Shown: positions 1 through 51,911 of the stretch, one piece after another
How the letters are laid out: every line of letters begins with the position of its first letter
How positions within the stretch are numbered: position 1 is the first letter of the stretch
Assembly: GCA_947589075.1 (NCBI GenBank)
Contig: CANQBS010000010.1
Span: 1 to 51,911, forward strand
Origin: an uncultured Acetatifactor sp.
GTDB taxonomy: Bacteria > Bacillota > Clostridia > Lachnospirales > Lachnospiraceae
DNA length: 51,911 nt
Reading direction: 5' to 3'
Position numbers and translations under genes: made by a program
Notes under the pieces: model-generated
Told to the model about the DNA's origin: nothing
Seen by the model: the letters and a program-made list of their open reading frames with translations, nothing else
The model's database searches: none

Positions 1-771
1 CCTGGGGATATTCTCATAAAAACCGCCGCCGGTGATATGACTGCAGCCCTTTATGACAACCCCCGCATTCTTCACGGCCTTTAAAGCCTTCACATAAATC
101 TTTGTAGGAGCGAGAAGGGCATCCCCCAGGGTGGTCCCCAGCTCCTCATAATAGGTGCCCAGGCTTTCCTTCGTCATCTCAAACACCCTGCGCACCAGGG
201 AAAATCCGTTGGAATGCACGCCGGATGAGGCGATCCCGATGAGGGCGTCCCCCTCTGCAATGGAAGCGCCTGTGATCATATCCTTTTCATCCACCACCCC
301 TACTGCGAAGCCCGCCAGATCGTATTCGTCCTCCGGGTAAAAGCCCGGCATCTCCGCCGTCTCCCCTCCGATCAGGGCGGCGCCGGACTGCAGGCACCCT
401 TCTGCCACGCCCTTTACGATAGAGGCGATCTTTTCAGGATAATTCTTGCCGCAGGCAATATAATCCAGGAAAAACAGGGGTTCCCCTCCCGCGCAGGCCA
501 CATCGTTCACGCACATGGCCACACAGTCAATCCCCACCGTATCATGCCTGTCCATCAGAAAGGCAAGCTTCAGTTTTGTTCCTACGCCGTCTGTGCCGGA
601 CAACAGCACCGGCTTTTCCATCTTTTTGATCCCATCCAGGGAAAAGGCCCCTGAAAAACCTCCCAGTCCCCCCAATACCTCAGGTCTCATGGTGGCTGCC
701 ACATGCTTTTTCATCAGTTCCACCGACCTGTAACCTGCTTCTATATCGACGCCGGCATTTTTATAATCCAT
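1..771 (-). CDS. purM: Phosphoribosylformylglycinamidine cyclo-ligase, C-terminus outside window
   Basis: AIR synthetase: ATP-dependent closure of formylglycinamidine ribonucleotide to aminoimidazole ribonucleotide, step five of cytosolic purine synthesis. My translation of the minus strand starts [20 protein letters not shown] and continues through the PurM-family stretches [48 protein letters not shown] and [13 protein letters not shown]. It is open for 257 codons to the left edge, so roughly the last quarter of the protein is missing. The ATG at 769-771 is preceded by GGAGGAGAAC. It lies 31 bases after purE on the same strand, the usual pur clustering, and is probably cotranscribed with it. 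Confidence 0.95.
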
Positions 772-802
772 ATTAATGTTCTCCTCCCGGATCTCTTAGT
801 AT

Positions 803-1312
803 TTAATTCTTCTGATACGCTTTATAGCCCAGTTCCTGCAGCTTCGCGTCCTTCTGCTCCACCTGGTCCTTTAACTTCCGGCTGTACTCCTTCAGCTTCC
901 GGAGAAGCGCCTCATCCGAAGTGGCCAGGATCTTCGCCGCGAGAAGCCCAGCATTGGCTCCCCCGTTAATGGCTACCGTGGCGACGGGAATGCCGGAAGG
1001 CATCTGCACGATGGAATACAGGGAATCCCTTCCTCCCAGGGAGGTGGTGTGCATGGGGATCCCGATCACAGGCATGGGAAAGATCGCCGCACACATACCC
1101 GGCAGATGGGCCGCCATGCCGGCCCCTGCAATGATCACCTTAAAGCCCTTCTCCTCGGCGCTTTTCGCATATTCAAAAAATACATCAGGCTCCCTGTGGG
1201 CGCTGATGATCCTCATCTCATAAGAAATCCCCAACTCTTCCAAAATATCCGCTGCTTTAGCCATTACGGGCATATCAGAATCGCTGCCCATTACGATACC
1301 AACCTGAGCCAT
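803..1312 (-). CDS. purE: N5-carboxyaminoimidazole ribonucleotide mutase (class I PurE)
   Basis: Moves the carboxyl group of N5-CAIR to C4, giving CAIR, in purine synthesis. At 169 residues it has class I PurE length. It opens with [17 protein letters not shown] (the GSxSD substrate loop), has the SAHREPD motif near residue 40 and [13 protein letters not shown] near residue 62. No PurK is visible here; it may lie elsewhere. AAAGGAGAAACC precedes the ATG. The AT-rich gap upstream (1313-1440) probably holds the promoter for purE-purM. Confidence 0.96.
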
Positions 1313-1332
1313 CGGTTTCTCCTTTCAAAATC

Positions 1333-1360
1333 AATATATTGTAGTAAAAATCAAAAACAA
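1333..1360 (-). promoter_or_regulatory. Candidate purE promoter
   Basis: On the minus strand TTGTTT (1355-1360) and TATATT (1333-1338) are separated by 16 bases. The surroundings are very AT-rich, so such matches are easy to find, and the implied start is only a few bases upstream of the ribosome binding site. No PurR-type operator or purine riboswitch fold was recognised in 1313-1440. Confidence 0.3.
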
Positions 1361-1440
1361 TCCCAATTTCTAGTTTACTAAACATATTGCAATCGCGCAA
1401 TACCTTTTTTTAAGAATTAAGCAATTATTAAAAAATATTT

Positions 1441-2349
1441 TCAAAAATTACCGAAATGTTCCCTGGGAAATGTTCCGGGGAAATATTCCCTGTACAGCTC
1501 CTCCCTTTTCCTGCAGTACTTCTCCCAGAGCTGTCTTTGCCCCTCGTCAAAATGGATCAGAGGATGTCCGGCCGGGATCCGGGCAGGCGCCTGTCTTCCC
1601 CCTTTCCCGTATTCCTCCAGGGCGGAATGCAGCGCCTCCAGCAGCCTTCCCGCCAGGGCCCGGTCCAGGACAAGCGCCAGATCCTCCGCATGATCATCTA
1701 TGCATTTCCTCGATATCCTGCCCGGTTCCGGTCCCAGGATGCCCGCATCACACATAACGGCAGAAGCCTCAGTATCATATACAAAAGTCCAGTCCCTGTA
1801 TAAAATGCTGGTGCACCCGGGATCTATCCGTTCTTCCAGGCAGTTCCCGGCTGCCATTTCAGCGTAATCCCAGAGAAACCAGTAAAAAATCTGACGCAGG
1901 GCATTTCTCTCCGGCAGAACCTTCCCTTCCTCCCAATCATATACAAAAGCTGTATACACTTCCACAAACAGTTCCATACGGATCAGCCGTTCCGCAGCTC
2001 CGGTTTCGCTGCAAAGGACTTCCTCCGAAAACCCGGCAAGGCTTTTCATTTCATAATACAAAAAGGACAGATGCCTTCCAATCATCCCCCCAAGCTTGTC
2101 CACCGCATATTCCGGATCAGCATAGCTGTATTCGTAAGAGCCTTCCTCCAGATCCGCCAGCAGATCATTTTCCCTGGAATTTCTCTCCGACTCCCGGGAC
2201 CTCTCTTCAACCCGCAGCAGAAAATCCGCCGTTTTCCGGAAAAAATCTTCCAGTTCCGGCAGAGGAAAGGGGGCGGCGGCGATCTCCTTCAATCTCTGCA
2301 GGACCAGAATAAATCTTTCATCCTTCGCCTCTGTTCTGTACTCTTTCAT
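1441..2349 (-). CDS. Hypothetical protein, possibly the stand-alone N-terminal domain of a clostridial aminopeptidase-like family
   Basis: 302 residues, acidic and mostly helical, no signal peptide and no membrane segment. From memory, parts resemble the long N-terminal region of Lachnospiraceae proteins annotated as M29-type leucyl aminopeptidases: ESYEYSYADPEYAVDKLG-like spacing, FLYYEMKSL, RMELFVEVYTAFVYDWEEG and IFYWFLWDYAEMA. The metal-binding aminopeptidase domain that follows in those proteins is absent, since the frame stops after residue 302 and an AT-rich gap follows. The start ATG overlaps the stop of the upstream DUF6142-like gene by 4 bases, implying translational coupling. No function is assigned; the family link is an unverified recollection. 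Confidence 0.6.
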   Translation of the reverse strand: MKEYRTEAKDERFILVLQRLKEIAAAPFPLPELEDFFRKTADFLLRVEERSRESERNSRENDLLADLEEGSYEYSYADPEYAVDKLGGMIGRHLSFLYYEMKSLAGFSEEVLCSETGAAERLIRMELFVEVYTAFVYDWEEGKVLPERNALRQIFYWFLWDYAEMAAGNCLEERIDPGCTSILYRDWTFVYDTEASAVMCDAGILGPEPGRISRKCIDDHAEDLALVLDRALAGRLLEALHSALEEYGKGGRQAPARIPAGHPLIHFDEGQRQLWEKYCRKREELYREYFPGTFPREHFGNF

Positions 2350-2666
2350 CCAAGCATCCCCGCATACAACACAAAAGCCATCCCGGTAAGCGCCAGACCG
2401 TTCAACAGGATCCCCAGCCAGGGAAACAGGCGGAACATATCCTTTTCCCTGACTGTAACCAGTCCCAGGATCAGCCCGGTCAGCGAAAAAAGCAGGATCA
2501 GCAGTCCCGTCACTCCATATTTGGACGGGATCTCTCCCGCCCTCAGGTATGACAGATAAACCACCGCTCCCAGAGAGACCAGACTGATCGCGCCAAGGAT
2601 CGTCGCCATGACCGCTTTGCTGGAATGTTTCTTTTTTGTAAAAATATACCCCTTACGCCGCGCCAC
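2346..2666 (-). CDS. Small multi-pass membrane protein, DUF6142-like
   Basis: 106 residues with a basic N-terminus (MARRKGYIFTKKKHS) and about three hydrophobic segments (near residues 18-40, 50-70 and 82-104), so probably an integral membrane protein. The start is GTG with GGGAAGAAGAAA upstream. Arrangement and sequence fit the DUF6142 family of Lachnospiraceae as I remember it; function unknown. It overlaps the downstream 302-residue gene by 4 bases (ATGA), so the two are likely made together. Confidence 0.65.
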   Translation of the reverse strand: MARRKGYIFTKKKHSSKAVMATILGAISLVSLGAVVYLSYLRAGEIPSKYGVTGLLILLFSLTGLILGLVTVREKDMFRLFPWLGILLNGLALTGMAFVLYAGMLG

Positions 2667-2694
2667 TTTCTTCTTCCCTTTCTAAACACCTTAA

Positions 2695-2720
2695 GCCGCC
2701 GGACATAAGCGTCTGGCGGC
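2695..2720 (-). other. GC-rich hairpin in the gap before the DUF6142-like gene
   Basis: GCCGCCGGAC (2695-2704) and GTCTGGCGGC (2711-2720) pair over 10 positions, one of them G-U, with a 6-base loop. No clear U-run follows on the minus strand, so it may be a weak terminator behind the 50-residue gene or an RNA processing or stability structure. Confidence 0.45.
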
Positions 2721-2817
2721 ACCCCGTTATAAATCAGATATTCTGCCTTATCACCATATCATTTTGCCTTAAAACATTTTATGGAAAAACGTTCCGGGAA
2801 AAGATCCGTCCCGGCTC

Positions 2818-2970
2818 CTAAAAAATCAATTTGGACTTCCCCGCAAGCAGTCTGGCTCCCCCAACGATCAAAAGGATCCCGCAGGTCACGCCTGTCACCA
2901 GGGTTATCACTCCCAGCACAATATTTAAAGCGCCGGAACCACTCATAATCTTATAAGTCTTCTCTTCCAT
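2818..2970 (-). CDS. Small membrane protein of unknown function, 50 residues
   Basis: A 50-residue protein starting MEEKTYKIMSGSG with a long hydrophobic stretch (residues about 13-41) and a basic end (AGKSKLIF). It may cross the membrane once or form a hairpin. A longer frame extends 13 codons upstream, but the ATG at 2968-2970 is preferred because GGAGGTG lies 4-10 bases ahead of it. It follows pyrE by about 45 bases and is probably read from the same transcript. I recognise no family with certainty. Confidence 0.6.
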   Translation of the reverse strand: MEEKTYKIMSGSGALNIVLGVITLVTGVTCGILLIVGGARLLAGKSKLIF

Positions 2971-3015
2971 CCCACACCTCCATATATTCCCGGCAAAACC
3001 GGGATCCATTCATGA

Positions 3016-3690
3016 TTATGCGCCATAAACGGCATAATATTCGTCAATTGCTGCTTTCAGGGCATCATCGATATATACCGTTCCTTTATAGGGCCTATTA
3101 TAAAGATGTTCGATCACATCTGCCATGGTTACAATGGCATGCGCGTCGAATCCGTACTTTTCCCTGATCTCCTGCAGGGCGCTGACCCTGCCTCCCAGTC
3201 CCTTTTCCATGCGGTTTAAGGAAACCATCAGTCCCCTGATCTCCACCTTCGCCTGACCCGTCAGGATCGGGAAGGTTTCTTCGATGGATTTGCCGGAGGT
3301 GGTCACATCCTCAATGATCACCACCCGATCCCCGTCTTTCAGTTTGCTGCCCAAAAGGATACCTACGTCGCCGTGATCCTTCACCTCTTTGCGGTTGGAG
3401 CAGTAACGGATCTCCTTGCCGTAAAGCTCGCTGTAGGCGATCGTTGTGGCGACGCTTAAGGGAATCCCCTTATACGCCGGCCCGAACAGCACATCAAAAT
3501 CATCTCCGTAATTATCGTGGATGGCCTTCGCATAATACTCTCCAAGCTTCTTCAGCTGAGCGCCGGTGACATAAGCCCCTGCGTTCATAAAGAAAGGAGA
3601 TTTGCGGCCGCTTTTCAGCGTAAACTCCCCAAATTTCAGCACCTGGCTGTCCACCATGAATTCGATAAATTCTTTTTTATATTGTTCCAT
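3016..3690 (-). CDS. pyrE: Orotate phosphoribosyltransferase
   Basis: Joins orotate and PRPP to give orotidine 5'-monophosphate in UMP synthesis; a cytosolic homodimer in the family. The 224-residue protein has GEFTLKSGRKSPFFMNAG near the N-terminus, the FGPAYKGIPLS segment and the PRPP-binding VVIIEDVTTSGKSIEE near residue 120. AGGAGA precedes the ATG by 10 bases. pyrF lies directly upstream on the same strand, so the products catalyse consecutive steps. The gap between the two holds a purine-rich tandem repeat. Confidence 0.96.
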   Translation of the reverse strand: MEQYKKEFIEFMVDSQVLKFGEFTLKSGRKSPFFMNAGAYVTGAQLKKLGEYYAKAIHDNYGDDFDVLFGPAYKGIPLSVATTIAYSELYGKEIRYCSNRKEVKDHGDVGILLGSKLKDGDRVVIIEDVTTSGKSIEETFPILTGQAKVEIRGLMVSLNRMEKGLGGRVSALQEIREKYGFDAHAIVTMADVIEHLYNRPYKGTVYIDDALKAAIDEYYAVYGA

Positions 3691-3739
3691 CTGACTGATC
3701 TCTCCTGCTGTTTATGATCTTTTTTCCTGCCCCTTCGTT

Positions 3740-3800
3740 CCCTTTTCTTCGGCGTCCCCTTTTTTTCGACGTCCCCTTTTCTTCGTTATCCCTTTCTTTT
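3740..3800 (-). repeat. Purine-rich tandem repeat between pyrF and pyrE
   Basis: On the plus strand three imperfect units of about 17-18 bases (CCCTTTTCTTCGGCGTC, a variant ending TCGACGTC, then CCCTTTTCTTCGTTATC) lie in the 113-base gap. On the transcribed sense strand they read as runs of GAAAAGGGGACG, that is, repeated Shine-Dalgarno-like purine blocks. Confidence 0.7.
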
Positions 3801-3803
3801 TCT

Positions 3804-4763
3804 TCAGAGGAACCTGCTTTTTGCCGCTGCAGAAGTCTGTCTTGCCGCCAGGGCATGGGCGATGTCCTCTCTCATATCCATGACAGCCGATCTGGCTGCG
3901 TCCGCATATCCTGCCTCCCCAAAACGGGCGTACTTTTCCTGCTGATAAGCCCCGATGATGCCGCGGGAGGAATTCACAATGGCCCCGAGACCGTCTTCAT
4001 TGAAGAAATGCACCAGATCCGCGCCCTTGCCGCCCTGGGCACCATAGCCCGGAACCAGAATAAAGGCTTTGGGCATGATCCTTCTCAGGATTTTCCCCTG
4101 CTCCGGATAGGTAGCGCCCACCACGGCGCCCACGTAACTGTAGCTGTCGCCCATACAGTCTGCGCCCCATTCCGCCACCTTTTCTCCCACAAGCTCATAA
4201 AGGGGCCTGCCGTCGATCAGGCGGTCCTGGAATTCGCCGCTGCTGGGATTGGAAGTCTTGACCAGCACGAAAATTCCCTTTTTTTCTTCCTTACAAACCT
4301 TGATGAAGGGCTTCACCCCATCGGAACCAAGGTACGGGTTCACGGTGGCAAAATCCTCGTCAAAGCCGTAATGCTCCTTTTCTCCAATACGGACCTTTCC
4401 AAGGTGCGCGACGGCATAGGACTCCGATGTGGAACCGATATCCCCCCGCTTCACGTCCCCGATCACGATCAAGCCTTTACTCTTACAATATTCCACCGTC
4501 TTCCGGAAAACCATAAGACCGGGAATCCCGAACTGTTCATACATGGCGATCTGGGGCTTCACTGCAGGAATGAGGTCGCAGATCGCATCCACCAGCCCCT
4601 TGTTATACTGCCAGACAGCTTCCGCCGCACCCTCCAGGGTTTCCCCAAGCTCAGCAAATGCAGCCTTTTGAAGGTACTGGGGAACCAGCTTTAAGGTAGG
4701 GTCCAGACCCACCACAATGGGGGCATTGGTCTGCTGAATCTTCTCGATCAATCGATTTATCAT
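3804..4763 (-). CDS. pyrF: Orotidine 5'-phosphate decarboxylase, long form
   Basis: Decarboxylates OMP to UMP, the last step of UMP synthesis. At 319 residues it belongs to the longer PyrF type rather than the 240-residue B. subtilis type. Visible blocks are the N-terminal IVVGLDPTL, the catalytic GLIVIGDVKRGDIGSTSE near residue 95, LVKTSNPSSGEFQD near residue 170 and LVPGYGAQGGKG near residue 230. AAGGAG lies 7 bases ahead of the ATG. The C-terminal tail (TSAAAKSRFL) runs into the repeat zone that separates it from pyrE. Confidence 0.95.
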   Translation of the reverse strand: MINRLIEKIQQTNAPIVVGLDPTLKLVPQYLQKAAFAELGETLEGAAEAVWQYNKGLVDAICDLIPAVKPQIAMYEQFGIPGLMVFRKTVEYCKSKGLIVIGDVKRGDIGSTSESYAVAHLGKVRIGEKEHYGFDEDFATVNPYLGSDGVKPFIKVCKEEKKGIFVLVKTSNPSSGEFQDRLIDGRPLYELVGEKVAEWGADCMGDSYSYVGAVVGATYPEQGKILRRIMPKAFILVPGYGAQGGKGADLVHFFNEDGLGAIVNSSRGIIGAYQQEKYARFGEAGYADAARSAVMDMREDIAHALAARQTSAAAKSRFL

Positions 4764-4838
4764 GATTATGCTCCTTCGATTTCTTTTCTAAAACCGACGC
4801 CCTCTTCCACGGATATGCGGCCTCCCGGCATCCGATAC

Positions 4839-5900
4839 CTACCTGGTGCTCAGGAACGTATACTCCCTCTGGGCGTTGGCATCGTCCGGATAGTTTTGAA
4901 GGTAAGTCTCCATAAGCACCTTCGCCCGGGTAAATTCCCCCAGATATTCATAGGCAACGATCTCATTATAGGAAAGAGACTGCTGGATCTCATTATTTTC
5001 CACCTTCATGCCCGCCTGAAATGCGTCCAGGGCCTTCTGATATTCGCCCCTCTTAAGCTCGCACAGCCCAAGCTGATTGTAAATCTCAGCGCTGTCCGTC
5101 TTCTGGGCCAGATACGCATTATAAACATTGGCGGCATAATTGTAATCTCCGGTGGCCTCATAAGCCCGTCCCAGATAAAGGTATGCTTCCGCGCCCCCGG
5201 TAGACCGGGCTTCCTCCAGAGCCGTATAAGCGTTCTGGTACTGCTCCAGATAAAAATAAATACGTCCCTTATCAAAGGCGGACATATTGCTGCCCTGGTC
5301 CAGGGCGGCTTTAAGATAGGCCTGTCCGGTTTCCCGGTGCCCATAATTGTCCAGAACCTGGAAGATCTGGATCAGGCGCTCATAATTGCGGGGCTCCATG
5401 GAAAGTACCCTGTCAAAGTCTTCCTCCGCCTGGTCCGCTTTGTTCAGGCCCATACGGACATTGCCCCGCAAAAAATATGCCTCCACTTCATCGGACTTCA
5501 TGGCGAGAATAGCGTCATAGGTAGCTTCCGCATCATTCAGCCGGCCGCACTTTGTATAAGCGGCGGCGAGGTAATAATTCACATCATAGTCCATGGACTC
5601 CACCAGACCACGGCTGAGCTTCAGCGTCTCCTCAAAACATTCCGCCGCCTGTTCGTAACTGGCAAGCCCCATATATGCAATGCCCCTGCCCCGGCTGATC
5701 TGTCTGGCGTCCTCATGATCTTCTTCCGCCTGTTCAAAGCAGTCAAGGGCAGCCTGATAATCAAGCTCCTCTATCGCCCGCATTCCCTTGCCGACATTAG
5801 GGGATGCCTTGGAACAGGCGCCGAGGAACAAGGCGGTAAGAATCGCAAAGGAAAAACATATGATAGATTTCATCCTTGTATGATTCCAATTGTACATCAT
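4839..5900 (-). CDS. Tetratricopeptide-repeat lipoprotein
   Basis: 353 residues. The N-terminus has a basic stretch, a hydrophobic core and the lipobox LGAC at about residues 26-29, so the mature protein should be lipid-anchored on the outside of the membrane. The rest is about eight or nine TPR-type helical pairs (for example EAYLYLGRAYEATGDYNYAANVYNAY would be one), which act as protein-docking scaffolds in the family. GGAG lies 6 bases before the first ATG at 5900; an internal ATG at residue 10 has poorer spacing. It sits downstream of nrdG with a 72-base gap; no functional tie to ribonucleotide reduction is evident. Confidence 0.8.
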   Translation of the reverse strand: MMYNWNHTRMKSIICFSFAILTALFLGACSKASPNVGKGMRAIEELDYQAALDCFEQAEEDHEDARQISRGRGIAYMGLASYEQAAECFEETLKLSRGLVESMDYDVNYYLAAAYTKCGRLNDAEATYDAILAMKSDEVEAYFLRGNVRMGLNKADQAEEDFDRVLSMEPRNYERLIQIFQVLDNYGHRETGQAYLKAALDQGSNMSAFDKGRIYFYLEQYQNAYTALEEARSTGGAEAYLYLGRAYEATGDYNYAANVYNAYLAQKTDSAEIYNQLGLCELKRGEYQKALDAFQAGMKVENNEIQQSLSYNEIVAYEYLGEFTRAKVLMETYLQNYPDDANAQREYTFLSTR

Positions 5901-5972
5901 CTGCGGCTCCTTCCCGCTTTATATTCAAACATACCTAAAATTGCTTACCAAAGGGAAAACCCAATCCCCTGA

Positions 5973-6503
5973 TCAAAGAATATATTCCTTCACCAGAACC
6001 GTTTCTTTTTGTCTTAAAGAGGTCTGTACATCTATGATCCTCTGATTTTCAGAGCCCCTGAAAGGGATCCTCAGATTCTTCCTGGCAGCGATAAATTCCC
6101 CGTCCACCAGGACGTCGATCAGGGAAAGCAGAGGCAGGACATCCTCTTTTCCCTCCCGGATCCAGCCGAGAAGGTCTGTATCGTAAGTATATCCCGTGTA
6201 GCACCACACATCCTTCTGGGGATACATCTTTCTCACTCTCTGCAGAAGTTCTGTCACCGTCCGGCGGTTGGCGTCCTCAAAAGGCTCGCCCCCCAAAAGG
6301 CTGATGCCCCTGATATAGCTGTGATCCAAAGCCTTCAGGATCTCTTCCTCCGTCTCCGGGGTATAAAGATCCCCATACTGGAAATCCCAGGCCTCGGCGT
6401 TAAAGCATTCGGGGCAGTGGTGGGTGCAGCCGCTTACGAAAAGAGAAACCCGCACCCCCGGTCCGTTTGCCACATCATGCTTTTTGATCGTCGCATAATT
6501 CAT
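5973..6503 (-). CDS. nrdG: Anaerobic ribonucleoside-triphosphate reductase activating protein
   Basis: Radical SAM activase that installs the glycyl radical on NrdD. The 176-residue protein has the cluster motif CTHHCPEC (C-x3-C-x2-C) at about residues 26-33, holding the 4Fe-4S cluster for S-adenosylmethionine cleavage, followed by the GGEPF stretch (ISLLGGEPFEDAN) that contacts SAM. It lies 14 bases after nrdD on the same strand, the standard two-gene arrangement, so the two are made from the nrdD promoter. Confidence 0.96.
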   Translation of the reverse strand: MNYATIKKHDVANGPGVRVSLFVSGCTHHCPECFNAEAWDFQYGDLYTPETEEEILKALDHSYIRGISLLGGEPFEDANRRTVTELLQRVRKMYPQKDVWCYTGYTYDTDLLGWIREGKEDVLPLLSLIDVLVDGEFIAARKNLRIPFRGSENQRIIDVQTSLRQKETVLVKEYIL

Positions 6504-6517
6504 AAATATAATACCCC

Positions 6518-8647
6518 CTACAGGTGCAGCACCCGGGCCTTGATCTCCTTGGTCTTGCCTGCGTTCCAGTAATTTTCTCCCAGATAACCGCAGGTTCTTC
6601 TGGTCACGTTCATCTTGGAATGATCCTTGTTATGGCACTGAGGGCACTCCCACTCCATGTCGTCGTTGATCTGGATCTCTCCGTCGTAGCCGCACACATG
6701 GCAGTAATCGGATTTGGTATTGAACTCGCCATACTGGATGTTTTCATAAATGTACCTGATCACTTCCTCAATGGCTTCCACGTTGTTGATGAGATTCGGC
6801 ACTTCCACGTAGGAAATGGCGCCGCCCAGGGACTTATTCTGGAACTCGCTTTCAAAGGAAAACTTGGTAAAGGCGTCGATGGGCTCCCGCACGTCCACAT
6901 GGTAGGAATTGGTATAATAACCCTTGTCGGTCACGTTCTCAATATCCCCGAACTTCTCTCTGTCGATCCGGGCGAAGCGGTAGCACAGGGACTCCGCCGG
7001 AGTGCCGTAGAGACTGAAGCCCAGCCTGGTCTTGGCCTTCCACTCCGCTACAGCGGCGTTTAGACGGTCCATTACCCGCATTGCGAATTCCTTGCCTTCC
7101 GGCTGGGTATGGCTGCAGCCCTTCATCAGATAAGTGGTCTCGTACAGACCGATATAGCCCAGGGACAGGGTGGAATAACCGTTTTCAAGGTACTTGTCGA
7201 TCTTTTCTCCTTTGCCGAGCCTGGCGATGGCCCCGTACTGCCAGTGGATGGGACTCACATCGGACACCACGCCCTTTAAGGATTTATGACGGCACATCAA
7301 GGCTTCATAACAGATCTGCAGACGCTCATCCATCAGTCTCCAGAACTTCTCCTCATCTCCCTTGGCAAGAATGCCGATCTGAGGAAGATTCAGGCTGACC
7401 ACGCCCTGGTTAAAGCGCCCTTCCCATTTATAATTACCGTTTTCATCCTTCCAGGGGGACAGGAAAGAACGGCAGCCCATGCAGGAAAACACCTCTCCCG
7501 CATAGTTTTCTCTCATCTTCTTGGCGGAAATGTAGTCCGGATACATCCTTTTGGCAGAGCACTGAGCCGCCAGCTTGGTCACATAATCATATTTTCCGCC
7601 CTTCAGGCAGTTGTTCTCATCCAGCACATACACCAGCTTCGGGAAAGCGGGGGTCACATATACGCCCTTCTCATTCTTGGTGCCCTGGAGCCTCTGGCGC
7701 AGGATCTCCTGGATGATCTCCACTGTCTCCTCCACATATTCATCCTGATCGTCGATATGCAGAAACAGAGTGACGAAAGGAGACTGGCCGTTGGTGGTCA
7801 TAAGGGTATTGATCTGGTACTGAATGGTCTGGACGCCGCTCCTTAACTCATCCTTCAGGCGGATCTCCACCACCTTCTTCATGGTCTCCGGATCCATCCG
7901 GTCCCCGAATTCCTCTTTCAGCTGGTTCTCAAACTTCACGCGGCTCTTGCGCAGATACTTCCCCAGATGCTTGATATTCACGGACTGACCGCCGTACTGG
8001 TTGCTGGCCACAGCCGCAATGATCTGGGTGGTTACGGTACATGCCACCTGGAAGCTCTTGGGAGACTCGATCATCTTGCCGTTAATGGAGGTTCCGTTGT
8101 CCAGCATATCCTTAATATTGATCAGGCAGCAGTTGAAAATGGGCTGGATAAAATAATCCGCGTCGTGGAAATGGATGACGCCGTTGTCGTGAGCCATGGA
8201 AATATGCTCCGGAAGAAGCAGTCTTCTGGTCACATCCCTGGAGACCTCCCCTGCGATATAATCCCGCTGGGTGGAAGCCAGTCTGGTATTCTTATTGGAA
8301 TTCTCCTCCGCCAGTTCCTTATTTTCATTGCGGATAAGCTTCAGAATAGATTCGTCAGTGGTGTTGGACTTGCGCAGAAGGCTTCTCTGATAGCGGTATA
8401 CAATATACTTTTTCGCCAGGGTATATTTATTATGCTTCACCAGATCCGCCTCGATCATGTCCTGGATCCGTTCCACCGTCAGTTTTCCGCTCTCCTGGCT
8501 CTCCACGTCCTCTAGGATCTCGTCAATGATATCCTCTGTGGCCCGCTCTTTTTCCTCCACCTCATTGTTCGCCTTGCGGATCGCAAGAATGATCTTGTCC
8601 GCTTCATAAGGCACAATACGTCCGTCTCTCTTCTGAATCTTCATCAT
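6518..8647 (-). CDS. nrdD: Anaerobic ribonucleoside-triphosphate reductase
   Basis: Class III reductase that makes deoxyribonucleotides without oxygen. The chosen start at 8645-8647 gives 709 residues beginning MMKIQKRDGR. An upstream in-frame ATG at 8674 lacks a ribosome binding site, while GGAAGAAGG lies just before the chosen one. Order: ATP-cone regulatory domain (about residues 1-90), reductase barrel, then a zinc site (CHVCGYDG and CPQCHN) and the glycyl-radical loop RTCGYLGENYW close to the C-terminus. nrdG follows. A NrdR-box-like site lies in the leader. This is the only reductase in the window, in keeping with an anaerobe. Confidence 0.96.
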   Translation of the reverse strand: MMKIQKRDGRIVPYEADKIILAIRKANNEVEEKERATEDIIDEILEDVESQESGKLTVERIQDMIEADLVKHNKYTLAKKYIVYRYQRSLLRKSNTTDESILKLIRNENKELAEENSNKNTRLASTQRDYIAGEVSRDVTRRLLLPEHISMAHDNGVIHFHDADYFIQPIFNCCLINIKDMLDNGTSINGKMIESPKSFQVACTVTTQIIAAVASNQYGGQSVNIKHLGKYLRKSRVKFENQLKEEFGDRMDPETMKKVVEIRLKDELRSGVQTIQYQINTLMTTNGQSPFVTLFLHIDDQDEYVEETVEIIQEILRQRLQGTKNEKGVYVTPAFPKLVYVLDENNCLKGGKYDYVTKLAAQCSAKRMYPDYISAKKMRENYAGEVFSCMGCRSFLSPWKDENGNYKWEGRFNQGVVSLNLPQIGILAKGDEEKFWRLMDERLQICYEALMCRHKSLKGVVSDVSPIHWQYGAIARLGKGEKIDKYLENGYSTLSLGYIGLYETTYLMKGCSHTQPEGKEFAMRVMDRLNAAVAEWKAKTRLGFSLYGTPAESLCYRFARIDREKFGDIENVTDKGYYTNSYHVDVREPIDAFTKFSFESEFQNKSLGGAISYVEVPNLINNVEAIEEVIRYIYENIQYGEFNTKSDYCHVCGYDGEIQINDDMEWECPQCHNKDHSKMNVTRRTCGYLGENYWNAGKTKEIKARVLHL

Positions 8648-8734
8648 AACCCTTCTTCCTTTCCTGACATACAATCAGGCCGCATCCAGTTTATTCCCAG
8701 ATACGGCCGCGAATTCCTACAATATCCTCATGCA

Positions 8735-8750
8735 ATACTACATCTAGTGT
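8735..8750 (-). promoter_or_regulatory. Candidate NrdR box upstream of nrdD
   Basis: Minus strand ACACTAGATGTAGTAT matches 13 of 16 positions of the NrdR consensus as I remember it (ACACWATATATWGTGT). A second half-like site, GATATTGTAG, follows at 8718-8727. It lies about 30-40 bases downstream of the predicted transcription start, where a bound repressor could block elongation. NrdR represses ribonucleotide reductase genes when dATP is high. Confidence 0.55.
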
Positions 8751-8785
8751 TTTCTGTCCCGCCTCGCATCTATATCTTGTAATTC

Positions 8786-8814
8786 ATTATAATAAATGGG
8801 ACAGCAAAAAGCAA
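8786..8814 (-). promoter_or_regulatory. nrdD-nrdG promoter
   Basis: Minus strand TTGCTT (8809-8814), 17-base spacer, perfect TATAAT (8786-8791). The start is expected near 8778, giving a leader of about 130 bases to the nrdD ATG, with the NrdR-like box inside it. Confidence 0.7.
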
Positions 8815-8920
8815 TACCTTTTTTAGAAATGCTTTGTATATTTATCAGTACAATGTAAGATGTCAGATACGCCCCTGGAAGGGTTATGGGCAGAGCCCCT
8901 ATGGGAAGAACTCCGGCTCC

Positions 8921-9721
8921 CTAAATATAAAAGCCCCTGCCTCCGCAGCACATGCCGCCTCCGCAGCAAAGCTGGCAGATCAGGTTGGCAATAAGGATCC
9001 TCACGCACAGATTGCCGCTTCCGAAGGTGGGATATCCATAAGCTGCCTGCCTCTGCTCATACCAGGTGCCTCCGCTTTCAAAGGACTTCACGAGGTTCTG
9101 GTAGTCCTGGTTGCCCGGTTCAAGGGACACCGCCTTCCTCGCATGTTCCAGGGCGGCCACATTGTTTCCCATGCCGGAATGGGCGATGGCGCTGTAATAA
9201 TACCATCTGGCGTTCCGCTCCTGCACCCCCATGCCGTCCAGAGCGTTGCGGGCCTCCTTAAAATAACGATTACGGATATAATTGCCCGCCGCCCGCAGAT
9301 GAGGATCTTCTTCATAGCCCGTACTGCCGCCAAAGCCCCCGGTTCCTCCAAAGCCTCCGAAGCCGCCGAAACCGCCGAAGGGGCCGTAACCAAAGCCTCC
9401 GAAACCTCCGTAGCCCTGTCCGCTTCCGCTGCCGGCTCCCCCGTAACCGTTCCCGCCGCCATAGCCTCCGTAGCCGCCGGAATTCCCGTAACCGCCGGAG
9501 CTTCCGTAGCCTCCTGCGCTTCCGTAGCCCTGGGTGCGCTCCTTCATGATCTGCTGGTACGCCGCCTGGATCTCCTTGAATTTCTCCTCGGCCTGATCCT
9601 TATTGGGATTATTGATGTTGGCATCGGGATGATACCGCCTGCTCAACGCTCTGTATGCTTTTTTGATCTCTTCCTCGGTGGCGTCTCTGCTTACCCCCAG
9701 GACTCTGTACGGATCTATCAT
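8921..9721 (-). CDS. J-domain protein with Gly/Tyr-rich linker and cysteine-rich hydrophobic tail
   Basis: 266 residues. Residues 1-65 are a J domain ([23 protein letters not shown] in RRYHPDAN), the part that stimulates ATP hydrolysis by DnaK-type Hsp70. Residues about 66-135 are low-complexity YGSSGGYG and GGFGGFGG repeats. A helical TPR-like part follows ([17 protein letters not shown] onward). The C-terminus is odd: a hydrophobic segment leads into [11 protein letters not shown], five cysteines within eleven residues, then a short polar end. It lacks the DnaJ zinc finger and client domains, so it is not DnaJ itself. It is the last gene of a three-gene operon after the DUF5685 and zinc-ribbon genes. 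Confidence 0.85.
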
Positions 9722-9728
9722 CTCTCTG

Positions 9729-9782
9729 TCCTTTTCCTGCCTTCTGCCCTTTTCCTGCCTTCTATCCTTTTCCCGCCTTCGC
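9729..9782 (-). repeat. Three 18-bp tandem repeats overlapping the J-protein leader
   Basis: Three consecutive 18-base units (9729-9746, 9747-9764, 9765-9782), plus-strand form TCCTTTTCCTGCCTTCTG, differing at a few positions, fill the gap between the DUF5685 gene and the J-protein gene. On the sense strand each unit gives GAAGGCAGGAAAAGG, so three Shine-Dalgarno-like blocks precede the start codon. Confidence 0.85.
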
Positions 9783-9784
9783 CC

Positions 9785-10642
9785 TTAAGAACTTTTTGCG
9801 CTGGTTTTCTCCTGTTCCTTCTTCCGCCGCTTTTCGTGCACGATCTCGTAGCGGCACCAGACCCCGGAATACAGGATATTCCGCAGGATCTCCACATTTT
9901 CCAGGATGGGGAGCTGTTCGAATTCCCTGCAGCACTCTGACATCATCATCATGAGGATCGTCTTACACTCTTCTTCGAAATCCGGGTTGTGATATTTCTT
10001 TTTCAGTGGATTGTAGGTTCCTTTTTTGATATCCTCCTCCACATCCTCATAAGCGTCCATCAGATAAATGAACTTCCCCAGGAAAAAGCCGAACCGGGAC
10101 AGGTTCTGGGACCATTCATCCTCCTTATACACCACGATCTGAGACATCACCCTGCCAAACAGCCCGGCCATGGTGTCGATATCCGCCTTTCCGGATTTCT
10201 CCCTGTCCGCCATATCGTGCAGAAGCAGGCTGATGGTGCGGAACTTCTCCAGATACTGCTCCTTCGCCTTTCCGACCTTTCCTTCCAGTATTTTTCCATA
10301 GAGAAGCTTATGAAGCTTCTTTTCGTCCATCCAGTCGTCCTCACACTTATAATAGGTAAACAGCACGTTCATATCCGCCATGTATTCCGTGAAGACATTG
10401 GTCCTGGTCTTATGTTTTTCAAAGGGATGGGCGATGCACTTACACTCCCCTGTTTCCGTCTCCGGATCGTAAAGTCCCGTCAGCAGCATGAGAAGGAAGG
10501 TCATATCATAACTTAAGGAAAGCTGTCCCGCCCGGCCGTACTTTTTCTTAAGGACCTGGCAGAGCCCGCAGTAATAAGAATGATAGACGTCAAATTCCTT
10601 GAATTTCATCTCCGACTGATTGACAATGATATATCCAAACAT
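9785..10642 (-). CDS. DUF5685 family protein
   Basis: 285 residues, helical, no signal peptide. The N-terminus (MFGYIIVNQSEMKFKEFDVY, then HSYYCGLC at 21-28) fits DUF5685 as I remember it. Two acidic motifs stand out: CEDDWMDE at residues 100-107 and YLMDAYEDVEEDIKKGTYNP at residues 193-212. Their spacing and helical setting recall the two Asp-rich motifs of squalene/phytoene-synthase-fold enzymes, but this is inference and a non-enzymatic role is equally possible. Cysteines C25, C28, C68 and C70 could bind metal. It is the middle gene of an operon, 4 bases after the zinc-ribbon gene. Function unknown. Confidence 0.75.
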   Translation of the reverse strand: MFGYIIVNQSEMKFKEFDVYHSYYCGLCQVLKKKYGRAGQLSLSYDMTFLLMLLTGLYDPETETGECKCIAHPFEKHKTRTNVFTEYMADMNVLFTYYKCEDDWMDEKKLHKLLYGKILEGKVGKAKEQYLEKFRTISLLLHDMADREKSGKADIDTMAGLFGRVMSQIVVYKEDEWSQNLSRFGFFLGKFIYLMDAYEDVEEDIKKGTYNPLKKKYHNPDFEEECKTILMMMMSECCREFEQLPILENVEILRNILYSGVWCRYEIVHEKRRKKEQEKTSAKSS

Positions 10643-10646
10643 GAAG

Positions 10647-11039
10647 TCAGCTCCTTCTTATGAAGCAGGTGCTGCATTTCGGACAGCGCACCTCTATCTT
10701 GCCGTGACCTCTCGGGATCCTGATCTTTTGCTTACAGTTCGGACATTTATAGATATGGTAATCCTTCCTCTGGGCCAGTTCCCTTTTCTGACTGGAAAAA
10801 AATCCCCTCACCCTTCCTTCCATTTTCAGATACCGCTGATTTTCCGCGCTCCTGGCGTAGATCTTCCTGGAAAACATCCTGAAATAGGAATATGCGATGG
10901 CCGCGAGGGCAAACAGATAGAAAATATTGGGGCCAAAGAAGGAGATCACCAGGCAGACCAGGGCCAGGATCATCAAAAACTGGTTGAACCTGTCGTTACC
11001 ATAACGTCCCTGCATAAAACGATAAAACTTCTCTCTCAT
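10647..11039 (-). CDS. Membrane protein with C-terminal zinc ribbon
   Basis: 130 residues. Two hydrophobic segments at about residues 20-37 and 39-52 form a membrane hairpin. The C-terminal third has CPNC and CPKC pairs separated by 19 residues (KCPNCKQKIRIPRG, RCPKCSTCF), a rubredoxin-knuckle zinc ribbon like those in cytoplasmic sensor or adaptor parts of membrane proteins. It is the first gene of the operon with the DUF5685 and J-domain genes (4-base gap to the next). A large folded repeat lies just upstream of its start, and no clear promoter was found between them. Confidence 0.7.
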   Translation of the reverse strand: MREKFYRFMQGRYGNDRFNQFLMILALVCLVISFFGPNIFYLFALAAIAYSYFRMFSRKIYARSAENQRYLKMEGRVRGFFSSQKRELAQRKDYHIYKCPNCKQKIRIPRGHGKIEVRCPKCSTCFIRRS

Positions 11040-11061
11040 CCTGCTTTCCCACCTTTACTAT

Positions 11062-11238
11062 GATATCCGTAACAGTTCAGACGCGCCATTCGCAAAGCCG
11101 CGCTTGCGCGCTTTCCGTCGCTTCGCGACTACCTTTGCTCATTAAATGGCACTCCTTCAGCCGCCAGACATGATGGAAAATTCGTGCGAGCACGATTTTC
11201 CATCAAATCCGGCGGCTGGCTGAACTGTTACTAATATC
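11062..11238. repeat. 177-bp two-armed palindromic repeat element
   Basis: Outer inverted repeats of 19 bases (11062-11080 and 11220-11238, core GTAACAGTTCAG/CTGAACTGTTAC, 17 of 19 paired) enclose two nested parts. The left part pairs GCGCCATT (11083-11090) with AATGGCAC and contains the hairpin GTCGC-TTC-GCGAC (11117-11129). The right part is a long hairpin: CAGCCGCC (11158-11165) with GGCGGCTG (11211-11218), then GATGGAAAATTCGTGC (11172-11187) with GCACGATTTTCCATC (11190-11204). No coding frame is supported. It resembles a dispersed, MITE- or REP-like intergenic element. Confidence 0.8.
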
Positions 11239-11311
11239 CTACTCTTCCGGGAATCCTTTTACAATATACACTTTCTAAACAATTCTAAAAAAAGAGTAAA
11301 AAGGAAAGATG

Positions 11312-12943
11312 CTAACCCTCCCCATGGGCCGGAATGATCTGGTCGTACAGGTCCAGACCGAAGCTGGTGAGTTCCGGAGAGCCCTGGATCATCTTATAGG
11401 TACGCCTTCCGTCCGCCGTGCGCTCCGCCCGCAGGAATTCCGCTTCGGGCCACTTTTCCTCATAGACCCTTCGGGCAAAGGACAGCAGGTGGGTCACAGT
11501 AAGCACCTTCACTCCCGCTTCCGTCAGAGCCCGGATCATGTCGTAGGCGATGTTCGAGCCCTCCTCTTCCGTAGTGGTGGCAAAGGATTCATTCAGCAAA
11601 ACCAGGGAATCCTTCCCCAGGTGGGCAATGATCCGGTCAAAACGTCCCAGCTCCTCGTCCAGCCGCCCGCTGTTCATGGCGCTGTCCTCCCGTCTGGTAA
11701 AGTGAGGGAAAAAGTGGGGAAAAATGCCGCTCCGGAACCTTTCCGCGCTGACGAACATGCCGCACTGCAGCATGATCTGAGCGATTCCGAGGCTGCGCAG
11801 AAAAGTGGATTTCCCTCCCTGGTTGGCGCCGGTGATGACCAAAAGCATCTTGCCCTCGATGTTCCCGTCGTTTCCTACAGGAACGCGGCTGCGGTAGGTG
11901 GCCATGGAGTATTCCGTCAGATTTTCAAAGCTCAGGCAGTCCGTTTCACAGACCTCCGGGTAGCAAAGGGAAAGCCCCGAAAGGCTGCTGCGCACATAGA
12001 GATTGTAGCAGGCCCTGTAAAAGGCGGTCTCAAAATACAGCTGCTCAAAAAATGCCCTGCACTCCTTCATAAAGGGCTGAAAGCACTTCACCACATACTC
12101 CACCACCTGATTTTCCAGCCTCGTCAGATCCTCCAGCTGGTCGCTGCCCTTTAAGATCACAGTGAGCTCCGAGGCAAAGGTCACCTTCATTTTTTCAGAA
12201 AGGGAAAGCCTTTCCCGGGGTTTGCGGAACTTTTTATTGATGGTTTCCAGGCTCTCTAACTTAAGCGCCCCCAGCTTCAGCCCGCTCTCCACCTGACAGC
12301 CCAGCACCATCCGGACCTGGCGGACCTTATTGGTGCCGCTTCCTTCCAGGGAGTACTCTTCCTCCCCTTCTTCAAAAAAGGCGATGTCCCTAAGGGCTTT
12401 CCGCAGCTTTTCCTCCCATTCGTCCGAGAAGTCCTCTGAAAGCCTGTCCGCGAAGTCCTTAAGCCCCTGGGAAGAAAAGCGGTCCCTGTGGGCGCGGCAC
12501 AAAGCCTTGATCTGCGCCAGGACATTGACGAACAGATGAAGCTGCTTGATGCGCGAAACCAGCTGGATCCCCCGTTCCCTGGCGGCGCCGGGCTTGTCCA
12601 TTTCATTTTTTCCCAGCCTTTCCCAGCGCTCCATCATATCCTTTGAGATTCCGTACAGACCCTTGACAAATTCCTCATCCTGGGTAAGATCCCGAAGGAC
12701 GGCCTGACGGTAATAGATCTCCTCCGGCGACGACAGGGGAGCCAGCATCACCTTTTTCAGCGCCTCTCCCAGATGTCTGTCCGCCTGGAGGGCGGTCCGC
12801 ACCGTTCCCGTCCTTTCCTCCTGATCTCTTTCCGCCACCTGGAACAGCACCTCAAGCCCCAGGTCGTTTACGATACTTTCACAGTCGTAATAAGGGCGGA
12901 TCCCCTTCCATTCCTTATCCGCGTACAACAGGCAGACTTTCAT
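11312..12943 (-). CDS. MutS-family ATPase lacking the mismatch-recognition domain (second of a pair)
   Basis: 543 residues. The C-terminal part is a MutS-type ABC ATPase: Walker A GANQGGKSTFLRSLG near residue 370, the signature-like stretch DSAMNSGRLDEELGR near 415, Walker B DSLVLLNESFATTTEEEGS near 435 and VLTVTHLLSFA near 470. The N-terminal part is helical, like the MutS core/lever region, but the mismatch-binding N-domain of MutS is absent and no C-terminal Smr nuclease (as in MutS2) is seen. It starts within the last 4 bases of the upstream MutS-like gene (ATGA overlap), so the two may form a heterodimer. Role unknown; such ATPases serve in recombination or repair. Confidence 0.85.
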   Translation of the reverse strand: MKVCLLYADKEWKGIRPYYDCESIVNDLGLEVLFQVAERDQEERTGTVRTALQADRHLGEALKKVMLAPLSSPEEIYYRQAVLRDLTQDEEFVKGLYGISKDMMERWERLGKNEMDKPGAARERGIQLVSRIKQLHLFVNVLAQIKALCRAHRDRFSSQGLKDFADRLSEDFSDEWEEKLRKALRDIAFFEEGEEEYSLEGSGTNKVRQVRMVLGCQVESGLKLGALKLESLETINKKFRKPRERLSLSEKMKVTFASELTVILKGSDQLEDLTRLENQVVEYVVKCFQPFMKECRAFFEQLYFETAFYRACYNLYVRSSLSGLSLCYPEVCETDCLSFENLTEYSMATYRSRVPVGNDGNIEGKMLLVITGANQGGKSTFLRSLGIAQIMLQCGMFVSAERFRSGIFPHFFPHFTRREDSAMNSGRLDEELGRFDRIIAHLGKDSLVLLNESFATTTEEEGSNIAYDMIRALTEAGVKVLTVTHLLSFARRVYEEKWPEAEFLRAERTADGRRTYKMIQGSPELTSFGLDLYDQIIPAHGEG

Positions 12944-14466
12944 TCCCAGCCCTCCTTTTCCTTCTCGAGACGCTCTCTAAGCCTGTCATAGGTCAGTCCG
13001 TATTTTTCCACGATATCTTCCGCGTAACCCGATTCCAGGGCCTCGTGGCGCAGGATCCGGTAGGTTCTCCTGTGGGAGCCTCCCTCCTCCAGCATGGCGG
13101 TCATGGTCACCACCCCTTCCACCTCGTCTCCCAGCTCCTTTAAGTGGGTGACATAGATGCCCCTGCACTGGTTGTCCATAAAATGCCGCAGGACCCTGGC
13201 TCCCATAATGCAGCCGTCATAATGGGCCGCCGTGGTGAACAGCTCATTGATGATCACAAAGGCTCCCTTTCCCTCATCCTCCATCATGGGCGCCAGCCTC
13301 TCCAGCTCCTCCATGAGCTTGCCCCGGCCTCCTTCCATGCTTTCCTCTCTGGAAAAATGGGTCAGCAGGGCGCTGAAGTCATGGACATTGGCGTACTCTG
13401 CCGGCACGTCCAGTCCCATCTTGCAAAAATAGACCAGCTGTCCCAGGCTGCGGGCAAAGGTGGTCTTTCCTCCCTGGTTCGGCCCGTTCACCACAAAAAA
13501 AGCTTCCTTTTCATGATAGACAAAATCGTTGCTGACCACAGGCTTGTTCCGCAGAGTGTTCGAGCAGGCCAGAGCCAGGTCGTAGAGCCCAGCCGCCTCC
13601 ATCTCCCGGTCCATGCGTCTGTCGGGAACGCAGAAGGCAAAACCTCTTTCCTGCATCCTTTTTTCAAATCGGTAAAACGCCAGGTAGTACTGGATCTCCT
13701 TTTCAAACTGCCTGACGGTCTCATCCGCATAGGTAGGGAATTTCCGGGCAAACTCCTGGATACTGTCGAACAGCTCCGGGTATTTTTTCCGGTAGATGCC
13801 GAAAAGCTCTTCCTCCAGCACCGACATTCCCAGATCATCCGCAAAAGGTCCTTTGCCGGAGCAGCTTTCTCCAAGGCTTTTTCCGAGAAAAGCCTCGTAG
13901 GAACCTTCCACTGTTCCCGGCGTAAGGGTCACGCAGTTATTCTCGATGACAAGCACCAGGCGGAAAGCCTCCATCCCCGCCCCGATCCGAAAAGACTCCT
14001 CCTTCAGGCTCTGAAAGGGCTCTCCTGCCGTTAAAGTCTCCAGATACTCGAAAAGACCCTGTAATCCCGAAGAACGGATCTGCGTCTGCCGCAGATCCTC
14101 CTGCAGTCCCGTTACCGCCCTGCAGTAGCAGTATACCGCGGCGGCGTACCAGGCGTCCTTCTGCAGAGGGATCTCCACCGTTCCCCAATTCCTCAAAAAC
14201 TCCCCGGAGCGCCGCATCAGCTCTGAGAACCGCTCCAGGCAGGCGAAGACCTCCGGACGCTTTACGTCCGTATAAATCTGCCGTCGGTAATCTTCACAGG
14301 CCCTTGCGGCCGGCAGCCTGTAATAGTATTGTCCCAGCTCATAGCCCGGAGCCTGTCCCTGGATCAGCTTAAGCAGCTGATCCAGGTTCAGATCCCAGAA
14401 ATAGCCGGGCATATATGTGAATTTTTCCTCAGGGGGTTCCAGATCCAGGATACTGAAATAACTCAT
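12940..14466 (-). CDS. MutS-family ATPase lacking the mismatch-recognition domain (first of a pair)
   Basis: 508 residues from the ATG at 14464-14466, chosen because AAGGAG lies about 8 bases upstream; the longer open frame runs back through a tandem repeat with no ribosome site. Walker A GPNQGGKTTFARSLG lies near residue 329, then THFSREESMEGGRGKLMEEL, Walker B GAFVIINELFTTAAHYDG and GIYVTHLKELGDE. The N-terminal half is helical (FSILDLEPPEEKFTYMPGYF) and unlike the MutS mismatch domain. In Walker B an asparagine replaces the usual aspartate (INELF); the partner has LNESF, so both deviate in the same way. It overlaps its partner by 4 bases. Confidence 0.85.
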   Translation of the reverse strand: MSYFSILDLEPPEEKFTYMPGYFWDLNLDQLLKLIQGQAPGYELGQYYYRLPAARACEDYRRQIYTDVKRPEVFACLERFSELMRRSGEFLRNWGTVEIPLQKDAWYAAAVYCYCRAVTGLQEDLRQTQIRSSGLQGLFEYLETLTAGEPFQSLKEESFRIGAGMEAFRLVLVIENNCVTLTPGTVEGSYEAFLGKSLGESCSGKGPFADDLGMSVLEEELFGIYRKKYPELFDSIQEFARKFPTYADETVRQFEKEIQYYLAFYRFEKRMQERGFAFCVPDRRMDREMEAAGLYDLALACSNTLRNKPVVSNDFVYHEKEAFFVVNGPNQGGKTTFARSLGQLVYFCKMGLDVPAEYANVHDFSALLTHFSREESMEGGRGKLMEELERLAPMMEDEGKGAFVIINELFTTAAHYDGCIMGARVLRHFMDNQCRGIYVTHLKELGDEVEGVVTMTAMLEEGGSHRRTYRILRHEALESGYAEDIVEKYGLTYDRLRERLEKEKEGWE

Positions 14467-14481
14467 CTGCTTCTCCTTAGA

Positions 14482-14569
14482 AATCTGCGCCGCAGGGTAC
14501 AGTAATCTGCTCTGCCGGGCGCGGTAATCTGCTCCGCCAGACACAATAATCTGCGCCGCCAGGCACAGT
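14482..14569. repeat. Four 22-bp tandem repeats upstream of the MutS-like pair
   Basis: Four exact-length units at 14482-14503, 14504-14525, 14526-14547 and 14548-14569, plus-strand form close to AATCTGCGCCGCCAGGCACA plus GT. They start just beyond the ribosome binding site of the first MutS-like gene, so they lie in its leader. Units differ from each other at several positions. Confidence 0.9.
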
Positions 14570-14577
14570 ATCCGAAA

Positions 14578-14623
14578 GAGGGTATCCCTCCAGCCATTTT
14601 ATCATGACATTTGGAATACCCTC
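14578..14623 (-). terminator. Weak hairpin behind the nitroreductase gene
   Basis: GAGGGTATCCC (14578-14588) pairs with GGAATACCCTC (14613-14623) at 10 of 11 positions around a 24-base loop. No proper U-run follows on the minus strand (CTTTCGG), so termination is uncertain. Confidence 0.35.
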
Positions 14624-14657
14624 TCCTGCACACATTCAGCGTCCAGCGCCGAACTAT

Positions 14658-15245
14658 TTATAAGTACTTTACCACATCCGCAAGCTTCCTTTTAGGCACA
14701 ACATAATTCCTGTCCCCATCCAGGGAATACTTTACGGCGTCAGGATCCGCCGGATCCTCTATGTCCACAATATGGCTTTCATGGGTGGGGTAGCCGAAAG
14801 CCACTACGGTATGGAGCACCTGCTTTTCCGTCAGGCCGAACATCTCAGACAGCGCCGCCTTATTGCAGGCGCCGATCATGCAGCTCCCTACCCCTCTGTT
14901 CCAGGCGGCAAGAGTCATATTGGAAATGGCCAGCCCTGCATCCGTATCGCAGTTCTGGTTGCGGTCAAGGTTCTCCACCACTCCGATAAACAGGGTGGGA
15001 TGCTCTCCCTCCTTAGGCTGTCCCTGCTCGGCCGGCAGATACGCGGCCCACCTGGTATATCCGAAGACCTTCTCCACCTTTTTGGGATCCTGCACCACCA
15101 CATAGGTCAGGGGCTGTTTGTTGGCAGCGCTGGAGGCAAACCTGGCCGCTTCCAGGATCTCCTTCAGGACCTCCTCCGGCACCGGCCGGCTCTGGTCAAA
15201 CCGCCGATAGGTTCTTCTTGTTTTTAACAATTCCATTAATTCCAT
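14658..15245 (-). CDS. Nitroreductase family protein (FMN-dependent)
   Basis: 195 residues, the size of compact nitroreductases. The N-terminus has the FMN-phosphate-binding RRTYRRF, followed by AARFASSAANKQPLTYVVV, and the C-terminal half has the GVGSCMIGA stretch that closes over the flavin. Family members reduce nitroaromatics, quinones or similar acceptors with NAD(P)H; the true substrate cannot be read from sequence. GAGGGG lies 8 bases before the ATG. It begins 33 bases after the pnp stop, with no clear terminator between, and may be read through from pnp. Confidence 0.88.
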   Translation of the reverse strand: MELMELLKTRRTYRRFDQSRPVPEEVLKEILEAARFASSAANKQPLTYVVVQDPKKVEKVFGYTRWAAYLPAEQGQPKEGEHPTLFIGVVENLDRNQNCDTDAGLAISNMTLAAWNRGVGSCMIGACNKAALSEMFGLTEKQVLHTVVAFGYPTHESHIVDIEDPADPDAVKYSLDGDRNYVVPKRKLADVVKYL

Positions 15246-15278
15246 GTCAATACCCCTCGCTCTTCCGCCCTGTCCCGC

Positions 15279-17369
15279 TTATTTCTGTGCCACATCCTTC
15301 ATGGAGAAGCTGATCCGGCCCATCTTATCCTTGCCAAGGCACACAACCGTCACCATATCTCCCAGGGTGAGCACATCCTCTACCCGGTTGATCCTCTCCC
15401 TGGCGATCTTGGAAATATGGACCATGCCTTCCTTGCCGGGCGCGAACTCGATAAAGGCGCCGAACTCCTTGATGCTGACCACCTTGCCCCGGAAAACCTG
15501 TCCCGCTTCGAACTCGGTCACGATGATCTTCACCATTTCCGCAGCCTTGTCCATCATTTCCTTATCCGTGCCGCAGATGGAAACCTTGCCGTCGTCGGTG
15601 ATATCGATCTTCACGCCGGTGCGGGCAATGATCTCATTGATGGTCTTGCCTCTCTGGCCCACCACCTCGCCGATCTTCTCCGGATCGATCTGTACGGAAA
15701 TGATCTTGGGCGCATAAGGGCCAACCTCCGGTCTGGGAGCCGCAATGGCGGGCTTCATGCAGGTATCCATGATGTAGAGCCTTGCATCCCGGCATCTTGC
15801 GATGGCGCCTTCCACGATGGGTCTGGTGAGACCGTGGATCTTGATATCCATCTGGATGGCGGTGATGCCCTCTGTGGTGCCGGTCACCTTGAAATCCATG
15901 TCCCCGAAGAAATCCTCCAGGCCCTGGATATCTGTCAGCAGCACGAAATCATCATCCGTTTCCCCGGTTACAAGACCGCAGGAAATACCCGCAACCATCT
16001 TCTTGATGGGAACGCCTGCCGCCATTAAGGACATGCAGGAAGCACAGGTAGAAGCCATGGAGGTGGAACCGTTGGACTCAAAGGTCTCGGATACGGTACG
16101 GATGGCGTAAGGGAACTCTTCCTCGCTGGGAAGCACCGGAAGCAGAGCCCTCTCCGCCAAAGCTCCATGACCGATCTCACGGCGTCCCGGTCCTCTGGAA
16201 GGCTTGGTCTCTCCTACGGAGTAGGAAGGGAAATTATAATGATGCATGTAGCGCTTGCTCACTTCGTTCTCGTCCAGCCCGTCCAGCTTCTGCTGCTCGG
16301 ACAGGGGAGCCAGGGTGCAGACATTGCAGATCTGGGTCTGTCCGCGGGTGAACATGGCGGAGCCGTGAACCCTGGGAATGATGTCCACTTCTGCAGACAG
16401 GGGACGGATCTGGGTGATCTCTCTGCCGTCTGGACGTTTGTGATCCTTTAAGATCATCTTCCGGACGGTCTTCTTCTCATACTGATAAACAGCCTCGCCC
16501 AGAATCGCAAGCCACTCCTCGTTGTCCGCAAAAGCCTCTTCCAGTCTGGCTGTGATCTGGCGGATATTCTCCTCCCGAACCTGCTTCTCGTCGGTGAATA
16601 CAGCCGTCTCCATCTCTTCCGGAGTGACGATTTCCTTCATCTTCTCAAACATTTCCTCAGGAACCGCACAGCTGGTATACTCGTGCTTCGGCTTTCCCAC
16701 CTCGGCAACGATCTTATCAATAAAGGCGATGAGGGTCTGGTTCACTTCATGGGCCAGATAAATGGCCTCGATCATCTTGGCTTCCGGAACCTCATTGGCG
16801 CCGGCTTCGATCATGATCACCTTTTCCCTAGTGGAAGCTACGGTCAGGTTCAGATCCCCGATCTTCCACTGCTCCTGGGAAGGGTTCACCACAAACTCAC
16901 CATCGATCATGCCCACCTGGGTCATGGCGCAGGGACCGTCAAAGGGAATATCGGAAATGCAGGTTGCGATAGCAGCCCCCAGCATGGCCACCAGTTCAGG
17001 ACGGCACTCCGGATCCACGCTCATGACCATATTGTTCAGGGTCACATCGTTGCGGTAATCCTTGGGGAAAAGAGGACGCATGGGTCTGTCGATGACACGG
17101 CTGGTGAGGATAGCGTTCTCACTGGCCTTGCCTTCCCTCTTATTAAAACCACCGGGGATCTTGCCAACCGCATATAACTTTTCTTCAAATTCCACGCTCA
17201 GAGGGAAGAAATCAATTCCCTCCCTGGGCTTTTCAGACGCGGTAGCCGTACATAACACCGTGGTATCCCCGTAATGCATGAAAGCACAGCCATTGGCCTG
17301 CTTCGCCACACGGTTGATGTCTACTGACAGGGTACGTCCCGCCAGCTCCATTGAATATGTCTTATACAT
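15279..17369 (-). CDS. pnp: Polyribonucleotide nucleotidyltransferase
   Basis: 3'-to-5' phosphorolytic exoribonuclease for mRNA turnover. 696 residues from the ATG at 17367-17369, chosen for TAGGAGGAAACTTT directly upstream; the longer frame has no ribosome site. Order: RNase PH domain 1, an all-helical linker, RNase PH domain 2 with RREIGHGALAERAL and the catalytic-site stretch ISCGLVTGETDDDFVLLTD, then a KH domain (VVGQRGKTINEIIARTG near residue 560) and an S1 domain (GKVVSIKEFGAFIEFAPG near residue 630). It follows rpsO, the classical pair. A strong hairpin in the gap suggests RNase processing. Confidence 0.97.
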   Translation of the reverse strand: MYKTYSMELAGRTLSVDINRVAKQANGCAFMHYGDTTVLCTATASEKPREGIDFFPLSVEFEEKLYAVGKIPGGFNKREGKASENAILTSRVIDRPMRPLFPKDYRNDVTLNNMVMSVDPECRPELVAMLGAAIATCISDIPFDGPCAMTQVGMIDGEFVVNPSQEQWKIGDLNLTVASTREKVIMIEAGANEVPEAKMIEAIYLAHEVNQTLIAFIDKIVAEVGKPKHEYTSCAVPEEMFEKMKEIVTPEEMETAVFTDEKQVREENIRQITARLEEAFADNEEWLAILGEAVYQYEKKTVRKMILKDHKRPDGREITQIRPLSAEVDIIPRVHGSAMFTRGQTQICNVCTLAPLSEQQKLDGLDENEVSKRYMHHYNFPSYSVGETKPSRGPGRREIGHGALAERALLPVLPSEEEFPYAIRTVSETFESNGSTSMASTCASCMSLMAAGVPIKKMVAGISCGLVTGETDDDFVLLTDIQGLEDFFGDMDFKVTGTTEGITAIQMDIKIHGLTRPIVEGAIARCRDARLYIMDTCMKPAIAAPRPEVGPYAPKIISVQIDPEKIGEVVGQRGKTINEIIARTGVKIDITDDGKVSICGTDKEMMDKAAEMVKIIVTEFEAGQVFRGKVVSIKEFGAFIEFAPGKEGMVHISKIARERINRVEDVLTLGDMVTVVCLGKDKMGRISFSMKDVAQK

Positions 17370-17408
17370 AAAGTTTCCTCCTACAAAAACAATAAGAACA
17401 CAGGGAAA

Positions 17409-17445
17409 GCGGAGCGACCGAAATCCCTCGGGCACTCCGCTCCGC
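17409..17445 (-). other. rpsO-pnp intergenic hairpin
   Basis: GCGGAGCG (17409-17416) and CGCTCCGC (17438-17445) form a perfect 8-bp stem, with further inner pairing CCGA/TCGG. No U-run follows on the minus strand, so a processing or stability role (as for the RNase III-cut stem before E. coli pnp) is more likely than termination. Confidence 0.65.
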
Positions 17446-17455
17446 AATCAACGCA

Positions 17456-17722
17456 TTACTTTCTAAGTCCCAGCCTGTCGATCAGCTGACGGTATCTTTC
17501 GATATCCTTGCTCTTTAAGTAATTCAGCAGACCACGTCTCTGACCAACCATCTTCAAAAGGCCCCGGCGGGAATGATGATCCTTCGGGTTCACCTTCAGA
17601 TGCTCGGTGAGCTCCTGGATCCTTGCGGTCAGAACCGCCACCTGAACCTCCGGTGAACCGGTATCGCCGGGTGTTCTGGCATACTCATTGATAATGGCTG
17701 TTTTCTTTTCCTTTGAAATCAT
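17456..17722 (-). CDS. rpsO: 30S ribosomal protein S15
   Basis: 88 residues, the standard S15 length, binding 16S rRNA in the platform. Visible are [45 protein letters not shown] and [25 protein letters not shown] lies before the ATG. It has its own strong promoter and a long structured leader (next entries) and is followed by pnp. Confidence 0.98.
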
Positions 17723-17859
17723 GGCAATAACCTCCTTATCTTCATTATCGTAGTTCCTGCGGGAACCAGGGTTCCCTTAAGCGCCTGATCCTAAGGGCGG
17801 GTCGGAGCTTCCCAGTCCTGAGAACCGGCTTGATATCAGACGGCCTTTCCGCCTGATAC
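17723..17859 (-). promoter_or_regulatory. Structured rpsO leader, candidate S15 autoregulatory site
   Basis: Between the predicted start (about 17859) and the ATG lie 137 bases with several short hairpins on the minus strand: TCAGGCGG/CCGTCTGA, CCCTTAG/TTAAGGG and GGGAACC/GGTTCCC next to the ribosome site. S15 is known to repress its own translation through leader RNA in several bacterial groups, with unrelated structures in each. No match to a specific known fold was made. Confidence 0.5.
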
Positions 17860-17865
17860 CTGCAT

Positions 17866-17894
17866 ATCATATCATAAGTTCTTAAAAATGTAAA
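17866..17894 (-). promoter_or_regulatory. rpsO promoter
   Basis: Minus strand TTTACA (17889-17894), 17-base spacer, TATGAT (17866-17871). An overlapping second TATGAT sits 5 bases closer and gives an unfavourable 12-base spacer. This separates rpsO-pnp from the LRR gene upstream. Confidence 0.75.
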
Positions 17895-18025
17895 CACCCT
17901 TTTTCCTTGAGTCTCAGCAAAGTTTTTAAAAATATCCTGCTGCCAGCATGATGAATCCCGTCGTGATTTCCATAATCCGCGCCTTCCTTCACCATACAGA
18001 ATTACAATCGTATTCTTTCAACGCA

Positions 18026-19525
18026 TCAATCATGATATACGGTTTCCACAAAGGATACCGCTGAAAAGTCAGTAACAGGATTATCACTTAAATACAGTTC
18101 CGTTAGAGACGTAAGATTCCCCAATGCGCTGATGTCGCTGATCTGGTTGGTTCCTAAACTCAGCCACGTCAGCGAGGTCAGGTTCCCCAATGCGCTGATA
18201 TCGCTGATCTGGTTGGTCCCTAAACTCAGCCACGTCAGCGAGGTCAGGTTCCCCAACGCTCCGATGTTGCTGATCTGGTTGCCCCTTAAAACCAGCCACG
18301 TCAGCGAGGTTAGGTTCCCCAATGCGCTGATATCGCCGATCTGGTTGCTCGATAAATCCAGTTCCGTCAGAGACGTCAAATTCCCCAACGCTCTGATGTC
18401 GCTGATCTGGTTGGAGCTTAACCTCAGTTCCGTCAAAGACGTCAGATTCCCCAACGCACTGATATCGCTGATCTGGTTGCTCGATAAATCCAGTTCCGTC
18501 AGAGACGTCAGATTTCCCAGCGCTCTGATGTCGCTGATCTGGTTCCAGCTTAACTTCAGGCTCGTCAGAGACGTCAGATTCCCCAGCGCTCTGATGTCGC
18601 TGATCTGGTTGCTCGATAAATCCAGTTCCGTCAGAGACGTCAGATTCCCCAACGCTCTGATGTCGCTGATCTGGTTGCTATATAAATGCAATTCCGTCAG
18701 AGACGTCAGATTCCCCAGCGCACTGATGTCGCTGATCTGGTTGTTATATAAATGCAGTTCCATCAGAGACGTCAAATTCCTCAATACACTAATGTCGCCA
18801 ATCTGGTTGCCCCCTAAATACAGATAGGTCAAATTGAAAAGTTCACCCAGAGCATTAATGTTTACAATTTCCATATAATTCAAAAATAGTCCCTGCAGCT
18901 CCCACACATCGCTCAGCATGATATCCCTATCCGTGATCCCCGTGATCTCCCTCATGGCGGCTTCCAGGTTCGCATCCTGCCAGTCCATCATATGGTCTTC
19001 CAGTCCGGCTTCCGCCCAGGGTATAAACTTCGGAACGGATGCTGCACTTTCCTGATCCTGGCTCTCATCCTTTTCTTCAGGTACTGGATAACTTTCTTCT
19101 GTTTCTGCAGATTCCTGCCCGGCCGACCCTTCTTCCTGTCCGCCGGACCCAGCCCCCTGTTTCTCCAGATACTCCGCCTCCACTTCATCACGCTTCGCGG
19201 CAATAGCCTCCGACTGCACTTCCACATAACCTTTTTCCAAAATCTGCAAGGCACTTTCATAATCTTCCAGACCTATATACGCATCCGCCGCACCGAGGTA
19301 AGCGTCCGCACACTTCGGCTCTATCTCAATGGCGTCCATATATGCCGCCAGCGCCTTCTCAAAATCCATCTCATTCAGATATCGGTCGCCCAGTTCAAGC
19401 TTTTCTTTCAGTTTCTTCGCCTGGGAGTCCCCTCCGAAAACGATCAGGGAGATAATTAGTATGGCAGCTATAGCTGCAATTCCTGCCGCTATAAACGTGA
19501 TATAATTCTTTTTACCTGATTTCAT
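18026..19525 (-). CDS. Membrane-anchored TPR and leucine-rich-repeat protein (internalin-like)
   Basis: 499 residues. Short basic start, then one membrane segment (about residues 8-30), so a signal-anchor with the rest outside. Residues about 38-110 hold two or three TPR units (LELGDRYLNEMDFEKALAAY). A Glu/Ser/Gln-rich linker follows (about 120-165), then an LRR cap and twelve SDS22-type repeats of 22 residues with the frame NLTSLTELDLSSNQISDI. The last repeat ends NPVTDFSAVSFVETVYHD with no LPXTG signal. LRR proteins of this type bind proteins or glycans outside the cell. GGAGG lies 8 bases before the ATG. Confidence 0.85.
   Translation of the reverse strand: MKSGKKNYITFIAAGIAAIAAILIISLIVFGGDSQAKKLKEKLELGDRYLNEMDFEKALAAYMDAIEIEPKCADAYLGAADAYIGLEDYESALQILEKGYVEVQSEAIAAKRDEVEAEYLEKQGAGSGGQEEGSAGQESAETEESYPVPEEKDESQDQESAASVPKFIPWAEAGLEDHMMDWQDANLEAAMREITGITDRDIMLSDVWELQGLFLNYMEIVNINALGELFNLTYLYLGGNQIGDISVLRNLTSLMELHLYNNQISDISALGNLTSLTELHLYSNQISDIRALGNLTSLTELDLSSNQISDIRALGNLTSLTSLKLSWNQISDIRALGNLTSLTELDLSSNQISDISALGNLTSLTELRLSSNQISDIRALGNLTSLTELDLSSNQIGDISALGNLTSLTWLVLRGNQISNIGALGNLTSLTWLSLGTNQISDISALGNLTSLTWLSLGTNQISDISALGNLTSLTELYLSDNPVTDFSAVSFVETVYHD
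18070..18815 (-). repeat. 66-bp coding repeats of the LRR gene
   Basis: About eleven tandem 66-base units encode the 22-residue LRRs. Neighbouring units are nearly identical at the DNA level; the units at about 18130-18195 and 18196-18261 are almost the same. Such arrays gain and lose copies by slippage or recombination. Confidence 0.9.
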
Positions 19526-19645
19526 CCCCTCATCCTCCCAGTTCTTTAAATTTTTCCAGCTCGCCTTTTCTTCCTGATAGGTTTAGTTTATCTCCTGGTC
19601 CTTTTGCAACAGCAGAAGACCCGAAATAGCAGTTCAGCCCCAAAC

Positions 19646-20848
19646 TCAGTCCTTAATCACCCGCACATATTTCACGGGGGTCCGATAGTTGTATTTGCTG
19701 ATCTTGATGCCGGTTTTCCGGCTGCTGGCATGGATGACCTGACCGCCGCCGATATAGATGGTGACATGGTTGATGGTTCCCTTGCTGTTGGCATAAAAGA
19801 TCAGGTCTCCGGGCAAAAGGTCGGAATAACTGATCTTGGTTCCGTCCTTGGACTGCGCCCTGGCGGTGCGGCTTAAGCTGATCCCGTAGTGCTTAAAGAT
19901 ACTCTGTACAAAACCGGAGCAGTCGGCCCCCTTTGTCAGGCTTGTCCCTCCCCACACATAAGGGTTGCCCAGAAACTGCTTGGCATATTCCGCCAGATCC
20001 ACTCTGACATCGGAGACGCCTGTTCCATAGGCCAGCTCCGACATGCTGACGGCGCAGGAAAGCTTCTCTTCTATTTCCACATACTCTGCGCTGACATAAG
20101 CTTCCTCATCATCCACGGAGACCTTGACCCAGTCTCCCAGATCCTCCAGAAACTCCAGTTCCTCCCCGGCCAGCACCTGAGTGAGCACCGCGCCTTCCAG
20201 ACCGGCCTCCTCTCTGATCCGCACCCCGTCCGATGTGACCCGGGCAACGGTGCGCACCAGCTCCTTTGCCTTTATCCTCGCCTCCGGTCCCGTCAGCAAA
20301 TAGGCGTCCTCCGGGTCATCCACCGCATGCATTTTTACATATCCTTCCACCTCGCCGGACTGAATATGCGCCCAGTCCTCCTCTATATCCAGGATCTCGC
20401 AGGCCGCGTCCTTCGGCAGCTTTCCCACCAGCTTTCCCTCCAGGGAGGGATTCTCTCGGATGTTCAGATTACCCTCCACATCCGCGATACCCAGGTTGGT
20501 ATATCCCCAGAAAGCGTTCTGTGCCTCCTTTGCCATGGCGATATACTCCTCTCTGCTCCGGTTCTTATCCATCAAGGTCTCTGATCCTACCGCGGGCAGA
20601 ACATTCCAGGCTATCTCTGTTTCCGCCGGTTCCGTCGATCCGGGCATCCCCGCCGCTTCCGCTGTTTCCGCCGATCCCGTTGCCTCCGCCGCTTCTGCTG
20701 ATCCTGCCGCTTCCGGCATCACCGCTGCCTGCGCCTGGAAAGGAACCATGAAATAAAGTGCGGCACAAAAGACAGCTGTCCTCATGAACTTTCCCAGAAT
20801 ATCATATTGACTTTCATGTATCCGTTGAAGTACCTTTTTTCTTCTCAT
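19646..20848 (-). CDS. Secreted SH3-domain NlpC/P60 peptidoglycan hydrolase
   Basis: 400 residues from the ATG at 20846-20848 (MRRKKVLQRI), with GAGG 8 bases upstream; an in-frame extension of 23 codons has no ribosome site. A signal peptide is seen around residues 22-43 (MRTAVFCAALYFMVPFQAQA). Then comes a low-complexity Ala/Glu/Gly/Thr stretch, two SH3-type repeats (LNIRENPSLEGKLVGKLP; VRIREEAGLEGAVLTQVL) and a C-terminal NlpC/P60 domain with catalytic Cys in GADCSGFVQSIF and His in INHVTIYIGGGQVIHASS. Family members cut D-Glu to diamino-acid links in stem peptides. It has its own promoter and lies downstream of a terminator. Confidence 0.93.
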   Translation of the reverse strand: MRRKKVLQRIHESQYDILGKFMRTAVFCAALYFMVPFQAQAAVMPEAAGSAEAAEATGSAETAEAAGMPGSTEPAETEIAWNVLPAVGSETLMDKNRSREEYIAMAKEAQNAFWGYTNLGIADVEGNLNIRENPSLEGKLVGKLPKDAACEILDIEEDWAHIQSGEVEGYVKMHAVDDPEDAYLLTGPEARIKAKELVRTVARVTSDGVRIREEAGLEGAVLTQVLAGEELEFLEDLGDWVKVSVDDEEAYVSAEYVEIEEKLSCAVSMSELAYGTGVSDVRVDLAEYAKQFLGNPYVWGGTSLTKGADCSGFVQSIFKHYGISLSRTARAQSKDGTKISYSDLLPGDLIFYANSKGTINHVTIYIGGGQVIHASSRKTGIKISKYNYRTPVKYVRVIKD

Positions 20849-20957
20849 CTCATGTTCCTCTCGTCTTATTCCCTCGTGACTGTTTATGAAACATCGGTTT
20901 CTATGTTTATTAAGCAAAAATTTCTTTTTATTACATTTTTATTACATTTCGACCTAA

Positions 20958-20987
20958 ATTATAACAATTAATACATGTTTTTGTCAA
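20958..20987 (-). promoter_or_regulatory. Promoter of the NlpC/P60 gene
   Basis: Minus strand TTGACA (20982-20987), 18-base spacer, TATAAT (20958-20963), both perfect. The leader to the chosen ATG is about 100 bases and AT-rich, with a short repeat of AAAAATGTAAT near 20930-20948. Confidence 0.8.
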
Positions 20988-21075
20988 CAATATCCGCAGT
21001 GAAATTTATTGGTTTTTGCTGGAAATTTTCAGACAAACAATATTTTCAATTTCCTTTAAACCGCAGAACGCGCCA

Positions 21076-21117
21076 TACAAAAAGACAGAATGCAATGAAC
21101 ATCACATCCTGTCTTTC
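21076..21117 (-). terminator. Intrinsic terminator behind the Na/Pi cotransporter gene
   Basis: AAAGACAGAATG (21081-21092) pairs with CATCCTGTCTTT (21106-21117), one mismatch. On the minus strand it is followed by TTTTTG. It sits between the cotransporter stop and the NlpC promoter. Confidence 0.75.
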
Positions 21118-21183
21118 TTCTATCCTGATCAAAATATCATGGGCCATGATCCTCAGGAAATTATGAAAAGGGTAATGCCGGTC

Positions 21184-22827
21184 TCACGCCGAAGCCCCCG
21201 ACTCTTCCTCCGAAGGAATGGCAAAGGCGATGTTGGTGGCATGGTCAGCCACTCTCTCCAGGCCGGAAACGATATCCGAGAACATCATCCCCGCTTCCGC
21301 AGAGCATTCGCCCCTGGTGAGCCTGTCAATGTGCAGCTGCTGCAGCTCCTTTTCCTTGGCGTCCACCTTATCCTCCAGGACAGACACATCCTGCAGGTGG
21401 GTCTCGTCGCTCTTGGCGAATATTTCAATGGCGTACTGGATCATAAGGATGACCATATCCAGCATCTCCCCCAGCTCCTTCTGGGCCTCCTTGCTGAAGC
21501 CCACCCCCGTCTCCTTACGCTGGCAGGCGGCGTCCGCGATATTCTCCGCATGGTCGCCGATGCGCTCGATATCGTTTACGATATGGAACAGAGCGCCCAG
21601 GCTCTTCAAGTCTTCGATGGGCAGGGTTGCCTGGTTGATCTTCACAAGATAATTGGTAATGGCGTGGTTCAGGAAATTAATATTCTTTTCCACCTCGTAG
21701 ACCTCGTCGATATCCTCCTGGTCCAGGGTGATCAAAGCGTTCATGGAACGAGTCAGATTCTCACTGGCAAGGGAGGCCATCCGCTCCAGCTCCCGCAGCA
21801 CTCCTACCACCGCGGTAGCGGGATTGAACACCACCTTTTCCCCGATATATTTCAGCTGATAGCTTTCTCTGTAACCGATCTTCTGATCCTCGCCGGGCAC
21901 GCACAGGCAGGCCAGCTTTACGATCAGCCCCGAGAAGGGGAACAGGACGATGACCTGGAAGATCTTAAATATGGTATGGCAGTTGGCAACAAATCTTCCG
22001 TTGTCGGAGGAGATGGCGCCGATCACCTTAAATACAAAGTCCTGCGCAAAGAACAGCACCACGTAAATGATCACCGTGCCGATGACATTGAACAGCAGAT
22101 GGATCATGGCCGCCCTCTTGGCGTCCTTTTTGCCGGTAAGGGAAGCCAGCAGGGCCGTGGTACAGGCACCAATATTACAGCCCAGGATGATATAAGGGGT
22201 AATGGCCAGATCCAGCAGATCCTGGTTGGCCAGCAGAAGCACGATACTGACAGTAACGGAAGAACTCTGAATGACTGCGGTAAGAAGGCAGCCCACCAGG
22301 GTTGCCAACAGAGGGAAGCGCAGGGATCTGAGAAGCTCCGTGACCTCCGGCACATTCTTCATCCCCTCCATGGCGGAGGACATGGTGCTGAGGCCCACAA
22401 ACAGGATGCCGAAGCCCACGATTACCTCGGCTCCCTTTTTCACCTTCTCTTTTTTGCAGAACATGGCAACCAGCACCCCGGCCAAAAGGATCACCGGAGC
22501 GATGGCGGAAAGGTTAAAGGATACCAGCAGGGGCGTGATGGTGGTACCGATATTGGCGCCAAAGATCACTCCCGCCGCCTGATACAGATTCATCAGCCCG
22601 GAGTTCACAAAGCTGACCACCATAGCGGTACAGGCGGAAGAAGACTGTATGATGCCGGTAAAAACGATACCCACGATCATGCCCATAAAGCGGTTGGTGG
22701 TGAATATCTCCAGGATATGACGCAGCCTGGCGCCCGCCACCTTCTCAATGGAGTCGCTCATGAGATCCATACCGAACAGAAACAGTCCGAGACCGCCTGC
22801 CAGCGACAAAATGATATTTAAACTCAT
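21184..22827 (-). CDS. Na/Pi cotransporter family protein with C-terminal PhoU-like domain
   Basis: 547 residues. The N-terminal half has about eight to ten membrane segments in two inverted Na_Pi_cotrans repeats, each with the QSSS motif (GIIQSSSACTAMVVSFVNSG near 60-80; TAVIQSSSVTVSIVLLLAN near 195). The C-terminal 200 residues are soluble helices like PhoU (LIRSMNALITLDQEDIDEVYEVE, IERIGDHAENIADAA, GLERVADHATNIAFAI). It probably imports phosphate with sodium. No pst or pho genes are nearby. It is a single-gene unit closed by a terminator. Confidence 0.92.
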   Translation of the reverse strand: MSLNIILSLAGGLGLFLFGMDLMSDSIEKVAGARLRHILEIFTTNRFMGMIVGIVFTGIIQSSSACTAMVVSFVNSGLMNLYQAAGVIFGANIGTTITPLLVSFNLSAIAPVILLAGVLVAMFCKKEKVKKGAEVIVGFGILFVGLSTMSSAMEGMKNVPEVTELLRSLRFPLLATLVGCLLTAVIQSSSVTVSIVLLLANQDLLDLAITPYIILGCNIGACTTALLASLTGKKDAKRAAMIHLLFNVIGTVIIYVVLFFAQDFVFKVIGAISSDNGRFVANCHTIFKIFQVIVLFPFSGLIVKLACLCVPGEDQKIGYRESYQLKYIGEKVVFNPATAVVGVLRELERMASLASENLTRSMNALITLDQEDIDEVYEVEKNINFLNHAITNYLVKINQATLPIEDLKSLGALFHIVNDIERIGDHAENIADAACQRKETGVGFSKEAQKELGEMLDMVILMIQYAIEIFAKSDETHLQDVSVLEDKVDAKEKELQQLHIDRLTRGECSAEAGMMFSDIVSGLERVADHATNIAFAIPSEEESGASA

Positions 22828-22969
22828 AATCTGTTATCCCTTCGCTTTCGCAAATCCTGCATACGCAATAAAAGCATTCATTTTAAAACTCAGTCAAAAA
22901 ACAACGATCATTCTTATTTTAAGGGAAAACAGGAAAAGATACAACTGTTTTTTTTATTTTAAGGTGATT

Positions 22970-25285
22970 TTACTTTCCTGACTCCTTTAACAGGATCACA
23001 GCCCTGTTCTGGATGATCTGTGCCGCCTCCTCCACGGTTTTCTGTCCTGCCAGACAATAGGACATTTCCTCCCGGATGATGGCAAGGATATTCTCCTCCG
23101 TGCTGTTCCTTAAGGTAAAACGGGTATGGGCGATCAGATCCAGGAACTGGTCCGCAGTCTCCTTGGGAAGGACATCGCAGCCCTGGGACTCCCCGTCTGC
23201 CAGGATCCATGCCTTCGTCTTCTTCCTGGGTTCCCCGGTTCTGTTGTCGATCTTAACCTGCCCTTCCTCATCATAGTAATATTCCGGGGTCATGGCCTCC
23301 TTCAGGTATTTCTCCACCTGATCCTTCCTGAAAGGAATATAGATGCCTTCATCATATTCCCTTGTCAGATAGAATTCCAGGAACTCCCAGGCGCCCTCTT
23401 TCTTTTCCGACACGGACAGGATCCCCAGAGAATCCATAGGGATCCCGTCGTAAACCGGTTCCCCGGAGGCTGAAGGAAATCCTATGATCGTCAGTCCTTC
23501 CTTCGACGCCCAGGCAAAAGTCCGAACGTCAAGCAGGTCCCAGACCCGCTCCACTTCTATGGTCGTGGACAGAAGCTCCTCTGTTTCGGCTTCCTGAATA
23601 TAGGGCACCATTTCCTTATCCCTGCAGTAATCCACAAGCCACCCCATGAAATCCAGGAATTCCTTATCCTGAAAACCGCATTCCCCGGCTTCCTGATCCA
23701 CAAATTTCTCCAACAGGCTGTCCCCGCACATATATTCCATCATATCGTCAAAAAAGTTATCCACCTTGGGCAGCCAGGGCACTGGCATGAGCCGGGGATT
23801 TTTCTCCAGGAGCTCCCGCATTTCCTCCAGGGTCCAGCCCTTCTTAGATCCAAGCAGATCCTTCCTTCCCTCTAAGGCACGGATATAAAACCTGGTGGGA
23901 ACGCAGACCAGCCTGCCGTCAATGGTATAGCTTTCCAGGATAGCATCCCATATCATTTCCGGGCTCAGCACCTCGCTTTCCTCCAGATAGGGCGTCAGAT
24001 CCTCCAATGCCTGCTTTCCCGCGTATTTCCGGATATCCAGACTGTAGATACCGTTGTTCAGATCCAAAAGATCCGGGGGATCGGAGGATACGATCCTGGC
24101 GTCCAGCCGCTCCTGCCAGCCCCCTCCGCCAAAGGTTTCCACGATCACATGGTAACGGTCGCTTATGCGGTTAAAACGGGCGGCCATATTCTCAAGGTTA
24201 TAGCTGCCGCAAGTTGCCAGCACCAGAGTCTCCTTAGGAGGGATCTCATCTGTGGGCGTTCCGGTAAGAAGATGCCATTCAGAAATATCCGAAGCAATAT
24301 CTGCGGAGCATATCACAAAACAGTCCTCAGAAATCTGGGTCAGCTCTTTCACATCGGCTAACAGGTCGGAATCCTGCAGCCGAAAGATCTCCTGAAAGAA
24401 ACGGCCCTCCTCCTGGTACCGGGAAATCGCTCCGTTATCCTCCAAAAGAAGCCCGAAGGAGGAACCCCTGAGGGTTCCGTGGAAGCCCCTCATGACCTCC
24501 AGAAGCCTTCCTCCCGGATCCACTTCGTAAAGGGTCTTTTCCACATTCAGGGCATTTTTGACGTCATCTGCACAGTAATAAACTTTTGCATCCTTTCCCT
24601 CTGCCAGAAGCTGGGTTTTGTTTGTTTCTGACAGGACGCCCTTCGTCTCGATCTTACCCGCCTGCTTTCCCTCCGGATCAAATAAATAGATTCCGTCCGC
24701 CGCCAGCAGATACAGCTCATGGCCGCTTCCTAAAGCGAGCTGGTTTCCCTCGTAGGTCTGCATAAGAGGGATTCCGGACAGGGATATCTGATAAGCCACC
24801 GTCCCGTCGGAAAGCTTTTTTAAAAGGGTGCCGTTTCTATAGCGCTCTTCCTCATCCTGAGACGTCGCCTGCCAGTCAGGCTGGTTCAGCAACAGCAGAT
24901 AAAGGGAGCCCTCCTCATCTACGGTAAAATCGGAAAAATGCTTTCCCGTGCCGTCCGCCCTGCTCATGGACGCCACTACGATCGTCTCCTCTCCCGCCTC
25001 TCCTTTCCCGTCAACGGGAAGCCGCCTGATATCTCCCATAAAATCGTAATAAAGGCAGCCGTTATTGTATTGAACTTCACTCCAGCCGCCGTTTCCCCCT
25101 GAATACTTTTCCTGCCATTGCTCTTTAGCCGTGACGGCAGGGGCAAAGGGGCTGGGCACATAGACGACCCCGTCGATCCCGTAAGCCCGGGATTTCTCCT
25201 TTTTCCCGCAGGCACTGGAAAATGCGCAGCACAAAATCGTCAAAAAACACAGACCCATGAGACGAGATACCTTTCCTTTTTTCAT
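22970..25285 (-). CDS. Large lipoprotein: extracellular solute-binding protein with a long N-terminal sensor-like region
   Basis: 771 residues with a signal peptide and lipobox SSAC at about residues 23-26, so anchored outside the cell. Residues about 40-345 are beta-rich with repeated short blocks (GGWSEVQYNNGCLYYDFMGD, SLYLLLLNQPDW, HELYLLAADGIYLFDPEGKQ) that look like propeller blades. From about residue 355 (KETLVLATCGSYNLENMAARF) it is an ABC-type solute-binding family 1 fold, ending EEAAQIIQNRAVILLKESGK. Typical partners bind sugars, but no ABC permease or ATPase genes are adjacent. It ends about 140 bases before the cotransporter gene. Confidence 0.85.
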   Translation of the reverse strand: MKKGKVSRLMGLCFLTILCCAFSSACGKKEKSRAYGIDGVVYVPSPFAPAVTAKEQWQEKYSGGNGGWSEVQYNNGCLYYDFMGDIRRLPVDGKGEAGEETIVVASMSRADGTGKHFSDFTVDEEGSLYLLLLNQPDWQATSQDEEERYRNGTLLKKLSDGTVAYQISLSGIPLMQTYEGNQLALGSGHELYLLAADGIYLFDPEGKQAGKIETKGVLSETNKTQLLAEGKDAKVYYCADDVKNALNVEKTLYEVDPGGRLLEVMRGFHGTLRGSSFGLLLEDNGAISRYQEEGRFFQEIFRLQDSDLLADVKELTQISEDCFVICSADIASDISEWHLLTGTPTDEIPPKETLVLATCGSYNLENMAARFNRISDRYHVIVETFGGGGWQERLDARIVSSDPPDLLDLNNGIYSLDIRKYAGKQALEDLTPYLEESEVLSPEMIWDAILESYTIDGRLVCVPTRFYIRALEGRKDLLGSKKGWTLEEMRELLEKNPRLMPVPWLPKVDNFFDDMMEYMCGDSLLEKFVDQEAGECGFQDKEFLDFMGWLVDYCRDKEMVPYIQEAETEELLSTTIEVERVWDLLDVRTFAWASKEGLTIIGFPSASGEPVYDGIPMDSLGILSVSEKKEGAWEFLEFYLTREYDEGIYIPFRKDQVEKYLKEAMTPEYYYDEEGQVKIDNRTGEPRKKTKAWILADGESQGCDVLPKETADQFLDLIAHTRFTLRNSTEENILAIIREEMSYCLAGQKTVEEAAQIIQNRAVILLKESGK

Positions 25286-25529
25286 AACCCGGACTCCTCC
25301 TTTTGAAATACGTTGACAAAAGATGCCGGTTATTCGCTCTATTTCTTCATGTAGCGGATCCCGGCGTCTTTCCTATGATTTCAATATAACAAAAAGAAGA
25401 TTAAGAAAATAGTATCTAAATCATTAAGATTTGTTTAAGACCGTTTTTTGAATAAATGCCATTTTTCTCGGTTTCTTCGATTTTGTCAATAGGTTTTCAA
25501 ATTTTATCTCAAGAATTTTGTGATTTTTA

Positions 25530-25558
25530 TTTACATTTTCTAAATATTGTTGTATTAT
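25530..25558 (+). promoter_or_regulatory. Promoter of the XRE-90aa-DUF4160 cassette
   Basis: TTTACA (25530-25535), 17-base spacer, TATTAT (25553-25558), ending 23 bases before the regulator's ATG. The rest of the 296-base gap 25286-25581 is AT-rich. On the minus strand it must also hold the lipoprotein gene promoter, where repeats of CTTAAT/CTTAAA (25400-25441) are seen but no single best promoter. Confidence 0.7.
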
Positions 25559-25581
25559 GGGGCTGCAAGGAGGATAATCAC

Positions 25582-25929
25582 ATGACTTTTGGAGAGAAAC
25601 TAAAAATAGCACGAACTGAGGCCGGATTAAAGCAAGCAGAATTGGCAAGGCAATTAAATACTACCGGAAATACAATCAGCAATTGGGAAAATAATGTGAG
25701 CAAACCGGACTTAGACATGCTTTCCTATATATGTGAAGCCCTTCATGTTAATGCTTCTTATTTCCTTAAAGCAAAACTTCCCGAGGATGAGGTCAACATA
25801 AAAGAACTGACGATGGTAAAAAAATACCGTAATCTTGATCCTCACGGAAAAAAGATGGTTGACTTCATCCTCCAAGAGGAATGGAAACGCTCCGGAATGA
25901 GGATTATTATGGATGATAAGGATTTTTAA
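25582..25929 (+). CDS. XRE-family helix-turn-helix regulator
   Basis: 115 residues from the ATG at 25582-25584, set by AAGGAGG 8 bases upstream; a longer frame reaches back to 25456 across the promoter and is not credible. Residues about 4-60 form a Cro/CI-type HTH (FGEKLKIARTEAGLKQAELA, then NTTGNTISNWENNVSKPDLD), followed by a helical tail (DEVNIKELTMVKKYRNLDPH). It likely represses its own promoter or reads a phage/ICE signal. Codon use is AT-richer than the surrounding genes, pointing to transfer. It is the first gene of a three-gene cassette. Confidence 0.85.
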   Translation: MTFGEKLKIARTEAGLKQAELARQLNTTGNTISNWENNVSKPDLDMLSYICEALHVNASYFLKAKLPEDEVNIKELTMVKKYRNLDPHGKKMVDFILQEEWKRSGMRIIMDDKDF

Positions 25930-25975
25930 AATTGCTTTATCGTGTTTTAGAATAATGTGAAATAGGAGGAAAGCC

Positions 25976-26248
25976 ATGGTGTATCCATACATGACATTAA
26001 ATGATAACACTGAAATTGTACATTCGGAAATGAAACCTGATGGACGAGTAAAGGTCTACATCGAAACGCCTGACGAGAAGGTTTGCTTTCGGCATGCCAC
26101 TTGTTGGCTCCCAGAGTATAAATGGGAAGACATTTATGAGTATTCAAAAGAAGATATTGCAAGATTTCAAGAAATCATCGAATCTTCCGCACACTTGATC
26201 ATGGAATTTTCGCAAGAGGGAGGATTTGACAATGCCTCAAATCTTTAG
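25976..26248 (+). CDS. Small protein of unknown function, partner of DUF4160
   Basis: 90 residues, acidic, soluble: MVYPYMTLNDNTEIVHSEM, then VYIETPDEKVCFRHATCWLP, EYKWEDIYEYSKEDIARFQE and HLIMEFSQEGGFDNASNL. AGGAGG lies 7 bases before the ATG at 25976. Its last 17 bases overlap the start of the DUF4160 gene, so translation is coupled. In other genomes DUF4160 proteins are often paired with a small DUF2442 protein; this one occupies that place but I cannot confirm the family. Function unknown. Confidence 0.7.
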   Translation: MVYPYMTLNDNTEIVHSEMKPDGRVKVYIETPDEKVCFRHATCWLPEYKWEDIYEYSKEDIARFQEIIESSAHLIMEFSQEGGFDNASNL

Positions 26249-26510
26249 ACTCGGATCTTATTGGGTATATTTCTGGACTAATGAAAACAAACCGCTGGAG
26301 CCTGTGCATGTCCACGTATCAGAGGGAAATCCTACAGCGAATTCTACTAAAATTTGGATCACGAAAAGCGGGAAATGTTATTTGTGCCATAACACATCAA
26401 AAATACCGGAAAAAACACTGAAAAATATAATGCGAATGATCGAGGCAAGAAGCGCAGAAATCATCCAAAAATGGTACGACTATTTCGGAGACATTCAATA
26501 TTTCTGCTAG
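26232..26510 (+). CDS. DUF4160 family protein
   Basis: 92 residues from the ATG at 26232-26234 (MPQIFRLGSYWVYFWTNENK), with GAGGGAGGA upstream. The motif PVHVHVSEG (residues about 26-34), then TKIWITKSGKCYLCHN and a helical end (IMRMIEARSAEIIQKWYDYF), match DUF4160 as I remember it. DUF4160/DUF2442 pairs have been suggested to act as toxin-antitoxin-like modules on mobile DNA; that is not shown here. It overlaps the 90-residue gene by 17 bases and is followed by a palindrome and a terminator. Confidence 0.85.
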   Translation: MPQIFRLGSYWVYFWTNENKPLEPVHVHVSEGNPTANSTKIWITKSGKCYLCHNTSKIPEKTLKNIMRMIEARSAEIIQKWYDYFGDIQYFC

Positions 26511-26560
26511 GGCATTCTTGGTACGCCATTGAGGAGGATTATAAAAGGGGGTTTTACGTT

Positions 26561-26580
26561 TTGTTGCGATGTCGCAACAA
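26561..26580. repeat. Perfect 9+2+9 palindrome behind the DUF4160 gene
   Basis: TTGTTGCGA and TCGCAACAA flank the dinucleotide TG. Perfect arms without a U-run suit a dimeric DNA-binding protein or a remnant of a mobile element end rather than a terminator. No gene lies in 26511-26660. Confidence 0.85.
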
Positions 26581-26660
26581 GCATCCTGTAATTTCTCAAT
26601 ATAATATGCTTGCCAGGGGAGCCAAAGGGGCTAATTACTCTTGTTGTTTTTATTTCACGC

Positions 26661-26704
26661 AAAAAGTAGCGCCCTCGGTCTGGTAAACTAAGGCGCTGCT
26701 TTTA
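26661..26704 (+). terminator. Intrinsic terminator of the island cassette
   Basis: AGTAGCGCC (26665-26673) pairs with GGCGCTGCT (26692-26700), one G-U pair, 18-base loop, followed by TTTT. It would end plus-strand transcripts from the XRE cassette. Confidence 0.65.
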
Positions 26705-26766
26705 GGACTTATAACGCCGGCGGCTAGGTGTACTCTAGCTTTCGGCTCTCTTGTTAAGTATATGAT

Positions 26767-26895
26767 ATGACAATTTACAGGAAATTGCAATACCCTAAAA
26801 TGCAAGAGCAGAGGAATCTCACCAATTCTGTTTATGGGCACAGGTCCCTGGATGACTCGAGGGCAGAAATTGAAAAAATAAAAGCCTGTTACTAA
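26767..26895 (+). pseudogene. Short open frame, possible remnant of a mobile-element gene
   Basis: 42 codons, MTIYRKLQYPKMQEQ to SVYGHRSLDDSRAEIEKIKA then CY and stop. The composition and the end are compatible with the last residues of a tyrosine recombinase, but no catalytic residue can be seen and there is no ribosome binding site. It ends inside a direct repeat of TGTTACTAAT (26887-26896 and 26898-26907), a pattern sometimes seen where an integrase gene runs into its attachment site. The rest of 26705-26960 shows no gene. Confidence 0.2.
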
Positions 26896-26959
26896 TATGT
26901 TACTAATCGGACGCTTTTACTGCCCCTTTTTACCTCACCCTATCTCATTGCAAGACAAT

Positions 26960-26996
26960 GCCGGGAATCCCTTAAAACAGGAATTCCCGGCACTTT
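26960..26996 (+). terminator. Hairpin spanning the ribF stop, likely bidirectional terminator
   Basis: GCCGGGAAT (26960-26968) and ATTCCCGGC (26983-26991) form a perfect 9-bp stem. ACTTTTT follows in the plus direction. The minus side (ATTGTCTTG) is a poor U-run, so it mainly fits the end of plus transcripts and may also protect the ribF 3' end. Confidence 0.55.
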
Positions 26997-27913
26997 TTGC
27001 ACATCTCAGGCTGTCCTGCCCGGATATCTTTTTCCAGCTGCTTTTTCAGTTCCTCCACATTTTCAAACCGCCGCTCCGGACGTTCAAATTCCAGAAGCTG
27101 CACCGCTATTTCCTCCCCGTAGATCTCATCCTCAAAGTCGTACAGGTAACTCTCCAGCCCCAGAATATGCTCCTGGGTCACTGTGGGCTTATATCCCACA
27201 TTGCTGACTGCGGAATATCTTTTGCCCCCCAGCCATACGGCGGAGGCGTAAACCCCGCAGGGAGGCATGAGCTTGGAGGACGGGGGGATCAGGTTCACCG
27301 TGGGGATTCCCAGAGTCCTGCCCAGGCCCTTTCCATGGGCGACCTGCCCCATTACTGTATAAGGCATCCCGAGAAGCTTTTCCGCTTCGGGCATATTGCC
27401 CGCCTCCACCTGCTTCCGCACACGGCTGGAGCTGATGACCTGGCCCTCCAGCTCCACCTTTTCTATGATGCGGGGAACGTAGCCGCATTCTTCCGCCAGG
27501 TTTTCCAGAAGGGATGCGTTTCCCCTCCCCCCTGCCCCAAAGGATACGTCAACCCCTGCGGCGATGAACCTTGTGTGCATCTCCTCCGCCAGGATCCTTC
27601 TTATAAACTCCTCCGGGGGAGTCGCAGCCGTTTCTCCGGTCAGGGGAAATTCTATGAGAATGTCGATTCCCATTCTTTCAAATAACAGGCGCTTCTCTTC
27701 CCTGGTGGTGAGCTCCCTGCCGTCGCCTCCGCCGAAGAAAAGGGACGGCGGCGGGTCAAAGGTAAATACGCAGGCCGCCAGACCCTTTTGCCTTTGCCCC
27801 AGAATCTCATCCAGCAGGCGTCTGTGTCCCAGGTGAACGCCGTCAAATTTTCCCAGGGCCACAGCCGTTGGCCGGCACAAATGAAAATGGGCGGCCTCCC
27901 TTATGATTTCCAT
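26972..27913 (-). CDS. ribF: Bifunctional riboflavin kinase / FAD synthetase
   Basis: 313 residues. The N-terminal nucleotidyltransferase domain (VALGKFDGVHLGHRRLL near residue 20, then ISSSRVRKQVEAGNM near 158) makes FAD from FMN and ATP; the C-terminal riboflavin kinase domain (GKGLGRTLGIPTVNL near 195, CGVYASAVWLGG near 220) makes FMN. The position after truB at the end of the translation operon is common in Firmicutes. The gap to truB is 43 bases. Its stop lies inside a hairpin shared with the neighbouring AT-rich island. Confidence 0.96.
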   Translation of the reverse strand: MEIIREAAHFHLCRPTAVALGKFDGVHLGHRRLLDEILGQRQKGLAACVFTFDPPPSLFFGGGDGRELTTREEKRLLFERMGIDILIEFPLTGETAATPPEEFIRRILAEEMHTRFIAAGVDVSFGAGGRGNASLLENLAEECGYVPRIIEKVELEGQVISSSRVRKQVEAGNMPEAEKLLGMPYTVMGQVAHGKGLGRTLGIPTVNLIPPSSKLMPPCGVYASAVWLGGKRYSAVSNVGYKPTVTQEHILGLESYLYDFEDEIYGEEIAVQLLEFERPERRFENVEELKKQLEKDIRAGQPEMCKKCREFLF

Positions 27914-27956
27914 ATGGTTACTCCTTCAAAAATGATTTTTCAGCTGCAGGAACATC

Positions 27957-28979
27957 TTACAAAAACATCTTTACAGGCCTGTAGCAGCCGGAAGTCTCGT
28001 CCAACGCATAAATCCCATAAAAACGGTCTTCCTCGTCATAAATCCTCACCCAATGCCCCGGCTGATAAAGAACCTTTTCCCTGGTCTGATGGGGCTGAAA
28101 GGGATTTCCGTTCTGCAGAAGCTTTATCCCCTCTCCCGCCGCATGCAGCGCCGGAGCCTGGGGGAAGCAGGCGTCTGTCGGGATCAAAATGCTTCCCAGG
28201 AGATCCAGCTTTTTCCCGATCTCCATGCCAGTTCCTGCTTCTATAACTTTCCCTGCCTCTATCGTTTCCCCCGATCCTATGCCTTCTCCCGCTTCTATAG
28301 CTTTCCCTGCCTCTATGCCTTCCCCCATCTGCCTGTCCTTCAATTCCTGCAGCTTCGCCAGGGTATAGGCATCTTCCGCCTGAAAGAACCCGACCCGGGT
28401 CCGCACTAAGGAGGACATGGTCGCGCCGCAGCCCAGCTTCTTTCCGATATCTTCGCAAAGGGTGCGGATATAGGTTCCTTTGGAACAGCGGACCCGGATC
28501 CTGACAAGAGGCAGCTCCATCTTACAGATCTGGACCTCATGGATCATGACCGATCTCGCCTGCCGCTCCACCTCTTTTCCCGCCCGGGCCAGCTCGTAAA
28601 GCTTCTTTCCGTTTACCTTAAGGGCCGAATACATGGGTGGAACCTGCAGGTACTCCCCCTGGAAGCTAAGAACCGCTTCCCGGACCTGTTCCTCCGTCGC
28701 CTTTACTTCCTTTTCCTCCAGAACCTGCCCGGTCATATCCTGGGTGTCGGTCCGGACTCCAAGCAAAAGTTCCGCCACATATTCCTTGTCCTGATCCGCA
28801 AGAAGGTCGCAGAGCTTCGTAGCGCTGCCGAGACATACCGGCAGCACTCCCGTGGCGGCAGGGTCAAGGGTTCCCGTGTGCCCGATCTTACGCTGTCCGA
28901 AAATTCCCCGCAGCTTCGCCACCACGTCATGGGAGGTGAAACCCGCTTCTTTATAAACATTGATCACGCCATTATACAT
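27957..28979 (-). CDS. truB: tRNA pseudouridine-55 synthase
   Basis: Makes pseudouridine 55 in the T-loop of tRNAs. 340 residues from the ATG at 28977-28979; the in-frame TTG six codons upstream is rejected because AGGTGGGG is correctly spaced for the ATG. The catalytic motif KIGHTGTLDP places Asp at residue 39; KGTYIRTLCEDIG lies at about 168-180 and a PUA-like C-terminus follows. Unusual: residues about 218-257 are an inserted run of six hexapeptides of the type IEAGKA/IEAGEG, encoded by 18-bp repeats, which makes the protein longer than the usual 300. Confidence 0.95.
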   Translation of the reverse strand: MYNGVINVYKEAGFTSHDVVAKLRGIFGQRKIGHTGTLDPAATGVLPVCLGSATKLCDLLADQDKEYVAELLLGVRTDTQDMTGQVLEEKEVKATEEQVREAVLSFQGEYLQVPPMYSALKVNGKKLYELARAGKEVERQARSVMIHEVQICKMELPLVRIRVRCSKGTYIRTLCEDIGKKLGCGATMSSLVRTRVGFFQAEDAYTLAKLQELKDRQMGEGIEAGKAIEAGEGIGSGETIEAGKVIEAGTGMEIGKKLDLLGSILIPTDACFPQAPALHAAGEGIKLLQNGNPFQPHQTREKVLYQPGHWVRIYDEEDRFYGIYALDETSGCYRPVKMFL

Positions 28980-28981
28980 AC

Positions 28982-29059
28982 CAATCCCCACCTGCAATCC
29001 TCATCCGCAATCTTCATCTGCAATCCCTATCCACAATCCCCATCCGCAATCCCCATCTG
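28982..29059 (-). repeat. Six 13-bp tandem repeats carrying Shine-Dalgarno-like blocks before truB
   Basis: Six exact 13-base units (28982-28994 to 29047-29059), plus-strand form CAATCCCCATCYG. On the sense strand each unit reads about CRGATGGGGATTG, so every unit offers a GGGGAT block. The unit nearest truB supplies its ribosome binding site (AGGTGGGG). Confidence 0.92.
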
Positions 29060-29085
29060 CCGTTAAATCCTCTTTTCACACAGGC

Positions 29086-30060
29086 TCATTCCCCGTCCAG
29101 CTGTTTTTCAATATGAAGGGACAAGTTGTTCACGCAGTCATGGAAGGTGCCCCGCATGGTACAGCCCGCAGCCCTCATATGACCGCCGCCTCCGAAAAAT
29201 TTGGCGACCTTTGCCACATCCACCGTTTCATCGGATCTTAAGCTGATCTTATATTCCAGCACATCTGTCTGGTACATGAAAATCGCGCAGTGGATTCCCG
29301 CAATGTTCCGCAGCTGGTTCACAATGCCGTCTAAGTCGGTTGGTCCTACCCCGTAAAAATCCATGGTTTTCCGGTCGATGCAGCTGACAATGCATCTGCC
29401 CTCCATAAACCGGATGCTCTGGATCAGGGCCCGCCCCATGATCTGGGACTGCAAATAGGTCTTCTGATAAAAGGTCTCCTCGATCAGCTTCGGGAAAGGA
29501 AAGCCAAAGCGGATGAGCTGCGCCGCCTTTTCCATGGTTTCCGGGGAAGTGTTGGAATACTGAAACACCCCTGTATCATGGATGATGCCGATATAAATTG
29601 CCTCCGCCAGATCCCGGTCCAGCTTCTCCTTATCGATCAGGTCATAGATCAGTTCGCTGGTGGAGCTGGCCATGGGCTTTATATAGTTCACATCCCCGCA
29701 GCCGGGATTGCTCACATGATGGTCAATATTGATCTTTTTCCCCGCATTTTCAAAATATTTTTCAGCGCCTCCCAGCCTGTCTTTTGCGCAATCCAGGCAA
29801 AAAAATACGTCAAACACCGTATTCTCCCCGAAGCTGCTGTCGATCTCGTCATAACCCTTCATTTCCCGGAAAATATCCGCCGGCTTTTCCAGAAAAACTT
29901 TAAGATATGTATCCGGCAGGCATTTTGAAAGATACTGATACAGAGCCAGGCAGGCTCCTACGCAGTCCCCGTCCGGCCGCACATGACCGCCGATGCCGAC
30001 AGTCTTTGCGCCCTGACATTCCTGTAAAATATCTATCAAGTCCATGCTTGTAAAATCCAT
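29086..30060 (-). CDS. nrnA: DHH-family bifunctional oligoribonuclease / pAp phosphatase
   Basis: 324 residues from the ATG at 30058-30060 (MDFTSMDLIDILQ), preceded by GGAAGAGG; an upstream GTG start is less well placed. DHH phosphoesterase motifs: GIGGHVRPDGDCVGA near residue 28, FFCLDCAKDR near 85, INIDHHVSNPGCGDVNYI near 112, and the C-terminal DHHA1 loop FFGGGGHMRAAGC near 300. NrnA degrades 2-5 nt RNAs and 3'-phosphoadenosine phosphate. It lies between rbfA and truB. Confidence 0.94.
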   Translation of the reverse strand: MDFTSMDLIDILQECQGAKTVGIGGHVRPDGDCVGACLALYQYLSKCLPDTYLKVFLEKPADIFREMKGYDEIDSSFGENTVFDVFFCLDCAKDRLGGAEKYFENAGKKINIDHHVSNPGCGDVNYIKPMASSTSELIYDLIDKEKLDRDLAEAIYIGIIHDTGVFQYSNTSPETMEKAAQLIRFGFPFPKLIEETFYQKTYLQSQIMGRALIQSIRFMEGRCIVSCIDRKTMDFYGVGPTDLDGIVNQLRNIAGIHCAIFMYQTDVLEYKISLRSDETVDVAKVAKFFGGGGHMRAAGCTMRGTFHDCVNNLSLHIEKQLDGE

Positions 30061-30152
30061 GTTCCTCTTCCTTTCTGTCACTGAGCTGCCTTTCCGCTCT
30101 TATATTTCTGCAGGATAAGGATAAGCCCCGTATCAACGAGGCTTATGCTATA

Positions 30153-30584
30153 CTACTGACTTTCTTCCGTTTTATTGATTTCTTCCGTTTTATTTTCCTC
30201 TATTTCCTCATGAACCGCCGCATTCTTCTCGTCCGCAGCGATCACTTCATCGATCCTGTGGGACATGTTGACTCCATATTCAATGGACTGATCCATCACA
30301 AAAGTAATGTCCGGCGTATTCCGAAGATTTACGGTTTTTGCCAGCCTTGTCCTGATAAAGCCCATGGCGCTTTTAAGCCCCTGCATGGTAGCTTCCCGCT
30401 CTTCATCGCCGCCCAGCACGCTGATCCAGGCCTTACAGCTTTTCAGGTCAGGCGCCACCTGCACGGCCACCACGCTGGTAAAGGGGCTGATCCTGGGATC
30501 TTTGATCTCCCCCCGGATCACCTCCGCCAGAACCTTCTGCACCTCACCGTTGATCCGGGTATTTTTTACACTGTTTTTTCTCAT
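30153..30584 (-). CDS. rbfA: Ribosome-binding factor A
   Basis: 143 residues; 30S assembly and cold-adaptation factor acting on 16S rRNA. The core (NTRINGEVQKVLAEVIRGEIKDPRI; TSVVAVQVAPDLKSCKAWISVLG; GFIRTRLAKTVNLRNTPDITFV) is a single KH-type domain. A Glu/Asn/Lys-rich tail of about 25 residues (EEIEENKTEEINKTEE) contains a small repeat. It follows infB after a 233-base gap filled with repeats. Confidence 0.96.
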   Translation of the reverse strand: MRKNSVKNTRINGEVQKVLAEVIRGEIKDPRISPFTSVVAVQVAPDLKSCKAWISVLGGDEEREATMQGLKSAMGFIRTRLAKTVNLRNTPDITFVMDQSIEYGVNMSHRIDEVIAADEKNAAVHEEIEENKTEEINKTEESQ

Positions 30585-30681
30585 AACTTCATCCTCCCGG
30601 GTCCGGCTTACGCAGCCCCCGACCCTTCCAAAAACGAGACCTTCCTGAAAACGGGCAGATCCTTAAGTGCGGAAAAACCTT

Positions 30682-30805
30682 TCGCCTGCCAGGCAAAAGA
30701 ATCGCAAAGCGACCCTTCCCGCTGAATTCAGCGCCTTGTGCAGAGAAATTCTCGCCTGCCAGACAGAAGAATCGCTTCGCGATTCTTCCCGCTGAATTTA
30801 GCGCC
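30682..30805. repeat. Two 54-bp direct repeats between infB and rbfA
   Basis: Copies at 30682-30735 and 30752-30805 match at 46 of 54 positions. Both begin TCGCCTGCCAG and end with a GCTGAATT palindrome half. The right copy contains a perfect hairpin AGAATCGC-TTC-GCGATTCT; in the left copy that stem is degraded. The left copy ends in the perfect palindrome CGCTGAATTCAGCG. Confidence 0.9.
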
Positions 30806-30823
30806 CAGGCGCTAAATTCAGCG
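30790..30823. repeat. Perfect 16+2+16 palindrome over the infB stop codon
   Basis: CGCTGAATTTAGCGCC (30790-30805) and GGCGCTAAATTCAGCG (30808-30823) are exact inverted copies with a 2-base centre. The infB stop (30818-30820) lies in the right arm. There is no U-run, so it is an RNA 3'-end or processing hairpin or part of the adjacent repeat. Confidence 0.92.
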
Positions 30824-33800
30824 TGGTACCTCCACCATCACATAAGCCTCCACGATATCAAACTCCTGCATCTGGTCGAATCCGCTGAAGACCAGACCGC
30901 ATTCGTAGCCTGCCCGGACTTCCTTTACATCATCCTTAAACCGCTTCAGGGATGCCAGTTCGCCCTCGTATATCTGCTTGCCTTCCCGGCTGATACGGAT
31001 CTTGCAGTTCCTCTGGATCACGCCGTCCAGCACATAAGAGCCTGCAATATTGCCTACCGCCGATGCACGGAAGATCTGACGCACCTCCGCATGGCCGATG
31101 ACCTTTTCCTCATAAACAGGATCCAGCATGCCCTTCATGGCGGCTTCGATATCCTCGATAGCCTGATAGATCACCTTATAGAGACGGATATCCACTCCTT
31201 CCCGCTCGGCCGTAGCCTTGGCGGTCGCGTCAGGACGCACATTGAAGCCAATGATGATGGCGTTGGAAGCGCCGGCCAGCATCACGTCGGATTCGTTGAT
31301 GGCGCCTACGCCGCCGTGGATGCACTTCACCATGACTTCCCCGTTGGACAGCTTTGTGAGGGACTGCTTTACCGCTTCCACGCTGCCCTGTACATCCGCC
31401 TTGACGATCAGGTTCAGTTCCTTTAAGTTGCCCTCCTGGATCTGGGAGAACAGATCGTCCAGGGACATCCTGCTCTTGGTTTCCTCTATCATTTTTTCCT
31501 TATTCTGAGCTAAATATGTCTCAGCATAAGATTTTGCCGTCTTATCGCTTTCATGGGCTAAGAACACCTCACCGGCGCTGGGCACATCGTTCAGGCCCAG
31601 GATCTCCACCGGCGTGGAAGGATCCGCCTCCTTCACTCTTCTGCCCTTGTCATCGATCATGGCTCGAACCTTTCCGTAACATGCGCCTGCGGAAATAAAA
31701 TCTCCCACATGCAGCGTACCCTTCTGCACCAGAACCGTCGCCACGGGACCACGGCCCTTATCCAGCTCGGCCTCGATCACAAGACCTCTGCCCTGTCTTT
31801 TGGGATTGGCCTTAAGCTCCATGATATCCGCAGTCAACAGGATCATCTCCAGCATTTCCTCAATGCCCTCTCCGGTTTTGGCGGATACCGGCGCGAATAC
31901 CGTGCTTCCGCCCCAATCCTCTGCCACCAGGTCATATTCCGTCAGCTCCTGCTTCACCCGTTCCACATTGGCGGAGGGCTTGTCGATCTTATTGATGGCA
32001 ACGATGATCTCTACCCCTGCAGCCTTTGCATGGTTGATGGCTTCTATGGTCTGGGGCATCACGCCGTCGTCCGCCGCCACCACCAGAATGGCGATATCCG
32101 TAGCGTTGGCGCCCCGCATACGCATGGCGGTAAAGGCCTCGTGTCCCGGCGTATCCAGGAAAGTAATCCTGCGGTTATTGACATTGACCGTATAAGCTCC
32201 GATATGCTGGGTAATGCCGCCCGCTTCCTTATCTGTCACATTGGTCTTACGGATGGCATCCAGAAGGGAAGTCTTACCATGATCCACATGACCCATGACG
32301 CAGACTACAGGAGGTCTCTCCACAAGATCTTCCGCATTCTCTTCATCTTCCTTCAGAAGCTCTTCAATGACATCTACCTTAACCTCTTTCTCACAGAGGA
32401 TATCGTGCTCCATGGCAATGCTCTCGGCATCCTCATAGGATATTTCCTGGTTCACCGTTACGATCTTGCCTTCCAGGAACAGCTTCTTGATGATAGAGGC
32501 GGGCTGAACCTTCATCTTATCCGCCAGATCCTTGATGGTAACGGTCTCAGGCAGAGTGATCACCTTGATCACTTCCTCCGCCGCTTCCTCTTTCTTCTCA
32601 GGCTTGATAAATCTGCCGGGTTTCTTTAACTTTTCTTCCTCTTCGTAGATCAGTTCCTTCCTGGAACGCTTATCCTTTTCCTGGCTGATACGCCTCTTGT
32701 CCTGCTCCCGTTTCTTTTCAATGTCTTTGGATGCAGTCTCCGGCGCAAAGCTGCCAGCAGCCTCTTTCCCTCTGAATTTATTTCCCTGCCCCGCATTGCC
32801 TCTGCCGTCGCGGACAGCATTTGCACCGCCGCGGCCAGCGCCCTGAGGGCCGCCGCTGCCGCGGCGATCACCCTGACCGCCTTCCATCCCTGCTCTAGCA
32901 GGTCTTGAAGCTCCATCCGTTCTGTTGTAGGACGGTCTGCCATTGCCTGTTCCTCCTCTTGACTGGAACTGTCCTGCTCCCTGACTGCGATCCCCGGTCT
33001 GGAAACGATTCTCTCTGTCGCGTCCTTCCCGCTCTCGCCCGTCCGGGAAACGGCCTTCCCGATTCCTTCCATCTGCCGGACGCCCTTCGCGCCCTCTGGC
33101 GTCTGCCGGGCGGCCTTCCCGATTCCTTCCATCCGGGAAACGATTCTCACGGTCCCTTCCATCTGCCGGACGACTGTCGCGGCCCCTGTTCTCACGGTCG
33201 GCGCCCCGTCTGTCACGCTCTCTTGCATCTGCGGCGCGGCCGCTTTCACGCTCTCCCCGGTCGACGTTTCGTTTCTCCCGATCTCTTCCTTCTGCCGGGC
33301 GGGATCCGGAACGTCCCCGTTCCGCTGACAGATCTTCTCCGCCAACTGACTTTTCTGACTGCTCTGTCTGAATCGGAAGGTTTTCCTGCTCTGTCCTAAG
33401 CTCTTTTGCAGGAAGGATATTCTGAATTTCCGCCTGATTTGTTCCTTCCGGCTGCTCCAGCCTTTCCGCTGCTTTCTGCTCTGCTGCCGCCTTCTGTTCT
33501 GCCAGCGCTGCCTGAATCACCTTTTCTTCCTTCTTTACCCCTGCCGCATCCTGAAGCTTCTCCGCAGCTTTTTCCGGACGGGGCCTGACAGGCTGAGGTC
33601 TGGGCGAAGCCATCTGCACGCTGGGGGTAGGAGATGGCGGAGTCAGCGGTTTGATGGGACGGACAGGCGCGGCCGGCGCAGGCTTGGTTCTGGACATATT
33701 CCGGTCACGGCGGACGCCTTCTCTTTCAGGACGATCCGCTCTTTCAGATCTTACGCCTCCCTGTCCCGAACCGTAGCTTCCCTGTCCGCTGTATCCGGTC

Positions 33801-34186
33801 TGAGTGCTATAATTGCCTCTCCCCGCAGGTCTTCCGCCCTGCCCCTGGGATCCTCTCTGACCGGAAATATTGGAATTCTGCTGATTGCTCACAATGATGA
33901 TCTTTTTCTTTTTCCTGGGAGCTTCCGCTTCGGCCCCCTTCTGTACCGGTCCGTTCTGCATCGGCTGTTCCCTCTGCACCGATTCTTTCTGCGCAGATTC
34001 CTTCTGTATCGGTTCCTTTTCTTCTTTACTGTTTCCCAAATCCTTCCGTACCATACCTGCCACATCATCCTCCAGGGAATTCTGAACGGATCTTACCTCT
34101 ACTCCCTTTTTCTGTAAATATTCCATAATATCTTTGCTGGTTTTACCCAATTCCTTTGCCAGTTCATGCACCTTGATATTCGCCAT
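30818..34186 (-). CDS. infB: Translation initiation factor IF-2, long form
   Basis: GTPase that brings fMet-tRNA to the 30S subunit and drives subunit joining. 1122 residues from the ATG at 34184-34186 ([20 protein letters not shown]), preceded by GGAGGTAGATAAC. After the first IF2_N domain comes a very long low-complexity region (about residues 60-510): Lys/Glu/Gln, Pro-rich, then Arg/Asp/Gly/Glu repeats such as [20 protein letters not shown] second IF2_N follows ([20 protein letters not shown]). G1 is GHVDHGKTS near residue 632, G3 DTPGHEAF, G4 NKIDK, and domains II-IV follow. It sits 1 base after the ylxQ-type gene. Confidence 0.96.
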
Positions 34187-34187
34187 G

Positions 34188-34517
34188 TTATCTACCTCCA
34201 TTTTCCAATGTCACTGTTTTAAGATTCTTCTCGATACTTTCCGCCAATCCCGCATTGAGTATAGCCACCGATGACCTTACATCTTTGCCGATCGCGTGTC
34301 CAAGCTCCTCCTTTGTCCCGTACACATAAAAAGGAACGTCATAGAAGCTGCATTTGTCGGTAAATAACTTTCTGGTATTCGCAGATGCATCCTCCGCTAC
34401 GATTACCAGCCTGGCTGTACCGTCCCTCACTGCATTCACTGTCTGAAATTCTCCGCTGGACAGGTTGCGCCCTCTTGCCGCAAGCCCCAGCAACGACAAA
34501 ACCTTATTCTGATCCAA
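34188..34517 (-). CDS. ylxQ: L7Ae-type RNA-binding protein of the nusA operon (YlxQ)
   Basis: 109 residues with TTG at 34515-34517 as start; an in-frame TTG three codons upstream lies only 1 base from AAGGAG and is less likely. The sequence [40 protein letters not shown] and [20 protein letters not shown] fits the L7Ae/L30e/Gadd45 fold, which binds kink-turn RNA. Its place between rnpM and infB is the standard Firmicutes order. The start overlaps the end of rnpM by 14 bases and its stop is 1 base before infB. Confidence 0.88.
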
Positions 34518-34797
34518 GCTTTTCAAACTCCTTTTTCAGGCTCTCGAATTCTTCTTCAAGCAGGCAATAGACCTCATCCGGAATGCTCATTTGAAAGGCC
34601 CTCTCCAGACCCTTGTTCTTTCGGGCTTTTTTCAGGCATTCCTCCTGCTTACAAAGATATGCGCCTCTTCCATTCTTCTTTCCTGTAACATCCAGACAGA
34701 TCCGGCCTTCCGGAGTGCGCAGGATCCTCATCATTTCCTTCTTGCCCTTCATCTCTCCGCAGCCGATACACTGTCTTAAGGGAATCTTTTTCGCCAT
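34504..34797 (-). CDS. rnpM: RNase P modulator RnpM (YlxR, DUF448)
   Basis: 97 residues. The fold signature IPLRQCIGCGEMKGKKEMMR near the N-terminus, ICLDVTGKKNGRGAYLC in the middle and LERAFQMSIPDEVY near the end match YlxR. In B. subtilis the protein binds RNase P RNA and lowers its activity. The Arg-Gly-Ala-Tyr motif and the cysteine pair CIGC are conserved in the family. It follows nusA by 49 bases and overlaps the ylxQ start. Confidence 0.93.
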   Translation of the reverse strand: MAKKIPLRQCIGCGEMKGKKEMMRILRTPEGRICLDVTGKKNGRGAYLCKQEECLKKARKNKGLERAFQMSIPDEVYCLLEEEFESLKKEFEKLGSE

Positions 34798-34846
34798 TTC
34801 TTCACATCCTGTTTTTTATCCTGCCCCTCAGTTTCTGACGGGAAGA

Positions 34847-36091
34847 TCAGTTCTCATCCTGATAACCGGGATCCTCCTGATAGTCCGAAGTCCCGTCATA
34901 GCCGGGATCCTCCTGATAATCGGCCCCTTCTTCATAGCCTTCCCCGTAGCTTCCGTCTTCTTCGTATCCTTCTTCCTCATACTCCTCGTATTCGTCGTAA
35001 TCCTCGTCATAATCATCAATATAGTCCTCATAACGGAAGCCGGGAGCATCCTTGGCCTGGGTCTCGGACTTGATATCGATCTTATATCCGGTGAGCCTCG
35101 CCGCAAGCCTGGCGTTCTGCCCTTCCTTACCGATGGCAAGGGAAAGCTGATAATCCGGCACCACCACCTTGGCAGTCCTTTCATCCGGGTCCGCGAACAC
35201 CGCCTCGATCTTAGCCGGAGAAAGGGCGTTCTGGATCAGGTTGCCGGGGTTCTCATCCCAGTTCACGATATCGATCTTCTCTCCCCGCAGCTCATCCACG
35301 ATAGCGTTGACACGGGAACCGTTGACGCCTACACAGGCTCCTACCGCATCCACGTTGGGATTATTGCTCCATACCGCGATCTTGGTACGGCTCCCAGCCT
35401 CTCTGGCAATGCTCTTGATCTCTACCACGCCGTCCCGGATCTCTGTCACCTCGGATTCAAACAGCCGCTTCACCAGCTCCGGATGGGTACGGCTCACGCT
35501 GATACGGGGACCCTTCGGCGTGTTCTTCACTTCCAGGATATAGACCTTGATACGCTCCGTCGGGCGGAAATTTTCAGTCTTTACCTGTTCGCTTTCATTC
35601 AGCATGGCGTCCGCCTTACCCAGGTTAATGCTGATGTTTTTCCCCAGATACCTCTGGACCACGCCGGTCATAATATCCTTTTCCTTCTCAAAATACTGAT
35701 TATAGATCACGCTTCTCTCTTCTTCGCGTATCTTCTGTAAGATCACATTTTTCGCATTCTGGGTGGCGATTCTTCCGAAATCCCTGGACTTAATTTCCAC
35801 ATGGATCACATCGCCCACCTGAGCCTGGCTGGAGATCTCCAGCGCATCCTCCAGGGCGATCTGGGTAGCCTTATCTTCCACTTCCTCTCTGGTGGCCACG
35901 ACCTCTCTTTCCGCATATACCAGGAAGTCGCAGGTCTCACGGTTGATCTCTACCTTCACATTATCCGCCTTGCCAAAGTGGTTTTTGCAGGCTGTCATCA
36001 GAGAATTTTCGATGGCATCAAAAAGGGTATCCTTGCTGATCTCCTTCTCCTTCTCCAAAATATCCAACGCTTCCATTAATTCCTTATTCAT
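34847..36091 (-). CDS. nusA: Transcription termination/antitermination factor NusA
   Basis: 414 residues from the ATG at 36089-36091 (MNKELMEALDILEKEK), with GGAGGA 10 bases upstream. N-terminal RNA-polymerase-binding domain, S1 domain (about residues 130-200), then two KH domains (AREAGSRTKIAVWS, VGACVGVNGSRVNAIVDEL, LAIGKEGQNARLAARLTGYK). It lacks the C-terminal acidic repeats of E. coli NusA but has its own highly acidic Tyr/Glu/Asp/Gly tail of about 60 residues (DYDEDYDEYEEYEEEGYEED; a QEDPGY block occurs twice). It lies between rimP and rnpM. Confidence 0.96.
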   Translation of the reverse strand: MNKELMEALDILEKEKEISKDTLFDAIENSLMTACKNHFGKADNVKVEINRETCDFLVYAEREVVATREEVEDKATQIALEDALEISSQAQVGDVIHVEIKSRDFGRIATQNAKNVILQKIREEERSVIYNQYFEKEKDIMTGVVQRYLGKNISINLGKADAMLNESEQVKTENFRPTERIKVYILEVKNTPKGPRISVSRTHPELVKRLFESEVTEIRDGVVEIKSIAREAGSRTKIAVWSNNPNVDAVGACVGVNGSRVNAIVDELRGEKIDIVNWDENPGNLIQNALSPAKIEAVFADPDERTAKVVVPDYQLSLAIGKEGQNARLAARLTGYKIDIKSETQAKDAPGFRYEDYIDDYDEDYDEYEEYEEEGYEEDGSYGEGYEEGADYQEDPGYDGTSDYQEDPGYQDEN

Positions 36092-36180
36092 TTTCCTGTT
36101 ATCCTCCATTCTGCCGGCAGTCCGCCGGCGATCCTCTGCAGCTCCCGCCCGACGGCAGGGCTCTCTATCCGGTTAAAAGA

Positions 36181-36645
36181 TTAAAAGTCTATCGTCAGTC
36201 TGATCAGGGCGATCTCCTTACGCAGGAAGGTCCTGGGAGACCCATTCTCCACGATCGTAAGCTGTTCCTCATTGAAACTGTCCAAGATCCCTGTAAATTC
36301 CTTACATTTATCAATCGGCTTAAAAAGCTTTACTTCCACCTCTTCCCCCAGACTTTTCTCCAGATGCCTGTCTTTCTTCAGGGTCCTTCCAAGACCGGGG
36401 CTGCTGACCTCGAGAGTATATGCGTCCGGGATAAAATCCTCCTGGTCCAGAGCATCCGAAAGGGGTCTGCTCACATTCTCACAGTCATTGATGCTGACGC
36501 CCCCCGCCTTATCAATATAAGCCCGCAGATACCATTCACTGCCTTCCTTTACATATTCCACATCATAGATCTCCACACCGCACCGGGCCGCTATGGGGGC
36601 GAGAAGCGCCTCCGTCCTCGCTTCGTAGTCCTCTTTTCTGGACAT
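36181..36645 (-). CDS. rimP: Ribosome maturation factor RimP
   Basis: 154 residues from the ATG at 36643-36645 (MSRKEDYEARTEALLAP), chosen for AAGGAAGG 6 bases upstream; a longer open frame runs back through the leader hairpin and is not credible. The order GVEIYDVEYVKEGSEWYLRA, INDCENVSRPLSDALDQEDF and YTLEVSSPGLGRTLKKDRHL identifies RimP, which assists 30S assembly. First gene of the rimP-nusA-rnpM-ylxQ-infB-rbfA-nrnA-truB-ribF run, with its own promoter and leader. Confidence 0.96.
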   Translation of the reverse strand: MSRKEDYEARTEALLAPIAARCGVEIYDVEYVKEGSEWYLRAYIDKAGGVSINDCENVSRPLSDALDQEDFIPDAYTLEVSSPGLGRTLKKDRHLEKSLGEEVEVKLFKPIDKCKEFTGILDSFNEEQLTIVENGSPRTFLRKEIALIRLTIDF

Positions 36646-36711
36646 GTTCTGCCTTCCTTTCCAGGGTCTGAAAACATCCGATACGCCCTGTTTTTCTATC
36701 AGACCAAAAGA

Positions 36712-36737
36712 TAAGAGTGGAACGGATTCCACTCTTA
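36712..36737 (-). promoter_or_regulatory. Attenuator-like hairpin in the rimP operon leader
   Basis: TAAGAGTGGAA (36712-36722) and TTCCACTCTTA (36727-36737) form a perfect 11-bp stem with a 4-base loop. On the minus strand it is followed by TCTTTTGG. It lies about 20-45 bases after the predicted start and 67 bases before the rimP ATG. A second, weaker pairing GGTCTGA/TCAGACC (36665-36671 and 36699-36705) follows and could compete in timing though it does not overlap the stem. Confidence 0.65.
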
Positions 36738-36764
36738 CTTAAAACTACCATTTAATTCTTGTTC

Positions 36765-36793
36765 AGTATAAGACAAACCGAATGAAATGTCAA
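36765..36793 (-). promoter_or_regulatory. rimP-nusA-infB operon promoter
   Basis: Minus strand TTGACA (36788-36793), 17-base spacer, TATACT (36765-36770). The start is expected near 36758 and the leader to rimP is about 113 bases. Confidence 0.8.
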
Positions 36794-36877
36794 TACTTTT
36801 CCAGAAAAAATCCTATCGTCCGATCATTTGCGGCAGCCGCATTCACAGCGGCTTCCATCACAGCGGTTCAGATGCCG

Positions 36878-38728
36878 TCACTCGGCGAAACCCTCCCGGA
36901 GCCTGTCGGCATACCAGCAGAAAATATCCTCGATTTTGCTTAAGTCTCCTTCTTTGCTGTTTTCACGCCAGTTCTTCTTATAATGATACAGACAGCGCTC
37001 CAGCTCGCAGGCCAGCTCTGCTCCCTCTTTCAGATCCCTGATCCCGTCCTTCACCGCCAGCAGATACTGACCCACCCGGTTCCAGACGCGGATCGCCATA
37101 AAGGACAGGCTGGCTGCCGATACGATGTCCTTCCTGCCGTTGTCAAGGCTTCGGCTGATTTCCAGGAATTCTTCCTCCAGGGCATCCAGTTCCTGATTAT
37201 AATGGGCCTTCTCCCGGATGTTTTTCCGCTCAAATTCCTTCGCCATCTCTTCATGGCTCTTTCCCTTTTTGGACCATTCCCTGATCATCACCGTATCCCT
37301 CCAGCAGAAGGAGTTCAGCTCGTTCATCTGTGCCAGGCATCCCACCAGACGGCCGGAACGATCCCCAAACTCCAATACGGAGATCTGACGGTTCAGCTCT
37401 TCAAAGGATATTTCCTCCCCGTTCCAGGAAAAAGCCGCTCCATAGATCAGGCCGGGAATAGAAAATACCGGCTGATTGATGTGTCCGAAATCTCCCCAGT
37501 CTGTGTTCAGCACGCCGATGGCATCGTATTTTCTGGCATAGCTGCACATCCTCGTGATGTTGGAATAGCTTCCGGACATGAAATTCACCCAGGTATTCCA
37601 GCCGCAGACTCCCGGGCATACATACTGAACCGCTCCGGCATCATGCATGGTGCGCACTTCCGCATCCCGCTGCTGGGGCAGATATCCCCAGGTCAGGCAC
37701 ACCACATTTTCAGGAAGCTCCTTTAACAGCTCCGGGAAGCCGCAGATGATATCTCCCCAGAACATAGGTCTCTTTCCGTTTTTGATGAGGAAATCGAAGA
37801 GACCGGATATGAAATCAACATAGAGTCTGTCCCTGCCCTTTTCCTGGGCAAGCTCTTTGCTTCGCCCCGTGCCCAGATCGAAAGTCTCGTCCGCACAGAT
37901 ATTAAACTGCTGCGAGCGGAACAGCTGCATATATTCCTCTATCATTCCCAGGATCAGTTTCATGGAACCGGGATTGGACACATCCACAGTATGGTGGCCC
38001 ATTCTGTCAAAAAAGGAGAATTCCTGCCCCACACTGTCCGTCAGCTCACAATATTCCCCGCAGGTTCTGGTGCCGAGCAGCTTGTAAAGGTGCCCGAAGC
38101 TGGCAAGACAGGGAACCAATTCTATCCCTCTCTCAAAACAGTAATCGTCCAGTTCCATGATCTCTTCCGCGGTCAGAGGCGTTTCGTCCCTCCACAGTTC
38201 CGTAAGATCCCGGAACAGATAAGTATGCTCCATATTCAGTTGTAATTGATTCAGCTTATAAAAAGCCATGGTGTCCGCCAGCTTTTTCAGATTGGGAAGG
38301 GTCTGGACCCGGCCCCTGGTCACATCATGGAAAAATCCCCTGTTGGGAAGATCCGGCTCATCTTCGATCCTGACAAGGGGAATCAGGCCGGCGCACTGGC
38401 GCACGATCTGGCGAAGGGTCTGCACGCCCCATCCCAGGGAATTAAGGCTGCCTCCCCGGATCGATACGGCATCCTTTTCCGCCGTAAGGATATATTGCTG
38501 CTCTTTTAAAGCTGAATTCACCTCCAGCACAATATCCCCGCTCCTGGCCTTTCCTTTTGTAATGGAAACCTGGAATCCGGCAGACGCCGCGATCTCTTCC
38601 TTCAACAGTTTCGCATAGAGCTCTGTTCCTTCCGGACAGGAAGAACCCATTACAATCATCGTGGACAGTCCGATCCTGAAATTGCCTTCCTTTTGCTGCT
38701 GTTTTTTCGGTACTGGTAATAAAATCAT
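36878..38728 (-). CDS. Family 20 glycoside hydrolase (beta-N-acetylhexosaminidase-like)
   Basis: 616 residues, no signal peptide, so probably cytoplasmic. Residues about 1-115 resemble the GH20b domain; the catalytic barrel begins near PNRGFFHDVTRGRVQTLPNL and has NQLQLNMEHTYLF near 160. The Asp-Glu pair used for substrate-assisted catalysis is in FNICADETFDLGTG near residues 281-282; the context differs from the commoner GGDE. The last 130 residues are helical (LDALEEEFLEISRSLDNGRK). It likely removes terminal N-acetylhexosamine from imported oligosaccharides. AGGGAGGATATT precedes the ATG. It is a single-gene unit. Confidence 0.85.
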   Translation of the reverse strand: MILLPVPKKQQQKEGNFRIGLSTMIVMGSSCPEGTELYAKLLKEEIAASAGFQVSITKGKARSGDIVLEVNSALKEQQYILTAEKDAVSIRGGSLNSLGWGVQTLRQIVRQCAGLIPLVRIEDEPDLPNRGFFHDVTRGRVQTLPNLKKLADTMAFYKLNQLQLNMEHTYLFRDLTELWRDETPLTAEEIMELDDYCFERGIELVPCLASFGHLYKLLGTRTCGEYCELTDSVGQEFSFFDRMGHHTVDVSNPGSMKLILGMIEEYMQLFRSQQFNICADETFDLGTGRSKELAQEKGRDRLYVDFISGLFDFLIKNGKRPMFWGDIICGFPELLKELPENVVCLTWGYLPQQRDAEVRTMHDAGAVQYVCPGVCGWNTWVNFMSGSYSNITRMCSYARKYDAIGVLNTDWGDFGHINQPVFSIPGLIYGAAFSWNGEEISFEELNRQISVLEFGDRSGRLVGCLAQMNELNSFCWRDTVMIREWSKKGKSHEEMAKEFERKNIREKAHYNQELDALEEEFLEISRSLDNGRKDIVSAASLSFMAIRVWNRVGQYLLAVKDGIRDLKEGAELACELERCLYHYKKNWRENSKEGDLSKIEDIFCWYADRLREGFAE

Positions 38729-38846
38729 AATATCCTCCCTAAAAAAATAATCCTGGACATTCTGCTTCTACTGCTTGTCAAATGAATTCACATGTCAAAG
38801 CGATTACAGAATCTCAGGATTTGTACAGAACCTTTATGTACGTCCG

Positions 38847-38875
38847 ATATTATCAGATATATATGTAAAAATCAA
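38847..38875 (-). promoter_or_regulatory. Promoter of the GH20 gene
   Basis: Minus strand TTGATT (38870-38875), 17-base spacer, TAATAT (38847-38852). The leader to the ATG is about 112 bases. The 357-base gap 38729-39085 otherwise holds AT-rich DNA and the LysM gene terminator. Two further TTGACA sequences at about 38774-38805 lack a good -10. Confidence 0.55.
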
Positions 38876-38989
38876 GCCTTTCTTCCAATTTTATTTTTAC
38901 TTTCTTCTAATTTTATTTTTACTTTATTATTTTATTTTCGCCGGATCGTTTTTACTTTATGACTCTATTTCTTCTGTGAAAAATCCTCA

Positions 38990-39030
38990 GAAAAAAGATC
39001 CTTCAGGGAACACCCTTCCCCGAAGGACCT
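38990..39030 (-). terminator. Intrinsic terminator behind the LysM protein gene
   Basis: GATCCTTCAGGGAA (38997-39010) pairs with TTCCCCGAAGGACC (39016-39029), with two non-Watson-Crick positions and a 5-base loop. On the minus strand it is followed by TTTTTT. Confidence 0.88.
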
Positions 39031-39085
39031 CTTCCTTTATCTTATTTTCTTGATTTTCTCTCCGGCTGTTATCGGCCGATAAAGG

Positions 39086-40483
39086 TTATCTTGCAGGGAT
39101 AGCCAGCACATCCCCGGGATAAATTTTGTTTGCATTCTTGATCTGGGGATTCGCCTGAAGCAGGGTGCCCAGACTCATACGGTGCTGCGCAGCTATCTTG
39201 GAAAGGCTGTCGCCGCGCACCACAACATATGTAGTTGCATTTGCAGGAGCCTGTACGGCAGAACCGGACTGTACGGCAGGAGCGCGCTGGGTTACAACGA
39301 TCACGTACTCATCGCCCCGCAGCAGACGGAACACGGCCTGTCCCTTATCATTGACCGCATAAGAATCTTCATATCTCATTTTGCCGGTTATTTCATCATA
39401 GGAATACATGGTCGCGACTTTGCCCGCGCATTCAGCCCCCAGAGCCACATGCAGATTCAGCGCCTGGGAGAAGAATTTCTTCTCTCCAACGTTTACGGTG
39501 ATACTCTTTAAGGAACCATTTGTCACTTCGTTCCTGGCCGTTTCAGGAATATCCGCCTGGTTGGTTACCTGAAATACCATATCCTCCCTGGGCTTCTTGA
39601 TATCATAGCAGGAAAGAGTAAGGGTATAACCGGTCCCGCTCACCTGGCATGCAAGAGTTGCCTTTTTGGAAGCGATCTTCTTCTGGGTCGCCACGGGAAT
39701 GCTGAAGCTTGAACCAACGCTGACATTTACATTTTCACCGGCCTTGGCAGAAGCAAGCACGGAGGAATCCACGGCAGATACCGCTGCCGGAGCCTGAGTC
39801 GGCTGAGAAGATGCCGAAGCAGACGACTGTCCCTCGGAAGTTTTATATCCCCCCAATTCAGTACGGGGAAGGAACTCTCCATTTTCAAAATATAACACGC
39901 CCGCGCCAAAATCATACAAGTTATAATTTACGCTGTTTGAAGCGGTGCCATAGGCGTACAGGTGCTTCACAGTCCCCTGACAGCCGATGGAGGATAAAAC
40001 CTCATCCTCAGAACAGATCGTTAAATTATTTACATTGGCATTGAAGTTAAAGACCACCGTGTCATATACATAAGCATTTTCCACATTGCAGTTTATGGTG
40101 CCTGTAGCGCCTCCCAATACATAGCAGTCCGTTACGCCTCCTGCATAAACCATGGTCCATGTTGCATTCTGCACATAAGTCAGATTGGAAAGCTTCACAT
40201 TCCCAAGATCAAGCTTATCCGCATTTTCTACATCATTATAAACCACCACCAGGTCGCCGTCCTTAAGCAGTCCGCGCAGAACACTGACCGGGCCGGACGT
40301 CTTGCTTTCATCAAATACGGACGTATTGGGCAGATAATACCAATCTCCCTTATCCAGACGATACTTCACCGCATACGTCACCGGTTCCGCAGCATCCGCC
40401 CTCAGCATATCAGCGCCTGGGATCAGCACGAGCATGGCCGCCGTCAACAGCACGGAAATTATTTTTTGAATCCTTTTCATCAT
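39086..40483 (-). CDS. Secreted protein with C-terminal LysM domain
   Basis: 465 residues. A signal peptide (MMKRIQKIISVLLTAAMLVLIPG, cleavage probably near ADAAEP) sends it out of the cell. Residues about 35-210 are a beta-rich repetitive region (NVENAYVYDTVVFNFNANVNN), which may form a right-handed beta-helix-like stack. A Ser/Ala/Gln/Pro linker (about 215-245) leads to a second beta-rich region, and residues about 418-465 are a LysM domain (TYVVVRGDSLSKIAAQHRMS ... KIYPGDVLAIPAR) that binds N-acetylglucosamine in peptidoglycan. No catalytic domain was recognised. AAGGAGG precedes the ATG. Confidence 0.85.
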   Translation of the reverse strand: MMKRIQKIISVLLTAAMLVLIPGADMLRADAAEPVTYAVKYRLDKGDWYYLPNTSVFDESKTSGPVSVLRGLLKDGDLVVVYNDVENADKLDLGNVKLSNLTYVQNATWTMVYAGGVTDCYVLGGATGTINCNVENAYVYDTVVFNFNANVNNLTICSEDEVLSSIGCQGTVKHLYAYGTASNSVNYNLYDFGAGVLYFENGEFLPRTELGGYKTSEGQSSASASSQPTQAPAAVSAVDSSVLASAKAGENVNVSVGSSFSIPVATQKKIASKKATLACQVSGTGYTLTLSCYDIKKPREDMVFQVTNQADIPETARNEVTNGSLKSITVNVGEKKFFSQALNLHVALGAECAGKVATMYSYDEITGKMRYEDSYAVNDKGQAVFRLLRGDEYVIVVTQRAPAVQSGSAVQAPANATTYVVVRGDSLSKIAAQHRMSLGTLLQANPQIKNANKIYPGDVLAIPAR

Positions 40484-40555
40484 AATACCTCCTTCTAAAT
40501 ATCAGGCTTGCCGCCTTTATACTTTTAGGAACCCCTCTTCCCAGTTTCTATCTTT

Positions 40556-40583
40556 ATTATAAGATAAAAAGCAAGAATTACAA
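40556..40583 (-). promoter_or_regulatory. Promoter of the LysM protein gene
   Basis: Minus strand TTGTAA (40578-40583), 16-base spacer, TATAAT (40556-40561), about 70 bases before the start codon. Confidence 0.6.
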
Positions 40584-40621
40584 GATATTTCAAAAAAAAT
40601 TAAGAAATGATCAGATAAAAC

Positions 40622-40649
40622 TTGATTTTTATCCTGCCTGTGATATAAT
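40622..40649 (+). promoter_or_regulatory. tRNA-Ala promoter
   Basis: TTGATT (40622-40627), 16-base spacer, TATAAT (40644-40649), 26 bases before the tRNA. Confidence 0.65.
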
Positions 40650-40675
40650 GGGTCATGTGACCGAATAAAGGTGAT

Positions 40676-40748
40676 GGGGCATTAGCGCAGCTGGGAGCGC
40701 GCTACATTCGCATTGTAGAGGCCGTGGGTTCGAATCCCATATGCTCCA
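40676..40748 (+). tRNA. tRNA-Ala (anticodon CGC)
   Basis: 73 bases folding into a full cloverleaf: acceptor GGGGCAT/ATGCTCC with the G3-U70 pair that marks alanine tRNAs, D-stem GCGC/GCGC, anticodon stem CTACA/TGTAG around TTCGCAT (anticodon CGC, reading GCG), T-arm GTGGG-TTCGAAT-CCCAT. The discriminator base is A; CCA is not encoded (TTT follows). It is a single tRNA gene with its own promoter, opposite in strand to its neighbours. Confidence 0.96.
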
Positions 40749-40760
40749 TTTTATGATGCA

Positions 40761-40794
40761 GATCCGAACATTGACTGTTGTCAGTGTTCGGATC
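40761..40794 (+). other. Strong hairpin just after the tRNA
   Basis: GATCCGAACATTGAC (40761-40775) and GTCAGTGTTCGGATC (40780-40794) form a 15-bp stem (one G-U pair) with a TGTT loop. Only TTGTGCC follows, so it may mark the tRNA precursor end for processing rather than terminate by itself. Confidence 0.75.
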
Positions 40795-40815
40795 TTGTGC
40801 CTTCTGCTCCATTTT

Positions 40816-40866
40816 AAAAAGCCCTGGAGACGGCTTGCTGTGCTGTCTCCAGGACTTTTCTCTTTT
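40816..40866. terminator. Bidirectional terminator between tRNA-Ala and groEL
   Basis: GCCCTGGAGACGGC (40821-40834) pairs with GCTGTCTCCAGGAC (40842-40855), two imperfect positions, 7-base loop. TTTTCTCTTTT follows on the plus side and TTTTTAAAA on the minus side, so it can end both the tRNA transcript and groESL. Confidence 0.85.
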
Positions 40867-40937
40867 ACTCCGGGCTGCCGGGGCAGCGCCGTTTTCGTTC
40901 ATTTTAAGATGTCAGGATGCGCTTATGCGCCGCGATC

Positions 40938-42587
<1,650 letters not shown>

Positions 42588-42662
42588 TCAAATAAAGTCA
42601 AATGCGAAATAATGCGAAACAGGCCTGCCTCCCGGATAAACCGGGAACCTCCCGCTTCCTGC

Positions 42663-42947
42663 TTACTGAATGACCGCCAGGATATCGCTCTGTCTTACGA
42701 TGATATACTCCACATCCTCCAGCTTCACTTCTGTTCCGGAGTATTTGGAATAAATGACGTTGTCCCCTACCTTTACTTCCATCTTTACTTCCTTGCCGTC
42801 CACCATTCCTCCAGGTCCTACAGCAAGAACCTCAGCCTGCTGGGGCTTCTCCTTGTTCTGTCCGGGAAGGACGATCCCCGACTTGGTCGTTTCTTCTGCT
42901 ACCAACTGCTTTAATACCACTCTGTCACCCAAAGGTACTAATTTCAT
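42663..42947 (-). CDS. groES: Co-chaperonin GroES (Hsp10)
   Basis: 94 residues from the ATG at 42945-42947 (MKLVPLGDRVVLKQLVAEET), which has AAGGAGG 8 bases upstream; the ATG two codons earlier is only 2 bases from it. Visible are the mobile loop (EETTKSGIVLPGQNKEKPQQ) and YSKYSGTEVKLEDVEYIIV. It caps the GroEL ring. Confidence 0.97.
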   Translation of the reverse strand: MKLVPLGDRVVLKQLVAEETTKSGIVLPGQNKEKPQQAEVLAVGPGGMVDGKEVKMEVKVGDNVIYSKYSGTEVKLEDVEYIIVRQSDILAVIQ

Positions 42948-42989
42948 GGTCATTGCCTCCTTAAATATCTTGTTCTGATACTATTTTTG

Positions 42990-43016
42990 TTAGCACTCTT
43001 TTTGCCTGAGTGCTAA
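42990..43016. promoter_or_regulatory. CIRCE operator (HrcA binding site)
   Basis: Perfect TTAGCACTC-N9-GAGTGCTAA inverted repeat, about 45 bases before groES and directly after the -10 region. HrcA binds it and represses groESL until heat shock. hrcA itself is not in the window. Confidence 0.97.
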
Positions 43017-43027
43017 TTGCAAAACAT

Positions 43028-43056
43028 ATATTAGTTTTATATGTAGTTCTTTGCAA
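43028..43056 (-). promoter_or_regulatory. groES-groEL promoter
   Basis: Minus strand TTGCAA (43051-43056), 17-base spacer, TAATAT (43028-43033). The CIRCE lies just downstream at the expected transcription start. Confidence 0.7.
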
Positions 43057-43196
43057 CTTTATTCAGAGTGATTAAGATTCCATTTTCTTCATTTATCTCA
43101 TCTTATCTCTTGTTTTCTTCATTTTTCATATAATGCTTCAGAAAACCGGATTTAATATTTATTTTAGATTTCAGGGATCTGACCCCGTCCCCGCAT

Positions 43197-43245
43197 CCAA
43201 AAAGCCCATGCAGGAGCATCCTCTGTCTCCCGCATGGGCTTTTCT
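43197..43245 (-). terminator. Intrinsic terminator behind the DUF1905-like/C39-like gene
   Basis: GCCCATGC (43204-43211) and GCATGGGC (43232-43239) form a perfect 8-bp stem. TTTTTGG follows on the minus side and TTTTCTTT on the plus side. Confidence 0.85.
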
Positions 43246-43259
43246 TTCGTTACATCCCG

Positions 43260-43928
43260 TCAGCACTTGATCTCCAGATATCCCAACAGCTTGCTCATGT
43301 CATACTCTGTCAGGACTCCCAGGTTGGAGTCATAGAACTTCCCGTCGTAATGCACCAGGTAATGACAGTAGCGTCCCATCCTCTCCATCATGATGCAGCA
43401 CTTGGGCAGAACCGCCGGCTTGCCTTCCGTATATACGATGATATCGCTGTGGTCGATGCCGAAATAATTCAGCGCGGAGATCATGCGCCCCATGGTGGCC
43501 TGCCACTCTCTGCAGTCCATCACCATGATCACCTCCGCAATGGTGATCCCGGCCAGCATGGCCACACAGGCCTGTCCGCACAGACCGTCCTCCGGCTGAA
43601 TGATCACCTGCATGCTGTCAATCTTACGGATGGGATTCTCAAAGCTGTAGGGGCTGTTCTGGTCCATCCGGATCAGGGTTCCAGTCACATGCAGCAGGAT
43701 CTTATGGGGTGTGCCCAGCTCCACGGTCACCGCATCCTCATCCTTGATATGGATCTCGTAATTTCCCTTTTCCAGAGGCAGAAGCTCACAGGCGATAATC
43801 TTATTGTCCAGCACGATATCCGCCTGGATCACATCCCTCAGTTTACAGACCTCCCACACATTAAAGGGGATCTGAATCGTATATCCCCCGTCCTTTTTTT
43901 CTACGCAGGATTCAAAAAAATACCTCAT
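43260..43928 (-). CDS. DUF1905-like domain fused to a C39-like papain-fold domain
   Basis: 222 residues from the ATG at 43926-43928 (MRYFFESCVEKKDGGYTIQI), placed by GGAGG 8 bases upstream. Residues 1-85 resemble the small DUF1905 beta-barrel (PFNVWEVCKLRDVIQADIVL, LLHVTGTLIRM). Residues about 105-215 look like a C39-type cysteine peptidase: Q111 and C117 in IIQPEDGLCGQACVAMLAG, H189 in RYCHYLVHYDGKFYD, D200 after it. That gives the Gln-Cys-His-Asp order of papain-fold enzymes. No signal peptide and no ABC transporter nearby, so not a bacteriocin exporter. Function unknown; single-gene unit. Confidence 0.65.
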   Translation of the reverse strand: MRYFFESCVEKKDGGYTIQIPFNVWEVCKLRDVIQADIVLDNKIIACELLPLEKGNYEIHIKDEDAVTVELGTPHKILLHVTGTLIRMDQNSPYSFENPIRKIDSMQVIIQPEDGLCGQACVAMLAGITIAEVIMVMDCREWQATMGRMISALNYFGIDHSDIIVYTEGKPAVLPKCCIMMERMGRYCHYLVHYDGKFYDSNLGVLTEYDMSKLLGYLEIKC

Positions 43929-44093
43929 TCTCCTAACCTCCATACATTATTTTATAAATACCCTGAAACTTTTATAAATACCCTACAACAGATTGTATCA
44001 GATTTTTCTCTGTTTGAAAACTGTTTTCCAACTTTTTTTGATCTGTTTTGCCGCAATAGCCCGGCCAGCCGCCCGGTCTGATGGAAACAGGGG

Positions 44094-44978
44094 TCAGGCA
44101 GGACTGTTTCCCGGCTTTTTTCTCACCTGGGAAGGGGATAACCCATATTTCTTTTTAAACAGCTTGCTGAAATGGTACGCATCCTCATAACCCACCCTTG
44201 CGGCCACCTCCTGGATGCTGCCCTCCCAGCCGTTCTCCAGAAGCTCCCTTGCCTTAGACAGCCTGATATCGATCAGATGCCTGATGGGGGTGCTGCCGGT
44301 CTCGCTCTTAAAAAGCTTCGACACATAAAAGGGACTCAGATACATGTTTTCCGCGATCCGATCCAGAGAGATCTTTTCGCTGTAATGATCCTCAAAATAA
44401 TTCATGATCTGCTCCACCACATACTTTTTGTTGGTGGATTCCAGGGAAAAACCGGAATGCTTTTCCTCCGGCTCATACTGTTCCCGGATGATCAAAAGCA
44501 ACAGCTGCACCAGATAGGACTTCATCATATAATACCGGCCCTTCCGGTAGGAAACATTCTCCGCCTCCATAGCGCTGCAGACCCGAAGCAGCCTCTGCCG
44601 CAGTTCCATACCGGTATGCAGGATACATCCTTCCCTCGGCAGGGGCAGACAGTTTCTGGCCAGACCCTTAATATGAAAATCCGACGCTCCGATAAAAAAC
44701 TCCGCGCTGGGAGTCTCGTTTCCCTCTATGATCACCGCCTGATGCCTCGTCCCCGGATTGAAGATCAGAAGATCTCCTTCGGATACCTCATACAGCTTAT
44801 CGTCGATCCGGTATCTTCCTTTGCCTGCCAGCACCATGGCTATCTCCAGGAAATCGTGGCTGTGGTAATCATCCCGTCCCCCGGCCTGTTTTCCATCCCT
44901 GATCCCCTTCCAGGCAAAAAGAAAGGTGGGATTCAAATCCTCCGCAAATATGCTTTTTCTGTCACACATCCTCCGCAA
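44094..44978 (-). CDS. AraC-family transcriptional regulator
   Basis: 294 residues. The N-terminal cupin ligand domain (YHSHDFLEIAMVLAGKGRYR, EGDLLIFNPGTRHQ) is followed by a C-terminal double HTH (ISLDRIAENMYLSPFYVSKL, then TPIRHLIDIRLSKARELLEN and IQEVAARVGYEDAYHFSKLF, ending KKKYGLSPSQVRK). Such regulators usually sense sugars. The start is uncertain: TTG at 44976-44978 or ATG at 44967-44969, which directly abuts GGAGG. It is divergent from the PPi-phosphofructokinase gene across a 271-base gap and could regulate it, but no operator was identified. Confidence 0.9.
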   Translation of the reverse strand: MRRMCDRKSIFAEDLNPTFLFAWKGIRDGKQAGGRDDYHSHDFLEIAMVLAGKGRYRIDDKLYEVSEGDLLIFNPGTRHQAVIIEGNETPSAEFFIGASDFHIKGLARNCLPLPREGCILHTGMELRQRLLRVCSAMEAENVSYRKGRYYMMKSYLVQLLLLIIREQYEPEEKHSGFSLESTNKKYVVEQIMNYFEDHYSEKISLDRIAENMYLSPFYVSKLFKSETGSTPIRHLIDIRLSKARELLENGWEGSIQEVAARVGYEDAYHFSKLFKKKYGLSPSQVRKKPGNSPA

Positions 44979-45001
44979 TGCCCCCGAGATCCTTTTTTTC
45001 T

Positions 45002-45030
45002 ATTGTAATCTCATCCGGATCAATTGTAAA
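45002..45030 (-). promoter_or_regulatory. Promoter of the AraC-family gene
   Basis: Minus strand TTTACA (45025-45030), 17-base spacer, TACAAT (45002-45007). The predicted start is about 17 bases before the upstream start codon candidate. Confidence 0.55.
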
Positions 45031-45134
45031 GACCGAACCGTTTTTTTCACCGGGACGCCCTGTCCGAAAGGTTTTTTTGTGAAATATGAGGATAACTATC
45101 CGCGGAGAAATGCCATTTTCTGCAAATTTTCCAG

Positions 45135-45163
45135 TTGCAAACAAGCAAGCTCTTTGTTATAAT
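45135..45163 (+). promoter_or_regulatory. Promoter of the phosphofructokinase gene
   Basis: TTGCAA (45135-45140), 17-base spacer, perfect TATAAT (45158-45163), giving a leader of about 80 bases. Confidence 0.75.
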
Positions 45164-45249
45164 GGGGACTGACCAAAAAGAGAGAAAGCAACGGATGCCA
45201 CGCTTCGCGAAGCATCCTTAGGTAAACAAAGTTTAAGGAGGCAATTTTA

Positions 45250-46494
45250 ATGGCAACAAAAAGGCGCAATATTATCGTAGGACAGTCCGGCGGCCCCACA
45301 TCGGTCATCAATTCCAGTCTGGCCGGAGTCTATAAGACCGCTAAGGAGCGTGGTTTCCATAAGGTATATGGTATGTTACACGGTATCCAGGGTTTTCTGG
45401 ATGAACAGTATGTGGATCTTTCTACCCAGATCCATTCCGACATGGACATCGAGCTTTTGAAGAGGACCCCTTCCGCATTCTTAGGCTCCTGTCGTTTCAA
45501 GCTTCCCGAGATCCACGAGAATCCCGAGATTTACGAGAAGATCTTCCGGATCCTGGATAAGCTGGAGATCGAAGCCTTCATCTACATCGGCGGCAACGAT
45601 TCCATGGATACCATCAAGAAGCTGTCGGACTACGCCATCATCAAGGGACACGAGCAGAAGTTCCTGGGGGTTCCCAAGACCATTGACAACGACCTGGCTC
45701 TGACGGACCACACCCCCGGCTTCGGCAGCGCTGCAAAGTATATCGCAGCTTCCACCAAGGAAGTCATCCGGGACGCCCTGGGTTTAAGCTATAACAAGGA
45801 AAACATCACCATCCTGGAGATCATGGGACGTAACGCGGGATGGCTGACCGGCGCTTCTGCCCTGGCAAGAACCGAGGAATGCGGCGGCCCCGATCTGATC
45901 TACCTGCCCGAGATTCCTTTCGATATCGATAAATTCCTGAAGAAGGTAAAGGAACTGGTTCATAAGAAGAAGAACGTTGTGATCGCTGTTTCAGAAGGCA
46001 TCAAGCTGGAAGACGGCCGTTATGTCTGCGAGCTTTCCGGCGGTCCTGACTACGTGGATGCTTTCGGCCATAAGCAGCTTCAGGGAACGGCAGCTTATCT
46101 GGCCGGCTACCTGGGAGCAAAGCTGGGCTGCAAGACCAGGGGCATTGAGTTCTCCACCCTGCAGAGAAGCGCATCCCACATGGCTTCCCGTACCGATATC
46201 GACGAAGCCTTCATGGTAGGCGGCGCCGCGGTAAAAGCTGCCGACGAGGGAGATACCGGCAAGATGGTGGTCATCGACCGTGTATCCGACGATCCTTACA
46301 TGAGCGCCGCAGGCATCTACGATGTGCACCGCATCGCTAACAACGAGAAGCTGGTTCCCAGAGACTGGGTGAACAAGGAAGGCAACTTCGTAACAGAAGA
46401 ATTCATCGACTACGTAAAGCCTCTGATCCAGGGCGACTACCAGCCCTTCATGGTAAACGGTCTTCCTCAGCACCTGGTATTGAAGAAAAAGTAA
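45250..46494 (+). CDS. pfp: Pyrophosphate-type 6-phosphofructokinase
   Basis: 414 residues. Phosphorylates fructose 6-phosphate in glycolysis. Two positions that separate donors point to pyrophosphate: GGNDSM near residue 114 (Asp where ATP enzymes have Gly in GGDGS) and VPKTIDND near 138 (Lys where ATP enzymes have Gly in PGTIDND). IMGRNAGWLTGASAL lies near 195. PPi enzymes work reversibly and save ATP. AAGGAGG precedes the ATG. The gene is alone between its promoter and a terminator, divergent from the AraC gene. Many annotators would call it plain pfkA. Confidence 0.9.
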   Translation: MATKRRNIIVGQSGGPTSVINSSLAGVYKTAKERGFHKVYGMLHGIQGFLDEQYVDLSTQIHSDMDIELLKRTPSAFLGSCRFKLPEIHENPEIYEKIFRILDKLEIEAFIYIGGNDSMDTIKKLSDYAIIKGHEQKFLGVPKTIDNDLALTDHTPGFGSAAKYIAASTKEVIRDALGLSYNKENITILEIMGRNAGWLTGASALARTEECGGPDLIYLPEIPFDIDKFLKKVKELVHKKKNVVIAVSEGIKLEDGRYVCELSGGPDYVDAFGHKQLQGTAAYLAGYLGAKLGCKTRGIEFSTLQRSASHMASRTDIDEAFMVGGAAVKAADEGDTGKMVVIDRVSDDPYMSAAGIYDVHRIANNEKLVPRDWVNKEGNFVTEEFIDYVKPLIQGDYQPFMVNGLPQHLVLKKK

Positions 46495-46595
46495 GCCCGT
46501 GACTCGGCGTGATACCGAAGGTTTCGGATGGGTAAATGCCTGACAGGTAATGTATAATAGGCAACGCTTGGCAGGTAAGAGTTTAAATGGAAATC

Positions 46596-46640
46596 AAAAA
46601 ACCGGAGGACAGGAATCATCCTGTTTCTCCGGTTTTCTTA
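46596..46640 (+). terminator. Intrinsic terminator behind the phosphofructokinase gene
   Basis: AAAACCGGAG...ACAGG pairs with CCTGT...CTCCGGTTTT (46597-46636) with a small internal loop, then CTTAT. It may serve mgtE from the other side too. The following 46640-46760 holds imperfect repeats of GCAGCCATGCGGGCTC. Confidence 0.85.
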
Positions 46641-46763
46641 TATCTGTATCTGCGTGGGATCCGCGGCTTTACAGGATTTGCAGCCATGCGGGCTCCTGCG
46701 GCCGTGCGGGGATTCCGCAGCCATACGGGCTCTGCAGCTGAGCGGGAGCCATCCGCCAGGCTG

Positions 46764-48113
46764 TTACAGTCCCAGCACCGCTGTCGCCACCTGGAAATAC
46801 ACCAGCAGGGACAATGCATCCACAATAGTGGTGATAAAGGGGCTTGCCATCACCGCCGGATCAAAGCCCACTCGCTTCGCCAGCACAGGAAGAAGGCATC
46901 CGACGATCATCGCCATTACCACCGCCGCGATCAGGGTAAGGCAGACCACCAGTGCCACCAAAAGCCCCACCCGGTCAAAAAGCATGAGCTTGGCAAAATT
47001 TGCCAGGGCAAGGGTCACGCCGCACAGAACGGCAACCCGCACTTCCTTCCACAGCACCCGCAGCACATCCCTGTATTCGATCTCCCCCAGGGACAGTCCG
47101 CGAATGACCGTGACGCTTGCCTGTCCGCCGGCATTGCCTCCGGTATCCATCAGCATGGGAATAAAAGCGGTCAAAGCCACATAAACGCTTAAGGCGTCCT
47201 CGAAGGATGTAATGATATGTCCGGTAAAGGTTGCCGACACCATCAAGAGCAGAAGCCAGGGAATCCTTTTTTTAAAGGTCTCCCAGATCCCCGTCTTCAT
47301 ATAAGGCTTATCGCTGGGGAGGATAGCCGCCATCTTTTCCATATCCTCCGTGGTCTCTTCTTCCATAATATCCACGATATCGTCCACGGTGATGATCCCC
47401 ACCAGCCGCTGTTCATTATCCACTACGGGCATGGCAGTAAAGTCATACTTTTTAAACTGCCCGGCAACCTCCTCCTGATCCATCAGGGTATTTACGGAGA
47501 TCACGTTTTCATGCATGATATCGCTGATGAGCTCATCTTCCTCACTTAAAAGCAGATATCGCAGGGCAACCGTTCCGATCAGCTTTCTCTGGGCATCCAG
47601 GACATAGCAGATATTGATGGTCTCACGGTCCAGCCCCACCCTGCGGATGCGTTCGATTGCCTGCTTGACCGTCAGATTCTCCTTCAAGTCCACATATTCC
47701 ACCGTCATAATGCTTCCGGCAGAATCCTCCGGATAACGGAGAAGCTGATTGATATCCCGGCGGGTCTCGGGACTGGCGTTTGCCAGAAGCTTTTTCACCA
47801 CATTGGAAGGCATCTCCTCCAGCATGTCCGCCGCATCGTCCGCCATCAGATTGTCGATAACGTTGGCGGCCTCCTTTGCCGACAGTGAGGTGATGATCAT
47901 ATGCTGGTTGTCCACATCCAGGTAGGAAAAAGCGTTTGCCGCCAGGTCCTTTGGCAGGATACGGAAGACCTTTAACATTTCCTCTTCTTCCATCTCCTCC
48001 AGGATTCCGGCGATATCGGCTTCATTCAACTCTGCCAGATACTGACGAAGCCTGGTATACTGCTTATTGTCAAGCAGCTCCTTTAATTCTTCAATCTCCT
48101 TGATCTGTTCCAT
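46764..48113 (-). CDS. mgtE: Magnesium transporter MgtE
   Basis: 449 residues from the ATG at 48111-48113 (MEQIKEIEELKELL), chosen because AAGGAGG is 8 bases upstream; the longer frame needs a TTG. The N-domain of superhelical repeats (ADIAGILEEMEEEEMLKVFR, DMLEEMPSNVVKKLL) is followed by two CBS domains (about residues 130-250) and a five-helix membrane part (FIPMLMDTGGNAGGQASVTV is the conserved pore segment). The cytosolic part senses Mg and gates the channel. Its start overlaps the upstream YigZ-type gene by 23 bases. Confidence 0.95.
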   Translation of the reverse strand: MEQIKEIEELKELLDNKQYTRLRQYLAELNEADIAGILEEMEEEEMLKVFRILPKDLAANAFSYLDVDNQHMIITSLSAKEAANVIDNLMADDAADMLEEMPSNVVKKLLANASPETRRDINQLLRYPEDSAGSIMTVEYVDLKENLTVKQAIERIRRVGLDRETINICYVLDAQRKLIGTVALRYLLLSEEDELISDIMHENVISVNTLMDQEEVAGQFKKYDFTAMPVVDNEQRLVGIITVDDIVDIMEEETTEDMEKMAAILPSDKPYMKTGIWETFKKRIPWLLLLMVSATFTGHIITSFEDALSVYVALTAFIPMLMDTGGNAGGQASVTVIRGLSLGEIEYRDVLRVLWKEVRVAVLCGVTLALANFAKLMLFDRVGLLVALVVCLTLIAAVVMAMIVGCLLPVLAKRVGFDPAVMASPFITTIVDALSLLVYFQVATAVLGL

Positions 48114-48759
48114 AAGCATTTCCTCCTTCCCTGTCAATGAAATAATATTCCCTGTTTTTTTCCCATTTTATCCTGCCCCCGGTGGCTTCCACCAACTCCT
48201 GCCGAAGCACAGGGCTCTGCTCTGCGGAAACCAGCAGGGTAAGCTTCACCCGATCCGTATATTCGCTTTCCAGGGGCGCGATGCCCTTCTGCCCCAGGAT
48301 ATATTGAATCCTTCCGATATCGGTATAATCCGACTCCAAAAGGATCTCATGCCCCAGACGCTCTATCCCGGTCACGCAATGGGCAAGCCCTTCCTTCACC
48401 GCCTGGGTATAAGCGCGCACCAGCCCGCCCGTCCCCAGCAGCACTCCGCCGAAATATCTGGTCACCACCACAGCGATGTTGCAGATTTCTTCGTTCAGAA
48501 GGACTTCCAGCATGGGGCGCCCCGCAGTGCCGCCGGGCTCGCCGTCGTCGCTGCATCTGGTCAGTTCCCCCCGCCTTCCCACCACAAAAGCAGAACAGTT
48601 ATGCCTCGCATCCCAATATTTCTTTTTGATCTCCTCTATAAACGAAACGGCTTCCTCTTCGGACTTTACAGGCCGGACCGTGGCGATAAACCTGGACTTT
48701 TTCTCCACGATCTCGCCTGTTCCGCCCGATATCAGGATCCTGCAGCTTTTCTCCGCCAT
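48091..48759 (-). CDS. YigZ/IMPACT family protein (UPF0029)
   Basis: 222 residues from the ATG at 48757-48759 (MAEKSCRILISGGTGEIVEK), set by GGAGG 8 bases upstream. The N-terminal domain has KKSRFIATVRPV, RHNCSAFVVG, SDDGEPGGTAGRPMLEVL and VVVTRYFGGVLLGTGGLVRA, the IMPACT signature; the C-terminal DUF1949-like domain has the ferredoxin-like fold. In eukaryotes IMPACT affects translation control; bacterial members have no settled function. Translation is coupled to mgtE by a 23-base overlap. Confidence 0.92.
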   Translation of the reverse strand: MAEKSCRILISGGTGEIVEKKSRFIATVRPVKSEEEAVSFIEEIKKKYWDARHNCSAFVVGRRGELTRCSDDGEPGGTAGRPMLEVLLNEEICNIAVVVTRYFGGVLLGTGGLVRAYTQAVKEGLAHCVTGIERLGHEILLESDYTDIGRIQYILGQKGIAPLESEYTDRVKLTLLVSAEQSPVLRQELVEATGGRIKWEKNREYYFIDREGGNAYGTDQGD

Positions 48760-48823
48760 CCCTGCTTCCTCCATCCCGGTATTTTCCTATCCGGCCCTTT
48801 CCCGCCCCTTTTCCGCTCCTTTT

Positions 48824-48852
48824 ATCTTACAATATTTTTCCAAGAAAATCAA
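48824..48852 (-). promoter_or_regulatory. Promoter of the yigZ-type/mgtE pair
   Basis: Minus strand TTGATT (48847-48852), 17-base spacer, TAAGAT (48824-48829). The leader is rich in GGGAAAGGG-type purine blocks. Confidence 0.55.
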
Positions 48853-48899
48853 AAGAAATCATAAAATTATGAAACAATTATGAAGAAATCAAAAAAAAC

Positions 48900-48928
48900 T
48901 TTATTTACCAGTTCATTTTTGATATAAT
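48900..48928 (+). promoter_or_regulatory. Promoter of the class A PBP gene
   Basis: TTTATT (48900-48905), 17-base spacer, perfect TATAAT (48923-48928). It is divergent from the yigZ promoter. The leader is about 140 bases. Confidence 0.65.
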
Positions 48929-48946
48929 AGTGAAATGAGCAGAAAC

Positions 48947-48964
48947 ACAGGAAGCACTTCCTGT
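48947..48964 (+). promoter_or_regulatory. Hairpin early in the PBP leader
   Basis: ACAGGAAG-CA-CTTCCTGT is a perfect palindrome (8-bp arms), about 12 bases after the predicted start and followed by AATATTTTTCGG. It could be a weak attenuator or an operator; not resolved. Confidence 0.5.
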
Positions 48965-49075
48965 AATATTTTTCGGATAAATTTTATTTGAAGAGGCAAA
49001 AGATCGAAAATAGTCATGGGGCTGTTTTCAATCTTTGAATCTAACGTCGCCTGTCGGCGGCAGAATCGAGGAAAT

Positions 49076-51751
49076 ATGAATTATGGGAAAAAAGGAGTCC
49101 GCGAACGTCAGCGGGCGTTAAATTCTAAATCCCAGAAATGGGGACGAAAATTAGGGCTTACTCTCTTAAAGCTCTTTCTTGTGTTATGTATTTCTCTGGG
49201 AGTCGTCGGAACCGCCACAGGGATCGGCATGTTCAAGGGCATTATTGCAAGCGCCCCTTCCATACAGATTTCTTCCCTTGTGCCTTCCGGTCAGGCATCC
49301 ACGGTCTACGACAGCGCCGGGAATGAGATTGACCGTTTTGTGGGAAACAACGCCAACCGTATCATCCTGACCTGGGAACAGATCCCGGACGATCTGGGCA
49401 AAGCATTCATCGCCATTGAGGACGAGCGCTTCTATCAGCACAACGGCATTGATATCAAAGCTCTGTTCCGTTCCGCCTATCGGTTTCTCCGGTATGGAAG
49501 GACCCAGGGGGGGAGCACCATCACCCAGCAGCTTCTGAAAAACGCCATTTTCACCAACTGGACCTCCGAAGGCAAGAATTATCTGATGAAGATCAAGCGT
49601 AAGCTCCAGGAACAGTACCTGGCAATGGAAGTGGACAAGCACACCGAGAAGGACCAGGTGCTGCTCAATTATATGAATACCATTAACTGCGGACAAAATA
49701 CGCTGGGGGTGGGAGCTGCCGCCAGGCGTTATTTCGGAAAGTCCTGCAGCGAGCTGACCCTCTCCGAATGCGCCGTGATCGCCAGCATCACCCAGAACCC
49801 CAGCGGATACAATCCTATCAGCCATCCGGAAAACAATGCCCGCAGGCGGAAAGACTGTCTTGACAATATGAAGGAACTGGGCTTCATTGACCAACAGGAA
49901 TACGATGAGGCCATGGAGGATTCCGATGCGGTCTATGAACGGATCCAGACCAGCAATACAGAGTACCTGGACAGCACCGTTACCACCGGCACCTATTTTA
50001 CAGACGCCCTCCAGCAGCAGATCCAGCAGGACCTGATCGAGACGGGCATGTCGGAATCCATGGCAAGCAACCTGGTGCTTTCCGGCGGCTTAAAGGTTTA
50101 TTCCACCCTGGATCCCCAGATTCAGGCCATTGTGGACGAAGTATACTCTGATTCTGAGAATTTTCCGAAAAATACCTGGTGGGATCTGGACTACGCCCTT
50201 TCCGTATATGATGAGGATGGCAACGTCACCAACTACAGCAAACAGAATATGACCAAATGGTTTAAAGAAAACGGTGACCGCGATTTTGATCTGCTTTTCT
50301 CCTCCCAGGAGGAGGGAATGGAAGCCATCCTGACCTATGAAGCGGCTGTAGCCGGAGATGTCCCGGAGGAACGGATCGTGCGGCGCTACACCTTTACGCC
50401 GGAGCCCCAGTCCTCCATGGTGATCATCGATCAAAGCACCGGTTATGTAAAAGCCATCATCGGCGGGCGGGGCTCCAAAGAGGGAAGACTGACCTTAAAC
50501 CGCGCCACCGGCACCGTCAGGCAGCCCGGTTCCACCTTTAAGATCCTCTCCACCTACGCCCCCGGGCTCGATACCGCAGGGCTTACGCTGGCATCCGTAT
50601 TCAACGATATGCCCTTCAACTACGATACCGGTGAACCCGTCAACAACACCAACAGAAAATATACCTATACGATCCAGACTGTCCGCAACGCCATCATCCG
50701 TTCCATGAACGTGATCACCGTAAAGGCCCTGACCCAGATAAGCCCCCAGCTGGGATACGATTACCTGCTGAACTTCGGTTTCACCACGCTGACCGACGGC
50801 ACCTGGATCGGCAATCAGTATTTTTTCGATAACCAGCAGCCCCTTGCTCTGGGAGGCATTACCTACGGAGTAAAGAATATCGAGCTGTGCGCGGCATATG
50901 CCGCCATTGCAAATCAGGGAGCATACATTAAGCCCAAGCTTTATACCCAGGTCCTGGATGCCGACGGCAATGTGGTTCTGGACAACACCAGCCCCAAAAC
51001 CAGACAGGTCATCCGGGAAACCACCGCTTTTCTCCTTACAGACGCCATGGTGGACGTCATGACGGTACAGGGAGGAACGGGAACCAGCGCATACTTCAAT
51101 ACCGGCATGGCCATGGCCGGCAAGACCGGTACTACCAGCGATTATAAAGATGTATGGTTTGCAGGCTATACTCCTTACTATACCTGCTGCGTCTGGGTGG
51201 GCTATGACAATAACCAGAGAGAATTAAACGACAAGGCCGGAGAACGCACCCTGGCCAGAAGTCTCTGGAAAACAGTGATGAGCAGGATCCACGAGAATCT
51301 CCCCAACGAACAGTTTGTTATGCCAAGCGGCATCGTAAGGGAGACGGTCTGCTCCAGGTCCGGGAAGCTTCCGATCCCCGGCCTGTGCGACGCCTTCCTG
51401 ACCACAGAATACTTTGCGGAAAACGCAGTTCCCACGGAAAGCTGCGATATGCATTTCCAGGGTCCCATCTGCCAGTACGACGGACTGCCTGCAGCGCCGG
51501 AATGTCCTTTCCAGGTGCAGGGTGTTTATAACCTGAATTATGCGCCCGAGGATGAGTCCCTTTGGGCAGGTTCCTCCACAATTGTCAATCCGGACGGAAC
51601 CATTTCTTCTCCTCTGGCTATGTCTCATTGCCAGCACGATGTGACCTTCTTCGCCAACCCTGAGGCGGAAAACATTATATACCGGCAATCCGTCGAGCTT
51701 CAGTACCGCATTGACGCCGCAGCACAGGCCGCGGCCCAGGAATCACAGTAA
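49076..51751 (+). CDS. Class A penicillin-binding protein (bifunctional)
   Basis: 891 residues from the ATG at 49076-49078 (MNYGKKGVRERQRA), with GAGG upstream; an in-frame ATG at 49016 lacks a ribosome site. A cytoplasmic basic start and one membrane segment (about residues 30-55) are followed by glycosyltransferase family 51 (EDERFYQHNGID, GGSTITQQLLKNAIF, and TLSECAVIASITQNPSGYNP). The transpeptidase has SxxK in RQPGSTFKILSTY near residue 485, SxN in RSMNVITVKAL, and KTGT in AGKTGTTSDYKDVWF near 682. It builds and crosslinks peptidoglycan. The long middle insert and the Cys-containing end (CDAFLTTEYF) vary in the family. A terminator follows. Confidence 0.95.
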   Translation: MNYGKKGVRERQRALNSKSQKWGRKLGLTLLKLFLVLCISLGVVGTATGIGMFKGIIASAPSIQISSLVPSGQASTVYDSAGNEIDRFVGNNANRIILTWEQIPDDLGKAFIAIEDERFYQHNGIDIKALFRSAYRFLRYGRTQGGSTITQQLLKNAIFTNWTSEGKNYLMKIKRKLQEQYLAMEVDKHTEKDQVLLNYMNTINCGQNTLGVGAAARRYFGKSCSELTLSECAVIASITQNPSGYNPISHPENNARRRKDCLDNMKELGFIDQQEYDEAMEDSDAVYERIQTSNTEYLDSTVTTGTYFTDALQQQIQQDLIETGMSESMASNLVLSGGLKVYSTLDPQIQAIVDEVYSDSENFPKNTWWDLDYALSVYDEDGNVTNYSKQNMTKWFKENGDRDFDLLFSSQEEGMEAILTYEAAVAGDVPEERIVRRYTFTPEPQSSMVIIDQSTGYVKAIIGGRGSKEGRLTLNRATGTVRQPGSTFKILSTYAPGLDTAGLTLASVFNDMPFNYDTGEPVNNTNRKYTYTIQTVRNAIIRSMNVITVKALTQISPQLGYDYLLNFGFTTLTDGTWIGNQYFFDNQQPLALGGITYGVKNIELCAAYAAIANQGAYIKPKLYTQVLDADGNVVLDNTSPKTRQVIRETTAFLLTDAMVDVMTVQGGTGTSAYFNTGMAMAGKTGTTSDYKDVWFAGYTPYYTCCVWVGYDNNQRELNDKAGERTLARSLWKTVMSRIHENLPNEQFVMPSGIVRETVCSRSGKLPIPGLCDAFLTTEYFAENAVPTESCDMHFQGPICQYDGLPAAPECPFQVQGVYNLNYAPEDESLWAGSSTIVNPDGTISSPLAMSHCQHDVTFFANPEAENIIYRQSVELQYRIDAAAQAAAQESQ

Positions 51752-51764
51752 AGGTAAGTTCTCT

Positions 51765-51801
51765 CAGACAGCTGTCTGCGGTCTACAGCTGTCTGCGGTT
51801 T
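51765..51801 (+). terminator. Intrinsic terminator behind the PBP gene
   Basis: CAGACAGCTG (51765-51774) and CAGCTGTCTG (51786-51795) form a perfect 10-bp stem around an 11-base loop, followed by CGGTTTTAAG. The block CAGCTGTCTGCGGT occurs twice in tandem. Confidence 0.75.
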
Positions 51802-51818
51802 TAAGATCAATCATAAAA

Positions 51819-51911
51819 ATCGAGTAGGGCGGATTTCCTCCGCCCTCTCACACCACCGTACATGCCGTTCGGCATACGGCGGTTCAACATAACTTCAAAG
51901 CATGACGTTCA
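51819..51911 (-). mobile_element. 3' end of a group II intron (domains V and VI), rest outside window
   Basis: On the minus strand the last bases read GAACCGCCGTATGCCG-AACG-GCATGTACGGTGGTG, a hairpin with the shape of domain V (GNRA-like loop and a CGC where the catalytic triad sits). It is followed by GAGAGGGCGGA-GGAAA-TCCGCCCTACTCGAT, a domain VI-like stem whose end matches the CTACTCGAT finish typical of many bacterial group II introns. The 3' boundary is therefore put at 51819. The reverse transcriptase/maturase frame should lie just beyond the right edge on the minus strand. Confidence 0.75.

Follow-up and report, generated by a model that had tools for sequence, protein, structure and literature searches.

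Results

Gene content of the locus

The window, by which we mean the whole stretch of DNA analysed (51,911 nucleotides of contig CANQBS010000010.1, from an uncultured Acetatifactor sp.), carries at 9785..10642 on the minus strand a gene for a protein of 285 aa. In a Pfam search the protein matched DUF5685 (PF18937) with 361.9 bits over profile positions 1-271 of 272, and an AF2 model and fold searches predict an isoprenoid-synthase fold for it. A gene for a 130-aa protein (10647..11039) lies 4 bases upstream and one for a 266-aa J-domain protein (8921..9721; DnaJ, 73.8 bits) 63 bases downstream, all on one strand. The J-protein combines a J domain with a cysteine string: six cysteines fall in its last 40 residues, and the cysteine-rich C-terminal tail, recognised from the sequence and by a J-tail profile, comprises the last 30 residues with all six (8924..9013, minus strand). 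In its model the J domain is followed by a disordered linker (residues 67-135), TPR-like helices and a short cysteine-bearing helix (238-254); this helix is of middling confidence and the C-terminal end of low confidence. The tail as modelled would suit membrane anchoring.

The upstream protein has a hydrophobic N-terminal half and a zinc-ribbon-like C-terminal end, the zinc-ribbon matches being below curated cut-offs. A homologue was found in the flank at 77 of 128 loci, immediately upstream in 64 of those. PADLOC gave one weak match for it (E 0.0039) and none for DUF5685 or the J-protein. A 368-aa antisense ORF (8834-9940, plus strand) spans the whole J-protein gene and wins in longest-ORF gene calling, as antisense ORFs do at several other loci. 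Elsewhere on the minus strand of the window lie a tandem MutS-like pair (11312-14544; 543 and 534 aa), in both of which the MutS domain V region is the sole Pfam match at E <= 0.001, and a protein of 499 aa in which TPR-like repeats occur alongside many leucine-rich ones (18026-19525).

Among 80 named DUF5685 loci, the majority of which are from Lachnospiraceae or other Clostridia, the closest relative of the window protein (82% identity) is from an uncultured Acetatifactor. DUF5685 is present in 33 of 299 genomes sampled from the window's phylum, in Thermotoga maritima among 14 control genomes, and in Actinomycetota. Searching plasmids with the window protein yielded 2 records, and a search of viral_contigs gave 62 pattern matches with no relative among them. 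No NCBIfam match was obtained for DUF5685. In the open-access library searched, PF18937 is mentioned nowhere and DUF5685 in one paper, within a domain list of C. difficile proteins.

Conservation of the aspartate motifs and cysteines

An earlier note on this DNA had pointed to two acidic motifs in the 285-aa frame, CEDDWMDE at residues 100-107 and YLMDAYEDVEEDIKKGTYNP at residues 193-212, and both are present as described. They are encoded on the minus strand at 10322..10345 and 10007..10066, respectively. Their conservation was assessed in an alignment of 139 members (52 from the window and further genomes, 80 from named contigs, 3 from wider stretches and 4 actinobacterial). The actinobacterial rows were trimmed to the first 300 residues before alignment, and L024, a second copy of the window locus, was excluded. 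At only 12 of the 285 columns do 137 or more of the 139 sequences share one residue: G3, C25, C28, C69, D102, D106, E148, G189, D196, D200, D204 and N211.

The note had asked whether the aspartates are conserved across the family, and they are: D102 of the first motif and D196, D200 and D204 of the second are found in 139/139 sequences and D106 in 137/139. N211 in the second motif and E148 (10199..10201, minus strand) are likewise kept in all 139, and Y193 in 135, with histidine in the other 4. Only 6 of the 46 acidic residues are kept at this level (at least 137/139), and five of the six are motif aspartates, E148 being the remaining one. The same picture was obtained with 75 representatives of less than 62% identity (D102, D196, D200, D204 and N211 in 75/75, D106 in 73/75). 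Judging from these alignments, conservation of the motif aspartates exceeds chance. By contrast, the glycine that had been noted ahead of a tyrosine and a proline in the second motif does not hold across the family: G208 is found in only 88/139 sequences and 46/75 representatives, and the invariant residue near the end of this motif is N211. At column 199, the position of the arginine in the RDxxED motif, we found glutamate in 84 sequences, aspartate in 36, other residues in 19 and arginine in none.

Three cysteines are conserved to a similar extent. C25 and C28 form a CxxC in the first long helix (residues 14-40; 10559..10570, minus strand) and C69 lies in a beta hairpin (residues 63-81; 10436..10438, minus strand). 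Each is found in 138/139 sequences; the exception is a fragment, L212, which has a gap at the cysteine columns and is absent from the 140 loci used below.

Predicted fold and distant homology

The AF2 model of the window protein has a pLDDT of 90.1. Fold searches with it return the isoprenoid-synthase bundle, so that the structure search proposed in the note did find a helical bundle of that type, and the solved structures topping the matches listed are trans-prenyl diphosphate synthases. The alpha-alpha barrel of the FTase/GGTase beta subunit is absent among the matches listed, which by themselves exclude nothing. The protein had been called all-helical; this is nearly so, the beta hairpin that carries the invariant C69 being the departure. 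With class I trans-isoprenoid synthases (polyprenyl diphosphate synthases, 4jxy, 2azk) DUF5685 shares the predicted fold over about 235 residues and two aspartate motifs, each on a long helix.

Sequence comparison was less direct. No match to the PDB was obtained at E up to 10 by phmmer with the window protein, and HMMER profiles of DUF5685 gave 28 and 9 PDB matches at E up to 10, none of them an isoprenoid synthase. Profile-profile comparison by hhalign with all 139 members gave P values of 6.9e-5 for squalene/phytoene synthases (SQS/PSY; HH-suite probability 63%), 4.3e-3 for polyprenyl synthases and 5.5e-3 for DUF2600. With the same alignments, the accepted relatives SQS/PSY and polyprenyl synthases matched each other at P 3.1e-3, and the J-protein, as an unrelated control, matched SQS/PSY at P 0.057. 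With 132 members against eight SQS/PSY proteins the P value was 2.3e-4 and the probability 44%; upon addition of the last seven sequences the SQS/PSY match rose and the polyprenyl-synthase match fell. Decoys were made by shuffling columns or reversing blocks of the 132-row alignment (60 of each) and compared with the three targets. None of the 120 decoys reached the real score for any target, the real and best decoy scores being 36.7 and 25.3 for SQS/PSY, 31.1 and 19.8 for polyprenyl synthases, and 28.0 and 27.4 for DUF2600, where the margin is thin.

The likeness to squalene/phytoene synthases that the note had seen is thus the best of three profile comparisons, yet it comes without a Pfam match to SQS_PSY and without the arginine of RDxxED. 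The hhalign alignment matches the second aspartate motif to the second SQS/PSY motif, with D200 and D204 on DxxED, and a forced global alignment sets YYKCEDDWMDE on FCRRADDIVDE. The first motif, however, is displaced by 54 residues towards the C-terminus relative to that of L165, and DUF5685 differs from these enzymes in its cysteines. Membership of SQS_PSY (PF00494) was rejected, as no Pfam match appeared at E up to 1 and the arginine is lacking in 139/139 sequences; "SQS/PSY-like" fits the motifs, and membership is unsupported because there is no Pfam match to the family. Polyprenyl_synt (PF00348) was rejected as well, with no Pfam match and no GKxxRP in the window sequence. Compared with polyprenyl diphosphate synthases, DUF5685 also has DxxxDxxxD rather than DDxxD as its second motif, and adds a cysteine-bearing beta hairpin, three invariant cysteines and a cysteine-tailed partner. 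DUF2600 (PF10776), to which YtpB belongs, was first listed as a family of unknown function and later proved to be an isoprenoid synthase. It too gave no Pfam match, was not found in the window's genome, and matched DUF5685 only weakly by profile, the best decoy scoring nearly as high. None of these three families is among the 15 Pfam families matched by 27 DUF5685 members.

Calculation thus yields both the fold and the distant homology, and we are highly confident that DUF5685 adds a new family to those with the class I (trans) isoprenoid-synthase fold. The reading in the note, of an isoprenoid-synthase fold with an active site, is supported by the predicted structure and the conserved motifs.

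DUF5685 is paired with cysteine-rich tails

Among 128 loci with a callable central gene, the next same-strand gene belongs to one J-protein cluster at 109. The public annotation of Pusillibacter faecalis shows the same pair, DUF5685 followed by a J-domain protein. To classify the tails strictly we used 140 DUF5685 loci with 1.8 kb flanks, 17 loci with short flanks being replaced by wider stretches. A J-protein with a cysteine tail (4-11 cysteines in the last 40 residues) was found at 118 of them. Another cysteine-tailed neighbour was present at 10 and a tail fused to DUF5685 at 5; at 2 (L077 and L102) the J-protein was cut by the contig end, and 5 were counted as having none. A cysteine-tailed polypeptide, for which we propose an acceptor role, therefore adjoins or is fused to DUF5685 at 133/140 loci. 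One locus counted as having none, L115, has a cysteine-tailed J-protein 1.9 kb away, beyond the 1.8 kb limit. For L049-L052, no cysteine-tailed protein was found in 9.5-16 kb of surrounding sequence, indicating that the tail is not universal.

The tail also occurs without a recognised J domain (L021, L022, L048 and L053), an example being RSSCDCCCCCDDCCCEFNCCDLICLDTCCECMGGDLISCI. It is carried on the C-terminus of DUF5685 itself in Nonomuraea, two Nocardia, Tsukamurella and one genome of the window's phylum, G210. Two of the four actinobacterial tails have 18 cysteines in the last 60 residues. Tails of a CCECMGGD type keep invariant D, E and G among their cysteines, and several tails end in -CC. 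Since the tail is present without a J domain and when fused to DUF5685, the tail, not the chaperone, appears to be the more constant part. The pairing and the fusion are direct readings of the loci. It is this tight association with cysteine tails that is both novel and the more unexpected element of the finding; searches of an open-access library turned up no paper on it.

Other genes recur near the pair. A membrane protein of about 175-217 aa was seen at L213 (6679-7239), L216 (8948-9478) and L207 (1749-2399); it matches DUF2232 with 31.2 bits in L207, below the cut-off in L213 and L216, and not at all in L221. By eye, an Hsp70-like gene (510 aa) lies near two DUF5685 genes without a cysteine-tailed neighbour (L205, 3966-5495; L208, 3613-5142); a link to chaperones may thus be kept even where the J-protein is missing.

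Controls and phylogeny

In a J-domain control of 8 genomes, 7 had matches, at 19 places of which 16 were readable. All six J-proteins beside DUF5685 had 6-11 cysteines in their last 40 residues, whereas all 10 readable ones elsewhere had none. Chance cysteine-rich ORFs as the source of the tails were ruled out, as none of 2159 control ORFs from 68 loci of other families had 8 cysteines in the last 32 residues. Among 61 relatives, the J-tail profile matched strongly (E <=2e-21) in 20 of the 23 genomes with DUF5685 and in none of the 38 without it; the three exceptions have a different cysteine-tailed neighbour instead. Weak matches (E 2e-5 to 9e-4), which stop at profile positions 72-100 of 123, ahead of most of the cysteine end, occurred in four genomes without DUF5685; further weak ones came from genomes with it. 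In the phylum sample the CCECMGGD-type tail was strong in 12 of 33 DUF5685 genomes and in 0 of 266 others, of which only the latter figure is a real test because 8 of the 12 strong matches supplied rows of the profile. One weak match, in a 46-aa frame (E 0.001), came from a genome without DUF5685, G095.

A laxer count, asking for 5 cysteines in the last 45 residues within 1.5 kb flanks, was positive at 126/132 DUF5685 loci. As it also picked up same-strand ORFs at 12 of 68 control loci and opposite-strand ORFs at 26 of the 132 DUF5685 loci, the strict classification was used; some of the laxer matches are zinc ribbons or apparently spurious. The loci are skewed to Lachnospiraceae and non-independent, and Fisher tests, which ignore shared ancestry, were not taken as proof.

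In a tree of 58 members, with an arbitrary root and several long rows, the four actinobacterial proteins and L049-L052 fall in one supported branch (100/97). Within it L049-L052 form two pairs, not one clade, alongside the fused-tail proteins. The remaining fused protein, L047, falls elsewhere, so that tail fusion probably arose at least twice.

Discussion

A proposed mechanism

We propose that D102xxxD106 and D196xxxD200xxxD204, with E148 and N211, form an active site that would bind Mg2+/diphosphate, the ligand most likely being an allylic prenyl diphosphate, for instance farnesyl diphosphate. The prenyl group would be transferred to one or more thiols of the partner's cysteine-rich C-terminal tail, usually that of the downstream J-domain protein; in the four actinobacterial cases and the one from the window's phylum, the acceptor tail would be on DUF5685 itself. 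C25, C28 and C69 may bind a metal through which the thiol is activated. Once modified, the tail would anchor an Hsp70 co-chaperone to the membrane, like the palmitoylated string of the eukaryotic cysteine-string protein.

Catalysis, substrate, membrane role and the metal role of the three cysteines are what we infer. The conserved active-site residues point to a prenyl-diphosphate enzyme that depends on Mg2+, and from its intact motifs DUF5685 is predicted, with good probability, to be an active one. Prenyl diphosphates should be available, because one polyprenyl-synthase gene is present in the window's genome (96% complete), where no match to SQS_PSY was found. The tail is the best acceptor candidate because it stays without the J domain and can move onto DUF5685; that it is the substrate is a possibility we favour tentatively. 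The full mechanism, in which DUF5685 prenylates the tail and so anchors the co-chaperone, is offered just as tentatively, since its weakest step sets the level. In G210, which has two other polyprenyl-synthase genes elsewhere, a divergent polyprenyl synthase (9117-10061 of L203; PF00348, 168 bits) is encoded two genes downstream of the fused DUF5685; the region of its second motif, IMNDLNNW, is unusual.

Alternative explanations

A serious alternative, if an unlikely one, is a metal-thiolate (Zn or Fe-S) partnership, in which metal would be bound by C25, C28 and C69 jointly with cysteines of the tail, and the isoprenoid fold would serve to bind metal or diphosphate with no prenyl transfer. It accords with the invariance of three cysteines in DUF5685 and with a third gene that often encodes a zinc-ribbon-like protein. 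It is to be taken seriously especially in view of the actinobacterial tails, which by eye look metallothionein-like; these and the CCECMGGD-type tails, with their invariant D, E and G, resemble metal-thiolate sites as much as lipid anchors, and so speak against the prenylation mechanism. A metal-thiolate role would, however, leave the invariance of both Mg/diphosphate aspartate motifs unexplained, and the model of the window J-protein shows its tail as a short helix of middling to low confidence, not as a compact domain, although AF2 ignores metals. We think it quite unlikely that DUF5685 makes a small-molecule isoprenoid, by head-to-head condensation, cyclisation or chain elongation, with the J-protein as only a membrane-bound chaperone. 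Such an enzyme would fit the intact two-motif active site, a second motif nearest to that of squalene/phytoene synthases, diphosphate synthases as the nearest structures among the matches listed, and the four members without a cysteine-tailed neighbour; it would fit less well with tails that are found where no J domain is recognised, or fused to DUF5685.

The frequent pairing with J-domain proteins could also mean that DUF5685, though of this fold, has lost catalysis and binds a prenyl diphosphate or isoprenoid lipid, serving J-protein/Hsp70 as a scaffold or sensor. We regard this as improbable, as metal-binding aspartates kept in 137-139 of 139 sequences would be unusual for a dead enzyme. 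Convergence, that is, an unrelated helical bundle with acidic helices, would be in line with the profile search of the PDB that returned no isoprenoid synthase and with the modest hhalign probabilities (44-63%); we give it very little credence.

Comparison with known prenyltransferases

MoeN5 (5b02) is a prenyltransferase whose acceptor is a phosphoglycolipid in moenomycin synthesis, and this acceptor sets it apart from the role proposed for DUF5685. As a precedent we have ComQ and PalQ, described in the available parts of PMC10853753 and PMC5331326 as isoprene-synthase-superfamily enzymes that prenylate a tryptophan of a polypeptide from the same cluster. They belong, like DUF5685, to the superfamily, and their clusters encode the acceptor, which is modified at or near its C-terminus; the cysteine-tailed partner of DUF5685 is a candidate for such an acceptor. 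As far as those parts go, their acceptors are small precursor peptides, whereas DUF5685 is paired with a J-domain protein whose tail has multiple cysteines; and the second motif of ComQ is degenerate, whereas both motifs of DUF5685 are intact, as in diphosphate synthases. That the peptide prenyltransferases of this fold known from these sources modify tryptophan, not cysteine, speaks against our mechanism. Eukaryotic GGTase2 recognises CC and CXC ends, according to the text available for PMC10853753, to which the -CC ends of several tails bear only a resemblance. DNAJC5, the eukaryotic cysteine-string protein, is a DnaJ-family co-chaperone with a cysteine string (PMC4447612, in the portion available); by description it parallels the partner J-protein, its string being palmitoylated.

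Significance

DUF5685, a Pfam family of unknown function, gains a predicted fold, a putative active site and a likely partner together. More tentatively still than the mechanism itself, we suggest that it founds a class of bacterial protein S-prenyltransferases, of a fold unrelated to that of eukaryotic FTase/GGTase, which would act either in trans, on the multi-cysteine C-terminal tails that J-domain co-chaperones carry, or in cis, on tails of their own, to give a membrane-anchored, cysteine-string-like Hsp70 system. Cysteine isoprenylation is a general modification in eukaryotes, and the bacterial case reviewed in the available part of PMC5331326 is that of tryptophan. If DUF5685 does prenylate cysteine tails, protein S-prenylation would have arisen a separate time, and bacteria would have their own equivalent of the cysteine-string chaperones.
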